A DNA stretch of 64,000 bases. It comes from Agitococcus lubricus (GTDB lineage: Bacteria > Pseudomonadota > Gammaproteobacteria > Pseudomonadales > Moraxellaceae). Shown piece by piece: positions 1 to 64,000 of this stretch (position 1 is its first letter; every line of letters starts with the position of its first letter). The DNA lies in contig NZ_QAON01000016.1 of assembly GCF_003051055.1 (NCBI RefSeq), positions 1-64,000 of the forward strand. The letters run 5' to 3'. The translations under genes were made by a program, and so were the position numbers. Under the pieces are notes generated by a model. That model was not told the DNA's origin. It did not search any database and saw nothing but the letters and a program-made list of their open reading frames with translations.

Positions 1-84
1 CGAACAAAGCAAATGGTGGAATACCACCAAAACAAAAGCTGGCTCTAATAGCCTAACCTCTACTTTTAACTGCGGTTAAAAATG

Positions 85-106
85 GGAGGATTACCGGAGG
101 ATTACC
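85..106. repeat. Exact 11-bp tandem duplication upstream of transposase
   Basis: The unit ggaggattacc occurs twice in direct succession, at 85-95 and 96-106, ending ten bases before the transposase start codon. It may be a transposition footprint or part of the insertion sequence's own leader. Neither IS end could be identified, so this is only a descriptive call. Confidence 0.6.
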
Positions 107-115
107 ATACAATCT

Positions 116-967
116 ATGCATAGCACAGAGAAGAAGTCCTTGAGCAGCTATTGTCATCTTTTAGGGGTAAGTCGTTCAGGTTATTATGCGTGGAAGCAAC
201 GACCTGTTTCAGCTAAACAGCAAGAATATCAAGACTTATCGCGCTTATATTGGCAGAGGCATGAAGCACGGGTGGGTGCGCCTTCATTGGTACACGATAT
301 GCGTGAATTAGGGTATGACTTGAGTGAGCGTACTGTGGGCAGACGATTGCGTGTCATGGGTTTACAGAGTAAAGCGGCTCGCCGTTATAAAGCCACAAAG
401 GATAGTCAACATGCTTTTGCGGTAGTCCCCAATTTACTCAATCGACAATTTAGCGTGTCTAAACCCAATCAAGTGTTTGTGACGGATATTACTTACATTC
501 TCACCCAAGAGGGTTGGTTGTATTTATGTGTGATGATAGATTTATTTCATCGGGGCGTGGTGGCATGGCAAACCAGTGAGCGTATTAATCGGCATTTAGT
601 GTGTGATGCGTTGAATTATGCGATGGCGAAACAAGGCTATCCTCAAGGATTTATGGTGCATTCTGATCGGGGAAGCCAATATGCTAGTCATGAGTTTAAG
701 GGAGCATTACGTCAACATCGTGCCATTCAAAGTATGTCTCGAAAAGGCAATTGTTGGGATAATGCGGTTGCTGAAAGCTTTTTTCATACCTTGAAAGCCC
801 ATATTGTCCATGACAGTGTCTTTAAAACACGAAAAGAGGCGAATTCTGCCTTGTTTGAGTATATTGAAACTTACTACAATCGGGTCAGACGACATTCAGC
901 TAATGGCTGGTTCAGTCCAAATGCTTTTATGCAAAAGCATCTACTTTTAGAGGGTACAACTGTCTAA
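116..967 (+). CDS. IS3-family transposase OrfB (DDE integrase core)
   Basis: This encodes the catalytic subunit of an IS3-family insertion sequence, which cuts and joins DNA ends. The 283-residue protein starts with a GVSRSGYYAW segment typical of OrfB. An HTH_21-like region follows (about 45-95), then an rve integrase core with the catalytic triad D124 (VTDITY), D184 (HSDRGSQY) and E220 (WDNAVAESFF). The 35-residue gap between the second Asp and the Glu is the canonical DD(35)E spacing. The frame is intact to its natural C-terminus. OrfA, normally just upstream and joined by a -1 frameshift, is not recognisable in the 115 bases available. The element may therefore be truncated, or OrfA may lie outside the window. 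No terminal inverted repeats were found, so the borders are undefined. Confidence 0.93.
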   Translation: MHSTEKKSLSSYCHLLGVSRSGYYAWKQRPVSAKQQEYQDLSRLYWQRHEARVGAPSLVHDMRELGYDLSERTVGRRLRVMGLQSKAARRYKATKDSQHAFAVVPNLLNRQFSVSKPNQVFVTDITYILTQEGWLYLCVMIDLFHRGVVAWQTSERINRHLVCDALNYAMAKQGYPQGFMVHSDRGSQYASHEFKGALRQHRAIQSMSRKGNCWDNAVAESFFHTLKAHIVHDSVFKTRKEANSALFEYIETYYNRVRRHSANGWFSPNAFMQKHLLLEGTTV

Positions 968-1183
968 TCTTTTAGCTAGGTTCAAAAAAACCTCAGATAT
1001 TCTCGCTGTGAAGAAGTGTATGATACGGTTATCAAATTATGGGTTATTGAACATAATTTAATGTGTAAAAAATAAGCATCACTTAGTATATTTTCATGAC
1101 TGTTTATTGAAAATATCATCGATGTCATGCTCTTAATCTGGGGGGAGACGTCATTATTTATCCAACAATCCCTATAAAATTTA

Positions 1184-1214
1184 TAAAAAAACCTGTCAAT
1201 CTGACAGGCTTTTT
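1184..1214 (-). terminator. Intrinsic terminator of panD (possibly bidirectional)
   Basis: A perfect 7-bp stem (CCTGTCA at 1192-1198, TGACAGG at 1202-1208) closes a 3-base loop. On the minus strand it is followed by a run of T residues (the A tract at 1184-1190). A shorter T run lies on the plus side. It sits just downstream of the panD stop codon. Confidence 0.8.
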
Positions 1215-1243
1215 AGTTTCATGCTGAGGCTGTGAGTCGTGTA

Positions 1244-1624
1244 TTAAGCGACTTGCACAGGAATAGCGTTCGCACTGTGGCTAACGGTATTATCAGCATT
1301 ACAATAAATTAAACGGGGCTTAAAGTTAATTAACTCTGCCGCACTGTAGTCGGCATAGGCACAAATAATCACACGGTCACCTGGTTGGGCTTTGTGTGCG
1401 GCCGCGCCATTTACCGAAATCATTTGTGAACCCGCTTCGGCACGGATAGCATACGTGGTAAAACGTTCGCCATTGGTGACGTTATAAATTTGAATTTGTT
1501 CATACTCTAAAATGCCCGATAAATCGAGCAAGTTACCGTCAATGGCACAAGAGCCTTCATAGTCTAGTTCAGCGTGTGTAACACAAGCGCGGTGAAGTTT
1601 GGCTTTGAGCATGGTGCATTGCAT
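1244..1624 (-). CDS. panD: Aspartate 1-decarboxylase
   Basis: PanD decarboxylates L-aspartate to beta-alanine, which PanC joins to pantoate on the way to coenzyme A. It is a pyruvoyl enzyme made by self-cleavage of a proenzyme. Here the cleavage pair is Gly24-Ser25 inside the YEGSCAID motif, and the N-terminal [10 protein letters not shown] segment matches the family. At 126 residues it has the full normal length. It lies 138 bp downstream of panC on the same strand and ends at a good terminator, so it is probably the last gene of a panBCD unit, although the gap could hold its own promoter. Confidence 0.97.
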
Positions 1625-1762
1625 GGCGGTTGCCTCCGTTGGGGGGTATCGCTGGGCGAGGAACTAACATTTTGCGAGGCAAAATGGGCGCGCCATTTTG
1701 CCGCAATCTGCCGTAGCATTCAACCTATCTTGTTAAAAAAACGCTTATTGTACGAGCGTACA

Positions 1763-2626
1763 CTAAGTTTTTTCGTTCAAATTAACACTTAGGTTGTCTA
1801 TTAAGCGGGTTTTGCCCAATTTAGCAGCGACTAAAATCACTAAATCGTCATCGGTTGCGCTGGCAGCTTGTAAATTGTCTGCGCGACAAATGGCAACATA
1901 GTCAGGAGCAAAGCCCATTTTTTGCAAGTGTAAAACAGTTGCCTCACACAGCATAGTATATTCGCGTGCACCATTCAAAATAGCTGTACGTAATTGTTGT
2001 AGTGTTTGATAAATGGCCGGTGCTTGTGCGCGTTCTTCGGGTGATAAATAGCCATTACGTGAACTCAGTGCTAAACCATCGTCAGCGCGTTGTGTGGGGA
2101 CACCCACAATCTCAATTGGAAAACATAACTCTTGTGTTAAACGACGAATAACTGCTAACTGTTGAAAGTCTTTTTCCCCAAAAAAAGCGACATCGGGTTG
2201 TACAAGGTTAAATAGTTTGCTGACTACAGTGGCAACACCTGCAAAGTGAGTAGGTCTAAATTCACCACATAATTGTTCGCTTAGCCCTGCCACAGTGACG
2301 CTGGTTTGTTGGCTAGTGCCATTTTGATACATTTCTTGCGCAGACGGCGCAAATAAAATGTCACAGGCCGCCGCCTCAAGCAGCAAGCTATCTGCGGCGA
2401 GTGTGCGCGGATAGCTGCCAAAATCTTCGTTAGCACCAAATTGTGTAGGGTTAACAAAAATACTGCACACAACGACGTCGCTTTGCTCTTTGGCAGTCGT
2501 GACTAAATGAATATGGCCTGTGTGAAGGTTGCCCATCGTGGGGACAAAACCAATACGTTTACCTTGTTGTTTCGCATGGCGAATGGCAGCTCTTAACTCG
2601 CTAATAGTATGAACGGTTAACATCAT
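1763..2626 (-). CDS. panC: Pantothenate synthetase
   Basis: PanC is the ATP-dependent ligase that condenses pantoate with beta-alanine to give pantothenate. The N-terminal FVPTMGNLHTGHIHL stretch carries the HIGH-type nucleotide-binding signature (HTGH), and FGEKDFQQL and SSRNGYL are further family motifs. A TTG three bases further upstream would also be in frame. I prefer the ATG at 2626 because it shares its A with the panB stop codon (TGATG), the usual sign of translational coupling. The length (287 residues) is normal. Confidence 0.97.
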   Translation of the reverse strand: MMLTVHTISELRAAIRHAKQQGKRIGFVPTMGNLHTGHIHLVTTAKEQSDVVVCSIFVNPTQFGANEDFGSYPRTLAADSLLLEAAACDILFAPSAQEMYQNGTSQQTSVTVAGLSEQLCGEFRPTHFAGVATVVSKLFNLVQPDVAFFGEKDFQQLAVIRRLTQELCFPIEIVGVPTQRADDGLALSSRNGYLSPEERAQAPAIYQTLQQLRTAILNGAREYTMLCEATVLHLQKMGFAPDYVAICRADNLQAASATDDDLVILVAAKLGKTRLIDNLSVNLNEKT

Positions 2627-3417
2627 CAATTAAATCCATGTTCAGGGGCAGGATAGCTTTGTGTTTTGACCGCTTGTACATAAGCCACAAACGCGTCTTG
2701 AATGCTGGTTTGGCCTACTAAAAAGTTTTTGACAAAACGGGCTGGTTTCCCTTGATGTAGGCCTAACATGTCATGCACCACCAAAACTTGACCATCGCAG
2801 TCTTTGCCTGCACCAATCCCAATCACAGGAATAGACACGCTGGCTGTGACTTGTGCGGCTACCGCAGTGGGTACACATTCTAATAAAATCAGTGCAGCCC
2901 CCGCCTGTTCAACGATTTTAGCGTCTTCAATGAGTTTTGCGGCAGCATCGGGCGTTTTGCCTTGTACTTTATAACCCCCAAATACATGAACCGATTGCGG
3001 GGTTAAGCCCATATGTACACAACAGGGAATGCCACAACGCGCCATTTGACTGACGGTATCTGCCAACCATGCGCCACCTTCGAGTTTGACAGCATGTGCA
3101 CCCACCCGCATCAATGCGGCAGCATTTTCTAAGGCATCGTTGGGCGTACCATAAGACATAAACGGCATATCAGCCAATAAAAAGGCATTGCTGTTACCGC
3201 GCGCAACACACTGGGTATGGTAAATCATATCTTGCATCGTCACGGGGAGAGTAGAGTCGTGGCCTTGTAAAACCATTCCTAAAGAGTCACCAACTAACAG
3301 ACATTCCACTCCTGCGGCATTCATGGTTTGGGCAAAAATAGTGTCATAACAGGTAATCATGGCAAACTTTTCGCCACGCTGTTTCATGGCGCGGAGGGTA
3401 GTTAACGAGACGGGCAT
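2626..3417 (-). CDS. panB: 3-methyl-2-oxobutanoate hydroxymethyltransferase
   Basis: PanB transfers a hydroxymethyl group from methylene-tetrahydrofolate to alpha-ketoisovalerate, the first committed step to pantoate. The 263-residue protein begins with [20 protein letters not shown] and contains [19 protein letters not shown] and [14 protein letters not shown], all hallmark segments including the metal-binding Asp of GDS. It leads the pan genes on the minus strand. About 150 bp without a gene separate it from folK, where its promoter should be. Confidence 0.97.
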
Positions 3418-3569
3418 AATTCACCTCAACAGTGAGTGGGGGACAGTAGTGCAACAATACCTGCCTTAATTAAGGCATCACCAACAGGCGTGAGTATATC
3501 TGCAACCTTGTGTAGTTTAATGTCTTATGACAGTCATCTTAAAGCCACTGTTTTTGGTAGTAATTAAGA

Positions 3570-4067
3570 TTACCACCATGGCTTGTGCGCTTGCAGATGA
3601 ATATCGTCATTAAACTGCGCGGTCGCTAGGCTAGCGACTTTTATGCCATTTGGCAAAGTGAGTTCAGGACAAAGGTCTAATAAGGGTAAAACGACAAAAT
3701 GACGCTGACACAATTCAACATGAGGAATGGTGAGGCGTGGGCTGTGAATTTCCTGATTGCCATATAATAAGATATCGATATCGAGGGTTCGTGCGCCCCA
3801 ACGCTCTAAACGTACACGGCCTGCTGCCTGTTCAATGTCTTGCAAATTATCCAATAAAGTTTCAGCATCCCATTGGGTTTGCATACGAACGGCGGCATTT
3901 AAGTAATCGGGTTGATTAGCAGGGCCGACAGGTTTACTGCCATATAAACGGGATACGGCAAGTAGTTTGCAATGACTCAGGGCTTGTAGTGCCTGTACTG
4001 CAAATTGTAATTGCGCGAGCGGCTGACCTAAATTGGCTCCTAAGCCCAAATAAATTTCAGTAGACAT
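3570..4067 (-). CDS. folK: 6-hydroxymethyl-7,8-dihydropterin pyrophosphokinase
   Basis: FolK transfers pyrophosphate from ATP to hydroxymethyl-dihydropterin in folate synthesis. The YLGLGANLGQP start, a conserved NAAVRM segment and the RWGARTLDIDILLYG block (metal-binding DxD) identify it. The length of 165 residues is typical. It starts 3 bp after the pcnB stop codon, the classical pcnB-folK pairing of gammaproteobacteria. Its product precedes the folate step that supplies PanB's cofactor, and panB lies next. Confidence 0.96.
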   Translation of the reverse strand: MSTEIYLGLGANLGQPLAQLQFAVQALQALSHCKLLAVSRLYGSKPVGPANQPDYLNAAVRMQTQWDAETLLDNLQDIEQAAGRVRLERWGARTLDIDILLYGNQEIHSPRLTIPHVELCQRHFVVLPLLDLCPELTLPNGIKVASLATAQFNDDIHLQAHKPWW

Positions 4068-4070
4068 AAC

Positions 4071-5438
4071 TTAGCTTTTAGAGATATCTGGATTAAGTAC
4101 AGCATCAGTTGCTATATCTTGTTTGGGACTGGTCTTTTTGGCTTTGCCTTTTTTACTATGAGACTTTTTAGTGGCTTTTTCTTGCGCAACGGCTTTGGCT
4201 TTACGGCGGTCTAATAATTTAAGCAGATGTTCTTGTTCATCCACACTCACTTGCTGGTAATGCTCCCACCAGCTGCCCATGCCTAGCGTGCTATCATCAC
4301 CTGCCTGCTCGCGTAGCCATAAAAAATCAAAGCCTGCTCTAAATCTTGGTTGACTGATGAGCTTAGGCACAATACGTGCCTTAGGTTGTGCTAGACGGGG
4401 CTGTAAGTCCCAGATTTCGCGGATGGTTTGGCCGACAAAACGCGGAATGGCCGTATGTTGAGCTTGTAGATTTAATACTTTAATACCAGCATTTTGCAGT
4501 GCGGGGAAGAGGTCTTCACCTTTAGCCAGTTCGAGTTGCGTCAGTTGTTGTTGCCATTGCCATAACAAAATGGCATAAAAAAAGGCAGGATTGACCGATT
4601 TGCCTTGTTGTAGACGGTCATCGGTATTTTTGGCAGCAATTTGTATGAGCGTGCTATGCACCCAGCCTTCATCAATAAAAGGGAATAAATGCTGTAATAG
4701 CCCTAAGTTTTGCAGTAGGGGTAGAAGCTGTTGTAAATGGCCACAACAAAATAGCTTATGGCTTTCATCATAAAGTCGGTGTGGCGAAATTGCTTTGAGC
4801 AAATAAGCTAAACTCGGGATGGGGGCTAAACTCGCATCATCAATGCTAAAGCCGAGTTTGGCGGCAAAACGCGCAGCGCGTAACATGCGTACAGGATCTT
4901 CACGATAACGTGTGGGTGCATCGCCAATCATACGCAAGGTTTTTTGCTCAATATCGCTCATGCCATTGGCAAAGTCCCAAATTAAGCCCGTTTGTGGCTG
5001 GTAATATAAGGCATTGGCACTAAAATCTCGACGACTCGCATCTTGCTCGATGGTTCCCCAGACGTTATCGCGCACAATCATGCCATGTGCGGAGGTTTGA
5101 CTGTGTGAAGATTGCTCTTGATGAGGCGCACGAAATGTGGCGACCTCTAATAAGTGACGACCGTGATAGACATGGGCTAACTGAAAACGACGACCAATAA
5201 TTTGGCAATGACGACCAAAAATACGTTTGATTTGTTCGGGGGTGGCATTGGTTGCAATATCAAAATCTTTAGGATGTAAACCCAGTAATAAATCTCTGAC
5301 TCCACCACCGACCACAAAGGCTTGAAAACCTGCGCTGACTAAGCTGTGAATCGTGGCAAGAGCACCTTCACTGAGTTGGTTGGGATGTATACCGTAGTGG
5401 GCTGCTTGATAAGTGCGTAATGAACTCGATACTGGCAT
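4071..5438 (-). CDS. pcnB: Poly(A) polymerase I
   Basis: PcnB adds 3' poly(A) tails to RNA and promotes its decay. The class II nucleotidyltransferase core is visible as VVGGGVRDLLLG, then PKDFDIATNATP carrying the catalytic DxD. The tRNA-binding-like segment RMLRAARFAAKLGF follows. The C-terminus is a Lys/Ser-rich basic tail (about 420-450), probably for RNA contact. The frame is open from a TTG at 5450, but the ATG at 5438 is the more credible start; neither has a clear ribosome binding site. The gene lies downstream of cbrB as in Pseudomonas, but no CrcZ-like RNA was recognised in the gap. Confidence 0.95.
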   Translation of the reverse strand: MPVSSSLRTYQAAHYGIHPNQLSEGALATIHSLVSAGFQAFVVGGGVRDLLLGLHPKDFDIATNATPEQIKRIFGRHCQIIGRRFQLAHVYHGRHLLEVATFRAPHQEQSSHSQTSAHGMIVRDNVWGTIEQDASRRDFSANALYYQPQTGLIWDFANGMSDIEQKTLRMIGDAPTRYREDPVRMLRAARFAAKLGFSIDDASLAPIPSLAYLLKAISPHRLYDESHKLFCCGHLQQLLPLLQNLGLLQHLFPFIDEGWVHSTLIQIAAKNTDDRLQQGKSVNPAFFYAILLWQWQQQLTQLELAKGEDLFPALQNAGIKVLNLQAQHTAIPRFVGQTIREIWDLQPRLAQPKARIVPKLISQPRFRAGFDFLWLREQAGDDSTLGMGSWWEHYQQVSVDEQEHLLKLLDRRKAKAVAQEKATKKSHSKKGKAKKTSPKQDIATDAVLNPDISKS

Positions 5439-5709
5439 GAAGGGGAACAAATCTGATGAAGGGTTACAGAACAGGACTGACGCAGGTCACCGACATTCGC
5501 GCATTTTGTGACGATAAAACCAATAACTGGGTTAAAGTGTAAACAAATAAGCGTTAATCACGTCCTTCCTAAGAATGACCCCAATCATACAGGACTTCAT
5601 GCAGCTTGAACATGCGTGAGCTTTTGATTGTGCTTGCAAACGTGATTTTTGTGAGACAGAAACTAGCGGTGCATCGTCTCTGTCTTTATCGTATGGTGAA
5701 GGCGCAGTA

Positions 5710-7140
5710 TTAAGCCTCATTATCACTGGCATTACTGCGGCGGCGGGGAATCCCCAAACGTTGTCGACGCTCCCATAAGGACTTACGACTGATACCTAAG
5801 CGTTTGGCTAACTCCGTTTCTGAGAGTTGGTCTTGATAGGTCAACACAAATTGCTGAAAGTCGACATCAGCCGCTCCTTTGCCTAAGGTCGGCTCTTCAA
5901 CCGATTCTTGTAATGTTGGTATTTCATCACGATAAAAAGGGATGGTCGCATTGGGGTCAAAGACGGGCGTTTCTTTGACTAAGGCAGAAAAGTCTAATTC
6001 GATGGCCAATAAGTCGGGCGTAATCAGCGACGTTTCTGCCAGAATAACGGCACGCTCAATCGCATTTTCTAGCTCACGGACATTACCAGGCCAACTGTAG
6101 GCTAACATGGCATTGACTGAGTCTTGGTCAAAGCTCAGGGCAGGTACATGCAAGCGTTGGCAGGTTTTTTCGAGGAGTTTGTCGGCAATTTCAATGATGT
6201 CATGGCCTCGCTCGCGTAAGGGAGGTAATTTGAGTTCAATAACATTTAAGCGATAATACAAATCTTCCCTAAACCGACCTTCAGCCGCCAGTTGTTTGAG
6301 GTTTCGATGGGTCGCTGCCACCAGACGCACATCCACAGAGCGTGTTTGTGTTGCGCCCAAACGACGGACTTCTTTTTCTTGTAATAGCCGTAGCAAGCGT
6401 GCTTGTGCTTCGAGGGGCAGTTCGCCAATTTCGTCCAAAAATAGTGTGCCACCATCTGCGGCTTCGACTAAGCCTTTACGTTGTGTATTGGCACCAGTAA
6501 ACGCGCCTTTTTCATAACCAAATAGTTCTGCTTCGATTAATGACTCAGGAATTGCCGCACAGTTGACCGAAATCAACGCTCGCTCACGACGTGGGCTTTC
6601 TTCATGTAAGGCTCTGGCAACTAATTCTTTGCCTGTGCCCGATTCACCACGGACTAACACGGTTGACGACATCGGAGCCACACGGCTAATACGTTTGAAT
6701 AGCTCTTGCATGGCGGCACAACTGCCAATAATTCCTGCAATGTTGGCCTGTTTTTGTTGGCTTTTGAGTGCGTCATTTTCTTTACTCAGTTGTTGTTCGC
6801 GTAAAATACGGGCAATACTGAGTAACATTTCATCGTGGTCGAAGGGTTTAGAAATATAGTCAACCGCGCCTTGTTTCATGGCATCAACCGCCGATTTCAT
6901 CGTGCCGAAGCTGGTCATAATCAGTACGGGTGTGGGTTTGGCTAATTCAATTAAACTTGTACCTTGCTCACCAGGTAAGCGTACATCGGTAATCACGAGG
7001 TCAAATTCGTCAAGCCTAAAATTCGCTGTCGCTTCGTGTACTGAACCCGCTTCACTGACTTTGTATTGATGCCGCTCCAGTAGTCGTTTGAGGCTACTAC
7101 GAATGAGGGCTTCATCTTCAACAATCAGAATGTTTTTCAC
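5710..7140 (-). CDS. cbrB: Sigma-54-dependent response regulator CbrB
   Basis: CbrB is an NtrC-type activator that works with kinase CbrA to adjust carbon/nitrogen use. Order: receiver (1-120, phosphoacceptor D52 in VITDVRLPG), AAA+ sigma-54 interaction domain with Walker A GESGTGKE and the sigma-54 loop GAFTGA, and a C-terminal Fis-type helix-turn-helix (ETELAKRLGISRKSLWER). The 476-residue length is normal. Its start overlaps the cbrA stop codon by 4 bp (ATGA). Nearby cbrX and gluQ support the CbrB name over other NtrC-type paralogs. It needs sigma-54; two sigma-54-type promoters are seen later in this window, though these have NtrC-like rather than known CbrB contexts. Confidence 0.95.
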   Translation of the reverse strand: MKNILIVEDEALIRSSLKRLLERHQYKVSEAGSVHEATANFRLDEFDLVITDVRLPGEQGTSLIELAKPTPVLIMTSFGTMKSAVDAMKQGAVDYISKPFDHDEMLLSIARILREQQLSKENDALKSQQKQANIAGIIGSCAAMQELFKRISRVAPMSSTVLVRGESGTGKELVARALHEESPRRERALISVNCAAIPESLIEAELFGYEKGAFTGANTQRKGLVEAADGGTLFLDEIGELPLEAQARLLRLLQEKEVRRLGATQTRSVDVRLVAATHRNLKQLAAEGRFREDLYYRLNVIELKLPPLRERGHDIIEIADKLLEKTCQRLHVPALSFDQDSVNAMLAYSWPGNVRELENAIERAVILAETSLITPDLLAIELDFSALVKETPVFDPNATIPFYRDEIPTLQESVEEPTLGKGAADVDFQQFVLTYQDQLSETELAKRLGISRKSLWERRQRLGIPRRRSNASDNEA

Positions 7141-10100
7141 GCTATACTTTCCTCTGAGCTATCCTCGTTCCATGCGGGAAGGGTAATTTGGACAATCACG
7201 CCTCGGCCTTGGTCATAGTCGGCTTTGTCCATTAACTGAATTTTACCGCCATGCTCGCCAATAATCCCGTGTACTAAGGCCAAGCCTAAGCCTGTGCCTT
7301 TGCCTGTTTCTTTGGTCGTGACAAAGGGTTCAAATAAATTATCACGAATCGTCCCTTCGGGTAGCCCTGTGCCAAAATCCTCGACGTCAATATGCACGAA
7401 ATTGCCGTTACTGTGTGCTTCTACAATAATATGGCTATCGGTTTGGCTGGCATCACGGGCGTTACTGAGTAGATTAACAAAGACTTGCATTAAACGCTGT
7501 GTATTGCCACGTACATAAATATCTTCTGCACAAAAATTATCAAAATGATAGTCCTTACTGCCTGAAAGCTGTAAGAGATTAATTGCCTCGTTGATGATAT
7601 TACGCAAATTCACGGCCTGATAATTGATATAACTATCTGTACGCGCAAAACCCACTAAAGAGCGGACAATATTGGTAATACGTTGTGTTTGGGTAAGAAT
7701 CAAACTGCTGGCTTCTACAATTTCGGGGTCTTGATATTCGGCTTTGAGATTTTGAGCAAGGCAAGCAATGCCTGTGATAGGATTGCCAATTTCATGGGCG
7801 ACCCCTGCCGCCAAACGACCTAAGGCTGCTAAGCGTTCGTTATGTGCTAATTGCGACTCTAAGCGCTCAAGCTCAGTCACATCTTCTAAAACAATTACTT
7901 GACTGCTGCCCATATCGATAGCTTTTTCTTGTTCACCGATAAAAGCACGGTGTAAATTGACCCAACGACTTTGACCTTGGCTAAAAATTTGTTGGTTATA
8001 GAGCTGCACATCGGGGCTATGTAAAAAGTCGTTTAACAAGGTTTGCCACGGCTCGGCAAGGTCAGTGAGCCGAGAGCCGATAACCTCATCATCACTGATG
8101 CCTGTCATTTCCATTAAGGCACGATTCCAGCTTAATACTTCAAGGTCACGGCCTAAAGAACAGACACCAATCGGTAAGTCGTATAAGGTTTGACGGTGAA
8201 AACGACGCAGTGCATCCAGCTCACCCGCTAAACCCGACATGCGGTGGCGATATTCTTCTAGTCTAGACTCGACATAATGAATATCTTCACTGGCAGGACT
8301 TTCGGGACGAATTTGATACGATAAATGCGTATCTAAAATCTCATGGGCAACCGAAGGCCCCAACAAACCTGATAAGTTAGATTCTATTTGGTCGCGTAGA
8401 CGTCTGAGGGCATAGGGGCGGGTTTCGTCGTGATTCATGCCTAAATCATGTAAGGCTTGTTCGACTTCGCGTTCTGCTGTCAGATGACCCAATACATCAC
8501 TGAGAGACTCAATAAAATCATCAACAGATTTGGCTTTTAATGACCAACGATAGGGACGACGCAGATTATCGACCGCACAACTATCGGCTGCCATTTGTTC
8601 CGAAGGCGTTTGTTTGGTCATTAAAGACACCACAAACATGACAAAAGCATTTGCTAAGGTGCTGCCCAAACCAATATGGTGCCAATAAATGGGGTCTTCA
8701 AATAAGGTTAAATTGAGTGCTAATAATTGTGTGAATAGGTTGGGTAAATTGAGCACATAAGGCACAACCAATACGCCAAACCAAATACATAAACCCACCA
8801 ATAAGCCCGATAAAAAGCCAGCACGGGTTGCGCGTGGCCAAAATAAAACACTGACTAAACCCGGCGCAAATTGTAATGTCCCAACAAAAGTAAGAATAGC
8901 CATATCGGTCATCGTATGTTCATGCGTAAACAAACGATAAAACGCATAAGCCATAATCATAATCAACACAATTAAAGCGCGTCTGACCCAAATTAACCAA
9001 CGGTATAAATTATAATCGGGCGAGGGTTGTGACAAGGGTAAGACTAAATGGTTGAGCACCATAGATGATAAGGCTAAAGACGTGACGACAATAGTGCCAC
9101 TGGCGGCTGAAATCCCACCAATAAATACTAATAAGGGCAGCCATTTAGTTTCACTGGCTAAGGCCACGCCAATCGTAAAGTATTCAGGATGGGAAGTGAG
9201 TTCTAATTTAATGCCTGCCCATAAAATAATGGGGATACATAAGGCCATAATAAATAAATAGCTCGGTAATCCCCAACTGGCGGTTAATAAAGCACGTGGC
9301 TGAAAATTCTCGGTAAATACCATGTGATACATAAAGGGCATCACAACAGCAGAAAATAAAAAAGCTAAAATTAAACTATGCCAAATCCCATTTTCTTTGA
9401 GGGGAACATATAATAATTCTAAAGCGTCTTTATGATGAGCCAGCCAATAATCTAGCCCACTATTGCCATCAAACACAAAAAATAACGCATAGCCTGCGAC
9501 ACATAACATCATCACTAATTTGACAATAGATTCAATCGCAATACTGACAACTAAACCATCATGTTTATATTGCGGTGTTAAGGGTTTGGCACCAAAAAGT
9601 AGGGTAAAGAGGGTAATAGCTAAACAAAAAATAATGGCAATACTGTGTTGATTGGTTTCGTGAGTTAATAAATTGGCTGTATCTGCCACCGCACGTATTT
9701 GCAGTGCCAACAGCGGCAACAAAGCCAATAACATCATAATGGTTGTCAGCGAACCGACAAATTGACTTCGATAACGAAACGCAAATAAATCGGCGAGCGA
9801 ACTGAGTTGATGATTTTTAGTTAATCGTAAAATAGGACTTAATAAAACGGGTGCTAATAAAAAAGCACCTGAAACACCTAAATAAAAAGCTAAAAAATTA
9901 TAGCCAGTCTCATACGCAAAACCGACAACACCATAGATGCCCCATGCACTGATATATACACCGAGCGATAAGACATAAATAGTGGGATTACGAATCCATT
10001 TAGTATGAATTAAACCAGACTCGCTGAGGTGTGCAATGGCAAATAATAAAAATAAATAACCAATACCTAATGTTAATAACTCAATTGGATTAAAGATCAT
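7137..10100 (-). CDS. cbrA: CbrA: SLC5 transporter-fused sensor histidine kinase
   Basis: CbrA is an inner-membrane sensor kinase whose N-terminal half is a sodium/solute symporter-like (SLC5) domain of about 13 helices (residues 1-500). A linker and a PAS domain (about 640-750) follow. HisKA has its phosphoacceptor in GVAHEIGNPITG. The HATPase shows N box NLLSNARD, G1 DFGTGLPE and G2 GTGLGLALVHG. The long upstream frame starts at 10121, but the ATG at 10100 is preferred because it gives a MIFNPIELL start like known CbrA proteins and places the gene 11 bp inside the end of cbrX. That overlap suggests translational coupling. It gives 987 residues, the usual length. Confidence 0.95.
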   Translation of the reverse strand: MIFNPIELLTLGIGYLFLLFAIAHLSESGLIHTKWIRNPTIYVLSLGVYISAWGIYGVVGFAYETGYNFLAFYLGVSGAFLLAPVLLSPILRLTKNHQLSSLADLFAFRYRSQFVGSLTTIMMLLALLPLLALQIRAVADTANLLTHETNQHSIAIIFCLAITLFTLLFGAKPLTPQYKHDGLVVSIAIESIVKLVMMLCVAGYALFFVFDGNSGLDYWLAHHKDALELLYVPLKENGIWHSLILAFLFSAVVMPFMYHMVFTENFQPRALLTASWGLPSYLFIMALCIPIILWAGIKLELTSHPEYFTIGVALASETKWLPLLVFIGGISAASGTIVVTSLALSSMVLNHLVLPLSQPSPDYNLYRWLIWVRRALIVLIMIMAYAFYRLFTHEHTMTDMAILTFVGTLQFAPGLVSVLFWPRATRAGFLSGLLVGLCIWFGVLVVPYVLNLPNLFTQLLALNLTLFEDPIYWHHIGLGSTLANAFVMFVVSLMTKQTPSEQMAADSCAVDNLRRPYRWSLKAKSVDDFIESLSDVLGHLTAEREVEQALHDLGMNHDETRPYALRRLRDQIESNLSGLLGPSVAHEILDTHLSYQIRPESPASEDIHYVESRLEEYRHRMSGLAGELDALRRFHRQTLYDLPIGVCSLGRDLEVLSWNRALMEMTGISDDEVIGSRLTDLAEPWQTLLNDFLHSPDVQLYNQQIFSQGQSRWVNLHRAFIGEQEKAIDMGSSQVIVLEDVTELERLESQLAHNERLAALGRLAAGVAHEIGNPITGIACLAQNLKAEYQDPEIVEASSLILTQTQRITNIVRSLVGFARTDSYINYQAVNLRNIINEAINLLQLSGSKDYHFDNFCAEDIYVRGNTQRLMQVFVNLLSNARDASQTDSHIIVEAHSNGNFVHIDVEDFGTGLPEGTIRDNLFEPFVTTKETGKGTGLGLALVHGIIGEHGGKIQLMDKADYDQGRGVIVQITLPAWNEDSSEESIA

Positions 10101-10266
10101 GAATATCTCGACTTCTGCCAATCCAAAAACTTAAAACGATTAAAATAAACCAAATAACAAAAGGTCTACCCCATGCAGTACCACCTAAACTCCACCATTC
10201 AATAATGGCAGGGGATAATAAATAAGCACCTGCAATAAAAATTAATACGAGGCGGTCAATATACAT
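10090..10266 (-). CDS. cbrX: CbrX-like small inner-membrane protein upstream of cbrA
   Basis: This is a 58-residue ORF, easily missed by length filters, read by translating the 170 bases between gluQ and cbrA. It starts MYIDRLVLIF and ends WIGRSRDIHDL. It is almost entirely two hydrophobic helices (about 5-22 and 36-50) joined by an IIEWWSLGG loop and closed by a short charged tail. An AGGAAC ribosome binding site lies 6 bases before the ATG. Its last 11 bp overlap the start of cbrA. Pseudomonas has a small gene in this position, called cbrX, translationally coupled to cbrA. The assignment rests on size, topology and position; its biochemical role is not known to me. Confidence 0.85.
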   Translation of the reverse strand: MYIDRLVLIFIAGAYLLSPAIIEWWSLGGTAWGRPFVIWFILIVLSFWIGRSRDIHDL

Positions 10267-10276
10267 AATGTGTTCC

Positions 10277-11149
10277 TCATACAGTGAGGCGTTTAGGAAT
10301 GTTGGCAGCCGACCAATGCCGAGCCGCCCATGACAGTATAGTCTCTTTAGTGTCGTATTGTAGCTCTATAGGAGGGTGTTGTCCGAGTTGTTGCAAACAT
10401 AGATATAACATTGCCGAGGGGTGTTTAGTGCTTAATGCTTGTGCGCCCGTTTGTTTGGATAGTTTTTCACCTAAAATATTGGTGACTAAGGGGACATGAC
10501 AATACGCCACAGATGCTAATTTTAAGCGCCGCTGTAAATAGATTTGTCGGGTCGTATTGTCTAATAAGTCCGCACCACGCACCACCTCTGTGATGCCTTG
10601 TAGTGCATCATCAACGACAACGGCTAGTTGATATGCAAATAAACCATCACGTCTAAAAAGCACAAAGTCGCCCACTGTTTGGCTAATATCGTCTTGTTGT
10701 GTCCCAAAAACAGCATCATTAAATTGTATCAGGCTATTATCGGGTACACGCAAGCGGGCAGCACTGTGTGGCCGTTGTGTTAAGAAAGTACGGCATTTGC
10801 CTTGATAAATGCTATATCCCGTTTTATTTAAGTCACTACGACTACAATCACACCAAAAAATATCCCCTTGTTGTTGTAAGTATTGCAAGGCTTCTCGGTA
10901 ATGGTGATGACGTTGGCTTTGATAAATCACATCACCGTCCCAAGACAAACCATATTGGCCTAATGTGTCAAGGATATTCGCCGCAAAATGGGGCTGACAA
11001 CGGGGGGTGTCTATATCTTCAATACGCACCAACCAACGGCCATTAACCGAACGTGCTGCGCACCAACTGGCGAGCGCTGCTAATAAAGAGCCGTGATGTA
11101 GAGCACCTGTAGGTGAGGGCGCAAAACGACCAATATAAGATGACATCAT
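10277..11149 (-). CDS. gluQ: Glutamyl-Q tRNA(Asp) synthetase
   Basis: GluQ is a truncated glutamyl-tRNA synthetase-like enzyme that attaches glutamate to the queuosine base of tRNA(Asp). The protein shows the class I catalytic signature GRFAPSPTGALHHGSL (HIGH variant HHGS), a zinc site with Cys residues in FWCDCSRSDL and GKCRTF, and a KMSKS-like EKLSKQ. It lacks the anticodon-binding half of real GluRS, as expected at 290 residues. A second ATG immediately follows the first. It sits downstream of dksA behind a strong terminator, the well-known dksA-gluQ arrangement, so its expression likely depends on readthrough or a local promoter. Confidence 0.96.
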   Translation of the reverse strand: MMSSYIGRFAPSPTGALHHGSLLAALASWCAARSVNGRWLVRIEDIDTPRCQPHFAANILDTLGQYGLSWDGDVIYQSQRHHHYREALQYLQQQGDIFWCDCSRSDLNKTGYSIYQGKCRTFLTQRPHSAARLRVPDNSLIQFNDAVFGTQQDDISQTVGDFVLFRRDGLFAYQLAVVVDDALQGITEVVRGADLLDNTTRQIYLQRRLKLASVAYCHVPLVTNILGEKLSKQTGAQALSTKHPSAMLYLCLQQLGQHPPIELQYDTKETILSWAARHWSAANIPKRLTV

Positions 11150-11160
11150 GGTGATAAGCA

Positions 11161-11192
11161 GGAAAAAACGAAAGGGGGGAGCACCCCCCTTT
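11161..11192 (-). terminator. Strong intrinsic terminator between dksA and gluQ
   Basis: Nine perfectly paired bases (AAAGGGGGG at 11171-11179, CCCCCCTTT at 11184-11192) flank an AGCA loop. On the minus strand a TTTTTT run follows (A tract at 11163-11168). It lies between the dksA stop and the gluQ start, so most dksA transcripts should end here. Confidence 0.9.
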
Positions 11193-11231
11193 GATGATAT
11201 AGGTCTAAGTAAGCCCTAGGCGAGAGGCGAT

Positions 11232-11684
11232 TTAGCCGCCTGTTTGTTTTTCTTTAATTTCTGCTAGGGTTTTACAGTCTATACATAAGGTGGCGGTGGG
11301 ACGTGCTTCTAAACGACGAATACCAATTTCGACACCGCATTCTTCGCAGTAACCGTAGTCGCCTTCTTCAATGGATTTGAGCGTGGAATCAATTTTACGA
11401 ATTAATTTACGCTCACGGTCACGGGCGCGTAATTCGATAGAAAACTCTTCTTCTTGGGTGGCACGGTCATTAGGGTCTGGTAGGTTAGCCGATTCATCTT
11501 GCATATGATGTACGGTACGGTCTACCTCTTCCATCAGTTCGCGTTTCCAAGCTTCAAGGATATTACGAAAGTGCGTGAGCTGCGCACTATTCATATATTC
11601 TTCACCCGCTTTAGCTTGATAAGGCGCAAAGCCATAAATGAGGGTGCTTTCTTTATTTAGTGGTTTGGCTGTTGCGGTTGCCAT
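11232..11684 (-). CDS. dksA: RNA polymerase-binding transcription factor DksA
   Basis: DksA inserts a coiled coil into the RNA polymerase secondary channel and, with ppGpp, mediates the stringent response. The acidic coiled-coil tip is visible in [14 protein letters not shown] (the DxxDxA region). The C4 zinc finger is CEECG...CIDC near residues 115-140. The length of 150 residues is standard. A terminator separates it from gluQ. Confidence 0.97.
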
Positions 11685-11807
11685 GTTGTCAGCTCCTTCA
11701 GGGCTAAATCAAAATTCTACAGTATGCAGGACTTAGGCCAAATATCGTAAATAGTCTCGTTAAAGTCTAAAAAATACGCGTTTTTTAGCTAGACAGCGGG
11801 GCTATTG

Positions 11808-12125
11808 TCACGTATTTAACCAAATAATCCCATTTTCAACACTCAAGGTCATTTTTTTCAGTGACTGGCCAGAGCAAGGGCCACGGACACAATATCCATC
11901 TTCGATTCGAAATAAGGCACCGTGATTAGCACATAATAAATAGCGTTGGCTTAAATCCATAAATACATCGGGTTGAAAATTCAAACCAATGCCAATATGG
12001 GGACAACTGTTCAAATAACAATAGACTTCAACACCCCGACGCACCACAATCACTTCACCAAGTGGCGTACGAAAGCCTTTGGCATCTTGGTCTGGAATAT
12101 CGGCTAAGGTGCAGAGTCTAAGCAT
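11808..12125 (-). CDS. Rieske [2Fe-2S] ferredoxin-like protein
   Basis: This is a 105-residue single-domain Rieske protein. The cluster ligands are in SCPHIGIGL (CxH) and LLCANHGALF (CxxH), in the right order and spacing, and the fold continues to RGPCSGQSL. It lacks the membrane anchor of bc1 complexes and the catalytic partner of dioxygenases. It therefore resembles the small NirD/BphF-like ferredoxins whose partner is usually unknown. It stands alone on the minus strand and the neighbours give no functional clue. Confidence 0.88.
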   Translation of the reverse strand: MLRLCTLADIPDQDAKGFRTPLGEVIVVRRGVEVYCYLNSCPHIGIGLNFQPDVFMDLSQRYLLCANHGALFRIEDGYCVRGPCSGQSLKKMTLSVENGIIWLNT

Positions 12126-12202
12126 ATTTATTTATCATTATCAAAACATACACAATCGCTGACGCGAAGCGCCAGAGACACTGAGGTGCCTGTGCAGCCA
12201 GT

Positions 12203-12240
12203 CATGCGTCCAAGATAGGCGGTTAGCGGAAGGACGCATG
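12203..12240. repeat. 9-bp inverted repeat downstream of pfkB
   Basis: CATGCGTCC at 12203-12211 pairs perfectly with GGACGCATG at 12232-12240 across a 20-base loop. It lies in the 177-bp gap between the pfkB stop and the Rieske gene. There is no T tract on the minus side, so it is not a standard intrinsic terminator for pfkB. Confidence 0.6.
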
Positions 12241-12302
12241 CTTATTTCTTTTTGACAGTCTACTCTCAATCCCCGTTTTTTGGCAAATTTTCTGTGGTGA
12301 GC

Positions 12303-13301
12303 TTAAGGTAAATCTAACTCAGCTAAAATTTGTGTGTACTGCGTTTGTGCCAAACGAGGGCCAAATTGACTGACAACTTGAGCAGAAATTTTTGCTGCTA
12401 AACGGCCACATGCTGTTAACGGCCAGCCCTGACTTAAACCGTATAAAAATGCGCCTGCAAACGCATCGCCAGCTCCATTAGAGTCAACGGCGGTGACAGG
12501 ATAGGGCGCGATGACAGTACTTTTGCCTTGTTCGCTAATCAATGCACCTGCACTACCGCGTGTCACGACGACAAGTGGACTGAGTTGATGTAATTGGCTA
12601 ATCGCCTCTGTTAAGGATTCGGTATTAGCCTATAAAGTGGCTTCAGTTTCATTGCAAAACAAAATATCAACCCCGTCAGCGAGCATTTCGCTTAGGCCAT
12701 CACGTGCATATTGCACCATCGCAGGGTCAGAAAAGGTGAGTGCGGTACAAATATTTTGTGCTTTAGCTAATGCACGTGCCGCAGAGACCGCGTGACGAGC
12801 CGAGGCTGAGGTAGCCAAGTAGCCTTCAATATATAAGAAGCGTGCTTTGGTGAGAGCGTCTAAGTCCAGTTCTTGTGGACTGAGTTCGGCTGTGATACCT
12901 AAGAACGTATGCATGGTACGCTCAGAGTCAGGCGTGACCATGACCACACAAGTGCCCGTGATGCCGTCAGCCACTTGGGCATGACGTGGCGCTTTGACCC
13001 CTGCAGCATTGAGGTCGTGTAAATAAAAGTCGCCATTGGCATCAGCGGCTACTTTGCAAGCATAAAACGCTGAGCCACCTAGCGCTGCAAAAGCAATGAC
13101 ACTATTAGCGGCTGAGCCGCCAGAGGCGCGTTTCGCACATTCAAAGCGTTGATGAAGGGCGCTGAGTAGGGTGTGTTGTTGTGTGGCATCAATCAGTGTC
13201 ATTTGGCCTTTTTGAATCGCATGATGTTGTAAAAAGGCATCGTCTACCACATATTCACTATCGACTAAGGCATTACCAATGGCATATAAATCAACAGACA
13301 T
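12303..13301 (-). pseudogene. PfkB-family (adenosine kinase-like) gene interrupted by one in-frame TAG
   Basis: The two halves form one continuous PfkB carbohydrate/nucleoside kinase of about 331 codons. The N-terminal half starts MSVDLYAIGNALVDSE, with AKRASGGSAANSV as the substrate-binding GGSAAN motif, and ends at NETEATL. There a TAG (12630-12632) interrupts it. Translation in the same frame continues ANTESLTEAISQL, then VTRGSAGAL and VDSNGAGDAFAGAF, which holds the catalytic GAGD. No frameshift or missing segment is seen, only one codon changed. Without readthrough the product would lose its catalytic Asp. Residues around the stop match what the family has there. It may be a young pseudogene, a suppressed stop or a sequencing error. 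An alternative start is the ATG at 13316. Confidence 0.88.
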
Positions 13302-13544
13302 AAGGCTTCTACTCATAAAAACGGCTGACAAACGGAGAGGCAATTCCGCGTAGGGTCGTATTGACTATCTGTGGACTGACGTCATTAACTTAACCACCGT
13401 ATCTTCAGTATGTCTCTTTATTGAAAAAGAGCGACTTAGGAAAAAACGCGTCGTGCCTGTATCTGTCAAAAAAGATGCGTTGTTATAGCAGGTCTTGGTA
13501 TGCAGTCAATACTTTTTCAATGACTTGTGGATTAAACACGCCAT

Positions 13545-14780
13545 TTAAGGTCGATAGGGGGCAGCAACCGTCCCCTTAGGATGTGTATACCAGCCAACAT
13601 CCTCTCCCTGAGCGGGCAACTCTTGGCGTACTTTGAGTACAGTAAACATGCCACCCATTTCTATAGACCCAAATGGCCCTTGTCCTGTCATCATAGGTAG
13701 GGTGTTTTCGGGTAGCGACATGACCATCTCTCCCATATCGCCCATGCCGTTTTCACCCATTGCCATGACGTGTTGTTCGGGCATCAGCTTTTGAACTTTT
13801 GCGGCAATATCATCATGCTTGACCCCCAACATATTACGTAAACTGTGTCCCATTGGCCCCATCGTGTGGTGGGATTTATGGCAGTGAAATGCCCAGTCCC
13901 CTAGGTTGTCTGCAATAAACTCAATGACCCGTATTGCTCCCACAGGTACGTCTGTCGTGACATCAGCATATTGTAAGGCTTCTGGTATCCAACCACCATC
14001 AGTGGCACTGACCTTAAAGCGATGGCCATGTAAATGAATAGGATGATTAGTCATACTTAAATTGGCTAAGCGAATACGCACGCGGTCGCCTTGTTTAACA
14101 ACCATATGTGGAATGGCCGGAAAAACTAAGGAGTTCATTGACCATGTGTTAAAGTCAGTCATGGTGTGGGGTTTAGGCGTATAAGTCCCTGCATCAATAT
14201 CCCAACTCATCAGCATAAAAGCAAAGTCATGGTCAACTGGTCTAAAGTGTGGATGTTTAGGATGCACGATAAACATGCCCATGGCACCCATTGCCATTTG
14301 AAACATTTCGTCAGAGTGCGAATGGTACATAAAAGTACCTGAGTCTTTGGCGATAAACTCATAGACATAGGTTTCACCTACAGGAATATGTGTTTGTGTC
14401 AGGCCACCGACACCGTCCATACCATTGGGGAGAATTAACCCATGCCAATGCACACTCGTTTTTTCGGGTAGTTTATTCGTCACTAAAATGCGTACTCTAT
14501 CGCCTTCAATGACTTCAATCGTTGGGCCAGGCGTAGACCCGTTATAACCCCACGCATTGACATAAAAGTTGTTAGCAAACTGACGCACAACAGGTTCTGC
14601 AATTAAATGAAACTCTTTAGCACCTGCCTTGAATTGCCACGCTGCTGTCGGTACCCCTAAGGTCTTGACGGGCTGAAAGGGTGAGCGAGTGATGGTTTTT
14701 TGGACATGTTTCACCGAGGCGTTGACACTGCTAACCAATGTACTGAGAGCACTGAGGGTAAAGAGTTGACGACGATTCAT
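13545..14780 (-). CDS. Periplasmic multicopper oxidase
   Basis: This laccase-type copper oxidase probably acts in copper detoxification. The N-terminus (MNRRQLFTLSALSTL) is a signal with a twin arginine, suggesting Tat export of a folded, copper-loaded protein. Copper-binding motifs appear in order: HWHG (T2/T3), YHSHSD, HPIHLHGH, and HCHKSHHTMGPMGH with the T1 Cys-His pair. Three cupredoxin domains are expected within 411 residues. A Met/Gly-rich stretch near 340-375 (MAMGENGMGDMGEM) could bind Cu(I). Its start overlaps the upstream TolC-family gene by 4 bp, so the two are co-translated. The substrate is inferred from the family, not shown. Confidence 0.92.
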   Translation of the reverse strand: MNRRQLFTLSALSTLVSSVNASVKHVQKTITRSPFQPVKTLGVPTAAWQFKAGAKEFHLIAEPVVRQFANNFYVNAWGYNGSTPGPTIEVIEGDRVRILVTNKLPEKTSVHWHGLILPNGMDGVGGLTQTHIPVGETYVYEFIAKDSGTFMYHSHSDEMFQMAMGAMGMFIVHPKHPHFRPVDHDFAFMLMSWDIDAGTYTPKPHTMTDFNTWSMNSLVFPAIPHMVVKQGDRVRIRLANLSMTNHPIHLHGHRFKVSATDGGWIPEALQYADVTTDVPVGAIRVIEFIADNLGDWAFHCHKSHHTMGPMGHSLRNMLGVKHDDIAAKVQKLMPEQHVMAMGENGMGDMGEMVMSLPENTLPMMTGQGPFGSIEMGGMFTVLKVRQELPAQGEDVGWYTHPKGTVAAPYRP

Positions 14781-16081
14781 GGTTGCTGCTCCAACGCATT
14801 ATTGGCAATCACGGCTTGCTGGATAGGCATATTTAGCCATTGTTCAAGTACAGCTTGTGCCAACATAAAACGATTCAAGGCCTCTAAATAGGCATGTTTG
14901 GCTTGTTGTTCTTTTTGGCTAGCAGTAATTAAATCTTCTAGATTTTCTAACATGCCGTTATAACGTAAACCTGTTTCTATGCGAATATTGGTATAGAGTG
15001 GCGTTATCTTTTGCTGCCATGTACGTGCATCTTGCCAATAAGATTGCCATTGCTGATAAGCGAGTTTACTTTGCCATTTGACGTTTAATTTTTCTTGTGC
15101 CAGTGCAGCTTGGGCGCGGTATTGTTCTGCTTGGCTAAGGGTATAAGTCAGTGGGATCTCTAATCCTAGGCTCATACTTCGTTCAGTCTCTGGACTATTT
15201 TGCGCTACGCTACCACCTAAACTGACGGCATTAGCCCAACGTTGTTTTTTGCGTAATTGTTGCTGTGTATCTTCGTGGCTTAATTTCATTTCTGCTAATA
15301 AAATCGCAGGATGACGGCTCAATGCTAATTGTTCCACTTGGGGTAAATAAGGTAACTGCGCAGGTAATACGGCTAATTCTTCGCTCACTTGCCATGTATC
15401 CTGTTCGGGGGCAAGACCTAATAGCTGGTTGAGTTCGGTACGGAACAAAGCCTGTTGACGCTGATTTTCAGCCAATGCCAATTGGGCTTCATGTTCGCCT
15501 AATAACGCATGGTCACGTTCTCTGACGGCAATATTCCCTATTTGAAATTGGCGTTGGGCTAACTCTGCAGCTGCATGCGCAGCATCGGCAATTTGACCTA
15601 GAGCAAGCTGTTGTGCTTGACTTGTTTGCACCTGATAGAAGGTTTTGCGTACTTGTTGGGCAAACTGAAGGAGGTCTACGTGTGCTTTCGCTAAGGCTTG
15701 CTGCTGTTGGCTGTTGCGAATTTTCTTATAATAACTTGACCATAACAAGCGACTGACCGCCAATTCGACATTAGTCGTTAATACTCCCTGATGCGGACTC
15801 AGAAGTCGCTCAATACGGAGTTGTAGTGGTAGCCAATTAGCCTCTTGATTTGCCTCATCATATTGTTGATGTAACTCCGCAATAATGGCGTGTACCGTTG
15901 GGCTTTGACTCAGCGCAATAGTCACCGCATTATCAACAGTTAAGGGTTGTGCCAATAACGTGGTGATGGCTTTGCTGTTTTGAGGGGTCGTGATGGGGTT
16001 TGGCATAAAAGCCGCTGGTGGCATTGATGTTGATTGACAAGCAGTCAGCGTTGAGCAGATAACAAGAAGCCAAGCACGCAT
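14777..16081 (-). CDS. TolC-family outer-membrane efflux lipoprotein
   Basis: This is an outer-membrane channel component of the TolC/CusC type. The signal peptide ends in a lipobox (STLTAC), predicting a lipid-anchored protein. The body is rich in Ala/Gln/Leu heptads typical of the helical barrel, with two repeats (about 60-240 and 260-430). It overlaps the multicopper oxidase by an ATGA junction, pointing to a shared metal-handling role. The membrane-fusion and RND pump partners usually found beside CusC are absent here. Confidence 0.88.
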   Translation of the reverse strand: MRAWLLVICSTLTACQSTSMPPAAFMPNPITTPQNSKAITTLLAQPLTVDNAVTIALSQSPTVHAIIAELHQQYDEANQEANWLPLQLRIERLLSPHQGVLTTNVELAVSRLLWSSYYKKIRNSQQQQALAKAHVDLLQFAQQVRKTFYQVQTSQAQQLALGQIADAAHAAAELAQRQFQIGNIAVRERDHALLGEHEAQLALAENQRQQALFRTELNQLLGLAPEQDTWQVSEELAVLPAQLPYLPQVEQLALSRHPAILLAEMKLSHEDTQQQLRKKQRWANAVSLGGSVAQNSPETERSMSLGLEIPLTYTLSQAEQYRAQAALAQEKLNVKWQSKLAYQQWQSYWQDARTWQQKITPLYTNIRIETGLRYNGMLENLEDLITASQKEQQAKHAYLEALNRFMLAQAVLEQWLNMPIQQAVIANNALEQQP

Positions 16082-16230
16082 AAAAAACCTAAAGTAAAAG
16101 AATTAAATTGGATATACATGATGATTTAGGTGTTGAGGCCAGTGCATCTAGCCAACTTAATAAGGCGTAAAATATGACAAAGTCATTGCTACCTCAGTCT
16201 TAACATCAACGAAATAGATACCTATTGCTA

Positions 16231-16271
16231 AAATAAAAAAGGACTATCATAGGCTTTTAGGATGATAGTCC
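16231..16271 (-). terminator. Intrinsic terminator of the START-domain gene
   Basis: A perfect 10-bp stem (GGACTATCAT at 16241-16250, ATGATAGTCC at 16262-16271) with an 11-base loop is followed on the minus strand by TTTTTTATTTT. It lies about 40 bp past the stop of the START-domain gene and ahead of the TolC/oxidase pair. Confidence 0.88.
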
Positions 16272-16313
16272 CCGATACATACTCATGTCTTGCGTCAATG
16301 TGTTTAGCGCGTG

Positions 16314-17045
16314 TTATTCCTTGTATTTGAACTCAATCGGACTATTACTTTGCGCACATTTATCAATCATGCGGTGTCTACCTAAAGTGTTTGCATACGG
16401 CATACGTCGTTGCGCATAGTTGATTAACCACTTAGGCATTGAACCTGAGCCGCCTGGGTCAGCATAACCCTCCATAATCAGCTCGACCGATTTGGGTGTT
16501 AAGGGTTTCATGCGTAACACCATCTCATAAGAGGGCATTCTGATGACACCTGGTTTGATGGGGATATAATCTGGTGCAGCCGTATAATTAACAATCAAAG
16601 CGCCTGTGCGTTCTGAATAGGGGGTGACGGTCGCACGGACAACGGCATCCCGTTGCGGTACACCAAAGGGGGTTTTTAATCTAAAATAATAGTAGTACTC
16701 GGTATCTGAGACGCGTTGTAACATCTTACTTTCAATCGCGTTCATATACCAAGCCGTCATATTATTGACATCAAACTCACAGCGAGCAACAGCTTCTAAG
16801 GGGGCATCAAAAATGGTGTGGGTTTTGAAAGAGCGATAACGGTAGTTATCTTCCTGTTTAGAATAGGTTTTAATTTTGTGGCGTTCGTCATTTTTAACGA
16901 GTGACCATTCTTGGGGGTTTTTGGTGTTATAAGGCAAATATTCGGTACTGTCATCATCATCATCACGCGCCGCCCATGCAGTCGCGCTTAATGTCAAGCA
17001 AATACCCAAAATGACAGCCTTTTTTTGTTTTGAGATATACGGCAT
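16314..17045 (-). CDS. Secreted START-domain lipid-binding-like protein
   Basis: This is a 243-residue protein with a clear signal peptide (MPYISKQKKAVILGICLTLSATAWAA). Five aspartates follow directly (RDDDDDS), encoded by a short GAT run. The remainder resembles bacterial START/SRPBCC domains: THTIFDAPLEAVARCEFDVNN, then YYYFRLKTPFGVPQRDAVV and a final amphipathic helix. START domains bind lipids or hydrophobic ligands in a deep cavity. The ligand here is unknown. It stands alone with its own terminator. The likely location is the periplasm or outside the cell. Confidence 0.8.
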   Translation of the reverse strand: MPYISKQKKAVILGICLTLSATAWAARDDDDDSTEYLPYNTKNPQEWSLVKNDERHKIKTYSKQEDNYRYRSFKTHTIFDAPLEAVARCEFDVNNMTAWYMNAIESKMLQRVSDTEYYYYFRLKTPFGVPQRDAVVRATVTPYSERTGALIVNYTAAPDYIPIKPGVIRMPSYEMVLRMKPLTPKSVELIMEGYADPGGSGSMPKWLINYAQRRMPYANTLGRHRMIDKCAQSNSPIEFKYKE

Positions 17046-17421
17046 AAATGTCTCTCCTAGAGTGACGATACTATAAGAATATCTAGTCGAACTGAAAATG
17101 GATTACTAGCATGATTAGGGGTATTTTTAGTATTTTATTTGTATTTTCGTGACTCAGAGAATGAGACAATCATTATTAATAATACATACTTTAGACAGAA
17201 GGCAGTTAATTCAGAAATGATTTTTTGTCTAGAATCAGCGCAATATAGGTTCTATCTAGGACTCTAGTCTAATAACTTTTCTGCAAAGTTTTGAATGTGA
17301 TTGATTGATATCTGATACCATTAACTGGCATAGATGATTTTTAGGACGTATTATCAGCTACTAACTAAAGGTAGGGTATGGAAGAACTATTATAAAACTA
17401 TAACTATAAAGAGGTTTAAGT
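17046..17421. other. AT-rich non-coding stretch upstream of the START gene and 3' of 6S RNA
   Basis: About 375 bp between the START gene and the 3' end of 6S RNA. No convincing ORF, tRNA or strong terminator was seen. It should hold the START gene's promoter near its left end and the 3' trailer of the 6S transcript at its right end. Confidence 0.5.
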
Positions 17422-17613
17422 TACTCCAGAATGCCGCTATCCATCGAGACCCTTGAACCCAGAGGTTCAAGGTGGAAACGAGCTTGAAACATTAGGCTTT
17501 CTGAACCAGAGGTCTTGCGACTTAGCAGACATGCTCACCGCGACAAAGCGTCATTTCCGTAAAAGAAAATATCGGCTCAGGGGACGTGACAGATTGGCGT
17601 ACATCCTAGAGAT
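17422..17613 (-). ncRNA. ssrS: 6S RNA
   Basis: Read on the minus strand, this segment carries the highly conserved 6S blocks. These are GTCCCCTGAGCCGATATTTT near the 5' side, GGTGAGCATG in the middle, and CCTTGAACCTCTGGGTTCAAGGG with GCGGCATTCTGG on the 3' side. The two ends pair to form the closing stem. 6S RNA mimics an open promoter and sequesters the housekeeping RNA polymerase in stationary phase. It lies just downstream of zapA on the same strand, the classical zapA-ssrS arrangement; the usual following gene (formyltetrahydrofolate cyclo-ligase) is absent. The 5' end is placed from the promoter and is approximate; the 3' end is estimated from pairing. Confidence 0.95.
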
Positions 17614-17619
17614 GACTTT

Positions 17620-17647
17620 AGTATATCCAACTCAATACTATATGCAA
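17620..17647 (-). promoter_or_regulatory. Sigma-70 promoter of 6S RNA
   Basis: On the minus strand TTGCAT (17642-17647), a 16-bp spacer and TATACT (17620-17625) precede the predicted 6S start at about 17613. Spacing and -10 match are good. Confidence 0.75.
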
Positions 17648-17718
17648 TCTTTTTTGTGCTAAGCGCTTAGAGAATCATCACTTGTTTAGGAAATGTCTCA
17701 GTAGCAGCCTATAAAGCC

Positions 17719-18006
17719 TCAGTTTGCTAAGGCTTTATCAATTTTAGTCGTCAAAATTTGCAGTGCTTGACCAATTTTTTGTGCGGTATCAGCTTGTTGG
17801 TTGCGTTCAAATAGTTCGTGACAGATATTTAACGCGGCGAGTACGGCAACACGGTCACTTTCTAGGCTCCGACTAGCATTACGAATCTCTCGCATTTTTT
17901 CATCCAAGTACACGGCGGCTTTTTTAAGAGTTTCTTGTTCATTCGCAGGGGATTGAATACGGTACACTTTGTCTAAAATGGTAATTTCTACGGTTTCAAT
18001 TGACAT
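17719..18006 (-). CDS. zapA: Cell division protein ZapA
   Basis: ZapA binds and cross-links FtsZ filaments at the division ring. The 95-residue protein begins with an ETVEITILDKVYRIQSP beta segment and continues into a long helix (EQETLKKAAVYLDEKMREIR...). The segment ESDRVAVLAALNICHEL is typical of the family. It lies between a ZapB-like coiled-coil gene and 6S RNA on the same strand. Confidence 0.94.
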   Translation of the reverse strand: MSIETVEITILDKVYRIQSPANEQETLKKAAVYLDEKMREIRNASRSLESDRVAVLAALNICHELFERNQQADTAQKIGQALQILTTKIDKALAN

Positions 18007-18182
18007 GGTTCAACTCCAATACACGGATAAACAAGCACAGTGACCGTTTGGCTAAAGACGGTTTATCGGTGTTTTTGGTCATAAAAAATAGATTCATTTA
18101 GATAGTGTCTTATTACTGAGCAAAAACCATCCATAGAAAGTGTTAAGCCATGTAAAAATTAGTGTACTATCTTAAAATGTCC

Positions 18183-18467
18183 TCAAGACTCAGGCGTCTC
18201 TAGCGCTTTTAAGCGTAAAATAATGGCCTCAACACGCGCACGTGCTAAATCATTTTTACGAGATAATTCGTCACGCTCCGCGACTAAGGCCGCTTCTTTG
18301 CTGCGTAAGTGTTGGTTTTCTTGCGCCAAAGTTTCTACTTTTGCGCGCAAGGTTTGCGCCTCACTCGCTGCGAGCTTGAGCGTATTGTTTTCGGCACTCA
18401 AGGCTTGAGTTTTTTGTATAAGGCTATCAATTCGCGCATTGAGCGCTCGGATGTCTTGTTCCAGCAT
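18183..18467 (-). CDS. ZapB-like coiled-coil protein (TIGR02449 type)
   Basis: This is a 94-residue protein that is almost one continuous coiled coil (leucine/alanine heptads from residue 2 to about 88), without signal or membrane segments. Proteins of this shape are commonly encoded beside zapA in Pseudomonadales and annotated as TIGR02449 family or ZapB-like. A role in stabilising the division ring with ZapA is inferred from size, coil and position. The start codon lies 77 bp from the divergent ygfB gene, so promoters must share that gap. Confidence 0.8.
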   Translation of the reverse strand: MLEQDIRALNARIDSLIQKTQALSAENNTLKLAASEAQTLRAKVETLAQENQHLRSKEAALVAERDELSRKNDLARARVEAIILRLKALETPES

Positions 18468-18544
18468 GTTAATGGTCGCACTACAAGATTTTGGCGGCTA
18501 ATATAGATTTTATTATTAACCTAGGTCAATCAGAGATTTTTATT

Positions 18545-19123
18545 ATGCACCCCGTTGCCACAACTCCCAGCTTGCAAGACCTCAAACAATTGTTACAAGA
18601 TTTGCAATTGACCTCAAGTGCCAGTGAAATTCATGGCTTTGTCTCAGGCTTGTTGGCAGGTGGTGTGCGCCTTAATCGACAGCAACTCATCAAAATCTTA
18701 GAAGCGCATACCGAAGCGGATCAAGCCTTTGATGAAAAGCTCATTGCTAGTTTATGGCAAATGCAATTAGCAACGCTAGAGAGTTTAGGGGCATCTGAGC
18801 TGATTTTTGTACCTTTATTGCCGTCTGATGATGAAATATTGACAGAACGTGTGAGCGCGTTAGCAGATTGGTGTCAAGGGGTGTTGGCTGGGTTTGGTTT
18901 GGCTGTACGTGGTGATGATGGTCGTTTGCAGTCGGAAGATATTCAAGAAACCTTACAAGACTTAGTCAATATTGCTCATGTGGGTGGCGATATGGGAGAG
19001 ACGGAAGAAGATGAAGCCGCTTATATGGAGTTGTTTGAATTTGTTCGCTTGGCAGTGATACATTTATTTGAGGAAATGTCGCCAACAGAAGAACATCGTA
19101 TGCAACATGAACAGCTCCACTAA
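18545..19123 (+). CDS. ygfB: UPF0149 family protein YgfB
   Basis: This 192-residue UPF0149/YecA-like protein has conserved segments SASEIHGFVSGLLAGG, LADWCQGVLAGFGLAV and ADVGGDMGETEEDEAAYMELFEF-type acidic C-terminus. The ORF is open upstream to 18491, but the ATG at 18545 matches the family's start. It leads ygfB-pepP-ubiH-ubiI, an old gene order linking it to ubiquinone genes. In Pseudomonas aeruginosa YgfB is known to influence ampDh3 expression and beta-lactam resistance; whether that holds here is open. Confidence 0.9.
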   Translation: MHPVATTPSLQDLKQLLQDLQLTSSASEIHGFVSGLLAGGVRLNRQQLIKILEAHTEADQAFDEKLIASLWQMQLATLESLGASELIFVPLLPSDDEILTERVSALADWCQGVLAGFGLAVRGDDGRLQSEDIQETLQDLVNIAHVGGDMGETEEDEAAYMELFEFVRLAVIHLFEEMSPTEEHRMQHEQLH

Positions 19124-19144
19124 AATGACGACGTGAGACCACTT

Positions 19145-20464
19145 ATGCAATCTTTAATTCCAAAACAACAATATGCCTTACGTCGTAATGCCTTAATGCA
19201 GTGGATGGGGGCAGACTCGATTGCCATTTTACCTGCAGCGCCTCAGCATATTCGTAATCGTGATGCCGATTATCGTTATCGACAAGACAGTGATTTTTAT
19301 TATTTATCGGGTTTTGCAGAGCCTGAGGCGGTGTTGTGCATTATTCCTAATCGGCCACAAGGCGAGTTTATTTTATTTTGCCGTGAGCGTGACCGTGAAC
19401 GCGAGATTTGGGACGGCTATCGTGCAGGCTTAGAAGGGGCTATAGAATTATATGGGGCAGATGATGCCTATCCTTTCAGTAAGCTGGACGAAATTATCCC
19501 GAGTTTGATTGAAGGTAAAAAGCGTTTATATGTCAATTTAGGTGCGCAAGCAGATTTCGATGCCCGCGTCATGACATGGGTAAATAACTTACGTGCCAAA
19601 GCGAGGCAAGGTGCAAAAGCGCCTGCTGAATTTGTCATGCTTAATCATTTATTACACGAACTACGTTTATACAAAAGCGCCGATGAGCTGCACGTGATGC
19701 GTAAAGCGGCAACAATCAGTGCAAACGCCCATATTCGTGCCATGCAAAAAGCAAAGCATGGTCTGTATGAGTATGAATTAGAAGCAGAAATTATCCATGA
19801 ATTTATGCGTAACGGCTGTGTTGCGCCTGCCTATAACACCATTGTTGGCTCAGGGGCTAATGCCTGTATTTTGCATTACATTGATAATCGGAGACAAATG
19901 CAGCATGGCGACTTAGTGCTCATTGATGCAGGTGCAGAACTTGACCATTATGCGGCTGACATTACCCGCACATTCCCTGTCAGTGGACGCTTTTCTGCTG
20001 AGCAAAAAGCGATTTACGAGATTGTGTTGGCAGCACAATTAGCGGCCATTGATGCGGTGCATCCAGATAACCATTGGGACAAACCACACAGTGTTGCCGT
20101 TGAAATATTGACCCAAGGTTTGTTAGAGCTGGGATTATTACAAGGCAGTTTAAGTGACAACATCGAGCAAGGGCTGTATCGTGAATTTTATATGCACCGA
20201 ACAGGTCATTGGTTAGGTATGGATGTACACGATGTTGGCGATTATAAAGTGGCTGAAGAATGGCGACAGCTAGAAGCAGGCATGGTGCTCACCGTAGAGC
20301 CGGGTTTGTACATTGCGCCTGACAACCAAAAAGTCGCTGCCAAGTGGCGTGGTATAGGTGTGCGTATTGAAGATGATGTCTTGGTGACTAAAAATGGTCA
20401 TGAAGTCCTGACGTCGGCAGCCCCCAAAGCGGTTGCTGATATTGAGCAATTGATGCGAGGTTAA
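19145..20464 (+). CDS. pepP: Xaa-Pro aminopeptidase P
   Basis: PepP is a cytosolic metallo-aminopeptidase that removes the N-terminal residue before proline. An N-terminal AMP_N domain (1-135) precedes the pita-bread catalytic domain. The dinuclear metal ligands can be read in order: LIDAGAELDHYAADITR (two Asp), HRTGHWLGMDVHDVG (His), LTVEPGLYI (Glu) and RIEDDVLV (Glu). I use the ATG at 19145; a GTG at 19133 is in frame. It lies 21 bp after ygfB and 3 bp before ubiH. Confidence 0.96.
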   Translation: MQSLIPKQQYALRRNALMQWMGADSIAILPAAPQHIRNRDADYRYRQDSDFYYLSGFAEPEAVLCIIPNRPQGEFILFCRERDREREIWDGYRAGLEGAIELYGADDAYPFSKLDEIIPSLIEGKKRLYVNLGAQADFDARVMTWVNNLRAKARQGAKAPAEFVMLNHLLHELRLYKSADELHVMRKAATISANAHIRAMQKAKHGLYEYELEAEIIHEFMRNGCVAPAYNTIVGSGANACILHYIDNRRQMQHGDLVLIDAGAELDHYAADITRTFPVSGRFSAEQKAIYEIVLAAQLAAIDAVHPDNHWDKPHSVAVEILTQGLLELGLLQGSLSDNIEQGLYREFYMHRTGHWLGMDVHDVGDYKVAEEWRQLEAGMVLTVEPGLYIAPDNQKVAAKWRGIGVRIEDDVLVTKNGHEVLTSAAPKAVADIEQLMRG

Positions 20465-20467
20465 ACA

Positions 20468-21673
20468 GTGCAGCATACACAGGTCATTATTGTGGGCGGT
20501 GGCATGGTAGGATTAACCTTGGCACTCCTGTTAGCACAACATCCCTTTGACATTACTCTATTAGAGGCCGTTCCCTTACCTCCCCTAAACATCCATGAAC
20601 CATTACCGTATCGTCCGAGTTTTGATGCGCGTAATACCGCCTTGTCTCGCCGTACCGTAGCCACGTATGAAGCATTGGGGATATGGCAAGCATTGCAGCA
20701 GTATGCGACGCCGATTCATCATATTCATATTTCGGAGCAGGGTGGTTTTGGTATCTCGCGTTTACATGCTCAAGAGGAAAAAGTAGAGAGCTTTGGCCAA
20801 GTCATTGAAAATGCATGGCTAGGGTTGGTTTTGTTAGCGGCCGTCAAAAAAAATAGCCGTATTCGTCTGTTAGATGGGGCGACGGTGACAGGTCTAAACA
20901 CCACAGCAAGCCATGCCACCGTCAGTTTTAATTATCAAAACCAATCCCAACAACTCAGTGCGCCTTTAGTGGTTGCCGCAGATGGTGCAGACTCCCTTTG
21001 CCGTCAGCTATTAGGCGTCATGGCAACCCGTCATCATTATCAACAAACGGCTTTAGTCACTACCGTACAAACCCATCTGCCACACCAGCAAACCGCGTTT
21101 GAACGCTTTACGGCACAAGGTCCTTTGGCCTTATTGCCACTACCCGATAATCGTCGTTCTATGGTGTGGACAGTACCAACGGGACAAGAAACAACCTTAA
21201 TCAACTGCACAGACGAGGAATTCCTGCACCAGTTGCAACATACCTTTGGCAATCGTGCGGGTAAGTTTGTTAAAACAGGCAAACGTTTTGCCTATCCCTT
21301 AGTCCAAGTATTGGCGGCGCAACAAGCCTTGCCTAGGGTCGTGATATTAGGCAATGCGGCTCACACCTTACATCCTGTAGCGGGGCAGGGCTTTAACTTA
21401 TGTTTGCGTGATTGTTTGGTACTCCGTGATAGTTTAGTCAAACAACAAGAAGCACAAGCAGATATTGGTGATTTTGTGCATCTCAAAGCCTATGAGCAAG
21501 CGCGTTTAATCGACCAACAACGTGTGATTCGTTTTTGTGATGGCGTAGTACGTGGTTTTTCAAATCAACACATGGGCTTACGCTTAGCACGTAATTTAGG
21601 ATTGTTAGCCTTTGATGTAATGCCGAATGCCAAACAAACGGTCGCGAACTATGCCATGGGTTTAAGCGTATGA
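20468..21673 (+). CDS. ubiH: 2-octaprenyl-6-methoxyphenol hydroxylase-type FAD monooxygenase
   Basis: UbiH hydroxylates a ubiquinone ring precursor using FAD and O2. The 401-residue protein shows the Rossmann start VIIVGGGMVGLTLA, the RNTALSRRT family signature, the DG motif VVAADGADSLCRQ and the FAD-ribityl motif LGNAAHTLHPVAGQGFN. In the last motif the usual GDAAH has become GNAAH; this Asp contacts FAD ribose, so the change is mildly unusual, though some UbiH proteins carry Asn. It starts with GTG, 3 bp after pepP, and overlaps the next gene by 4 bp. Confidence 0.92.
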   Translation: MQHTQVIIVGGGMVGLTLALLLAQHPFDITLLEAVPLPPLNIHEPLPYRPSFDARNTALSRRTVATYEALGIWQALQQYATPIHHIHISEQGGFGISRLHAQEEKVESFGQVIENAWLGLVLLAAVKKNSRIRLLDGATVTGLNTTASHATVSFNYQNQSQQLSAPLVVAADGADSLCRQLLGVMATRHHYQQTALVTTVQTHLPHQQTAFERFTAQGPLALLPLPDNRRSMVWTVPTGQETTLINCTDEEFLHQLQHTFGNRAGKFVKTGKRFAYPLVQVLAAQQALPRVVILGNAAHTLHPVAGQGFNLCLRDCLVLRDSLVKQQEAQADIGDFVHLKAYEQARLIDQQRVIRFCDGVVRGFSNQHMGLRLARNLGLLAFDVMPNAKQTVANYAMGLSV

Positions 21674-22872
21674 AGGTAGATCTTATCATTGTTGGCGCAG
21701 GAATGGTGGGTAGTTTGTTAGCCGCCGCCTTAAAGCCATACGCACTTAACATTGCCTTGATTGACCAAAGTCCGCCTTTAGAACCCGTCCATGATGCGCC
21801 TTATGAACCGCGTGTGTCCGCCTTAACGCTGGCAAGCCAACGTATATTGATGCATGTGGGAGCATGGCCAATAGTCGCCAGTCATCGTATTGCCCCGTTT
21901 ACTACCATGTATGTTCGTGAGCAAGAAGGCCGTGCCGAACTTCATTTTGCTGCTAAAGATTTAGGCCAGACCCATTTAGGTCATTTAATAGAAAATCCGT
22001 TATTACAATGGAGTCTGACAACGGTTGCTCAACAACAAAGTGCATTACACTATTTTGCGCCAGACAGCGTGGTCGAGTTTATACCGCTCGCTCAGGGTTG
22101 GCGTTTAATATTGGCCAGTGGGGAAGTATTGGACGCTCCGTTGGTGGTGGGTGCAGATGGTGCTTTTTCCTCAGTACGCCAAGCAGCCAATATTGGCGTG
22201 GCAACATGGGATTACCATCAGCAAGCGCTTGTATGTACAGTGCAAACAGAAAAGCCACATGAGGCTTGTGCGCGCCAGATTTTTTTGCCAACGGGGCCTT
22301 TGGCTTTTTTACCGCTGTCAGCACCAGATTACTGTTCTATCGTTTGGTCGGCTACAAATGAAGAGGCTAAACAATTATTGAGTCTATCTGATGACGAGTT
22401 CAAACAGCAACTGGCCAGAGCCTTTGCCTATCAATTAGGCGATGTGCTGAGTGTAGACCGCCGTCATGCGTTTCCTTTAGTGGCTAGACACGCAGAGCGT
22501 TATTATGGTCAAGGCGTGGTGTTGATTGGCGATGCAGCACACACCATTCATCCCTTAGCAGGTCAGGGGGTTAATTTGGGCTTTTTAGATGCTGCCGTAT
22601 TAGCTGAAGAAATAGGACGCGCTTTAGCACGGGGTTTGCCACTGGCACATCCACAAGTGTTGAGTCGTTATAGCCGCCGTCGTCGTGGCCATAATGCCAT
22701 GATGATGCATAGCATGACGGGTTTAGAACGTTTATATGCGGCTAAATTACCCGCGCTGATTATGGCGAGAAACGAAGGTGTGAGTTTTGTTAATCAGCAA
22801 CAATGGCTTAAGCAATTATTTGAACAACACGCAATGGGCTTGAGTGGCGACCTACCAGCGCTTGCAATTTGA
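21670..22872 (+). CDS. ubiI: UbiI/UbiF-type ubiquinone hydroxylase
   Basis: This is a second FAD monooxygenase of the UbiH/COQ6 family, paralogous to the preceding gene. Motifs are LIIVGAGMVGSLLA, YEPRVSALT, VVGADGAFSSVRQ and LIGDAAHTIHPLAGQGVNLGFLD (canonical GDAAH, unlike its neighbour). The gene order ygfB-pepP-ubiH-ubiI (visC) favours UbiI, the C5 hydroxylase. UbiF, the C6 enzyme, cannot be excluded from sequence alone. It overlaps ubiH by ATGA, indicating co-translation. Confidence 0.88.
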   Translation: MKVDLIIVGAGMVGSLLAAALKPYALNIALIDQSPPLEPVHDAPYEPRVSALTLASQRILMHVGAWPIVASHRIAPFTTMYVREQEGRAELHFAAKDLGQTHLGHLIENPLLQWSLTTVAQQQSALHYFAPDSVVEFIPLAQGWRLILASGEVLDAPLVVGADGAFSSVRQAANIGVATWDYHQQALVCTVQTEKPHEACARQIFLPTGPLAFLPLSAPDYCSIVWSATNEEAKQLLSLSDDEFKQQLARAFAYQLGDVLSVDRRHAFPLVARHAERYYGQGVVLIGDAAHTIHPLAGQGVNLGFLDAAVLAEEIGRALARGLPLAHPQVLSRYSRRRRGHNAMMMHSMTGLERLYAAKLPALIMARNEGVSFVNQQQWLKQLFEQHAMGLSGDLPALAI

Positions 22873-23059
22873 TTATTATCAAGACAAGTGAGCGTTTTAT
22901 CACGATAAAGCTCTCATAAAACGGCTAGAAATTTTTGCGAAAACGCGTAAAAATTTATCCATCCCCTGTGCGGTCGAGAAAATGAACGGCAAAAGCGCAA
23001 TGACAACGTGCCAAAGCAAGTCTACTCGTCTGCACTGACCTAAACATGAGGAGCGTAAC

Positions 23060-23368
23060 ATGTCGACGAATGACTTCGATGATGAATTTGATGAAACCGC
23101 AGACCCTGTAGATGATGAGCCTGAGGGTGGCGATGAGGATATCGTCCTAGACGCCGAAAGTGGTGAACCTGCCCCTAAAGAAAAGGACATTGATTTGACC
23201 GATGCAGAAACCTTAACCGTTTCTAGCAAAGAAGCAGCGCGTCGGCAGTTAGAGGAAGACATGGAACGCTTTTTAGCTTCAGGTGGACGAATCCGTGAAA
23301 TTCCACCCGATGAAAGTGCAGACCCACCTAAACGTCCTACCAGCAGTTATGGTTCTAAACCTATCTAA
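23060..23368 (+). CDS. sutA: SutA-like RNA polymerase-binding regulator
   Basis: This is a 102-residue, highly acidic and probably largely disordered protein with a conserved C-terminal block. The acidic N-terminus (residues 2-45) is rich in Asp/Glu. A helix follows (EAARRQLEEDMERFLASGGR), then a tail REIPPDESADPPKRP closing with SSYGSKPI. This layout, acid-helix-DPPK(R/K)P-YGSxPI, matches SutA, which in Pseudomonas aeruginosa binds RNA polymerase and shifts transcription during slow growth. A good ribosome binding site (GAGGAG-type) precedes the ATG. The naming rests on remembered family motifs. Confidence 0.82.
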   Translation: MSTNDFDDEFDETADPVDDEPEGGDEDIVLDAESGEPAPKEKDIDLTDAETLTVSSKEAARRQLEEDMERFLASGGRIREIPPDESADPPKRPTSSYGSKPI

Positions 23369-23708
23369 ATCAACAACAGCGCTTGTGTGAGTGGTCATAC
23401 AAGCTGCTGTCTGCTCATGTACAAAATATCTCAGGATGTTGTTATCAACAAAACACGTTTATCAAGCCTAAGCTAGGTGACTTACATCCTATTGGCCAAA
23501 AAATCTGTCTTTGCTTGCGTTGAAGCAATATTCAAGTGGTTTTTACTCGCGTATGTTTTTGTGTGCTGACCACGCTTATCACAGAGGGCGGTTATGTCCA
23601 AACGCTGAAACAGCGCGCAGTTGACTCATCAGCCATCATTTTTCATCCTAGATGACGCATAACAGCGTATGCTTATGCTTGCGTATACCGTATGGAGGAC
23701 TGTAATCA
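23369..23708. other. Non-coding gap between sutA and mazG
   Basis: A 340-bp stretch without a convincing ORF. A bulged inverted repeat lies just after sutA (CAGC-GCTTGT at 23377-23386 against ACAAGC-TGCTG at 23399-23409) but lacks a T tract. A GGAGG ribosome binding site at its right end serves the GTG start of mazG. No RNA gene was recognised. Confidence 0.5.
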
Positions 23709-24506
23709 GTGGCACACTATACCTTAGAAGATTTATTAAAGATTATGGCGCAGTTGCGTGGTAGCAATGGCTGTAATTGGGATAAAGCGCAAACGTTTGC
23801 CTCGTTAGCACCTTATGCCATTGAGGAGGCTCACGAAGTTGCCGAGGTAATAGCCGAGCAAAAATATCATCTGTTAGCAGATGAGTTGGGCGATTTATTG
23901 TTGCAAGTTGTCTTTCAGTCACAAATTGCCTCAGAGCAAGGATTATTTAGCTTTGCCGATGTGGTGCAAGCCATTAGTGAAAAAATGGTTCGTCGGCATC
24001 CGCATGTCTTTAATGAACAACAAGATTTATCGCCAGAACAAGTCAGTGCACAATGGGCGCTGATTAAAGCGCAAGAGCCAAGTACACATAAAGCGCGTCG
24101 TTATTTATTGGAGCATGTGGCCACAGGGCAGCCTGCATTGACCCGTGCCGAAAAGCTACAAAAACAAGCGTCTAAGGTGGGCTTTGATTGGCATGACCCC
24201 AACGCAGTAATCGCTAAATTGCGTGAAGAATTAGACGAAGTAGAGGATGCCATTGCCCATAGTCCAGCGACGATTGCTGAGGAGCTTGGGGACTTATTAT
24301 TTTGTGTGGTGAATCTAGCGCGGCATCTCCGTGTAGATGCAGAACAATGCCTAAAACTCGCAAACAGTAAATTTACCCGCCGTTTTAATTTTATAGAAGA
24401 CCACTTGCAACAGCAGGATAAAACCTTTAGTCAAACGAACCTTATAGAAATGGAACAGCTTTGGCAGTTAGCAAAACAAGCAGAGTCTGATTATGGCACT
24501 CATTGA
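23709..24506 (+). CDS. mazG: Nucleoside triphosphate pyrophosphohydrolase
   Basis: MazG hydrolyses NTPs to NMP and pyrophosphate, cleaning the nucleotide pool and lowering ppGpp under starvation. Two MazG modules are visible. The first has GCNWDKAQTFASLAPYAIEEAHE with the metal-binding ExxE, then LADELGDLLLQVVFQ. The second shows KLREELDEVEDA and EELGDLLFCVVNLARH. The length (265) is normal. A GTG start is supported by GGAGG upstream. The 3' end overlaps moaA by 14 bp. Confidence 0.96.
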   Translation: MAHYTLEDLLKIMAQLRGSNGCNWDKAQTFASLAPYAIEEAHEVAEVIAEQKYHLLADELGDLLLQVVFQSQIASEQGLFSFADVVQAISEKMVRRHPHVFNEQQDLSPEQVSAQWALIKAQEPSTHKARRYLLEHVATGQPALTRAEKLQKQASKVGFDWHDPNAVIAKLREELDEVEDAIAHSPATIAEELGDLLFCVVNLARHLRVDAEQCLKLANSKFTRRFNFIEDHLQQQDKTFSQTNLIEMEQLWQLAKQAESDYGTH

Positions 24507-25479
24507 TGGTTTTGGCCGCGAAATCACCTATGTCCGTTTATCGGTGACTGACCGTTGTGATTTTCGTTGTGTCTATTGCATGAGTGAAGACATGCAGTTT
24601 TTGCCACGAGCACAAGTACTGAGTTTGGAAGAAATCTACCGTATTGGTCGAATACTGGTGGCTTTGGGCGTGACAAAAATTCGACTCACAGGCGGTGAAC
24701 CCTTAATTAGACAAAATATAGTCTGGTTAGTGACGGAATTGGCGCAATTAGAGGGGCTGAAAGAGTTAACACTCACCACAAACGGGTCTCGTCTTAGTCA
24801 ACTGGCAGCGCCCTTAAAAGCGGCAGGTTTAAGTCGTATCAATATCAGCCTAGACAGCCTACAAACTAAACGATTTAAGGACATTACGCGCACAGGCGAC
24901 TTAGCAGACGTGTTAGCAGGCATACAAGCCGCACAAGATGCAGGGTTTAAGCGTATCAAACTAAATACGGTGATAATGCGTGGTTATAACGAAGATGAGG
25001 TACTGGATTTAGTCAATTTTGTACGTCAACAGCAGCTAGACATTGCCTTTATTGAAGAAATGCCCCTAGGACAGATTGACGACCATACACGCCAACAAAC
25101 GTATATGAGTAGTGATGAACTCAGAGCGCAAATCAGTACGGTTTATCCCTTGCATGCCGTGACAGACAGTACAGGTGGACCCGCGCGCTATTATGCGATG
25201 TCGGATAGTCTCAGTCGTATTGGCTTTATCTCGCCACATAGTCATAATTTTTGTGGCGATTGTAATCGGGTGCGTGTCACCGTAGAAGGACGCCTATTGT
25301 TATGTTTGGGCAACGAGCATTCAATCGACTTAAAAGCGGTGTTAAGAGCCTCGCCAGACGATGATAAAGCCGTCATTGAGGCGATTCATGCCGCTTTAGC
25401 CCATAAACCCGAACGTCATTATTTTGATTTAGCCAATGAGCCACAAATTGTTCGTTTTATGAATATGACAGGTGGTTAA
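24493..25479 (+). CDS. moaA: GTP 3',8-cyclase
   Basis: MoaA is a radical SAM enzyme that converts GTP to the first cyclic intermediate of molybdenum cofactor synthesis. The SAM cluster motif is CDFRCVYC near residues 22-29, followed by KIRLTGGEPL. The C-terminal second cluster uses CGDCNRVRV and a later Cys in LLLCLGNE. The usual C-terminal GG dipeptide is present (MNMTGG). It overlaps the end of mazG. It opens a moaA-moaB-moeA block; other Moco genes (moaC, moaD, moaE, mobA) are not in the window. Confidence 0.97.
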   Translation: MALIDGFGREITYVRLSVTDRCDFRCVYCMSEDMQFLPRAQVLSLEEIYRIGRILVALGVTKIRLTGGEPLIRQNIVWLVTELAQLEGLKELTLTTNGSRLSQLAAPLKAAGLSRINISLDSLQTKRFKDITRTGDLADVLAGIQAAQDAGFKRIKLNTVIMRGYNEDEVLDLVNFVRQQQLDIAFIEEMPLGQIDDHTRQQTYMSSDELRAQISTVYPLHAVTDSTGGPARYYAMSDSLSRIGFISPHSHNFCGDCNRVRVTVEGRLLLCLGNEHSIDLKAVLRASPDDDKAVIEAIHAALAHKPERHYFDLANEPQIVRFMNMTGG

Positions 25480-25504
25480 TTATACACTCCCTAGGATAAG
25501 AAAT

Positions 25505-26047
25505 ATGTCCAGTAAAATCGAAAAACCGTTTATCCCATTAAACATTGCCATATTAACGGTATCGGATACGCGCACTTTAGAAACAGATACCTCAGGACAG
25601 TATTTGATTGACGCCTTAACAGGGGCGGGTCATCAACTGGCAGCGCGTCACATTGTGAAAGATGATATTTATCAAATTAGAGCAGTCGTTTCTGCTTGGA
25701 TAGCCAGTCCGCAGGTACAAAGCATCATCATTACGGGCGGAACAGGGTTTTCGGGTCGGGATAGTACCCCCGAAGCGGTTCATGTGTTGTTTGATAAGCA
25801 CATCGAAGGCTTTGGCGAGTTATTTCGTCAATTTTCAGTCGCCGAAATTGGTACAAGCACCTTACAGTCGCGTGCGTTGGCGGGTTTTGCCAACCATACC
25901 GTCATTTTTTGTGTACCAGGCTCGACAAATGCCTGTAAAACAGCATGGATTAATATTTTGTCTCAACAGCTAGATAATCAGCATCGTCCTTGTAATTTTG
26001 TGCCCCACCTAAAAACGCTACCTCAGTGTGAGAGTAGAGAGCAATGA
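25505..26047 (+). CDS. moaB: Molybdopterin adenylyltransferase-type protein MoaB
   Basis: This is a MoaB/Mog-family protein that adenylylates molybdopterin or binds it in cofactor synthesis. The family signatures ILTVSDTRTLETDTSGQ and IITGGTGFSGRDSTPEA are clear, and the C-terminus is PCNFVPHLK. The ORF is open upstream to 25472, but the ATG at 25505 has an AGGATAAG ribosome binding site and fits the family start. It overlaps moeA by ATGA. Confidence 0.94.
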   Translation: MSSKIEKPFIPLNIAILTVSDTRTLETDTSGQYLIDALTGAGHQLAARHIVKDDIYQIRAVVSAWIASPQVQSIIITGGTGFSGRDSTPEAVHVLFDKHIEGFGELFRQFSVAEIGTSTLQSRALAGFANHTVIFCVPGSTNACKTAWINILSQQLDNQHRPCNFVPHLKTLPQCESREQ

Positions 26048-27279
26048 GTAGCTGCCCTAGTCATGGCTTGATGCCCATTGCTCAAGCACAAACGCGATTG
26101 GAGCAAGCAGGTCGCCATCAACTATTGCCTGTAGAAACGATTAGTATTTATGAGGCGCTAGATAGGATTTTAGCGGAAGATGTGATAGCAACCTTGGATG
26201 TGCCACCCCAAGCAAATTCGGCGATGGATGGTTATGCAGTGTGCTGTGACAAATTCTGCACGCAACAACCCTATGTGGTTAGCCAGCGAATTACTGCGGG
26301 TGTAGCGCCGCAGCCATTATTAGACGGAACTGTCGCGCGTATTTTTACAGGCGCAGTCATTCCTGAAGGGGCAAATGCAGTCATTATGCAGGAAGATGCC
26401 GTGGTTGCGGCGGATGGAACAGTCAGTTTTGTCATCCAGCCAGACGCATACGATAATATCCGCCCTCAAGGTCAGGATATTCGACAGGGAACCCGTATTT
26501 TAAGCCAAGGCACACGCCTATCGCCAGCAGCAATTGGCTTATTAGCGACGATTGGTCACGCTAAGGTGAACGTATATCGTCGTCTAAAGGTGATGTTTTT
26601 TTGTACGGGCAATGAATTGGTTGAGCCAAGTCAGCCACTCGCTAGTGGTCAAATTTATAACAGTAATCGTGCTTTATTAGCCAGCTTACTCAAAAAACTA
26701 GATATAGACCTGATAGATGGCGGTGTTATTCCTGATAATTTAGAGGCTACCTTAGATGCACTACAACAAGCCACACAACAAGCCGATGTCATCATGACAA
26801 CAGGTGGTGTATCTGTGGGCGAAGAAGACCATGTCAAAGCCGCTGTCAACCAATGTGGACGTTTAGAGTTATGGAAAATTGCCATTAAACCAGGTAAACC
26901 CTTGGCCTTTGGTTATGTCCATGAAACCCCATTTTTGGGGCTGCCAGGTAACCCACAATCTGTTTTTGTTACCTTTGCGATACTGGCACGTATTTTTCTC
27001 ATCAATTATCAAGGTCAACGTGACGGGCTAACCCCACAATTCGCCCTGATTGCCAGTGACTTTGCTATTAAAAAGGCGCAAACCAGAACCGAATATCTGC
27101 GGGTAAAAGTAGTACATGGTTCGGACGGTTTACGTTTGATTAAACACGATAATCAAAGTAGCGGCGTATTATCATCTGCCGTATGGGCGGATGGTTTTGC
27201 GGTCATTCCTGCGGGACAAATTGTCAGTCAGGGGGATTTATTAGCCTTTTTGTCGTTTAGTAGCTTGTTGCTTGCTTGA
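26044..27279 (+). CDS. moeA: Molybdopterin molybdenumtransferase
   Basis: MoeA inserts molybdate into adenylylated molybdopterin. Recognised segments are PPQANSAMDGYAV (the conserved DGYA near residue 60), RIFTGAVIPEGANAVIMQED, the MPT-binding MTTGGVSVGEEDH and LPGNPQSVFVTF. The length (411) is typical. It is translationally coupled to moaB and ends the Moco block. Confidence 0.97.
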   Translation: MSSCPSHGLMPIAQAQTRLEQAGRHQLLPVETISIYEALDRILAEDVIATLDVPPQANSAMDGYAVCCDKFCTQQPYVVSQRITAGVAPQPLLDGTVARIFTGAVIPEGANAVIMQEDAVVAADGTVSFVIQPDAYDNIRPQGQDIRQGTRILSQGTRLSPAAIGLLATIGHAKVNVYRRLKVMFFCTGNELVEPSQPLASGQIYNSNRALLASLLKKLDIDLIDGGVIPDNLEATLDALQQATQQADVIMTTGGVSVGEEDHVKAAVNQCGRLELWKIAIKPGKPLAFGYVHETPFLGLPGNPQSVFVTFAILARIFLINYQGQRDGLTPQFALIASDFAIKKAQTRTEYLRVKVVHGSDGLRLIKHDNQSSGVLSSAVWADGFAVIPAGQIVSQGDLLAFLSFSSLLLA

Positions 27280-27701
27280 CGAGCGTGTGAATAATTTGTT
27301 ACAAGGTTGGCGTTTGCTGATAAATTGAGTGAATTACATAACTAATGTCATGCGTTTGCTACAGATAACAAGATAGCGGGCATTTTTTAGGTTTACTGAA
27401 GGATAAAAAAAGCAACATTCTACTCTCGTTTCAATAGCTATATCGTGCCGTGTGATTGACAACAACGACGTATCTGCGCAAGCAAATAAGTCACTTTGTT
27501 GGGCTAATAAAGATTGATATAGATGACCTAAGTCATGCCTGTCTCAGTCCTAAAGGGTTAATAGACCCTGATGTAAACGAAGCTGAATTGAAGGGATAAG
27601 CGCGGTTAAACTAAAGTCAGTCTCAGTGCCATAAAAAATTAACTGTGACCGATTTGGAGTGAGATAGCGCTTTTTGTTTATTTTTTGTAAAAGTCAAGCA
27701 G

Positions 27702-27719
27702 AAATATCTGGTGATATTT
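27702..27719. promoter_or_regulatory. Possible operator: perfect 7-bp inverted repeat before the porin promoter
   Basis: AAATATC (27702-27708) and GATATTT (27713-27719) flank TGGT. The dyad ends 11 bp before the -35 element, a plausible site for a dimeric regulator. No known regulator consensus was matched. Confidence 0.4.
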
Positions 27720-27730
27720 GCAAAATAACA

Positions 27731-27758
27731 TTGACAGTCCCATGAAAAATGTTACAAA
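27731..27758 (+). promoter_or_regulatory. Sigma-70 promoter of the porin
   Basis: A perfect TTGACA (27731-27736) is followed after 16 bp by TACAAA (27753-27758), about 100 bp before the porin ATG. The -10 is only moderate. Confidence 0.55.
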
Positions 27759-27864
27759 TTATGTCATAGTCTGTGCGAATGTAAAAAGTGTGCACTAAAA
27801 CAAAGCACACTCAAGTCCAAACTGACACGCGCACAGTGATTACTAACCGAAAGGGGAAAGCCAA

Positions 27865-28875
27865 ATGAAACGTAATGTATTAGCTTTAGCAGTAGGCGCG
27901 GCCTTAGTTCTGCCATTAGTTGCACAAGCTGCACCAACTGTTTATGGTCGTCTGAACTTATCTGTAGATTATATGGATGTTGATGATGGCACTAAAACAG
28001 ACGGTGGTTGGGCATTAAATAGCAATGCGTCACGTGTTGGTGTAAAAGGTAACGAAAAATTAAGCGATGAATTTACCGTTGTTTACAAAGCCGAGTGGGA
28101 AGTGCAGGGTGATGTGAAGGCAGCTTCTGAGTTAGATGCCCGTGAGCGTTATATTGGCTTAAAGCACTTTCAATGGGGTACTGTACGTTTAGGTTATATT
28201 GATTCCCCTCTTAAAAATGCAGAAGACTCTGTCGATGTATTTAATGACCACAGTGAATTAGATATGGGCAACTTTATCTATGGTCAAAAACGTTTAGGTA
28301 ACTCCTTGAACTATGTTTCCCCTAAATTCTTAGATGTATTTGGTGCAAACGTATCCTTAGTACCAGGTGAAAAACAACTTACCGCGACAGTAGGCCCTGA
28401 GGAAAACCATTTAGCCGATGGTTATTCCGCTGCCTTTAGTTATGAAGATGATTCTTTGTATTTAGGCGCTGCCCTTGACAAAGAAATTGAGGATATGGAC
28501 GCTGTTCGTTTGAATGCTCGTTTTAAAATGGGTGACTTGACCTTATCGGGTATGTATCAAACGGCTGAAAATTCATTTGGTCCCAGTGAGACCGAAGAGT
28601 CTGTGGTCGGTAGTTTTACTTATGATTTAGATAAGTGGACAGTACGCGGTCAGTATTTGCAGTCTAACAAAGACAAATTCGATGTTGGTAGTGGTCTGAA
28701 TCAGCAAACTAATACCATCTTAATTGGTGGCGGTATTGATTATAGCTTTACCCAAAGCACCAAAGTATACGGTAATGCGGCTTCGATAGTAAAAGACGAT
28801 AAATATAGTTACGTAGATGGTGCGAAAGACCGTAAAGGCTTCTTAGTAGGTGCAGGTATCGAAACCCGCTTCTAA
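27865..28875 (+). CDS. Gram-negative trimeric porin
   Basis: This is a 336-residue outer-membrane porin. The signal peptide MKRNVLALAVGAALVLPLVAQA is followed by the typical first strand APTVYGRLNLSVDY. The body alternates short amphipathic strands and acidic loops, with a FNDHSELD loop-3-like segment, and ends in GAGIETRF with the C-terminal Phe needed for BAM insertion. It resembles the PorB/Omp32-type general porins. A strong ribosome binding site (AAAGGGGAAA) precedes it. The solute is not deducible. Confidence 0.92.
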   Translation: MKRNVLALAVGAALVLPLVAQAAPTVYGRLNLSVDYMDVDDGTKTDGGWALNSNASRVGVKGNEKLSDEFTVVYKAEWEVQGDVKAASELDARERYIGLKHFQWGTVRLGYIDSPLKNAEDSVDVFNDHSELDMGNFIYGQKRLGNSLNYVSPKFLDVFGANVSLVPGEKQLTATVGPEENHLADGYSAAFSYEDDSLYLGAALDKEIEDMDAVRLNARFKMGDLTLSGMYQTAENSFGPSETEESVVGSFTYDLDKWTVRGQYLQSNKDKFDVGSGLNQQTNTILIGGGIDYSFTQSTKVYGNAASIVKDDKYSYVDGAKDRKGFLVGAGIETRF

Positions 28876-28894
28876 GCACTGCGCTTGCTAGACT

Positions 28895-28925
28895 AAACGC
28901 CCCATCATTGGGGCGTTTTGTTTTT
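28895..28925 (+). terminator. Porin terminator overlapping the 3' end of nth
   Basis: A perfect 9-bp stem (AAACGCCCC at 28895-28903, GGGGCGTTT at 28910-28918) with loop ATCATT is followed by TTGTTTTTG. The nth stop codon (minus strand, 28905-28907) lies inside the loop, so the structure also sits at the very end of the convergent gene. Confidence 0.9.
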
Positions 28926-29543
28926 GTATTGGCATAAATCCGCGACTAAACACTGGCTACATTTAGGACTACGCGCTGTACATACGTAACGACCATGCAG
29001 AATTAACCAATGATGCGCATCTAACGTAAATTGTTTAGGAACTTTTTTCAGTAATTGCTGTTCTACGCCCTCTACCGAGTCGGATTTTGCTAAACCTAAA
29101 CGATTAGCCACTCTAAAAATGTGTGTGTCCACAGCAATCGTGGGCTGACCAAAGGCGGTATTTAACACGACATTGGCTGTTTTTCGTCCTACGCCTGCGA
29201 GTGCTTCTAATTCGGCACGCGTGGACGGCACTTGGCTTTGATGGTCGCTAATCAGACGTTGACACGTTTTGATGATGTTTTCAGCCTTAGCATTATAAAG
29301 GCCAATGGTTTTAATATAATTTTTTAAGCCATCAACCCCTAAGGCGAGAATGGCTTCGGGGGTATTGGCAATGGGATATAACTGGGCAGTGGCTTTATTC
29401 ACACTGACATCGGTGGCTTGGGCAGACAAAATAACCGCAATCAATAATTCAAAAGGCGTTTGATAGACTAGTTCTGTCGTAGGGTGAGGATTGTGATGTT
29501 GTAAACGGGTGAACAATTCAACAATGTCATGTTTTTTGAGCAT
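28905..29543 (-). CDS. nth: Endonuclease III (base-excision glycosylase)
   Basis: Nth removes oxidised pyrimidines and cleaves the abasic strand. The helix-hairpin-helix LEALAGVGRKTANVVLN carries the catalytic Lys, and AVDTHIFRV carries the catalytic Asp. The C-terminal [4Fe-4S] site is CTARSPKCSQCLVADLC (C-x6-C-x2-C-x5-C). At 212 residues it is full length. It follows rnfE on the same strand, the widespread rnf-nth arrangement. Confidence 0.97.
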   Translation of the reverse strand: MLKKHDIVELFTRLQHHNPHPTTELVYQTPFELLIAVILSAQATDVSVNKATAQLYPIANTPEAILALGVDGLKNYIKTIGLYNAKAENIIKTCQRLISDHQSQVPSTRAELEALAGVGRKTANVVLNTAFGQPTIAVDTHIFRVANRLGLAKSDSVEGVEQQLLKKVPKQFTLDAHHWLILHGRYVCTARSPKCSQCLVADLCQYKNKTPQ

Positions 29544-29629
29544 GATGTAATACCAATCCCTCTAATCAAAGCGGAGTCAATCTCGGTGACGTTATACGAA
29601 ACAAAGTTAAAGTTTTGTGTTTGTGGTGT

Positions 29630-30334
29630 TTAACTAATATGTCCTGTTGTTCTGACCCGTTTACTGCCTGTCTGCCCGTGTTTAGTGTGCTGCTTTTTGC
29701 GCTTTAGTTGCTCATCTATACTGTTTTTTGCGGCAATCACCAAACCAAGACATAAAAATGCACCTGGTGGTAAGACAAAAAATAAGAACGGCTTATAGTC
29801 TGCTAAACGTAGTGTCCAAGTACGGGCATATTCCCCAAATAACAAATGCATATTGGCAAACAGTGTGCCGTAGCCTAAGCCTTCGCGCATTGCACCCAGT
29901 AAGACTAAGACCAGTGTAAACCCAAGTCCAACCATCAAACCATCAAATGCGGCGGCAAGGGTGTTATTTTTTGAGGCAAAGGCTTCTGCGCGTCCCAGCA
30001 GGGCGCAGTTGGTGACAATTAATGGAATAAAAATACCCAAAGCCTGATAGAGTGAATAACTAAAGGCATGGATAAGTAATTCTATACACGAGACAAACGC
30101 AGCAATAATCATCACAAAAATGGGAATACGCAGTGTGTTTGGTACCCAATGACGCACCGCAGAGACCGCCGCATTGGAGGTGACTAGAGCCAACGTGGTG
30201 GCTAGGCCGAGGCTTAATCCGTTGACTACAGAGCCAGAACACGCTAATAGGGGGCATAAGCCTAAGAGTTGTACCGTTGCCGTGTTGTTGCGCCAGAGAC
30301 CATCAATGGCAATGGTTTTATAAATGGACGTCAT
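29630..30334 (-). CDS. rnfE: Rnf electron transport complex subunit E
   Basis: RnfE is one of two homologous six-helix membrane subunits (with RnfA) of the ion-translocating ferredoxin:NAD oxidoreductase, or of the Rsx complex that resets Sox[20 protein letters not shown] matches the conserved N-terminal half-site that holds a Cys ligand. The second half-site is [16 protein letters not shown]. The C-terminal tail is unusually basic ([18 protein letters not shown]). It lies 67 bp after rnfG, the widest gap between consecutive rnf genes here. Confidence 0.95.
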
Positions 30335-30401
30335 GGGGCTATTCTCTGTGAATTGGCAATGTAATCAGCCATCGCTGTTTGATAAAATAGGGTTATCGTA
30401 G

Positions 30402-31010
30402 CTAGTCAAATAAAGTTTGCTGGTGCAACTGATAATAAAGCAAGGCATTTTTAACCGCTGCTACAACCGCTCGTGGGGTAATGGTTGCACCCGTAAACTG
30501 GTCAAATTGGCCGCCATCTTTTTTGACTGCCCAGTGTGCGGCGACAGGATTGGCTAACGATTTTGATGTGAACTGCGTTATCCAGTCCGATTTTTCGCTT
30601 TCTATGGCATCACCTAAGCCTGGTGTTTCTTTATGGCTTAAAACCTTTACCCCTAATAATTGGCCATTGTTAGCGACTGCAACTAAGAGATGAATTTTAC
30701 CACTATACCCATCAGGGCTAACGACAGGAAAAATAACCCCTATAGGTTGGCCATTTTTACGCGCCCGATACACCAGACTGGGTTTTTCTAAATGCAGTAA
30801 GGTTTGGTTATCAATAAGGCGTGTATCGTGAAGTAAATCGTTATCGTAGTTTGATGCAGGAATCAGTGTGTTTAAGGAATCCATGAGTTGTATTTGTTGA
30901 CTAGCCGCAATCTTGTTTTTACTGAGCGCATAGACGCCTGCAATCAATCCAGTGCAGAGTAGAGCAAATACCGCTAAAACACGTGCATTCTGACGAATAC
31001 TGGCATTCAT
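30402..31010 (-). CDS. rnfG: Rnf electron transport complex subunit G
   Basis: RnfG has one N-terminal helix and a periplasmic FMN-binding domain. The flavinylation motif is TGATITP near the C-terminus, where the second Thr would bind FMN by a phosphoester, installed by ApbE. The start is the ATG at 31010, which overlaps the rnfD stop (ATGA). The frame extends six codons further up but inside rnfD. The length of 202 residues is normal. Confidence 0.95.
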   Translation of the reverse strand: MNASIRQNARVLAVFALLCTGLIAGVYALSKNKIAASQQIQLMDSLNTLIPASNYDNDLLHDTRLIDNQTLLHLEKPSLVYRARKNGQPIGVIFPVVSPDGYSGKIHLLVAVANNGQLLGVKVLSHKETPGLGDAIESEKSDWITQFTSKSLANPVAAHWAVKKDGGQFDQFTGATITPRAVVAAVKNALLYYQLHQQTLFD

Positions 31011-32023
31011 GGTTGTTTCTTTGTCCATTTAATCGGTTGATGACCAAAGGTGCGAGGTTGACAGAGGTGGTCAAGCATAGGAGCGGCTAAATTCATTAAT
31101 AATACGGCAAAAGCGACAGCATCTGGGTAGCCACCCCATGTGCGAACAATATAAATGAGTAGACCAATGCCTGCACCGTATATCAGACGACCTAATGGCG
31201 TGGTTGCTGCGCTGACGGGGTCGGTAGCAATAAAAAAAGCAGCCATCATGGTCGCACCACTGAGCAAATGCAGGATGGGTGATGCAAAGTGCTGACTATC
31301 TACGCAGTAAAAAAGCAAAGACATAAGACTTAAACTGGCTAACATGCTGACGGGAATAGCGTATTGAATGACTTTTTGACGTAATAAATACAAACCACCC
31401 AAACCAAAACTGAGGTTGACTAAGGCCGATGATGCCGATAAGTGACCATCAGCTAAAAACGAAGGCTGCGTAATGCCTTGATATTGGCTTTGTTGGCGCA
31501 AGGTGTCTAAGACGGTTGCTCCTGTGAGTTGGTCAATTTGTAGTGGATTACCCGTAAAAAAAGACCACCATGATGACAGGTCTATCAACTGTTGTGGCCA
31601 ACGTGTCATTTCTACAGGAAAAGAAACCAACAATAATGCATAGGCAACCATAGCGGGGTTGAAGGGATTTTGCCCTAGACCACCATAAAGATGCTTGGCA
31701 ATCACAATCGCAAAAAATAGCCCAATCACAGGCAGCCACCACGGTGCCAGTGGACTAAGAGATAGGCCTAATAATAAACCTGTCACGGCAGCAGAACCGT
31801 CTTTTAGGAAGAAAAGTACGGCTTTGCCGCGTAGTTTTAGGCAAACTGCTTCAAATACGATGGCAAGCAACATACACCAAAGACTATTGAGAAGATAACC
31901 CAGACCAAAACATACACTTAACGCGAGCAGGGCTGGTAAGGTAGCGTAAATCACTTGCCTCATCAGTTTAGGTGTCTGTTGCCCACTGCGCTGATGGGGT
32001 GAACTTACGGAAAGTAATGCCAT
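31007..32023 (-). CDS. rnfD: Rnf electron transport complex subunit D
   Basis: RnfD is a multi-helix membrane subunit with covalent FMN. Family motifs are ATGLLLGLSLSP, HLYGGLGQNPFNPAMVAYA and the FMN-attachment segment QLTGATVLDTLR. The ATG at 32023 has an AGAGAAG ribosome binding site and sits 10 bp after rnfC; an upstream ATG at 32062 would overlap rnfC more deeply and has no good site. The length from this start is 338 residues. Confidence 0.95.
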   Translation of the reverse strand: MALLSVSSPHQRSGQQTPKLMRQVIYATLPALLALSVCFGLGYLLNSLWCMLLAIVFEAVCLKLRGKAVLFFLKDGSAAVTGLLLGLSLSPLAPWWLPVIGLFFAIVIAKHLYGGLGQNPFNPAMVAYALLLVSFPVEMTRWPQQLIDLSSWWSFFTGNPLQIDQLTGATVLDTLRQQSQYQGITQPSFLADGHLSASSALVNLSFGLGGLYLLRQKVIQYAIPVSMLASLSLMSLLFYCVDSQHFASPILHLLSGATMMAAFFIATDPVSAATTPLGRLIYGAGIGLLIYIVRTWGGYPDAVAFAVLLMNLAAPMLDHLCQPRTFGHQPIKWTKKQP

Positions 32024-32033
32024 AATCTTCTCT

Positions 32034-33689
32034 CTAAGGTGGCGGTTGTAGCTCGGCTTCAATCCGTTTGACTTCTTGTGCTAACTGAGCAATTTCAGCC
32101 TCAAGCACCTCGGTGCTTTCTTGATTGGCTTGTGCTACAGTGAGTTTCTTTTGCGCTTTTTTTAGATTACTACGGGCAAGTGCGGCGGCAATCATCAGCG
32201 ATTTACCATCGCTTGGTGCTTGGTGGTTTGTCGTTGTTAAGGGCGTTGCGGCAGCCTCGGCTTTTGCCTTACGGCGCGCTTCTTTTTCGGCCTCTTCTTG
32301 TGTGATACGCTGTTTACGCCGCTCAAAACGTAGTTTGGCGCGTTCTGATTTGAGCGCTTCTTGCTGTTGGTCGGCAATCACTCCTTTGGCATAGCGATAA
32401 TATTGCACCAGTGGAATGTTACTGGGACAAACATAAGCACAGGCACCGCATTCAATACAATCCGCTAAGTGATGTTGTTGTGCTTGTTCAAACTGCTCAC
32501 TTTTGCTAAACCAATACAGTTGTTGTGGCAATAAATTGACAGGGCAGACGGGCACACAATCCCCACAGCGAATACACGGCATTTCAGGCTCGGTAGGTGG
32601 AAAGTCTTGTGCAGTGGCTGCAATGACGCAATTGGTGGTTTTAATCACAGGAATATGGGGATGAGGCAGGGTATAACCCATCATGGGCCCACCTATAATG
32701 AGACGTGTACTACGTGCGGGCTGGTAATCTGCCTGTGCTAGGAGATGCGCAATCGGTGTACCAAATAACACTTCATAGTTAGCGGGTTTATGCACACCTA
32801 AACCTGTGACCGTTGTGATACGTGAAATCGAAGGTTCACCTAAGGCGACCGCTCGATACACGGCAACGGCGGTAGCCACATTCAGGCAAAATACACCAAC
32901 ATCGGTGGTGCGTCCTTGGGCAGGTGTTTCTCTGCCAGTCAACAAGTACACGGTTTGTCGTGCGGCACCTGAGGGATAACGGGTGGGAGTGGCTAATACA
33001 GAAATACAAGTATCGACTCGACTGGCAGTCATCATTGCCATGAGTGCTTCGGGCTTATTGTCCTCTATCCCAACAATAATATGTTTGGCTTGTAAGATAT
33101 GCCGAATAATGCGTGCCCCTTCGATAATCTCGGCGGCACGCTCACGCATTAACATATCGTCAGAGCTGATATAAGGTTCGCACTCCATGCCATTCACGAC
33201 GACAATATCTATGGCATGATGGATACTCAGTTTCGCTTCTGTTGGAAAGCCAGCGCCTCCCATACCCGCAATACCCGCCTCACGAATCAGCGCAAGTAAG
33301 GTGCGAGCGTTGGCAGAAAAATAATCATCTAAACCTGTGTGTGTACACCATTCATCGTGACCATCAGGTTCAATCACTACACACAAGGCATGGAGTTGTG
33401 AGGGATGGTCAACGGGATACTGACCAATAGCGGTAATGATACCTGAGGTTGGGGCATGTACAGGTGCCGCAACAAACGCGCGTGTTTCGCCAATTTTTTG
33501 TCCTTTTAAGACATGCTCGCCAATATCAACAATCGGTTTAGCTTCTTCCCCCTGATGTTGCAGCATGGGTACAATTAATTGTGCGGGTAAAGGAATGTGC
33601 TGAATGGGGCACTGTGTCGAGGCTTGTTTGTGTTCAGGCGGATGGATACCGCCGATTAATGGCCATTGCGCATACGTGAACTGAGTCAT
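32034..33689 (-). CDS. rnfC: Rnf electron transport complex subunit C
   Basis: RnfC is the peripheral NADH/FMN-binding and iron-sulfur subunit. An N-terminal SLBB/Nqo1-like part (1-340) includes [16 protein letters not shown]. Two [4Fe-4S] motifs follow, [12 protein letters not shown] and [12 protein letters not shown]. The C-terminal Lys/Ala/Glu-rich tail (about 440-551) is a charged helical extension, much shorter than the long repeat tail of Escherichia coli RsxC. It overlaps rnfB by ATGA. Confidence 0.96.
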
Positions 33690-34270
33690 TCGTCGACCTG
33701 CATGATAGGAATTTTATGTGCTGTAGACGCAGGTTGCGGTAAGGGCCAATGCCATGTTTCGCGTGTGACAGGCATAGGAATCATGTCAATACAATCAACA
33801 GGACAAGGGTCTACACATAAATCGCAGCCCGTACATTCACTCACAATCACCGTATGCGTATGTTTGGCGGCACCAATAATGGCATCAACAGGACAGGCCT
33901 GAATACATTTAGTACACCCAATACATGCGTCTTCACGAATATAGGCGACCTTTTTAATAGGGTTTTCGACACCGTATTCACTGTCTAAAGGCAATGGCTC
34001 TACACCCATCAAGGCAGCAATTTTGTTGATGGTTTCTTGGCCGCCAGGCACACAATGATTGATGGCTTCCCCTTGTGCGATAGCTTCGGCATAAGGACGA
34101 CAGCCTGGATGCCCACATTGCCCACACTGTGTTTGTGGTAGCAACGCATCTAATTGTTCTACGATGGGGTCGGCTTCGACTTTAAACTTATCGGCAGCAA
34201 AGCCTAAAATGGCACCTGCTAACAGTGCAACCAGTCCAATCACTACCACCGCGCCTAAAATCGTCAACAT
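33686..34270 (-). CDS. rnfB: Rnf electron transport complex subunit B
   Basis: RnfB carries electrons into the Rnf complex. An N-terminal membrane helix (about 4-25) is followed by a four-Cys cluster motif ([16 protein letters not shown]) and two ferredoxin-type [4Fe-4S] motifs ([14 protein letters not shown] and [14 protein letters not shown]). The length is 194 residues. It starts 1 bp after the rnfA stop and overlaps rnfC. Confidence 0.96.
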
Positions 34271-34271
34271 G

Positions 34272-34856
34272 TTAAAATTTCACGAGGCCTGTAAAGCCCA
34301 TAAACGATAAAGACATCAATGCCGCCGTTATCATGGCAATAGCATTCCCTCTAAAAGGTTTGGGGACGTCAGCAACATTAATGCGCTCACGCATGGCTGC
34401 AAACAATACTAATACCAGTGCAAAGCCTAAACCAGCCCCTAAACCTGTCAATAAGGCCTTGATAAAACTGGCATCTTGCCCACGAATATTTAATAAGGCG
34501 ACACCCAATACAATACAGTTAGTAGTAATGAGGGGTAAATAAATACCTAAGATGCGATACAAAGCAGGGCTCGTCTTATGCAGTACCATTTCGGTAAATT
34601 GTACTGTTACCGCAATCACTAAGATAAAAGTTAAGGTGTTGAGATAGTCTAGATGTAGAGGCTTTAAGATAAAGGCGTAGCTCAAATACGCTAGGGCAGA
34701 AGACAAAGTTAGCACAAAAGTGGTGGCCAGTGCTAAACCTGCGGCGGTGCTCAATTTTTTAGATGTCCCCATAAAAGGACACAACCCCAAAAATTGAACT
34801 AAGACAAAATTATTGACCAAAATCGTACTAATTAACAGCAGTAAATAATCAGTCAT
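34272..34856 (-). CDS. rnfA: Rnf electron transport complex subunit A
   Basis: RnfA is the first gene of the rnf operon and a six-helix membrane subunit homologous to RnfE. The half-site [17 protein letters not shown] and its pair [14 protein letters not shown] are visible. The ORF is open to 34907, but the ATG at 34856 gives the family start [17 protein letters not shown] and 194 residues, almost the universal length. The order A-B-C-D-G-E followed by nth matches E. coli rsx and suggests one transcript of about 6 kb. Confidence 0.95.
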
Positions 34857-35219
34857 GGTCTCGATATCGTAAAAAGAGATTACATCAGTACAACGGAGAT
34901 GGCTCACGGAATTTGCATGGATTATGCATACAACAACGATATTGTTAATAATACAAACGATGTGGTCATCTAAGCCGAGCTCTATTTTAACGCGAATTTG
35001 AGAACAAATGCGTAAGGGGTGACGCTATTTTGTCGAGAATAGCCCACTTTTAATGAAAAATGACAAGTATTTTGGCGCAATAAGACCTAGATTCATGCCA
35101 AAAATTGAACGATAGTACCTAAAACAGCGAGAAGCCATACCTCCAACACACAGTAGATAGGGGCGTTATTGAGGGGATGGCTCGTTAAACTAGCATCAAC
35201 TGTGAAAGGCAAAAATCCT
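34857..35219. other. Divergent promoter region between rnfA and amidase gene
   Basis: A 363-bp AT-rich stretch between genes transcribed away from each other. It must hold the rnf promoter and that of the amidase gene. I could not single out a convincing -35/-10 pair or operator, and no RNA gene is evident. A TTG-started extension of the amidase frame (from 35169) lies within it and is not preferred. Confidence 0.5.
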
Positions 35220-36713
35220 ATGTTATTAAAACAATCTGCTATTGCTTTAGCGGCCGATATCAAAGCTAAAAAAATAAGTTCAAGAATGGTTGTAGAAGCA
35301 CATATTGCCCAAATCAAGTGTGTGAATCCACGCTTAAATGCGGTCATTTGCCATCGTTTTGAACAGGCGCTACGTGAAGCAGATGCGGCTGATAATCTCA
35401 TTGCAAAAGCAACCAACTTTAATGAGTTACCACCATTATTAGGTGTCCCTTGTACTATTAAAGATACCTTTGAGTTTGAAGGTATGCCGCAAGCGGTGGG
35501 TATGGTCTCGCGTAAAGATGTCTTTGGTCAATCTGATGCCTATGCGGTGAATGCTTTACGTCGAGCGGGTGCCATTCCGCTTGGTGTGACCAATACCCCC
35601 GAATTAGCCATGTGGTATGAAACGTATAACCGCGTTTATGGCAGAACAAAAAATGCCTATGACCGTACACGGATTACAGGCGGTTCATCAGGCGGTGAGG
35701 GCGCTATTGTGGGCGCAGGGGGCAGTCCTTTTGGCTTAGGCTCAGATGTAGCAGGCTCTATTCGTATGCCCGCTTTTTTTAATGGTGTTTTTGGCCACAA
35801 AGCCTCTCCGTTGTTAATTAATAACGAGGGACATTTTCCGAGTGCACATGGCCAAACCTTAAATTATTTATCGGCTGGCCCCTTGTGTAGACGTGCGGAA
35901 GATTTAGAACCTTTAGTGCGTATTTTAGCGGGTAGCCAGAGTTATCGCCTAAAATCGGTGGCACAGGTGGATATCAGTCAATTGCGGGTCATCACAGTCA
36001 GTCCAGAGCGGGGGCCAAAAGTCAGCCCCGATATTTTAAATGCACAGCAACAGGCTGTAGATGCATTGGTTGCACAAGGGGCACGTCATCTCACGGTCGA
36101 TTTACCGTTGTTAGATGATGCTTTTATGATTTGGTCAAGCCTGTTGGCAGATTCATCGACACCTGAACACTCGTTTACCGCCATGTTGTTTGGTGAATAC
36201 CACATTAAACATCCCGTCAAAGCGTTGATGCAAATGGCAATCCAAGGCAAACAGTCACCACATACGCTGCCGTTATTAATGCTCACCTTACTAGAACAGT
36301 TTCCAAACTTGGCAGTAGGACAGCGAAAACATTACGTCAAATTAGGTTTACAACTCAAACAACAGCTCAACGAATTATTAGCAGACGATGGCGTATTGAT
36401 TATGCCAACCTTTCCTAAAGTCGCCCCCAGACATGGACACCCCCTCTTAAAACCATTTGACTTTGTAGATTGTGCGATTGTGAATGCCATGGAGCTGCCG
36501 TCCACTGCTGTACCGATGGGCTTAAATGCCAGTGGTATACCCACGGGTATTCAAGTGGTCAGCAATCAGCATAATGACCATTTATCATTAGCTTGTGCGC
36601 TCAGTTTAGAAAAAGCAGTTGGCGGGTGGGTGCCACCATGGCAACAATGGTTAGCGGATTTGCCCATGAATCTAGCACGTCAGCCAAAGCGTAAAACTAA
36701 AATCATGATATAA
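35220..36713 (+). CDS. Amidase-signature family hydrolase
   Basis: This serine amidase uses a Ser-Ser-Lys triad. CTIKDTFEFEG provides the catalytic Lys, GGSSGGEGAIVGAG is the signature Gly/Ser-rich motif with the middle Ser, and GSDVAGSIRMPA carries the nucleophile Ser. At 497 residues it is closest in layout to fatty-acid-amide-hydrolase-like enzymes, but no substrate can be named. There is no signal peptide. The ATG at 35220 is preferred over an upstream TTG. It precedes an alpha/beta hydrolase on the same strand by 81 bp. Confidence 0.9.
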   Translation: MLLKQSAIALAADIKAKKISSRMVVEAHIAQIKCVNPRLNAVICHRFEQALREADAADNLIAKATNFNELPPLLGVPCTIKDTFEFEGMPQAVGMVSRKDVFGQSDAYAVNALRRAGAIPLGVTNTPELAMWYETYNRVYGRTKNAYDRTRITGGSSGGEGAIVGAGGSPFGLGSDVAGSIRMPAFFNGVFGHKASPLLINNEGHFPSAHGQTLNYLSAGPLCRRAEDLEPLVRILAGSQSYRLKSVAQVDISQLRVITVSPERGPKVSPDILNAQQQAVDALVAQGARHLTVDLPLLDDAFMIWSSLLADSSTPEHSFTAMLFGEYHIKHPVKALMQMAIQGKQSPHTLPLLMLTLLEQFPNLAVGQRKHYVKLGLQLKQQLNELLADDGVLIMPTFPKVAPRHGHPLLKPFDFVDCAIVNAMELPSTAVPMGLNASGIPTGIQVVSNQHNDHLSLACALSLEKAVGGWVPPWQQWLADLPMNLARQPKRKTKIMI

Positions 36714-36794
36714 CATCGAGGTTTAAGTCATCATCGTGGCACATGTGTTAAAAAAGTGCTAAATAACCCATGAATTTGAAATAGGTAACTACGT

Positions 36795-37700
36795 ATGAGT
36801 ATGCAAGAAGGCAAGGCGACTGTTGGTGAAATTGAATTAGCCTATGACCGTTGGGGTGACCCACAAGCACCAGCTGTATTTTTGATTATGGGCTTAGGTG
36901 CGCAAATGCTATTATGGCCAGAATCATTTTGCCAAGCCTTAGTCAGACAAGGATACCAAGTCATCCGCTTTGATAATCGTGATATTGGCTTATCCAGTAA
37001 AATTAAAAAGCGTAGTGAAAAACAAAATTTTTGGTTGGCTATGGCGCGCTTCCAAATGGGCTTAGCTAATCCTGCACCCTATAACTTATATGATATGGCA
37101 GCCGATACCGTGGGGCTGATGTCAAGTTTAGGGATTGAACGGGCGCATATTATTGGTGCATCCATGGGGGGCATGATTGGTCAAATTATTGCCGCCAAAT
37201 ATCCCGAACGCGTTATTAGTTTGGGGATATTATTTTCGAGTAATAATCAGCCTTTATTACCGCCACCACATCCGAATGCGTTTTTTCCCTTAATTAAAGG
37301 GCCGGGTGCGCACGCGCCACGCGATATGTTACTTGACCATAGTGTCAAATTATTTACGGCGATTGGTAGTCCTGCTTACCGTATGACGCCTGATGAAATT
37401 CGTCATTTTGCAGGCGGCTTAATGGATAGAAGTTTTCATCCTGCGGGGGTAAAACGTCACTTTTTAGCGGTCATGGGTACGGGCAATCTACGGCCATTAG
37501 CTAAATATATTCGTGTGCCAACGCTGGTCGTACATGGTAAAGAAGATAAGTTATTGCGGCCTGCTTGCGGTAAAGCGGTGGCTAAAAGTATTAAAGGGGC
37601 GCGTTTTGAACTGATTGATGGCATGGGGCATGATATACCAAATGCCTTAGCGCCAAGACTCGCTGACTTGTTTGCTAGTAATATGATAAAGGCAGCGTAA
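36795..37700 (+). CDS. Alpha/beta hydrolase
   Basis: This 301-residue serine hydrolase resembles aclacinomycin methylesterase/RdmC-type proteins. The oxyanion region is LIMGLGAQMLLWPESF, followed by IRFDNRDIGLSSK. The nucleophile elbow is GASMGGMIGQ, and the late His lies in DGMGHDIP. It is cytoplasmic (no signal). A nearby amidase and an AlmA-like monooxygenase suggest a lipid or hydrocarbon theme, which is only inference. It ends at a strong shared terminator. Confidence 0.9.
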   Translation: MSMQEGKATVGEIELAYDRWGDPQAPAVFLIMGLGAQMLLWPESFCQALVRQGYQVIRFDNRDIGLSSKIKKRSEKQNFWLAMARFQMGLANPAPYNLYDMAADTVGLMSSLGIERAHIIGASMGGMIGQIIAAKYPERVISLGILFSSNNQPLLPPPHPNAFFPLIKGPGAHAPRDMLLDHSVKLFTAIGSPAYRMTPDEIRHFAGGLMDRSFHPAGVKRHFLAVMGTGNLRPLAKYIRVPTLVVHGKEDKLLRPACGKAVAKSIKGARFELIDGMGHDIPNALAPRLADLFASNMIKAA

Positions 37701-37738
37701 ATATTGGATTTAAATAATCCTAAATGGCTCTAAAACAA

Positions 37739-37765
37739 GGCCTTTATGCGTGCCGCATAAAGGCC
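37739..37765. terminator. Bidirectional terminator between convergent genes
   Basis: A perfect 12-bp stem (GGCCTTTATGCG at 37739-37750, CGCATAAAGGCC at 37754-37765) closes a 3-base loop between the alpha/beta hydrolase and the AlmA-like gene, which converge here. T-rich sequence follows on both strands (TTGTTTATTT on plus, TTGTTTTAG on minus). Confidence 0.85.
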
Positions 37766-37774
37766 AGTCGTTGT

Positions 37775-39226
37775 TTATTTAAACTCTAAGGCAGGGTTTA
37801 GTAAGTTGCCAAATTTTAAGGCTGTGGCATCGCGTAAATAGTCATTCAGTACCATCCACGGTGCTTTATCGCCTTGACGTGGTAAATTATCTGCACCACG
37901 ACGTACATAGCCAGAGGCTAAACTACCCATGACGGTATCGTCGGTACGTTGTACGTTTTGCGCTCTTGGAGTGACAGTTTTCAAACCATGTTTATCCATA
38001 TGCGCAATAATGCGGCAAAAGTGCTCACAGACAATGTCTGCTTTAAGTGTCCATGAGGCATTGGTATAACCAAAAATAGCTAACATATTAGGAATATCAT
38101 TCATCATCATGCCTTTGTAAGCCATGTGCTCTTTGATATCGATAGCCTTACCATCTACGCTCATTTTAGCGCCGCCAAAGAGTTGTAAATTTAGACCCGT
38201 CGCGGTCACAATAATATCAGCATCTAAATGGCGTCCAGACTCTAATTGAATACCTGTTTCGTCGAAGGTTTTGATATTGTCTGTGACAATATCCGCTTTA
38301 CCATGACGTAAGGTTTTGAATAAATCGCCATCAGGGACGACGCATAAACGCTCATCCCATGGATTATAACGTGGGCTAAAGTGTTTAATATCGACTTTGT
38401 CGCCTAATTGATGCTTGGTCAAACTACGCAGTAAGCGACGCACGACAGCAGGTTTTTCGCGGGATGCGGTGTACAAAGCGCGTTGTAAGCCAATATTACG
38501 CACACGGGTGGCGGTATAAATGGCTTTTATAGGTAAGAAACGCGCTAGTTTTGACCATACAGGGTCAACCGCAGGCACGGTCATGACATAAGTAGGGGAG
38601 CGTTGTAACATCGTGACCTGTGCACCGCCTGCGGCCATCGACGGTACCAGTGTAATGGCGGTCGCGCCACTACCAATCACCACCACTTTTTTACCTTGAT
38701 AGTCTAAAGACTCAGGCCAATGTTGTGGATGCACAATGGTTCCTTTGAATTGGTCGCGTCCTTTAAACTCAGGCGTAAAGCCTGCATCGTAACTGTAGTA
38801 ACCGGTGGCGGCGATGAGATAACGAGCCGTAAAAATTTCATCTTGCCCCGTAGTTTCATTGTGTGCGGTCACTGTCCAGTGGCCTTTGTCAGTTGACCAT
38901 GCGGCAGAGACCACTTTGCGGCTAAAACGGATGTGTGGAGTAACGCCATATCGCTCAGCCGTATCCATCACATAGCGTTTAATAGAAGGACCATCGGCTA
39001 ATACTTTGGGTTCCCGCCAAGGACGAAAACTATAACCAAAGGTTGACATATCAGAATCAGAGCGAATACCAGGATACTTAAACAAATCCCATGTACCGCC
39101 AATTGCCTGACGACGTTCTAAAATAGCATAACTTTTATTTTTAAATTTACGCGTTAAATGACAAGCTGCGCCAATACCCGACAAGCCTGCCCCTAAAATT
39201 AATACATCAAAATGGGATTTCGACAT
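37775..39226 (-). CDS. AlmA-like flavin-containing monooxygenase
   Basis: This is a 483-residue FAD/NADPH monooxygenase of the Baeyer-Villiger/FMO type. The FAD motif is LILGAGLSGIGAACHL, followed by GGTWDLFKYPGIRSDSDMST. The fingerprint FKGTIVHPQHWPE fits FxGxxxHxxxWP. The NADPH site is VVVIGSGATAITLVP. The protein closely resembles AlmA of Acinetobacter, associated with long-chain n-alkane degradation, but this subfamily also contains cyclic-ketone oxidases, so the substrate is open. Confidence 0.88.
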   Translation of the reverse strand: MSKSHFDVLILGAGLSGIGAACHLTRKFKNKSYAILERRQAIGGTWDLFKYPGIRSDSDMSTFGYSFRPWREPKVLADGPSIKRYVMDTAERYGVTPHIRFSRKVVSAAWSTDKGHWTVTAHNETTGQDEIFTARYLIAATGYYSYDAGFTPEFKGRDQFKGTIVHPQHWPESLDYQGKKVVVIGSGATAITLVPSMAAGGAQVTMLQRSPTYVMTVPAVDPVWSKLARFLPIKAIYTATRVRNIGLQRALYTASREKPAVVRRLLRSLTKHQLGDKVDIKHFSPRYNPWDERLCVVPDGDLFKTLRHGKADIVTDNIKTFDETGIQLESGRHLDADIIVTATGLNLQLFGGAKMSVDGKAIDIKEHMAYKGMMMNDIPNMLAIFGYTNASWTLKADIVCEHFCRIIAHMDKHGLKTVTPRAQNVQRTDDTVMGSLASGYVRRGADNLPRQGDKAPWMVLNDYLRDATALKFGNLLNPALEFK

Positions 39227-39669
39227 TGATTTGCTCCACTATTGTTATCTTTTTATGACCGTCTCTAAGACTAGTAGAAAAAGAGACCCTAGGAAAGATA
39301 TCACCATAGGATATCTAGATAAAGATGAATACGACTAGGATAACTAATTGGATGATTGTAATGAATGTTTGGCAAAAAAGTATTTGCCCAAATGACACAG
39401 TAAATGGATGTTTTTTCTATAGATATCTACGTGTATAGTTAATAAGTGTTGGGTACTTAATTGCAACATCAAATTTGAGCCTCTCTGTTTTGTGCCGTTT
39501 AATCCCTTATCCCTCAGATAAGCCGTTGAGTTGAAACAGGATTGCAATTGATACGCGCTTGGATATACTCACAGCCGATAGCCTAATTTACATAACACGA
39601 ATGTTATTGCTACGCAAAAAATATGTTTAATCATCATCACGCATTTGTTGTTGGCCTTTGGAGTGATAC
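39227..39669. other. Upstream region of the Wsp-type operon
   Basis: About 440 AT-rich bp between the AlmA-like gene and the first wsp gene, transcribed divergently. It holds the plus-strand promoter listed separately. No other ORF, RNA or terminator was identified. Confidence 0.5.
39542..39569 (+). promoter_or_regulatory. Sigma-70 promoter of the Wsp-type operon
   Basis: TTGCAA (39542-39547), a 16-bp spacer and TATACT (39564-39569) lie about 100 bp before the first wsp start. It has the same spacing and -10 hexamer as the 6S RNA promoter in this window. Confidence 0.6.
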
Positions 39670-41178
39670 ATGCAGGATATTCAAATTAGTATTAACCCTG
39701 ATGTTGTAGCTGCTAAGGTGTTGTTGGTTGATGACCAAGCGATTATTGGCGAAGCGATACGTCGTATTTTAGCAACAGAACCGAGCTTTAGTTTTCATTT
39801 TTGTAGTGATGCAACCCAAGCCCTACAAGTGGCAAAACAAGTACAGCCTACCGTGATATTGCAAGATTTGGTCATGCCGCAAACCGATGGTTTAACCTTA
39901 GTACGTGCATATCGGGCTGATGAAGCAACAGAAGCCATTCCGATTATTGTCTTATCAACCAAAGAAGAGCCCAAAATAAAAAGTGCAGCTTTTGCAATGG
40001 GGGCTAATGACTATTTGGTGAAATTGCCTGATGCTTTAGAGTTAATTGCGCGTATCAAATATCACTCACGCTCTTATATAGCATTACGTCAACGGGATGA
40101 AGCCACCCAAGCCCTACAGGTGAGCCAATCTCAGCTTTTACACACACATCAAGAACTCCAATTGTTACTAGATACTGTCCCGACAGGTATTCTGAAGTTA
40201 GATGCGATGGGGCGTATTGTCCAATACAACAAAGCGGCTCAAGTCTTATTAAGTCCGTCGGGAGTCGCCTTGGATAGTATCATCTTTAGCGAGCTGTTAG
40301 AGGCGCAAGCGCGTGACGACTTTGCCACACAACTACAAGAAGCGATACAGCAAAAGCAAAGTACCTATATTGAAGCCAATTTACTATTAAACCCCGCCAT
40401 GCCCACACTTCCTGTGGAGTATTTAATTACGCGACTCCCTACCACGCAGGGCATAGAGTTGAGTTTAGTGATACGTGACATCACCGAACGTAAAGCCGTA
40501 GATAAAGCAAAAAATGAATTTTTTGCGACGATGAGTCATGAGCTGCGTACGCCATTGACGTCGATTCGCGGCTCATTAGCGATGATTTTAAGTGGCAAGT
40601 TTGGTGAGCTAAACGATAAAACCCAACGTATGCTAGAAGTTGCTCATCGCAATAGTGACCATATTGGACGTTTGATTAACGATATCCTAGATATGGAAAA
40701 AATGGCTATGGGTGGGATGGACTTTACTCTTTCTGAGGTAGATGCCGATTTAGCCATGGAAACCGCGATTAGTGCCAATGAAGGTTATGCCTTGCGCTAT
40801 AACGTCCAACTACAAATTATACAACCTAGCCAAGGCTTGCGTGTACAGGCCGACGAAGTTCGCTTACAACAAGTATTTGCCAATTTAATTTCGAATGCCA
40901 TCAAATACAGTCATGCCCATGCAGTTGTCGAGCTAAAAGCAACGCATCATCAGCAGATGGTGCGATTTAGCGTCAGAGATTATGGTGTCGGTATTCCAGA
41001 GTCTTTTAGAGAGCACGTGTTTAATCGATTTGCGCAAGCAAATACGGCCAAAGCAGGGACGGGTTTAGGTCTTAATATTGCGCGTAGTATTGTCGAATAT
41101 TTAGGTGGGCAAATAAATTTTCACTCGTCCGAGCAGGGGACAGAATTTTATTTTGATTTGCCTCGTGTCAATAGATGA
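39670..41178 (+). CDS. WspR-like receiver fused to PAS-like region and histidine kinase
   Basis: This 502-residue soluble protein starts the Wsp operon. Residues 15-145 form a receiver very similar to that of diguanylate cyclase WspR: VLLVDDQAIIGEA (D21, D22), ILQDLVMPQTDG with phosphoacceptor D66, STKEEPKIKSAAFAMGANDY with K118, then RIKYHSRSYIALRQRDEA. After a short helix, where WspR has GGDEF, there is instead a PAS-like part (165-275), HisKA (FFATMSHELRTP, H290) and a complete HATPase (N box NLISNAIKYS, DYGVGIPE, GTGLGLNIAR). There are no membrane helices. I infer that WspE phosphorylates the receiver and the kinase relays to an unknown regulator. My recollection is that Burkholderia wsp operons also use a kinase-type output; domain order there should be compared. 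Confidence 0.9.
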   Translation: MQDIQISINPDVVAAKVLLVDDQAIIGEAIRRILATEPSFSFHFCSDATQALQVAKQVQPTVILQDLVMPQTDGLTLVRAYRADEATEAIPIIVLSTKEEPKIKSAAFAMGANDYLVKLPDALELIARIKYHSRSYIALRQRDEATQALQVSQSQLLHTHQELQLLLDTVPTGILKLDAMGRIVQYNKAAQVLLSPSGVALDSIIFSELLEAQARDDFATQLQEAIQQKQSTYIEANLLLNPAMPTLPVEYLITRLPTTQGIELSLVIRDITERKAVDKAKNEFFATMSHELRTPLTSIRGSLAMILSGKFGELNDKTQRMLEVAHRNSDHIGRLINDILDMEKMAMGGMDFTLSEVDADLAMETAISANEGYALRYNVQLQIIQPSQGLRVQADEVRLQQVFANLISNAIKYSHAHAVVELKATHHQQMVRFSVRDYGVGIPESFREHVFNRFAQANTAKAGTGLGLNIARSIVEYLGGQINFHSSEQGTEFYFDLPRVNR

Positions 41179-41285
41179 TGGCAGTTGCAGCTTAAACAGT
41201 ATTTTTTTAGAAAAATTCAACAGATAAAACGCCGTAATTATCAGATGGCCATAATAGCTAACACTTTTCAATATGGGATGATGTT

Positions 41286-42905
41286 GTGAAAAAATTTAAT
41301 TTACGCCAGCGCATTATGGCAAGTTTTGGGTTGGTGATAGCCGTCTTGACCATCACGGTCATATTTGCATTTATACGCTTGGAAGGTGTCGAACAAGATT
41401 CTAGTCGGGTAAATACCGATGCCTTACCGGGTTTACAGCTCAGCGTACTGATGCGTCAGCATTTAGTCGATAGTTTTGTATTTACCCAAAATATGATTAT
41501 TGCGGTTGATAACAATGAAGTCCCCATTGACTACCATCAAAAGGTATATGAAAGTCTGAAATTGTTAAATGACAATACCCGTTTGTACGAAGCACAGATT
41601 GCTCGTATGAAAGACAAAGAGCAGTTTGCAGACTACAAGCAATCTTTTGATATCTATAAACAAAGCCTTCATGCCTTATTGGATGCAGCACAGCATAAAC
41701 AATACGTTGAAGCACGACAAATGCTGCCACAAGTGTATGAAACATGGGACCGTAGTCGAGCAAATTTATTGCAGCTCGTCGAAAATAACCGTGTTGAGGC
41801 AGAGCATGCAACGTCGTCTATTACCTCCGCAGTACGACACGCAAAAATTGGTTTAGTGAGTGCCGTGGTGGTTGCGATTGTTTTAGCGATGGTTATGGGA
41901 ACGTTGTTGTTAAAAGCGATTATGTTACCCGTCAATAAAATTGTGACGGCCTTGCGTATTCTTAAAGAAGGGGATTTGACAACCCGATTGGTATTTACCA
42001 ACCAAGATGAGTTCCGTTTAATTGCCGAAGGCTTTAACAGTACCAGTGCCGCACTGACGGATTTGGTAGCACAAGCGCAACGCTCAGCCGTACAAGTCAC
42101 GACGTCGGTCACTGAAATTGCAGCAACAGCGCAAGAACAACAAACAACCGCCACCGAAACAGCCGCGACGACCTCAGAAATTGGTGCTACCTCACGTGAA
42201 ATTGCAGCGACTTCACGCGATTTAGTCCGTACGATGGGAGAAGTCTCTGATGCCGCAGAACAGGCAGCGACCTTGGCAGGTGCAGGCCAGCTCGGTTTAA
42301 CTCGTATGGAAGATACGATGGAGCATGTGATTCGGGCGGCTGAAGTAGTTAATACGAAACTCGCTGTACTCAATGAAAAAGCCAGTAATATTAATCAAGT
42401 CGTGATTACTATCGTTAAAGTCGCTGACCAAACCAATTTATTATCCTTAAATGCTGCCATAGAAGCAGAAAAAGCAGGCGAATATGGCCGTGGTTTTGCC
42501 GTAGTGGCAACCGAAGTCAGACGTTTAGCTGACCAAACAGCGATTGCGACTTACGATATTGAACAAATGGTACGCGAAATTCAATCCGCTGTATCCGCAG
42601 GTGTGATGGGAATGGATAAGTTCTCTGAGGATGTGCGCAGTGGTATTGCAGAGGTTCAACAAATTAGCGAGCAGTTGAGTCAAATTATTCAGCAGGTACA
42701 AGCCCTTGCACCACGGGTGCAAATGGTGAATGAAGGCATGCATGCACAGGCTACAGGCGCAGAGCAAATCAATTTAGCCTTAAGTCAGTTAAGCGAGGCC
42801 AGTGCGCAAACCGTGGATTCATTAAGACAAACCAGCTTATCTATAGAAGAATTAAACCATATTGCTAATGGGCTGCGTAATGGCGTTACTCGATTCACGA
42901 TCTAA
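41286..42905 (+). CDS. wspA: WspA-type methyl-accepting chemoreceptor
   Basis: This is a 539-residue membrane receptor. The first helix lies at about 10-30 ([20 protein letters not shown]), a periplasmic four-helix-bundle sensor at 35-185, and the second helix at about 190-212. HAMP and a cytoplasmic coiled coil follow. The hairpin tip [21 protein letters not shown] is typical of WspA. In Pseudomonas WspA senses surface contact or envelope stress and activates WspE. It overlaps the next gene, wspB, by 26 bp. Confidence 0.92.
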
Positions 42906-43395
42906 ACCCGAACAAAAAACACAGCTGTACTTATTGTTCAACATAGGGACAGACCGTTACGCCTTGAGTGCCAATGAAATTGTTGAAGTCACACATCTGA
43001 GACCACTCAAACAATTATTGGCTGTCCCCGAATGGATAGCGGGTTTGCTCAACTATAGACAACAAATGGTGCCTGTGTTGGATTTGGCAGCGCGCACAGG
43101 CTTACCCAGCGCACGTGATAAAACCAGTACGCGGATTGTCATTGTGCAATATCAAGCGACAGAAGATATTTTTGCGCCAGTTTATTTACTGGGTCTCATC
43201 TTGGAGCAGGCGACAGATACCTTACGTTGTTTAGCGCAAGATTTTCATGACTATGGTGTCCATCATCCCGAGTCTGCCTATTTAGGCCCTGTCTTGGCAC
43301 ATACGCAGGGCTTGATTCAACGTATTACCATTCCACATTTACTGCCAGAAGAAGTTCATGCCCGTCTGTTTTTACAAACTGGAGAGCAGGCATGA
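42880..43395 (+). CDS. wspB: CheW-type coupling protein WspB
   Basis: This is a CheW-fold adaptor linking receptor and kinase. [22 protein letters not shown] and [19 protein letters not shown] are the standard CheW strands. I use the ATG at 42880, inside the wspA end; an ATG at 42868 is also possible. Neither has a strong ribosome binding site, so translation is probably coupled. The length is 171 residues. Confidence 0.9.
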
Positions 43396-44645
43396 CGGTT
43401 CTTCAACAAGTCAGTCTATTTTTGAAACAACGTATGGGCTTAGATGCCAGTTCTATTGGCGACTCCGCCATAGAGCGTGTGCTTCGTCAACGCTTACAGG
43501 CCAACAGCCTGAATCAAGAACATGACTATTGGCTACTCCTGCAACAGTCTTCGGTAGAACAACAAGCCTTGATTGAAGCGGTCGTTGTGCCCGAAACCTC
43601 CTTTTTTCGTTACCCAGAATCGTTTAGCGCCATGGCAGACTTGGCATTAAAGCGCTATAACATGACACACCAGCCCTTACGTTTTTTGAGTGCCCCATGT
43701 GCAACAGGTGAAGAGCCTTATTCGATTGCCATGGCTTTATTTGATGTGGGGATGACAGCAGAGCAATTTCATATTGATGCCATTGATATTAGTGCACCGT
43801 TATTAACGAAAGCAGAAACCGCTATTTATGGCAAAAATTCCTTTCGGGCTGCCAGTGCCATTCAGCGTCAACGCTATTTTACCGAGCTGAAAGATAGCTA
43901 CCAGTTGAATATTAATGTCAAGCAGCAAGTCAAATTTCGTCTGGTCAACTTATTAAATCCCCAGATTTTACTGCTTGAACCTGCCTATGACTTTGTATTT
44001 TGTCGTAATGTACTTATCTATTTTGATGTGCCCACCCAAGAAATGGTATTGACGAATCTGATACGGTTATTGCACAAAGAGGGCTATTTATTTGTAGGGC
44101 CTGCCGAAGCCAACTTGGTCAGTCGTCAAGGCCTACAGGCTTTAGGTATTCCTTTATCATTTGCTTTTCAACAAGCCGTTACGTCTAAAAAAACGCTAGT
44201 AGAGCCTAAACGCGCCGCAGTAGCAAAACCACGAATGGTACAACCCCCCATGCGCGCATCGGTTAAATCTGAACCTAGCCTTGTACCTAAGAAGCCGACT
44301 CAAACGACTGTGCCCTTATCTGCACCCATGAGTACACAACAAGTGCTAGATAATATTGGTCATTTAGCAAATGCAGGTCGCCTCGTAGAGGCTATCCAAC
44401 TGTGTCAACAACAGCTTAAACAACAGAGTCCCTCCGCCGATATTTTTTATTGGTTAGGCTTATTACACGATACGCAAGGTTTACAAACGCAAGCTATCGA
44501 TTTTTATCGTAAAGCCTTGTATTTAGAGCCACAACATACCGAAACACTTGCCCATTTATCCATGCTATTGGCTGCACGGGGTGATGTTGCGGGGGCGCAA
44601 CGTCTGCAACAGCGTATGACCAAAGGAGTGACTAAGCATGGCTAA
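43392..44645 (+). CDS. wspC: CheR-type methyltransferase with TPR tail, WspC
   Basis: WspC methylates glutamates on WspA using S-adenosylmethionine. The CheR domain spans 1-275 (VVPETSFFRYPESF, SAPCATGEEPYSIAMAL as the SAM-binding Gly loop, FCRNVLIYFD). A Pro/Lys-rich linker (about 280-320) and tetratricopeptide repeats (about 320-415, ADIFYWLGLLHDTQGLQTQA) follow, the same tail found in Pseudomonas WspC. A GGAGAG ribosome binding site and ATGA overlap link it to wspB. Confidence 0.93.
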   Translation: MTVLQQVSLFLKQRMGLDASSIGDSAIERVLRQRLQANSLNQEHDYWLLLQQSSVEQQALIEAVVVPETSFFRYPESFSAMADLALKRYNMTHQPLRFLSAPCATGEEPYSIAMALFDVGMTAEQFHIDAIDISAPLLTKAETAIYGKNSFRAASAIQRQRYFTELKDSYQLNINVKQQVKFRLVNLLNPQILLLEPAYDFVFCRNVLIYFDVPTQEMVLTNLIRLLHKEGYLFVGPAEANLVSRQGLQALGIPLSFAFQQAVTSKKTLVEPKRAAVAKPRMVQPPMRASVKSEPSLVPKKPTQTTVPLSAPMSTQQVLDNIGHLANAGRLVEAIQLCQQQLKQQSPSADIFYWLGLLHDTQGLQTQAIDFYRKALYLEPQHTETLAHLSMLLAARGDVAGAQRLQQRMTKGVTKHG

Positions 44646-45303
44646 CAGCATTCCTTTGGTTGCCGATATGGATTATCAATTAGACGATTGTTGGAATCGT
44701 ATTGGCATTCGAGGCGACCGTAGCTGTGCACAACTCGCACACCATGTACATTGCCATCATTGTCAAATTTATGCAGATGCTGCCAAACGTATTTTGGATT
44801 TTTATCCGCTACAATGGGATGACAATCAACAGGATGTGAGCGTCACCAGTCTTTCGCAAACGTACAGTACAGAGTCTGTTTTATTTTTTAGATTAGGCGA
44901 ACAATGGCTAGGTTTAACATTGCCTTTACTGATAGAGGTTGCGCCAGTACAAATTATCCACTCCTTACCACATCGGCGTTCTGACTTAATTCTGGGCGTG
45001 AGTAATGTCCGAGGTGCATTGGTTGCCTGTTTGTCCCTGCATCGTGTATTAGGTGTTCCAGAGGCTCATGTTTCTGCCACGGCCAATAGTACGCCGAGAA
45101 TGCTAATTTTAGGCGAGAGTGCAGACAAGAAGGTCATTTTTCCTGTTGACGAAATCAAAGGCATTCAGACGGTTCCTCGACATCTATTACACTCACAAAC
45201 GCAGCACAGTTTTAGTAAAGTCGTCTTGCAATGGCAAGGGCAAAGTATTAGCGTGATAGATAATGTCTGGTTGGTGAATGCCATTAAACGGAGTCTCTCA
45301 TGA
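44638..45303 (+). CDS. wspD: CheW-type coupling protein WspD
   Basis: This is the second CheW-like adaptor. A short N-terminal extension contains the WspD-type segment DDCWNRIGIRGDRSC and a Cys/His cluster (HHVHCHHCQIYADAAKRIL), found in WspD proteins and possibly metal-binding. The CheW domain begins near residue 78 (ESVLFFRLGEQWLGLTL) and includes GVSNVRGALVACLSLH. It overlaps wspC by 8 bp and wspE by 4 bp. Confidence 0.92.
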   Translation: MANSIPLVADMDYQLDDCWNRIGIRGDRSCAQLAHHVHCHHCQIYADAAKRILDFYPLQWDDNQQDVSVTSLSQTYSTESVLFFRLGEQWLGLTLPLLIEVAPVQIIHSLPHRRSDLILGVSNVRGALVACLSLHRVLGVPEAHVSATANSTPRMLILGESADKKVIFPVDEIKGIQTVPRHLLHSQTQHSFSKVVLQWQGQSISVIDNVWLVNAIKRSLS

Positions 45304-47567
45304 GCGATATAATGCGAGACGACATGATGATGGACTTGTTCCGTCAAGAAGCCGAAGCACAAACAGCCGTCTTAAATAAAGATTTATTGATACTAGAGCG
45401 TCAACCAACCTCTGCGGCTGAGTTGGAAGCCTGTATGCGTGCTGCCCATTCCTTAAAAGGTGCAGCGCGCATTATTGGTTTAGACGAAGGCGTCAAAATT
45501 GCCCATGTGATGGAAGATTGTTTAGTCGCCGCGCAAGAAGGCAAATTATTACTCACAGCCGAACATATAGATGCTCTATTGGCTGGTTCTGATATCTTGC
45601 TCCATATTACAGACCCTCAGGTATGGAGCAAAATCGACCCCCTTATTTTGCGTTTAGAACAACTCTTACAAACACCTGCAGAGACACCACGCTTAGAACC
45701 CGCATTAGTAGAAACGAATATTGATGACATAGCGAGTAGCCTACTACTTGAAGCAACAACCCCTCTATTAGCGCCAGAACCCATAATCAACATATCCGAG
45801 AATCGTAGCGCCGATATGGGCGAACGTGTGCTACGGGTAACGGCAGAACACTTAAATCAGCTATTAGATTTATCGAGTAAATCCTTAGTTGAATTAAAAC
45901 GCGTGAAGCCCGTTGTTGACGCATTTGAGCGTTTACGTCGACAACAACGTCAAACGACAAAAAAACTTGTCAGTGCGTTGGAAGTGCTTAAAGAGCAAGC
46001 ACAAACGATGGACGTTGAACGTCAGTTAGAACAAATCTTAGAACAGTTTAATGAGTATCAAACACAACTACAAAAGCACATGCAAAGTCTGGATGATTTT
46101 AACTGGCAAGCAACGCGACGCGCACAACAACTCTACGATACAGCCTTAATGTGTAGAATGCGGCCGTTTGCTGACGTGATGTTAGGTCAGTCACGCATGG
46201 TCAGAGATTTAGGACGCAGCTTAGGTAAACAAGTCCGTTTAGAAGTAGAGGGCGACACAACACAAGTTGACCGAGATGTCTTAAAGCGCTTAGAAGCGCC
46301 ATTAATACATTTACTGAGAAATGCGGTTGACCACGGTTTAGAGACGCCAGAGGAGCGTATGCTTGCTGCTAAACCCATAGAAGGGCGAATTACTGTACGG
46401 GCTTATCATCATGCCGACAAGTTAAGAGTCGATGTCGAGGATGATGGACGAGGCATAGATTTAGCCAACTTGCGAGAGCTGATTGTTAAACGGCAATTAA
46501 CCAATCAGCAAACGGCACACCAATTGACCGAGCCAGAGCTGCTATCTTTTTTATTTTTACCCAGTTTTAGTATGCGCCAGACTGTCACTGAAGTATCGGG
46601 GCGTGGCGTAGGTTTAGATGCCGTACATCATGAAATGCATGAGTTGCGAGGCTCGGTATCACTCACGCAGCAATCAGGTTTAGGCACACGTTTTACCTTA
46701 GAAATGCCCTTAACACTGTCTATTATTCGCAGTTTACTGGTAGAAATCAGTGGTGAGGTCTACGCTTTCCCACTCGGTCATATTGAACGTATGCTCAGTG
46801 TCCCTTGTCAGGAGATTGTACAGCTTAATGGTCGTCAGCATATTTGGTATCAGTCGCTGGCGGTAAGTTTAATCTCGGCGAGTCAGCTGTTACAGCGTTC
46901 AGATACGGCAAATGAGCGCGATGATTTGTCAATCGTCTTACTCCGTCAGCAAGAGACATTATACGGTATAACGGTAGATAAGTTATTAGGCGAACAAACG
47001 CTGGTCGTACTCCCGCTCGATACCCGTTTAGGTAAAATTCAAGATGTATTAGCGGGTGCTGTCTTAGAGAATGGGACACCCGTACTTATTTTAGATGTTG
47101 AAGACATGTTACGTAGCACAGAAAAACTTATCCAAAGTGGAAGTTTACAACGTGTTGATAGAGGTATTCAGCAGCAACAAACCTTATTGCGAAAACGGGT
47201 ATTAGTGGTTGACGACTCTTTGACTGTGCGCGAATTAGAGAAAAAATTATTGTTGAGTCGTGGTTATGACGTCAGTGTTGCGGTTGATGGCATGGAAGGT
47301 TGGAACATGTTACGTGCAGAGAATTTTGATTTAGTCGTCACCGACATTGATATGCCGCGTATGAATGGGATAGAGCTAGTCACATTGATTAGACGTGATA
47401 GCCGCTTACAACAATTACCCGTGATGGTCGTGTCATATAAAGACCGAGAAGAAGACCGTATGCGTGGCCTTGATGCGGGTGCGGATTACTATTTAGCCAA
47501 AGCCAGTTTCCATGACGAAGCCTTGTTGGATGCCGTTGTTGACCTGATTGGAGAGGCAAGAACGTGA
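45300..47567 (+). CDS. wspE: CheA-type hybrid kinase-receiver WspE
   Basis: WspE is the central kinase, 755 residues. Domains: Hpt (AAHSLKGAARI, phospho-His near residue 49), dimerisation helix bundle, HATPase (HLLRNAVDHGLETPEER, DDGRGIDL, SGRGVGLDAV), CheW-like domain (about 470-610), and C-terminal receiver (VLVVDDSLTVRELEK, VVTDIDMPRMNG, VMVVSYKDREEDR). In known systems it phosphorylates WspR and WspF. Here its candidate output partner is the receiver-kinase fusion at the operon start. Confidence 0.94.
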   Translation: MSDIMRDDMMMDLFRQEAEAQTAVLNKDLLILERQPTSAAELEACMRAAHSLKGAARIIGLDEGVKIAHVMEDCLVAAQEGKLLLTAEHIDALLAGSDILLHITDPQVWSKIDPLILRLEQLLQTPAETPRLEPALVETNIDDIASSLLLEATTPLLAPEPIINISENRSADMGERVLRVTAEHLNQLLDLSSKSLVELKRVKPVVDAFERLRRQQRQTTKKLVSALEVLKEQAQTMDVERQLEQILEQFNEYQTQLQKHMQSLDDFNWQATRRAQQLYDTALMCRMRPFADVMLGQSRMVRDLGRSLGKQVRLEVEGDTTQVDRDVLKRLEAPLIHLLRNAVDHGLETPEERMLAAKPIEGRITVRAYHHADKLRVDVEDDGRGIDLANLRELIVKRQLTNQQTAHQLTEPELLSFLFLPSFSMRQTVTEVSGRGVGLDAVHHEMHELRGSVSLTQQSGLGTRFTLEMPLTLSIIRSLLVEISGEVYAFPLGHIERMLSVPCQEIVQLNGRQHIWYQSLAVSLISASQLLQRSDTANERDDLSIVLLRQQETLYGITVDKLLGEQTLVVLPLDTRLGKIQDVLAGAVLENGTPVLILDVEDMLRSTEKLIQSGSLQRVDRGIQQQQTLLRKRVLVVDDSLTVRELEKKLLLSRGYDVSVAVDGMEGWNMLRAENFDLVVTDIDMPRMNGIELVTLIRRDSRLQQLPVMVVSYKDREEDRMRGLDAGADYYLAKASFHDEALLDAVVDLIGEART

Positions 47568-48568
47568 AAGTAGCCATCGTCAATGACCAAACATTGGCCG
47601 TTGAAGCCTTACGACGAGCTTTGGCCTTAGACAGTCTGTATGAAGTGATTTGGGTTGCTAATAACGGCATACAGGCCATCGAAATGGCCATCAAACACCG
47701 TCCAGATATCATTCTGATGGATTTATTGATGCCTGTCATGGATGGTGTAGAAGCAACCAAACGTATCATGCAGCAAGCACCCTGCGCCATTATTATTGTC
47801 ACCAGTGATAAAGATAAACACCTTAGCCGTGTGTTTGAAGCAATGGGCTATGGCGCTTTAGATGCCGTAAACACCCCCAGTTTTAGCCAAAACCGAGCAG
47901 ATTTTGAGCCACTATTTCGTAAAATTTATAACGTCGGTTTATTGGTTGGCGCCGTAGAAAAAAGGCCACAAACGGGGATACCAGCCGTAACTAGCGCAAA
48001 TACCAGTAAAAAGTTGATTGCGATTGGCGCTTCTGCAGGTGGGCCTGCGGCGCTTGCAACTATCCTCAAAGCATTACCACGCTCTTTTAATGCGGCAATT
48101 GTACTGATTCAGCACGTTGATGAGGTATTTGCGGGCAGTATGGCCACATGGTTAGCCACACAATGTCAACTTCCTATTCGCTTAGCCAAAGATAACGAAG
48201 AGCCTATTATTGGCACCGTCTTATTGGCAGGGACTAATCATCATGCACAGTTATTGTCGACAGGACGGATAGTCTACACCCAAGAGCCGAGTCATTTAGT
48301 TTATCGTCCTTCGGTAGATGTTTTTTTTGAGAGTGTTGCCCAAACATGGAAAGGTCAAGCCGTCGGCGTGTTATTGACAGGAATGGGGCGGGATGGCGCA
48401 AAAGGCTTAAAAACGATGAAAGACAAAGGCTTTTTGACCATTGCTCAAGATGAGCAAAGCAGTGCTGTTTATGGTATGCCTAAGGCTGCCGCCGCTATTG
48501 GCGCAGCCCATGAGATATTAGCTTTAGACAAAATTGCAGCACGTTTAATCAAGGCAGTGGGGGGATAA
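47564..48568 (+). CDS. wspF: CheB-type methylesterase WspF
   Basis: WspF removes receptor methyl groups and damps Wsp signalling. The receiver (1-125) shows IVNDQTLAVEALRRAL and IILMDLLMPVMDG. The methylesterase domain has the Ser-His-Asp triad in GASAGGPAAL, LIQHVDEVFAG and GMGRDGAKGL. It begins with GTG overlapping the wspE stop (GTGA). It ends the cluster; no wspR (GGDEF) gene follows. Confidence 0.94.
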   Translation: MKVAIVNDQTLAVEALRRALALDSLYEVIWVANNGIQAIEMAIKHRPDIILMDLLMPVMDGVEATKRIMQQAPCAIIIVTSDKDKHLSRVFEAMGYGALDAVNTPSFSQNRADFEPLFRKIYNVGLLVGAVEKRPQTGIPAVTSANTSKKLIAIGASAGGPAALATILKALPRSFNAAIVLIQHVDEVFAGSMATWLATQCQLPIRLAKDNEEPIIGTVLLAGTNHHAQLLSTGRIVYTQEPSHLVYRPSVDVFFESVAQTWKGQAVGVLLTGMGRDGAKGLKTMKDKGFLTIAQDEQSSAVYGMPKAAAAIGAAHEILALDKIAARLIKAVGG

Positions 48569-48569
48569 T

Positions 48570-48607
48570 GAGTACTGTACTTTTCGAAAAGTCTTATAAC
48601 AGTACTC
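48570..48607. repeat. Nested palindrome directly after wspF
   Basis: GAGTACTGT (48570-48578) pairs with ACAGTACTC (48599-48607), and the interior contains a perfect 14-bp palindrome (ACTTTTCGAAAAGT, 48579-48592). The structure begins 2 bp after the wspF stop codon. It has no following T tract, so it may stabilise the mRNA end or bind a protein rather than act as a standard terminator. Confidence 0.65.
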
Positions 48608-48742
48608 AGCTCTAGGGATGTTTGGTGTGCGAGCTACTTTGCTGACAAAAGTTGACTTAGATAAGACATAATATCAGGTTGAGTGATATGTCTACTTATC
48701 TCAATCCATGGTCGCTCTGTCTTAAAATAGTTTAATACGTCT

Positions 48743-49615
48743 TTATGAGCCTTGACGATAACAATGAGCCCCCGCCCAATCTTTCGCAAATTGTGCCGCA
48801 CTACGTCCCGAACGGCTACCTCGGCCTAATGCCCATTGTAGAGCAGCGGTGCGCGTATCCTCAGTAAATGGGATGTTGTAAGTGCTCAACCAATGACGAG
48901 CGATATCTAAATAGATATCTTGGCTCATGGCATAAAAAGACAACCACAAGCCAAAACGGTCTGAAAGCGAGATTTTATCTTCAACTGCCTCACTTGGATG
49001 CAATTCGCCATGCTCATCTACCGAAGTTTGTAAATTTTCCTTCATGAATTCAGGCAATAAATGACGGCGATTACTGGTTGCATAAATCAAAACATTGTCG
49101 CTGCCTGCATGTAAGCTGCCATCTAAAATAGTTTTGAGTGCGCGATAGCTGGCATCGTCGGCGGTAAACGATAAATCGTCACAATAAATAATAAAACGCT
49201 CGGCACGGTTTGCAATGATATTGACGATATCTGGTAAATCGACCAATAAGTCTTTATCTACCTCAATCACACGTAAACCGTCATCAGCAAACTCATTTAA
49301 TAAGGCTTTAATTAAGGATGATTTGCCTGTCCCGCGCGCACCTGTTAATAGGACATTATTTGCTGCAAAGCCGTTCACAAATTGTGCCGTATTGCGTGTG
49401 ATTTCTTGTTTTTGTCGGTCTATGCCTTGGAGGTCAGCTAATTTGACCGAACTTAAATCGCGTACTGTTTCTAAATAGCGTTGTTGCCCCGCAGTACGCC
49501 AACGAAATGCCCGTCCTTCTTGCCAGTCGGGTGCAGGTGGACAGGTCGGTAAGAGTTGCTGAACTTGTTGAGCTAAACGTTGTAATTGTTCGATGAAATC
49601 TACAGGTAAAGACAT
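48743..49615 (-). CDS. DUF815-family AAA ATPase
   Basis: This 290-residue cytosolic ATPase has LLTGARGTGKSSLIKALLNEF as Walker A, FIIYCDDLSFTADD as Walker B and a sensor-1-like segment LIYATSNRRHLLPEF. The C-terminal helical lid ends with SRSGRSAAQFAKDWAG. DUF815 proteins are widespread and conserved but uncharacterised to my knowledge. The first ATG is at 49630; I prefer the second at 49615, where the family-like MSLPVDFIEQ begins. Confidence 0.85.
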   Translation of the reverse strand: MSLPVDFIEQLQRLAQQVQQLLPTCPPAPDWQEGRAFRWRTAGQQRYLETVRDLSSVKLADLQGIDRQKQEITRNTAQFVNGFAANNVLLTGARGTGKSSLIKALLNEFADDGLRVIEVDKDLLVDLPDIVNIIANRAERFIIYCDDLSFTADDASYRALKTILDGSLHAGSDNVLIYATSNRRHLLPEFMKENLQTSVDEHGELHPSEAVEDKISLSDRFGLWLSFYAMSQDIYLDIARHWLSTYNIPFTEDTRTAALQWALGRGSRSGRSAAQFAKDWAGAHCYRQGS

Positions 49616-49683
49616 AAGTGGTGCATCCAAGACAAAGCATTTTCAGTATAATACCTAAATCTTAGCTTCTTGCTCTTATCTTT

Positions 49684-50361
49684 ATGAACATTCTCTCCTC
49701 CGTGGTGCGTTTTTCGTCAGCAGTTCTCATCGGTAGTTGGCTCACAGTGTCTCATGCAGCAAATTATGATGATGCAGTGTTAGCCTTTGAAAATCGAGAT
49801 TATGCCTCGGCATTAGCCTTAGTGCTCCCTTTGGCAGAGCAACAGGATATTGACGCGATGACCTTATTGGGGCGTGTCTATGATGAAGGCTTCAATAAAC
49901 CTAATGAGGCTTTTCCGTGGTTCAAAAAAGCCGCTGAGCAAGGCAATGCGCAAGCGCAATTAGAGCTGGCGGAATTGTATGATGCAGGTGAAGGAGTGGC
50001 ACAAAACACCGAGCAGGCCATTGAGTGGTACGAAAAAGCCGCGGCACAAGGTCATGACGAGGCACAATTAGCGTTAGCCATCCACCACCAAGAAGATTTA
50101 GATGACAATAAAACGGCGCTGACGTTATATCTAAAAGCCGCTCAGCAGGGAAATGCTACAGCTCAGTATCGTTTAGGTTTACTTTATTTGGGTGATACAG
50201 GTATTAGTACAGACAAATTAAAAGCATGGCTGTATTTTTCGTTGGCAGCCCATAAAGTACCCGAAGCCGCACAAGCTAAAGATGTACTAGAGCTAGAAAT
50301 GTCGAATGCTCAGTTATTACAAGCACAAATGGTACTCAAACAATGGCAATCTAGCCGTTAA
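49684..50361 (+). CDS. Secreted Sel1/TPR-repeat protein
   Basis: This 225-residue protein has a signal peptide (MNILSSVVRFSSAVLIGSWLTVSHA) and four to five Sel1-like repeats from about residue 50. Examples are DAMTLLGRVYDEGFNKPNEA, KAAEQGNAQAQLELAELYD, KAAAQGHDEAQLALAIHH and KAAQQGNATAQYRLGLLYL. Such repeats scaffold protein contacts in the periplasm. It is preceded by a TATAAT hexamer (49647-49652) and is divergent from the DUF815 gene. Function unknown. Confidence 0.88.
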   Translation: MNILSSVVRFSSAVLIGSWLTVSHAANYDDAVLAFENRDYASALALVLPLAEQQDIDAMTLLGRVYDEGFNKPNEAFPWFKKAAEQGNAQAQLELAELYDAGEGVAQNTEQAIEWYEKAAAQGHDEAQLALAIHHQEDLDDNKTALTLYLKAAQQGNATAQYRLGLLYLGDTGISTDKLKAWLYFSLAAHKVPEAAQAKDVLELEMSNAQLLQAQMVLKQWQSSR

Positions 50362-50695
50362 TGGAGTTTAGCCGTATCTTAGTGACTCACGCTGAGAAGT
50401 ACTAAAAATTGTTAGACAGCATGGCTGTATTGTCTGTTTTTTTATGTTATAGAGTGTGACTTGTTGTATGTTTGTATTGTATTAGTGGGATAAACGCAAA
50501 AATAAAGAGTGTAAAACTTCATAAAGTGCTTGCGTATATCCCAAATCTAACAGCATGGTGGGGCAATAAGAGTGAATCGCTCTTACAGGGGACAATCTAA
50601 AAACACTACATCATACGTTTTATCTCATAACGTACTAGTGTAATGCTTAATCACAGGATGACACTCATCATGCTTACTGCACTTGGAGTAAGCTC
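50362..50695. other. Non-coding gap between Sel1 and patatin genes
   Basis: About 334 bp. The left part has a terminator-like structure (listed separately). An imperfect dyad TAAGAG/CTCTTA lies at 50567-50585. No ORF or RNA gene was recognised; the patatin promoter should lie at the right. Confidence 0.45.
50414..50447 (+). terminator. Probable terminator of the Sel1-repeat gene
   Basis: AGACA (50414-50418) and TGTCT (50430-50434) can enclose a tight inner hairpin ACAGC-ATG-GCTGT, and a TTTTTTT run follows. The alternative pairings make the exact stem uncertain. Confidence 0.6.
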
Positions 50696-52225
50696 ATGTT
50701 ATTAACCAATAAAGTTTCGTTGTTGCGTCAGGCTTTAGATGAAGCAAATAGCTATGCCGAATGGAAAGAAATAGCCTTAGAACTAGATGCGGTTAGCGGT
50801 TTAGATTTGTGGAAGCTAGATAATGCCTCAGAGCACTATAATCATGAGCTCATTCGTGACCGTCTGATGCAATTGCGTCAACTGATTCGTCAAAAAGATA
50901 ATCGCCAATTGATGCGCGCCCTACGTGAGGGCTTGTACCACGACATCGGTAATATTGGTAATCCTTTACTCTATACCTATGCTCATGTTGGGACGAAACG
51001 ACTGATTGAAGATTATATTGAACAGGTCTGTGTCGCACTCAATTATCTCTGTGATACCGAGTTAGAGTTCTTGTCTTTAGAACAAAAACACCGTTTTTTT
51101 GAAGATACCTTCCATAGTTATGGTCAACCTGCATTAATGTTATCGGGTGGGGCAACCTTAGGGTTGTTTCATGTCGGTGTATGTAAGGCACTACATGAAC
51201 AAAATTTACTGCCTAAAGTCATTTCTGGGTCAAGCGCAGGTTCTTTAGTGACAGGTATGCTCGGCACACATACCGACGAAGAGTTGGTAAAAATGTATGA
51301 TGGTGATGGTTTTTATCATCATGCATGGACATGGAAGCGTTTACGTGATGGCATATTAGGCCAAGGTTTTGCCGACCAACGTCAACTCGAGTCTTTTGTG
51401 CGCAACAACATTGGTGAGTATACCTTTGAAGAGGCGTTTGCCAAAACAGGTCGTCATATCAATGTGACCGTTTCGCCGTTACAAGCACATAAAGCACGGT
51501 TGATGAATGAGCTAACGTCTCCTTATTTATTGGTCTGGAGTGCCGCTTTGGCCTCGTGTGCAGTCCCTGTTTTATTTCCAGCAGTGACGTTAACCACTAA
51601 AAATCATCACGGTGAATATCATCCTTATATGCCAAGCGAGCGTTGGGTAGATGGCTCTGTACGTAGTGACTTGCCACGTCAGCGTTTAGCCCGTTTATTT
51701 AACGTCAACTATTTTATTGCGAGTCAAGTTAATCCGCATATCGTGCCCTTTATGCAATCGGACAAAGAACGTTTACAAAAAGGTAAACTGAGTTCATGGC
51801 CAAAACGCATTGTCCGCTCACAGTTACAAATGGTGGGTATGGGGGTGTTTGATTTTATGCGTGAGCGCACCAGTATTGAGACTCTACGTCAACTGATGGA
51901 CCATGGGTATGGCATCATTGGCCAACGCTATTATGGTGATGTGACAATTGTTGCAAAATATACTTGGCGGCATTACGCATGTATGCTACAAAACCCAACA
52001 GACGAAATGTTAATGTGGTTTAGAATCCAAGGTGAACGCATTACATGGCCAAAAATTGCGATGATTCAAACACATGCGCGTATTGGTCAAACCCTAGATC
52101 AATGTTTGCACCGACTCAATCAGCAGCGCCAGCAATTAGACGAACAACGACGTGCAAACGTCATTCATTTACAAACGCGTAAACGCCATACAGCGCAAAT
52201 TGGCCAAATTGCCAATTTAGACTGA
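50696..52225 (+). CDS. Patatin-like phospholipase with DUF3336 N-terminus
   Basis: This 509-residue lipid hydrolase carries an N-terminal DUF3336 region (residues 1-140) of the type seen in triacylglycerol-lipase-like patatins. The core follows: oxyanion motif GGATLGLFHVGV (151-162), nucleophile elbow GSSAGS with S180, and the dyad Asp D319 in WVDGSVRSDLP. No signal peptide is seen. The C-terminal quarter is basic and Gln-rich. Family members hydrolyse triacylglycerols or phospholipids; the substrate here is inferred. A Ser/Thr kinase gene starts 30 bp later, so they are likely co-transcribed. Confidence 0.92.
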   Translation: MLLTNKVSLLRQALDEANSYAEWKEIALELDAVSGLDLWKLDNASEHYNHELIRDRLMQLRQLIRQKDNRQLMRALREGLYHDIGNIGNPLLYTYAHVGTKRLIEDYIEQVCVALNYLCDTELEFLSLEQKHRFFEDTFHSYGQPALMLSGGATLGLFHVGVCKALHEQNLLPKVISGSSAGSLVTGMLGTHTDEELVKMYDGDGFYHHAWTWKRLRDGILGQGFADQRQLESFVRNNIGEYTFEEAFAKTGRHINVTVSPLQAHKARLMNELTSPYLLVWSAALASCAVPVLFPAVTLTTKNHHGEYHPYMPSERWVDGSVRSDLPRQRLARLFNVNYFIASQVNPHIVPFMQSDKERLQKGKLSSWPKRIVRSQLQMVGMGVFDFMRERTSIETLRQLMDHGYGIIGQRYYGDVTIVAKYTWRHYACMLQNPTDEMLMWFRIQGERITWPKIAMIQTHARIGQTLDQCLHRLNQQRQQLDEQRRANVIHLQTRKRHTAQIGQIANLD

Positions 52226-52255
52226 GCGTTTTAATAAGGTTATTTTTTTGACATT

Positions 52256-53572
52256 ATGAGTATTCAGATTCCCGGCTACACAATTATCAGAGAGTTAGGT
52301 CGTGGTGGTATGGCGACCGTCTACCTAGCCATTCAAGAGTCTTTTGGTCGACAAGTGGCTCTTAAAGTCATGGCGCCGCACTTAGCTGCTGAATCTGGAT
52401 TCCCTGAGCGTTTTGATAGTGAGGCCAAAATGGTGGCCTCACTATCACATCCTCATATTGTCACTGTTTATGACGTTGGTTCGTTTAATAATTATCACTA
52501 CTTGGCCATGGAGTACCATACAGGCGGAGATTTGAGTGAGCGTATTGACCGTCAAGATATTACCCCCAACAATGCACTACGCATTACGAAACAATTAGCT
52601 GATGCCTTAGGTTTGGCACACTCTAAAGGGGTGGTGCACCGAGACATTAAACCTGACAACGTGCTATTTAGAGCGCATAACGACGATGCTATTTTAACGG
52701 ACTTTGGTATTGCCCGAAATATGCAAGCGGAGAGTCATTTAACGCAAGTCGGCTCTACGGTGGGTACACCGAAATACATGAGTCCCGAACAAGCACGAGG
52801 CATGAAAGTAGATGGTCGTGCTGACTTATATAGTTTAGGTGTGATGCTTTATGAAATGCTGGTCGGTAAACCACCATTTAGTGCAACGGATACCATTGCA
52901 CTCGCGATTAAACACTGCCAAGAGCCTGTCCCGCGTTTACCAGACCACTTGCATCGTTATCAACAATTATTAGACCGTTTACTGGCTAAAGAAGTCAAAA
53001 ATCGCTTTCAAAATGGCGTTGAAGTCATGGTGGCGATAGATAATTTCTTAAAAGCACCAGCACAGCAAGCAGTTGTTGTTCCGTCGAGTTCTGCAGATAC
53101 ACCCGTACCAGCGACTCAAGAGCCGCATATTCCTTCTGTATCGGCTTATGGTCGTCCAAGTCCTGGTTTTTCTTTAGATACCCATACCAAAAAAAGTACG
53201 TATGAGCCTTTTTTTAAGGCCAGCGAAACCATAGGTGGAAATTTTTTATTTAAGAAGTATGGCTATAAAATTGACTTCTCTTGTGATGACTATGAAGAGT
53301 TCAAGGAAAAACGTGAGCAAATGCATGAGTTGCTGCAAGATTGGTTAGATAAACGCGGTAAAAAAGCAACAGACTTAGATATTTCTATTCAGGCACATCC
53401 GTGGATTCATGGCCGTATCTGGGAAGCCCTAAGCGATGACCAACCTTATGACAGTCCTTTCGGTTTATTGTTAGAGCAAGCAACGGTCAATCTACATGTT
53501 TATGACGAAGTAGAACCAGAAGGCAAACGCTTAATGTTGCGAGACAAAGGAAAAAAAGTCCCGAAGTCCTAA
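52256..53572 (+). CDS. Soluble eukaryotic-type Ser/Thr protein kinase
   Basis: This 438-residue kinase has a Gly loop GRGGMATVY, ATP-binding K37 (VALKVM), catalytic loop HRDIKPDNVLF (D130), DFG at 149-151 and activation segment GTPKYMSPEQARG. A flexible Pro/Ser linker (about 275-320) leads to a C-terminal domain of about 110 residues, starting ETIGGNFLFKKYGY and containing the charged segment EEFKEKREQMHELL, which I do not recognise. No transmembrane or PASTA segment is present, unlike PknB. It follows the patatin gene closely. Confidence 0.92.
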   Translation: MSIQIPGYTIIRELGRGGMATVYLAIQESFGRQVALKVMAPHLAAESGFPERFDSEAKMVASLSHPHIVTVYDVGSFNNYHYLAMEYHTGGDLSERIDRQDITPNNALRITKQLADALGLAHSKGVVHRDIKPDNVLFRAHNDDAILTDFGIARNMQAESHLTQVGSTVGTPKYMSPEQARGMKVDGRADLYSLGVMLYEMLVGKPPFSATDTIALAIKHCQEPVPRLPDHLHRYQQLLDRLLAKEVKNRFQNGVEVMVAIDNFLKAPAQQAVVVPSSSADTPVPATQEPHIPSVSAYGRPSPGFSLDTHTKKSTYEPFFKASETIGGNFLFKKYGYKIDFSCDDYEEFKEKREQMHELLQDWLDKRGKKATDLDISIQAHPWIHGRIWEALSDDQPYDSPFGLLLEQATVNLHVYDEVEPEGKRLMLRDKGKKVPKS

Positions 53573-53598
53573 TGTGAGCATCTGGCATGAACCCTGTT

Positions 53599-53626
53599 AA
53601 AACCCTTTTTGTAAAGGGTTTTTTTT
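53599..53626 (+). terminator. Intrinsic terminator of the Ser/Thr kinase gene
   Basis: AACCCTTT (53601-53608) pairs with AAAGGGTT (53613-53620) across a TTGT loop, extended by flanking A-T pairs, followed by a run of T. It isolates the patatin-kinase pair from nasT. Confidence 0.9.
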
Positions 53627-53673
53627 CGCCAATTTCCTGCCATAGTGCCGACTGATGACTAAATTGATAGTGA

Positions 53674-53689
53674 TGGCATAGAAATTGCC
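53674..53689 (+). promoter_or_regulatory. Probable sigma-54 promoter of nasT
   Basis: TGGCAT-N5-TTGCC (GG at 53675-53676, GC at 53687-53688, exact 10-bp spacing) lies 37 bp before the nasT ATG. It differs from consensus at two flanking bases. Confidence 0.6.
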
Positions 53690-53725
53690 TGTAGCCTGAC
53701 ATTATTGAGCGGGAGTAGGGCTACT

Positions 53726-54301
53726 ATGTTAAGAGTCCTGTTAGTAAATGATACCAATAAACAGGTTGGCCGATTGCGGGCAGCATTGATGCAAGCAGGA
53801 TGTGATGTCGTTGAAGAGGTTACGTCAGCTTTGATGATTCCTAAAAAAGTAGCCGACCTCAAGGCAGATGTCGTGATTATTGATACCGACTCACCAAGCC
53901 GAGATGTGTTGGAGCAAATTTGTGTGGTCAGTCAAGATGCGCCTAAACCGATAGTGATGGTCAGTGAAGACACTCAACCGGCGGCGATTAAAGCGGCGAT
54001 TAAAGCAGGCGTTTCTGCTTATGTGGTTGAAGATATTGACCCACAGCGTTTAAGTGCAGTATTGGATATTGCTCAAGCACGTTTTGAGCAAGACCAAGCC
54101 TTGATGCAACAAATTAGACAAGCCGAATCGAAATTAAATGAACGTAAAGTCGTAGAACGTGCAAAGGGCTTATTGATGCAATTACGCAATATGACCGAAG
54201 CAGAGGCTTATCATGCGATGCGTAAAATGGCGATGGACCGTAATATCCGCATTATTGATGTTGCGCAAAAGTTACTATCTATGAATGATTTATTGACCTA
54301 A
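53726..54301 (+). CDS. nasT: ANTAR-domain antiterminator NasT
   Basis: NasT binds a two-hairpin RNA leader to prevent termination, normally held in check by nitrate sensor NasS. The 191-residue protein has a pseudo-receiver (1-120, VLLVNDTNKQVGRLRAAL, VVIIDTDSPS) and a C-terminal ANTAR helical bundle (KLNERKVVERAKGLLMQLRNMTEAEAYHAMRK). The ATG at 53726 follows a GGGAG ribosome binding site. The gene lies immediately upstream of the nrt leader it probably controls. No nasS gene is adjacent, which is unusual. Confidence 0.9.
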   Translation: MLRVLLVNDTNKQVGRLRAALMQAGCDVVEEVTSALMIPKKVADLKADVVIIDTDSPSRDVLEQICVVSQDAPKPIVMVSEDTQPAAIKAAIKAGVSAYVVEDIDPQRLSAVLDIAQARFEQDQALMQQIRQAESKLNERKVVERAKGLLMQLRNMTEAEAYHAMRKMAMDRNIRIIDVAQKLLSMNDLLT

Positions 54302-54325
54302 GCCTATCAGTCAACAACATAGATA

Positions 54326-54349
54326 AACCGCCTACAAGGCGGTTTTTTT
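54326..54349 (+). terminator. Intrinsic terminator of nasT
   Basis: AACCGCCT (54326-54333) and AGGCGGTT (54337-54344) form an 8-bp stem with ACA loop, followed by TTTTT. It separates nasT from the nrt promoter. Confidence 0.92.
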
Positions 54350-54426
54350 ATGGCGCTATTTGCGGTAGCAACCACGATGGAGGCTACTCAAAAAGCTATC
54401 TGCCTCATTTTGGACAACATAAATTA

Positions 54427-54501
54427 TGCACCAATAGCTGTCAGCCCCATAAAAATATGCACCATTCACGATATTGGTGCAAAACATGCACTTAAATGGT
54501 G
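54427..54501 (+). promoter_or_regulatory. NtrC-type half-site array upstream of nrt
   Basis: TGCACCA occurs at 54427-54433 and 54458-54464, the inverted TGGTGCA at 54475-54481, and a full NtrC-like site TGCACT-TAAAT-GGTG at 54487-54501. NtrC's consensus is TGCACY-N5-GGTGCA. The last site lies about 32 bp before the sigma-54 -24 element, closer than usual, but the array as a whole is at enhancer distance. Confidence 0.7.
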
Positions 54502-54532
54502 AAAAATACTTTTTTGAGATGTTTTGTGAAGT

Positions 54533-54548
54533 TGGCACAAGGGTTGCA
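54533..54548 (+). promoter_or_regulatory. Sigma-54 promoter of the nrt operon
   Basis: TGGCAC-AAGGG-TTGCA matches the sigma-54 consensus TGGCAC-N5-TTGCW completely. Transcription should begin near 54559, giving a leader of about 248 nt before nrtA. Confidence 0.9.
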
Positions 54549-54558
54549 ATATATTTAG

Positions 54559-54691
54559 CGAGAGCGCTCCTTTGGCCAATGTTGGCTTATACGCTTTCCG
54601 ATACTTAATAACCCGCTCCTTATTAGGTATCCGAAACTTGGTTGGGACAATGGCGTCCAGATGCTTAATTGCTGAAGGACGCCTTTTTTTT
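54559..54691 (+). ncRNA. nrt leader with ANTAR-type hairpins and attenuator
   Basis: Two short hairpins each present a hexaloop with A at position 1 and G at position 4, the ANTAR-target rule. P1 is GGCC-AATGTT-GGCT (54574-54587) and P2 is GGAC-AATGGC-GTCC (54645-54658). Between them a 12-bp stem (54600-54611 with 54620-54631, one G-T pair) may bring them together. The 3' arm of P2 is part of the terminator's 5' arm, so NasT stabilising P2 would block termination. The P1-P2 distance is longer than in the cases I know. Confidence 0.75.
54652..54691 (+). terminator. Attenuator terminator in the nrt leader
   Basis: GGCGTCC (54652-54658) pairs with GGACGCC (54677-54683), followed by eight T residues. 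It is mutually exclusive with hairpin P2 and lies 116 bp before the nrtA ATG. Confidence 0.88.
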
Positions 54692-54806
54692 GCCTTTTTT
54701 TTACCAAAATTGAACTTATTCGGTTTTTTGTCGCTTGTTGGCACTGTGTTTGTATAGTGTAGACAGGGAAAAATCCTGAGTAAGTTCACCGAGATTGAGG
54801 TTCATC

Positions 54807-56105
54807 ATGGTGCATTTACCAAACGAAGAAACAAACTTAATTTTAACGAATGATACTGTCCCCCAAGTCCAACAAAGTCGTCGTGATTTTTTGAAACAAT
54901 CGGCAGTGGCAGCGGGGGCAGGCTTAATGGGAGGCGGAATGATGAGCTTGTCCACCAGTGCATGGGCTGCGGGTAGTGATAAACCAGAAAAAACCGAAGT
55001 GAAAGTGGGGTTTATTCCCTTAACGGATTGTGCACCGATTGTGGTGGCCTCCGTATTAGGTTTTGACAAAAAATACGGCATCAAAATTACACCCAGCAAA
55101 GAAGCCTCATGGGCAGGCGTACGCGATAAGCTCTTAAATGGCGAGTTAGATGCTGCCCATGTATTGTATGGTTTAATTTATGGCGTACAGTTAGGTATTG
55201 GTAGTACAGCGAAAGACATGGCTGTTTTGATGACGCTCAACCAAAATGGTCAAGCCATTACGCTCTCGAATCAATTAAAAGAGCAGGGGGTTGTCGATGG
55301 TAAATCACTCAAACGGATGATTGATTCCAATAAACGCGAATACACGTTTGCGCAAACCTTCCCAACAGGCACACATGCGATGTGGTTATATTATTGGCTA
55401 GCTGCTTATGGTATTGACCCTATGAACGATGTCAAAACCATCGTGGTGCCACCGCCACAAATGGTCGCCAATATGCGCGTGGGTAATATGGACGGTTATT
55501 GCGTGGGTGAACCTTGGGGAGCGCGTGCGATTAGTGATGGTATTGGTTTTACAACGGCAACGACGCAAGAAATTTGGCCAAATCATCCCGAAAAAGTCTT
55601 GGGTTGTACCAAAGCCTTTATTACACAATATCCCAATACCGCACGCGCCATGTTAATGGCGGTACTAGAAGCCAGTCGTTATATTGACGACATCAAAAAT
55701 CGTCCTGCGGTGGCCAAGTTAATTGCAGACAAATCCTATGTGAATGCACCAGAGCAAGTGATTGAACAACGCTTCTTGGGTAATTATGACAACGGTATTG
55801 GTCGTAAATGGAAAGATACAAACCCGATGCAGTTTTATCGCAATGGTGAAGTGTCCTTCCCTTACTTATCTGATGGCATGTGGTTCTTAACGCAACATAA
55901 GCGTTGGGGTTTGTTAAAGAAAGAGGTGGATTATTTAGCGGTGGCTAAGTCCATCAACCAAATTGATATGTATAAAGAAGCCGCTAGCCAAATTGGTGTA
56001 CCTGTACCTAGCAGCCCGATGCGTAGCAGTAAACTCATTGATGGCAAAGTATGGGATGGTTCTAATCCTAAAGCTTATGCCGCTAGTTTTGCCATTAAAG
56101 TCTAA
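54807..56105 (+). CDS. nrtA: Nitrate/nitrite ABC transporter substrate-binding protein
   Basis: This is a 432-residue NrtA/CmpA-family binding protein. A Tat signal lies at residues 24-60 (SRRDFLKQ, then a hydrophobic AGAGLMGGGMMSLS and AWA cleavage site). The body begins VKVGFIPLTDCAPIVVAS, typical of the family. Conserved segments are EASWAGVRDKL, THAMWLYYWLAAYGIDP and GYCVGEPWGARA. A TTG-started extension (54795) is not preferred because the ATG at 54807 has a GAGG site. NasS is a cytosolic relative of NrtA, but this copy has an export signal, so it should be the transporter component. Confidence 0.93.
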   Translation: MVHLPNEETNLILTNDTVPQVQQSRRDFLKQSAVAAGAGLMGGGMMSLSTSAWAAGSDKPEKTEVKVGFIPLTDCAPIVVASVLGFDKKYGIKITPSKEASWAGVRDKLLNGELDAAHVLYGLIYGVQLGIGSTAKDMAVLMTLNQNGQAITLSNQLKEQGVVDGKSLKRMIDSNKREYTFAQTFPTGTHAMWLYYWLAAYGIDPMNDVKTIVVPPPQMVANMRVGNMDGYCVGEPWGARAISDGIGFTTATTQEIWPNHPEKVLGCTKAFITQYPNTARAMLMAVLEASRYIDDIKNRPAVAKLIADKSYVNAPEQVIEQRFLGNYDNGIGRKWKDTNPMQFYRNGEVSFPYLSDGMWFLTQHKRWGLLKKEVDYLAVAKSINQIDMYKEAASQIGVPVPSSPMRSSKLIDGKVWDGSNPKAYAASFAIKV

Positions 56106-56116
56106 GGAGTACCATC

Positions 56117-56971
56117 ATGAGTTTAGTGACAACCACTGTGAGTGCGACCACCAGTAGCAAAAAAGCAGAGGCGAAGTTTCAAATGCCTGCCCTCATGGTA
56201 AAGCCTGCGGCTGTTGTGCGTTGGGCTTTTCCACCAATGTTAGGGATTGCTTTATTTATCTTTGCATGGGCGATTTTGCATCATTTTCGCCCCGAGTTAC
56301 CAGGCCCTGTGAGTACATGGGCATCAGCAGTAGCGTTATTTTCTGACCCCTTTTATAACAATGGACCTAACGACCAAGGTATTGGTTGGAACATTCTTAA
56401 CTCTTTAGGGCGCGTGGGCTTAGGCTTTGGCTTAGCCGCGTTGATTGGGATTCCCTTAGGTTTTATCTTGGGACGTGTGCAATTTATTAACCAAATGTTT
56501 GCACCTATCATTTCTTTACTCAGACCTGTGTCGCCATTGGCATGGTTGCCTATTGGTTTGTTAGTATTTAAGTCGGCTGAGCCAGCCTCGATTTGGGTGA
56601 TTTTTATCTCCAGTATTTGGCCGATTATTTTGAATACAGCGGCTGGCGTGTCACAAGTTCCGCAAGACTATTTGAATGTTGCACGGGTGTTGCGCTTATC
56701 CGAATGGAAAGTGTTTACCACTATCTTGTTTCCATCCAGTTTGCCTTATTTATTGACGGGTATCCGCCTCTCGATTGGTGTTGCTTGGTTAGTAATTGTC
56801 GCGGCTGAAATGTTAACAGGGGGGGTTGGCTTGGGCTTTTGGGTGTGGGATGAGTGGAACAATCTCAACGTCGAACACATTTTGATTGCAATCTTTGTGG
56901 TGGGTATTGTCGGCTTACTGTTAGAGCAAGCCTTACTATTACTCGCCAAACGCTTCTCTTACGACGCTTAA
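56117..56971 (+). CDS. nrtB: Nitrate/nitrite ABC transporter permease
   Basis: This 284-residue integral membrane protein has six predicted helices. It carries the permease EAA-type motif near residues 190-215 (VPQDYLNVARVLRLSEWKVF) and LGRVGLGFGLAALIGIPLGF. The final VAAEMLTGGVGLGFWVWDEWNN is typical of NrtB/SsuC-type permeases. It lies 11 bp after nrtA. Confidence 0.94.
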   Translation: MSLVTTTVSATTSSKKAEAKFQMPALMVKPAAVVRWAFPPMLGIALFIFAWAILHHFRPELPGPVSTWASAVALFSDPFYNNGPNDQGIGWNILNSLGRVGLGFGLAALIGIPLGFILGRVQFINQMFAPIISLLRPVSPLAWLPIGLLVFKSAEPASIWVIFISSIWPIILNTAAGVSQVPQDYLNVARVLRLSEWKVFTTILFPSSLPYLLTGIRLSIGVAWLVIVAAEMLTGGVGLGFWVWDEWNNLNVEHILIAIFVVGIVGLLLEQALLLLAKRFSYDA

Positions 56972-57002
56972 TTCACCCACGTTTCAAGTAACTTAATTTG
57001 TG

Positions 57003-57030
57003 CCCATACCTCTGTTTTAGGAGGTATTGG
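57003..57030 (+). repeat. Intercistronic hairpin between nrtB and the ATPase gene
   Basis: CCC-ATACCTC (57003-57012) can pair with GAGGTAT-TGGG (57021-57031) around a TGTTTTAG loop, with one bulge. No T tract follows. Such hairpins between operon genes often stabilise or segment mRNA. Confidence 0.55.
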
Positions 57031-57080
57031 GAGCGGCTTGCCTAAAAAAGCCATACCCACAGCATAGCTCGAGGTGTACG

Positions 57081-57872
57081 ATGAACAAGTATGTAAATAT
57101 TGAAAATGTCGCCATGCGTTTTGAAACCAAAAAAGGAACGTTTGAAGCGTTGCGTGACATCAATTTGACCATTGCCGAAGGCGAGTTTGTCTCGTTAATT
57201 GGCCATTCTGGATGTGGCAAATCAACCTTGTTGAATTTAATTGCAGGTCTGACTTTGCCCAGTGACGGTTATTTGTTTTGTAATGGCCGTGAGATTGCAG
57301 GACCTGGCCCTGACCGTGGTGTTGTCTTCCAAAATCATTCATTATTACCGTGGTTGACCTGTTTTGATAATGTTTATTTAGCCGTTGAACGGGTGTTTGG
57401 CGATAAAGAAACGAAAAAACAATTACAAGAGCGTACCCATGCCGCCTTAAAGCTGGTCGGCTTGACGCATGCAACGCACAAATATCCCAAAGAGATTTCG
57501 GGTGGTATGAAACAACGGGTAGGTATTGCCCGCGCCTTAGCGATGAAACCACAGGTGTTGTTGATGGATGAACCCTTTGGTGCCTTAGATGCACTCACAC
57601 GTGCACATCTACAAGATGAGTTACTAAAAATTGTTGCAGATACTAAAGCAACCGTCGTCATGGTCACCCATGATGTGGATGAAGCCGTCTTATTGTCAGA
57701 CCGTATTGTGATGATGACCAATGGCCCTTCGGCGACGATTGGCGAGATTCTCACCGTCGATTTGGCAAAACCACGAGACCGTATGCAGTTAGCTAACGAC
57801 GCGCATTATCACCATTTACGTTCGGTCGTCTTAGAGTTCTTATACAAAAAGCACTTACGACCCGCCGCTTAA
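57081..57872 (+). CDS. nrtD: Nitrate/nitrite ABC transporter ATPase
   Basis: This 263-residue ABC ATPase has Walker [14 protein letters not shown] loop [11 protein letters not shown], signature [14 protein letters not shown], Walker [17 protein letters not shown] and H loop [10 protein letters not shown]. It is a single-domain NrtD/NasD-type subunit, not the NrtC fusion with a binding domain. The ATG at 57081 has a GAGGTG ribosome binding site; the ORF upstream of it is only an open extension. Confidence 0.94.
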
Positions 57873-57902
57873 TTCGTTCTCGTCCGTTGTATTAGCACAG
57901 AG

Positions 57903-57924
57903 GGCGATGGCATTAGCCATCACC
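57903..57924 (+). repeat. Hairpin after the nrt ATPase gene
   Basis: GATGGC (57906-57911) and GCCATC (57916-57921) flank ATTA, with outer GG/CC pairing. It has no T run, so it may reduce but not end transcription into the following barrel gene. Confidence 0.5.
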
Positions 57925-57968
57925 CCTTAGCGTAGCTTTGCCTAAATTTTGACAAAAGGTACTTTATT

Positions 57969-59192
57969 ATGAACAAGTTACTTGCCATATCCATCAGCGT
58001 TGCCACATTATTTCCCAGTTTAGCTTTTGCCGATGCCCAAGAATTGATGACAGCCATCAGTAGCGGTAAGGCGGCGATGGACGTTCGTTTGCGTACAGAA
58101 TGGGTTGATTTTACTACCACAAAAGAAGCAACTGCTATTACTGTTCGTAGCACATTGGCCTATAAAACGGCTGATTATCAAGGATTTACAGGTTTTATCC
58201 AATTTGAAGATGTAACGAACTTAGGTAAAGAAGATTATAACAGTACCCTTAATGGTAAAACCCAATATGGAACGATTGCTGACCCATCACTGACTCAAGT
58301 AAACCAAGTTTTTATTGAGGCTTATGGTGCAAAAGTGGGGCGTCAAAAAATTGTCTATGACAATGCCCGTTTTGTTGGTGATGTGGCGTGGCGGCAAAAT
58401 GACCAAACCTTTGATGCTGTTACGTATACCAATAAAGTGTTAATACCAAGTACTACGTTGAACTTGGGGTATGTCAATAAAATACATAATATTGTGGGTA
58501 AAATTATTCCTGTATCTGCCCCGATGTTAAATGTGCGTTATAGCCACGTTGCAGGTGATTTTGGTGTTAATGCCAGTGCCTTTTATTATGGTGTTGAATA
58601 CGATGCAGTAGCGGCAACTAATGCAAATGTTGCACAGAATGTATCTCCTGCTGGCTCTTTTCAACATATAGGCACCAAAATAGATGGTTCTTTTAAGGAC
58701 TTTTTATATGAAGTCTCTTTTGCGCAACAATCTGAATATGCGGATGCAACCCCTGTAGGAACGCCCGATGCTAATTATATAGACTTGCAACTGGGTTATA
58801 ATTTGGGGCCTGTTACAATCAAACTGCAACAAGAACTTTTAGAAAAAGGCTTTAAAACCCCCTTAGCTACTCTGCATGCGTTTAACGGTTGGGCAGACAA
58901 ATTTTTGATAACTCCAGTTAACGGTTTAGAAGATACCAATATTAAAGTATTAGCTAAATACGCTGGTTTAAACGTTGTCTTAGCAGGTCATAGCTTTAAG
59001 ACTGACACAGATAGTATTACTTTAGGTACTGAGTTGAACTTTTCTGTGGCTAAAAATATCAACAAAAATCTTTCTGTCATGCTAAAAGGCGCAGTTTATG
59101 AAGCGGATACGGATGCTAAAACATTGACAACAGATGCAGGACTTAAAACGGATACTAAAAAAGGCTGGGTACAAGCCATGTATAAATTTTAA
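57969..59192 (+). CDS. Outer-membrane beta-barrel (alginate-export-like porin)
   Basis: This 407-residue protein has a signal peptide (MNKLLAISISVATLFPSLAFA) and many short amphipathic strands, ending in an aromatic C-terminus (WVQAMYKF) as needed for barrel assembly. Segments MDVRLRTEWVDFT, TVRSTLAYKTADYQGFTGFIQFEDV and KVGRQKIVYDNARFVGDVAWRQNDQTFD resemble the alginate-export/OprB-like barrel family. Its position right after nrtABD and before a shared terminator suggests it passes nitrate or nitrite across the outer membrane; this is inference. Confidence 0.83.
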   Translation: MNKLLAISISVATLFPSLAFADAQELMTAISSGKAAMDVRLRTEWVDFTTTKEATAITVRSTLAYKTADYQGFTGFIQFEDVTNLGKEDYNSTLNGKTQYGTIADPSLTQVNQVFIEAYGAKVGRQKIVYDNARFVGDVAWRQNDQTFDAVTYTNKVLIPSTTLNLGYVNKIHNIVGKIIPVSAPMLNVRYSHVAGDFGVNASAFYYGVEYDAVAATNANVAQNVSPAGSFQHIGTKIDGSFKDFLYEVSFAQQSEYADATPVGTPDANYIDLQLGYNLGPVTIKLQQELLEKGFKTPLATLHAFNGWADKFLITPVNGLEDTNIKVLAKYAGLNVVLAGHSFKTDTDSITLGTELNFSVAKNINKNLSVMLKGAVYEADTDAKTLTTDAGLKTDTKKGWVQAMYKF

Positions 59193-59251
59193 TGACGCCA
59201 GAGGATAAATTAAAAACAACAAGAAAATAATAAAATAATATACCCCGTACT

Positions 59252-59274
59252 TGCCGTCAATCGACGGCATTTTT
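59252..59274 (+). terminator. Terminator of the nrt-porin unit
   Basis: TGCCGTC (59252-59258) and GACGGCA (59263-59269) form a perfect 7-bp stem with an AATC loop, followed by TTTTT and a second T run. Confidence 0.88.
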
Positions 59275-59467
59275 ATTGCTTTTTTTTTAACATTATCACA
59301 AAATCAAACGAGTACCAGCGTACTAATCACACATCAAAGCGCTATGGCGAGAGGGCGGATGTGTTAAATGCTTGGCTTATCGTGTGGTCTATCTGAACAT
59401 AAAACAATCATAAGATAGGTCTGTGCACAATCGGCAAGCACCATAATCAAAAAAACAGGGTTGTATA

Positions 59468-60067
59468 ATGACAAAAAAATTTATTCACATTGGCTGTGGC
59501 AAAAAAAATAAATATGGCACAGCGAGCGGGTTTGCAAATGAAGCATGGCATGAAGTAAGAGTTGATATCTCGGCGGCATGTAAGCCCGATATTCAAGCTG
59601 ATATGTTAGATATGCATATGATTCAATCTGGTGCGGTTGATGCCTTATTTTCTTCGCATAATTTAGAGCATGTGTTTCCTCATCAAGTCCCTACAGCCTT
59701 AGCCGAATTTAAGCGCGTACTCAATCATGAAGGCTTTATGGTCGTTGGCTGCCCAGATTTAGAAGCCATTTGCCAACATATTTTAGATGGTAAACTGATG
59801 GAACCCATGTTTGAAACTAGCTCTGGCCGTATTGCCCCCATCGATATTATTTATGGCTGGCGCGAAGCGCTAGCGAAGGGTGAGCATTATATGGCGCATA
59901 AATGTGGTTTTACGATGGACTCCTTAATCGCCCAAGTGAGAGCCGTTGGCTTCAATAGTATTATTGGCAAGCGTCGAGGCGGTAAATATGATGTATGGAT
60001 ATTAGCCTCAAATAAAAAATGCACATCCGATGAGCTTAAACAGTTAGCTGAGCAATATATTCCGTAG
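59468..60067 (+). CDS. Class I SAM-dependent methyltransferase
   Basis: This 199-residue protein has motif I at IHIGCGKKNKY and RVDISAACKPDIQADML as the acidic strand, followed by VDALFSSHNLEHVFPHQVPTALAE and RVLNHEGFMVVGCPDLE. The SSHNLEHV segment is typical of Methyltransf_11-like proteins acting on sugars or lipids. No substrate can be named. It stands alone, with about 195 bp upstream after the nrt terminator. Confidence 0.85.
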   Translation: MTKKFIHIGCGKKNKYGTASGFANEAWHEVRVDISAACKPDIQADMLDMHMIQSGAVDALFSSHNLEHVFPHQVPTALAEFKRVLNHEGFMVVGCPDLEAICQHILDGKLMEPMFETSSGRIAPIDIIYGWREALAKGEHYMAHKCGFTMDSLIAQVRAVGFNSIIGKRRGGKYDVWILASNKKCTSDELKQLAEQYIP

Positions 60068-60227
60068 TCTAGGCAAACGCTGACCTTGACAAAGACTGTT
60101 ATAGCAAGCGTGTTGTGTCTATTCTTGAGCCTATCAAAATTCGAATAGACATGACCCTATAGGCCGTTTAGCATGAATAAAAATGGCGCAATTTCATGCT
60201 AATCTTTGCTAAAACGGAAATGTCTTT

Positions 60228-61280
60228 ATGTCAGCATCTAGCTCGCTAAGCCGACCTTGGCGAACGCTTTTATTCGTGGTCTTAGCCATTAGTCTGAGTG
60301 CTTGTCAATCCATCAACTATTATCAGCATGCTGTCAAAGGCCAATGGCAAATGATTAGCCAACGCCAATCGATTGATAAGTTACTCATACAAACACCATC
60401 CCCGCAATTACAACACAAATTGCAAACAATTCAAAAAATTCGTGACTTTGCACAACAGCTCGCATTACCAACACGAGGACAGTACGATACCTATGTTGAT
60501 ATTAAACGACCTTATGCAATGTGGTCTTTGTCGGCGACACCCGAGTTGTCTCTACAACTAAAAACGTGGTGCTATTGGTTTTTTGGCTGTTTAAGTTATC
60601 GTAGCTATTTTGATGTACAACTGGCACAAGCTGATGAACAACGACTGATATCGCAAGGTTATGAAACCTATATCAGTAACGTATCGGCATTCTCAACCTT
60701 AGGTATGTTTAGGGACTCCGTACTCAGTAGCCAACTTCAAAAATCGGAACTAGAACTGGCGGAGTTGATTTTTCATGAGTTAGCGCATCAGGTGGTCTAT
60801 GCCGATAATGACCCTGTCTTTAACGAGAGTTTTGCCGAAGTGGTGGCTATGGAGGGCTTAAAGCGATTTTTGGCAGATAAACCTGCATTGTATGCACAAC
60901 ATCAACGCCATAAGTATAAACAACAACAATTTGTCACCTTAGTTCTAGACTATCGTCGGCAACTCGCTAAGTTATATCAAAGTGACCTCACAGCAGATAG
61001 CAAAAGGCAACACAAACAAGAATTACTACAACAATTGAGACAAGGTTATGAGCAGCTAAAAGGAACACAGTGGCAAGGTTATACAGGGTATGATGCGTGG
61101 TTTACCACGCTAAATAATCCAAAACTCAACAGTGTTGCCATTTATAATGCATTGATTCCTGCATTAACAGCACTACTTGCCGCAGAGGATTATGATTTAG
61201 TGAAGTTTTATCAGCGTTGTCAACGCTTAGCCGCTTTACCTAAAAAACAGCGTGACTATATACTGAATTTGTCGATATAA
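60228..61280 (+). CDS. Lipoprotein zinc aminopeptidase (DUF2265-type)
   Basis: This 350-residue predicted aminopeptidase belongs to the PF10023 family. The signal peptide ends in a lipobox (LSAC, with the lipid-bearing Cys around residue 26). The zinc motif HELAHQVVY contains HExxH, and NESFAEVVA supplies a downstream Glu. The rest is helical and Gln/Leu-rich. It should be anchored in the outer or inner membrane, facing the periplasm. A rhomboid protease gene follows by 18 bp. Confidence 0.87.
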   Translation: MSASSSLSRPWRTLLFVVLAISLSACQSINYYQHAVKGQWQMISQRQSIDKLLIQTPSPQLQHKLQTIQKIRDFAQQLALPTRGQYDTYVDIKRPYAMWSLSATPELSLQLKTWCYWFFGCLSYRSYFDVQLAQADEQRLISQGYETYISNVSAFSTLGMFRDSVLSSQLQKSELELAELIFHELAHQVVYADNDPVFNESFAEVVAMEGLKRFLADKPALYAQHQRHKYKQQQFVTLVLDYRRQLAKLYQSDLTADSKRQHKQELLQQLRQGYEQLKGTQWQGYTGYDAWFTTLNNPKLNSVAIYNALIPALTALLAAEDYDLVKFYQRCQRLAALPKKQRDYILNLSI

Positions 61281-61298
61281 ACCTAAGAGTACCCATAG

Positions 61299-62150
61299 AT
61301 GATAGAACTTGCCGCATTTAATGAGCATCGTGTTGCCTTAGCGTTTAGTGATTACCTAAAGTCCTTAAAAATTAATAACCATATTGAAGTTGAACCTGAC
61401 CGTTTTGCTATTTTGGTCTTAACAGAAGAAGACCTGCCAGTAGCAGAGCAGGAGTTAAAAGTCTTTCTCCAAAATCCGAATGATGCACGTTATTGGCAAG
61501 CCTCGTGGCAAACGGGTGAGGTCATCAAAGAAAAACTCCATGATTCTGCTTTTAGTGTGCAAGATGTCATAAGTAATTTATGGGCGCGTTCGGGCGTAGT
61601 CACATTGATGATAAGTGTAGTGTGTATAACGACTTTTATAATATTTGCCTTGTTGGGTAAGCCGGTGTTTGATGCCTTGAGCTACCCAGAAAATATAAAG
61701 CACACGCATGAATATTGGCGGCTACTCACGCCAGTATTTTTGCATTTTAGCTTGTTACATCTGCTATTTAATTTAATTTGGTGGTGGGATTTAGGTGGGC
61801 TAATCGAACAAAGTCAATCTAAAATGCAGCTAATAGGCGTGTTTTTAGCCACGGCGTTATTGAGTAATTTTGCCCAATCTTTTTATGGGGTAGGTTTTGG
61901 TGGCTTGTCGGGCGTGGTATATGGATTATTAGGCTATATTTGGCTTTATCCCATCCTTAATCCTAAGGTTGGCTTTCGTTTGCGACCTGCGATTGTGATT
62001 TTTATGATTGTATGGTTAATGATTGGTTATAGCGGCATATTAGATAATGTACTTGGCCAGTTTGCTAATTCAGCCCATTTAATTGGCTTATTAACAGGCG
62101 TTGGATTAGGTATTGCCTTTGGTTTACTACATCGTTTTGCAAAAAATTAG
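61299..62150 (+). CDS. Rhomboid intramembrane serine protease (GlpG-type)
   Basis: This is a 283-residue protein with a soluble N-terminal domain (about 1-80, GlpG cytoplasmic type) and six membrane helices. Rhomboid features are HFSLLHLLFNLIWWWDLGGLIEQ-like L1/TM2 with HxxxN, the catalytic Ser in GGLSGVVYGLLGY, and the catalytic His in NSAHLIGLLTG. The Ser-His dyad is intact, so the enzyme should be active. It ends beside a stable inverted repeat. Confidence 0.93.
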   Translation: MIELAAFNEHRVALAFSDYLKSLKINNHIEVEPDRFAILVLTEEDLPVAEQELKVFLQNPNDARYWQASWQTGEVIKEKLHDSAFSVQDVISNLWARSGVVTLMISVVCITTFIIFALLGKPVFDALSYPENIKHTHEYWRLLTPVFLHFSLLHLLFNLIWWWDLGGLIEQSQSKMQLIGVFLATALLSNFAQSFYGVGFGGLSGVVYGLLGYIWLYPILNPKVGFRLRPAIVIFMIVWLMIGYSGILDNVLGQFANSAHLIGLLTGVGLGIAFGLLHRFAKN

Positions 62151-62168
62151 TCTACTATTTGTTAAGCC

Positions 62169-62193
62169 TGTCGAAGAGGATAGCTCTTCGACA
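62169..62193. repeat. 9-bp inverted repeat between convergent genes
   Basis: TGTCGAAGA (62169-62177) and TCTTCGACA (62185-62193) flank a 7-base loop. It lies between the rhomboid gene and the convergent roadblock gene. The TTCGACA core with CAGCTCA after it resembles dispersed REP-like repeats seen in many genomes. There is no T tract. Confidence 0.65.
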
Positions 62194-62237
62194 CAGCTCA
62201 AAGCATACGCTTAAACTTTCTGATTCACACGCGTGAA

Positions 62238-62594
62238 TTAAGAGAAATCTAAGGTTTTTTCGAAGGATTTTAACTCGTGGCGAGCCATCGCTAAGTTAGC
62301 GCGTTTACGGTCTAACACGAGATAAATAAACAAGCTACGATTGCTTTCTAAAGGACGAATTAAATGATAGGCTTTACCTAAGGTAATTAAAATATCTTCA
62401 ATATCGTCATTTAAGTTAAGGGCACTCGCAACACGACGTTTAGCGCGTACCACCTCAGCATTACCAGCCGCTGCGAGGTCTAGGTCAACACCGCCACCTG
62501 CTTTGGCCATTGCCAAACCACTATCTGAATCAACTAAAGCAGCAGCAACAAAACCATCAATATCTGATAAGGGTTCAATAGTAAACTTAGCCAT
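62238..62594 (-). CDS. Roadblock/LC7-like protein, short variant
   Basis: This 118-residue cytosolic protein begins with a roadblock-like strand pair (IDGFVAAALVDSDSGLAMAKAGG). A helix with NAEVVRAKRRVASAL follows, then a strand-rich half (ITLGKAYHLIRPL, SLFIYLVLDRKRANLAMARHEL). The pattern resembles roadblock/LC7 proteins that act with small GTPases. Its identity is less certain than that of the next roadblock gene. It lies 260 bp downstream of that gene on the same strand. Confidence 0.7.
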   Translation of the reverse strand: MAKFTIEPLSDIDGFVAAALVDSDSGLAMAKAGGGVDLDLAAAGNAEVVRAKRRVASALNLNDDIEDILITLGKAYHLIRPLESNRSLFIYLVLDRKRANLAMARHELKSFEKTLDFS

Positions 62595-62727
62595 AATGTT
62601 ATCCTCTATTTTTTGACTTTAAGTTTTAATAACCGTAGAAATTACGGTGTTGTTTGACATTTTGCCCATTCTACACAGTGATATGAAGAGGGAGCTTCCT
62701 ACGACTAGACGGCAATGCCTTGCCGCA

Positions 62728-62768
62728 CATCTCTCCTAGTCATGAAGACATTCCTGTTGGGAGAGATG
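62728..62768. repeat. 9-bp inverted repeat between the two roadblock genes
   Basis: CATCTCTCC (62728-62736) pairs with GGAGAGATG (62760-62768) over a 23-base loop. It sits in the 260-bp gap between two minus-strand genes. It may be a weak terminator or a regulator site; no T tract was seen. Confidence 0.5.
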
Positions 62769-62854
62769 CTGATTCCTCCATTGCTATTTTCTATTACATA
62801 GAAGTTTATTAACAATAAAGGGGGGAACTTTTAGCCTCACGACCGATAAATACA

Positions 62855-63256
62855 TTAATCTTTTTTGAAGGCAGCCAATTTATTGGCACCGACACGGGTC
62901 ACACTATGTAGCATACCCAAATTGGTACTTTGGTCAGCAATCGCAGTTAAGACTAAGGACTTACCAAAACGCTGGGTCACAATCATACCTTCAGAGTTTT
63001 GCACAATCACATACTTACATAAATTTTGATTGGCCTCTTTAGATAAACTTTCACCCAACGCTAACATGGAACTCGTCATCGCCGCTAAACGTGTATCTTG
63101 CATGTTGGCACGAAATAAAGACGTTACTACATGGCCATCAACCGTAGAAATTAACAAACCAGTAATGCCATGACATGAATCCATCATTTCATGAAATACT
63201 TCATGTATTAATGCTTTGCTCGACTCAGAGAGAGAGAAGCGCGTCGTGATATTCAT
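62855..63256 (-). CDS. Roadblock/LC7-domain protein (MglB-like)
   Basis: This 133-residue protein has the roadblock fold: a long helix (SESSKALIHEVFHEMMDS), the strand pair GITGLLISTVDGHVVTS, a central helix AAMTSSMLALGESL, and KYVIVQNSEGMIVTQRF. MglB-type roadblock proteins are partners or GAPs of MglA-type GTPases. The ATG at 63256 has a GGAG ribosome binding site and lies inside the end of the GTPase gene, so translation is coupled. Confidence 0.88.
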   Translation of the reverse strand: MNITTRFSLSESSKALIHEVFHEMMDSCHGITGLLISTVDGHVVTSLFRANMQDTRLAAMTSSMLALGESLSKEANQNLCKYVIVQNSEGMIVTQRFGKSLVLTAIADQSTNLGMLHSVTRVGANKLAAFKKD

Positions 63257-63812
63257 TATCATCATCTCCAATATTCATATTTGGCTGATTCATTTCAACA
63301 ACCGCCATTAACATATCTAATAACATTAAAACATCTTCTTTTTTGCGTGGGTCAGCTTCCATAATTGGTAGTACAACCCCAAAGTCACTCAGTACATCTT
63401 GAAATTTATCAATACTGGGGTCAGGGTGGGTTTCCCAGCGGGTGATAGCCACCACAGCACCCGCGCGTTCAATAAAATCCTTAAAATTCGTTAAATACAT
63501 TGTTAAATCAGAAAGTGGATTTGGGCGGCTGTTATCAACTAAAATAATGAGTCCTAAGCCACCTGTGACCAAAATTTCCCACATGTGTCTAAACCGTTCT
63601 TGACCTGGTGTACCATAAAGTAAGATTTTTTCACCACTTTCTAAAGTAAACTCACCAAAGTCCATGGCGACCGTTGTCCCTTCTTTAATATCTTGCAGCT
63701 CATCTGTGGTTAACATATCCGTACAGATAGGGGGATAGTCACTGATTGAGGTAATGGCAGTTGTTTTTCCTGCACCCGGTGTGCCCGTAAAAATAAACTT
63801 CAGCTCACCCAT
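63225..63812 (-). CDS. MglA-like small GTPase (COG2229-type)
   Basis: This 195-residue Ras-like GTPase has a P loop FTGTPGAGKTTAI and a switch II-like GTPGQERFRHMW in which the usual DxxG is TxxG (TPGQ). The expected NKxD guanine-specificity motif is missing; the corresponding place reads VVAITRWETH. A nearly identical pattern with altered G3/G4 is known for COG2229 proteins. It overlaps the roadblock gene by 32 bp. The downstream TAIADQST-like partner, the overlap and the order suggest a GTPase-roadblock switch. Confidence 0.88.
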   Translation of the reverse strand: MGELKFIFTGTPGAGKTTAITSISDYPPICTDMLTTDELQDIKEGTTVAMDFGEFTLESGEKILLYGTPGQERFRHMWEILVTGGLGLIILVDNSRPNPLSDLTMYLTNFKDFIERAGAVVAITRWETHPDPSIDKFQDVLSDFGVVLPIMEADPRKKEDVLMLLDMLMAVVEMNQPNMNIGDDDNEYHDALLSL

Positions 63813-63824
63813 ATTATTGTTATC

Positions 63825-64000
63825 CTATAGTCCTAAGCGTTGACGGATTCGACCGAACAAGCCGCCTATTTTGCTTTCTGTCTTTGCAGGTGGAGGTGGC
63901 GGTGCATCCACTGCAATTGCCGCTTTTGGCTCCATTTGTATAGTCCTCGCAATAGAATTTGTCGAGGGTAATGCGGCTTCAAATAGTAATAAATTTTGTG
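63825..64000 (-). CDS. C-terminal end of an unidentified gene, running off the window
   Basis: A frame open from the window edge to a TAG at 63825-63827 reads about 57 residues. It includes MEPKAAIAVDAPPPPPAK and ends GGLFGRIRQRLGL. The proline run and short basic tail look like a linker and C-terminal tail. It stops 12 bp before the GTPase start, so it is likely the first or previous gene of the same operon. Its function cannot be deduced. Confidence 0.6.
   Translation of the reverse strand, partial: QNLLLFEAALPSTNSIARTIQMEPKAAIAVDAPPPPPAKTESKIGGLFGRIRQRLGL

What the first reader, a model, noticed from the sequence alone, without database searches (positions are those of the whole stretch)
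54427..54806. Two-layer nitrogen control of nrt: NtrC sites and sigma-54 promoter feeding an ANTAR attenuator leader
A consensus sigma-54 promoter (TGGCAC-N5-TTGCA) with upstream NtrC-type sites starts a leader containing two A1/G4 hexaloop hairpins and a terminator that shares bases with the second hairpin. This matches the NasT/NasR mechanism, but the P1-P2 distance (57 nt, bridged by a 12-bp hairpin) is atypical. Seen bases strongly imply antitermination on top of nitrogen limitation.
Basis: partly seen in the sequence, partly recalled or inferred. Interest (0 to 1): 0.75.

Follow-up and report, generated by a model that had tools for sequence, protein, structure and literature searches.

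The report
Nitrate-gated leader of nrt transporter operon
This is a two-step switch in front of nitrate-uptake genes: nitrogen shortage starts the message, and an RNA-binding protein (NasT) probably lets it run past a built-in stop signal when nitrate is present; the scheme is known from other bacteria, but here the two binding hairpins are held apart by an extra hairpin and the usual nitrate-sensor partner gene appears to be missing.

Summary
Upstream of nrtABC in a Moraxellaceae-like genome lie two NtrC-like dyads (54465, 54487), a consensus sigma-54 promoter (54533-54548), and a leader with two A1/G4 hexaloop hairpins (54574-54587, 54645-54658). The second shares bases with an intrinsic terminator (54652-54691). 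nasT, the genome's only ANTAR gene, lies just upstream; ntrC and rpoN are present. The module is conserved in four relatives. In 74 sigma-54 leaders before nrtA, 53 have an early 6-nt-loop hairpin; loop letters 1 and 4 are A and G in 51 each, found without requiring those letters. The plan matches K. oxytoca nasF and the Pseudomonas nirB/P11 leader. The 57-nt hairpin-bridged linker breaks the EutV rule (5-12 nt) but is not unique: 21 of 55 scored leaders have gaps of 24-89 nt, and many Pseudomonas-type nir leaders carry three hexaloops. The window fits a three-hairpin leader whose middle hairpin lacks the recognition loop. No NasS gene was found in this genome or its relatives, so what gates NasT is open. 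All evidence is sequence-based. Verdict: known mechanism in a spaced variant, moderate interest.

The parts
53726..54301 (+). nasT: receiver-like plus ANTAR domain protein, the likely RNA-binding antiterminator; only ANTAR gene in the genome
   Evidence: Pfam ANTAR 68.9 bits; single ANTAR hit in the genome; 84-91% identical in four relatives
54325..54349 (+). intrinsic terminator after nasT
54465..54481 (+). NtrC-like dyad TTCACGATATTGGTGCA, centre about -86
   Evidence: kept in G002 and G003
54487..54503 (+). NtrC-like dyad TGCACTTAAATGGTGAA, centre about -64
   Evidence: same place in G014 and G001
54533..54548 (+). sigma-54 promoter TGGCACAAGGGTTGCA; predicted start 54559
   Evidence: conserved in four relatives
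54574..54587 (+). P1 hexaloop hairpin GGCC-AAUGUU-GGCU (A1, G4)
   Evidence: loop letters conserved over 53 leaders
54600..54631 (+). middle 12-bp hairpin with 8-nt loop, no A1/G4 hexaloop
   Evidence: linker z -3.59, -9.9 kcal/mol; a middle hairpin of different sequence in relatives
54645..54658 (+). P2 hexaloop hairpin GGAC-AAUGGC-GUCC (A1, G4)
   Evidence: near-invariant in relatives
54652..54691 (+). leader terminator GGCGUCC...GGACGCC-U8, exclusive with P2
   Evidence: pattern found in 18 of 391 Pseudomonadales genomes, none for the reversed control pattern
54807..56105 (+). nrtA, Tat-type nitrate-binding protein
   Evidence: PF13379 363 bits and TAT signal
56117..56971 (+). nrtB, nitrate ABC permease
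   Evidence: TIGR01183 over cut-off
57027..57872 (+). nrtC/D-type nitrate ABC ATPase
   Evidence: TIGR01184 over cut-off

Best explanation
This is a sigma-54/NtrC-driven, NasT-type antitermination leader of the nrtABC nitrate-uptake operon. Under nitrogen limitation, phosphorylated NtrC bound at about -64 and -86 activates sigma-54 RNA polymerase at 54533-54548 (inferred from sites and genes). The transcript from about 54559 folds into P1, a middle spacer hairpin, and then either P2 or the terminator, which cannot coexist. By default the stronger terminator wins and a leader RNA of about 130 nt is released. Active NasT binds the A1/G4 hexaloops, first P1 and then P2, holds P2 before the terminator's 3' arm pairs, and polymerase reads into nrtABC. 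The leader belongs to a three-hairpin layout: in many related leaders the middle hairpin is also a hexaloop; here it has no recognition loop and probably brings P1 near P2. Shown: sequence features, mutual exclusion on paper, conservation. Inferred: start site, NtrC and NasT binding, readthrough, the nitrate signal, the spacer's role.
For: Unique sigma-54 match; dyads at conserved positions and enriched over 73 nrtA promoters, 18 with up to 3 mismatches against 0.8 expected; ntrC and rpoN present; nasT adjacent here and in most nrtA loci examined; P1 and P2 conserved in relatives; loop A1 and G4 in 51 of 53 hairpins each, found without asking for them, against 3 of 34 in control sequence having both; terminator -15.4 against P2 -4.0 kcal/mol, and P2 the local fold before the 3' arm is made; sub-threshold match to Rfam P11, E 8.7e-4. 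EutV and NasR bind such loops (PMC3369931, PMC7496416).
Against: The linker is 57 nt, whereas EutV fails with 14 nt or with 20 nt added (PMC3369931, PMC8934654). NasS was not found. The P11 match is below the Rfam gathering score. P1 has only 4 pairs, and its fold with a 4-nt loop is slightly favoured over the hexaloop. No expression or binding data.
Confidence: 0.86

Rival explanations
1. Only P2 matters: NasT binds the single P2 hexaloop, and P1 with the middle hairpin is a stable 5' end or a remnant of a three-hexaloop leader.
For: The EutV structure redefines the minimal site as one hexaloop (PMC8934654); the linker far exceeds the EutV limit; some leaders in the set showed no upstream hexaloop.
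Against: P1 loop letters and 5' position are strongly conserved; P1 is nearly identical in the five close relatives.
Confidence: 0.25
2. The leader is a plain attenuator or sRNA source, and nrt is expressed from another promoter after the terminator.
For: 115 bases separate terminator and nrtA start; the homologous Pseudomonas P11 is known as a small RNA (PMC12080996).
Against: No sigma-70-like promoter found on the + strand at 54300-54820; sigma-54 promoter and leader are conserved together before nrtA.
Confidence: 0.06
3. The hexaloops are chance hairpins and the region is an ordinary sigma-54 promoter with a terminator.
For: Short stems with A..G.. loops arise by chance (3 of 34 control hairpins).
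Against: Conservation over Beta- and Gammaproteobacteria at the same place relative to promoter and gene; leader fold z -3.46.
Confidence: 0.03

Closest known systems
Pseudomonas nirBD leader / sRNA P11 (Rfam RF00625), NasS-NasT controlled
   Same: Sigma-54 promoter, 5' hexaloop, P2 GGAC-ANNGGC-GUCC overlapping a GGCGUCC/GGACGCC terminator.
   Different: Stands before nir rather than nrt; most such leaders have three hexaloops with a short last linker; Pseudomonas genomes tested carry NasS, this genome does not.
Klebsiella oxytoca nasF leader with NasR
   Same: Ntr control of initiation plus antitermination on nitrate at a two-hexaloop leader (PMC5424462, PMC7496416).
   Different: NasR carries its own NIT nitrate sensor; the regulator here is NasT, and no NIT protein was found, though that search had no positive control.
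Enterococcus faecalis eut leaders with EutV
   Same: P1/P2 hexaloops with A1 and G4, P2 exclusive with the terminator (PMC3369931).
   Different: eut linkers are 5-12 nt and length-sensitive; here 57 nt with a hairpin inside.
Paracoccus denitrificans nasA leader with NasS-NasT
   Same: NasT gene upstream, leader hairpins needed for nitrate growth, NtrC input (PMC5424462).
   Different: The NtrC site there is at nasT; here NtrC-like sites and the sigma-54 promoter stand directly before the leader; no NasS found here.

Membership tests
ANTAR-target (NasT-type) antitermination leader | Two hairpins with 6-nt loops carrying A1 and G4 | tested here: met
ANTAR-target (NasT-type) antitermination leader | Second hairpin mutually exclusive with an intrinsic terminator | tested here: met
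   Shared bases 54652-54658
ANTAR-target (NasT-type) antitermination leader | Cognate ANTAR regulator encoded in the genome | tested here: met
   nasT adjacent, single ANTAR hit
ANTAR-target leader of the EutV type | Short linker (5-12 nt) between the hairpins | tested here: not met
   57 nt; limit from PMC3369931
ANTAR-target (NasT-type) antitermination leader | NasT binding and nitrate-dependent readthrough | not testable with these tools
   needs binding and transcription assays
NasS-NasT two-component system | NasS, a cytoplasmic NrtA-like sensor, present | tested here: not met
   one strong PF13379 hit (nrtA) and one weak SsuA-like in G000; same in relatives, two of them incomplete; Pseudomonas shows two strong hits
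Rfam RF00625 (P11) | Score at or above the gathering cut-off (70 bits) | tested here: not met
   26.3 bits, E 8.7e-4
NtrC/sigma-54 promoter | -24/-12 element with upstream NtrC dyads, and ntrC and rpoN in the genome | tested here: met
   activity itself not tested

The most novel reading that the evidence does not exclude
NasT in this lineage (and in several NasS-less betaproteobacteria) responds to nitrate without NasS, for example through Tat-exported NrtA, which would fold in the cytoplasm before export and could hold NasT as NasS does; the spacer-hairpin leader would be the RNA side of this variant.
Probability: 0.1. Interest if true: 0.75.

Novelty: new variant of a known kind. Interest (0 to 1): 0.4.

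Why it matters
It indicates that the strict short-linker rule derived from EutV does not describe nitrate leaders: gaps of 24-89 nt, often bridged by a hairpin, and three-hexaloop forms are common, so motif searches built on a short linker would miss them. It also raises a testable question: how NasT is gated where NasS is absent.

Tried and rejected
Reading TGCACCA-N10-TGGTGCA (54458-54481) as one NtrC dyad: rejected for wrong spacing; the two 3-base-gap dyads are better. The 54427 element as an NtrC site: chance level, 5 mismatches. Rfam gathering search: no hit here, only 6S elsewhere; the other weak Rfam hits in the leader look like chance. A closer P1 next to P2: none in the window. A long-range pairing of 54563-54571 with the terminator 3' arm appears when P1 and P2 are forced, but its UCCUU is not kept in G002 or G014, so no claim is made. 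NIT-domain search found nothing but had no positive control. The papers on the A. vinelandii leader and on P11 in nitrogen assimilation were not held, and the P. aeruginosa nirBD leader paper was seen only in reference lists, so I cannot say whether three-hexaloop leaders are already described there.

Full report
WHAT IS THERE. The window lies in a 3.74 Mb, 99.8% complete genome. Its closest named nrtA matches are two Moraxellaceae MAGs, hence 'Moraxellaceae-like'; the genus is not known to me. Gene order is nasT (53726-54301), terminator, nrt leader, nrtA, nrtB, nrtC, porin-like gene. The sigma-54 element at 54533-54548 is the window's only exact match to TGGCAC-N5-TTGCA, with 0.10 expected. 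Two NtrC-type dyads stand at about -86 and -64 and are the only matches within three mismatches in 64 kb. About four would be expected by chance, so the count proves nothing; but both fall within 100 bases of the promoter, and relatives keep a dyad at -85 or -64. Over 73 nrtA promoters, 18 have a dyad within three mismatches against 0.8 expected. The genome has ntrC and rpoN.

THE LEADER. From the predicted start 54559 come P1 (54574-54587), a 12-bp hairpin (54600-54631), P2 (54645-54658) and the terminator (54652-54691). P2's 3' arm and half its loop are the terminator's 5' arm, so the two exclude each other. The terminator hairpin alone (-15.4 kcal/mol) beats P2 alone (-4.0), and before the terminator's 3' arm is made P2 is the predicted local fold. 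Without help the leader should therefore terminate.

IS IT MORE THAN CHANCE. Four relatives share nasT, promoter, P1, P2 and nrtA. I then took 80 nrtA loci from named genomes. Of 85 upstream regions, 64 gave a sigma-54 element followed by a hexaloop overlapping a terminator-like hairpin; in about six of these the script took an upstream hexaloop for P2, so the number is approximate. A test that asked for no loop letter found a 6-nt-loop hairpin near the 5' end in 53 of 74 leaders. Position 1 is A in 51 and position 4 is G in 51, while stems vary widely; in upstream control sequence 3 of 34 hairpins have both. This is the EutV/NasR recognition signature (PMC3369931, PMC7496416). The sequences are related, so these counts are not independent trials. 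Rfam's Pseudomonas P11 model also finds the leader, well below its own threshold.

THE LONG LINKER. In E. faecalis eut leaders the linker is 5-12 nt, and 3 or 14 nt cut induction drastically (PMC3369931); 20 extra nt abolished antitermination in vitro (PMC8934654). The window has 57 nt. Measured from the last upstream hexaloop to P2, 34 of 55 leaders have 2-19 nt and 21 have 24-89 nt. The long linkers fold more stably than length-matched upstream controls (mean z -1.61 against -0.21, Mann-Whitney p 5e-4), but not in every species. Fifteen leaders have two or more upstream hexaloops. Among the 18 other loci found with the P2/terminator pattern, mostly from one unnamed Pseudomonadales family, 11 have three hexaloops in all. 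The simplest account is a three-hairpin leader whose middle hairpin is either a hexaloop or a plain spacer; the window has the spacer form. Relatives keep a middle hairpin of different sequence: its base reads GAUAC/GUAUC here, GAUGC/GCAUC in G003 and GAUGU/GCAUC in G014; in G002 and G014 the linker fold is not better than shuffles. That the spacer brings P1 near P2 is inference.

THE SENSOR. NasT is normally held by NasS, a cytoplasmic NrtA relative (PMC3795266). The four Pseudomonas genomes tested have two strong NrtA-family hits each, and in L064 an NrtA-like reading frame lies directly before nasT. This genome and its four relatives have one strong hit, plus at most a weak SsuA-like protein; two of the relatives are only 74-88% complete. 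Of ten other genomes reached, eight have one strong hit; Herbaspirillum RV1423 and Uliginosibacterium have a second at 286-297 bits. NasT therefore seems to work without NasS here, and what gates it is unknown. In P. denitrificans loss of NasS makes expression constitutive (PMC3795266), so nitrate-independent readthrough here is also possible. NrtA as a stand-in sensor is speculation.

CONTEXT. Two-layer control by Ntr plus antitermination is established for Klebsiella nasF and described for NasS-NasT systems (PMC5424462). A 2025 survey lists nitrate-transporter genes and ANTAR genes among sigma-54 targets (PMC12316311). The finding is a sound example of a known mechanism, with a spacing that departs from EutV but is shared by many nrt leaders. 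No step has been tested in the laboratory for this organism.

Noticed in passing
whole genome G000; relatives G001-G003, G014: No NasS found although NasT is present; same in several betaproteobacteria, unlike the Pseudomonas genomes tested.
   Followed up: partly
L123 9690-10140 (G000 contig C15, nas/nirB locus): Divergent sigma-54-like elements (9930 -, 10103 +) serve a nas-nirB operon and an MFS transporter gene. The nas leader has a hexaloop UUAGC-AACGUG-GCUAA whose 5' flank AUCCUUUAGC matches that of P1 in G003; its 3' arm may overlap a weak terminator-like hairpin.
   Followed up: partly
L099-L115: Most Pseudomonas-type nir leaders found carry three A1/G4 hexaloops before or within the terminator; in a few the middle one is lost.
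   Followed up: partly
window 50696-54301; L124: A patatin-like gene, a Ser/Thr kinase gene and nasT stand in the same order in G014, another genus; whether the kinase acts on NasT is unknown.
   Followed up: no
window 54636-54658: The single-stranded stretch before P2, UGGUUGGGACA, is invariant in the close relatives, more so than the middle hairpin.
   Followed up: no
window 17419-17615 (-): 6S RNA gene, 94.5 bits.
   Followed up: no
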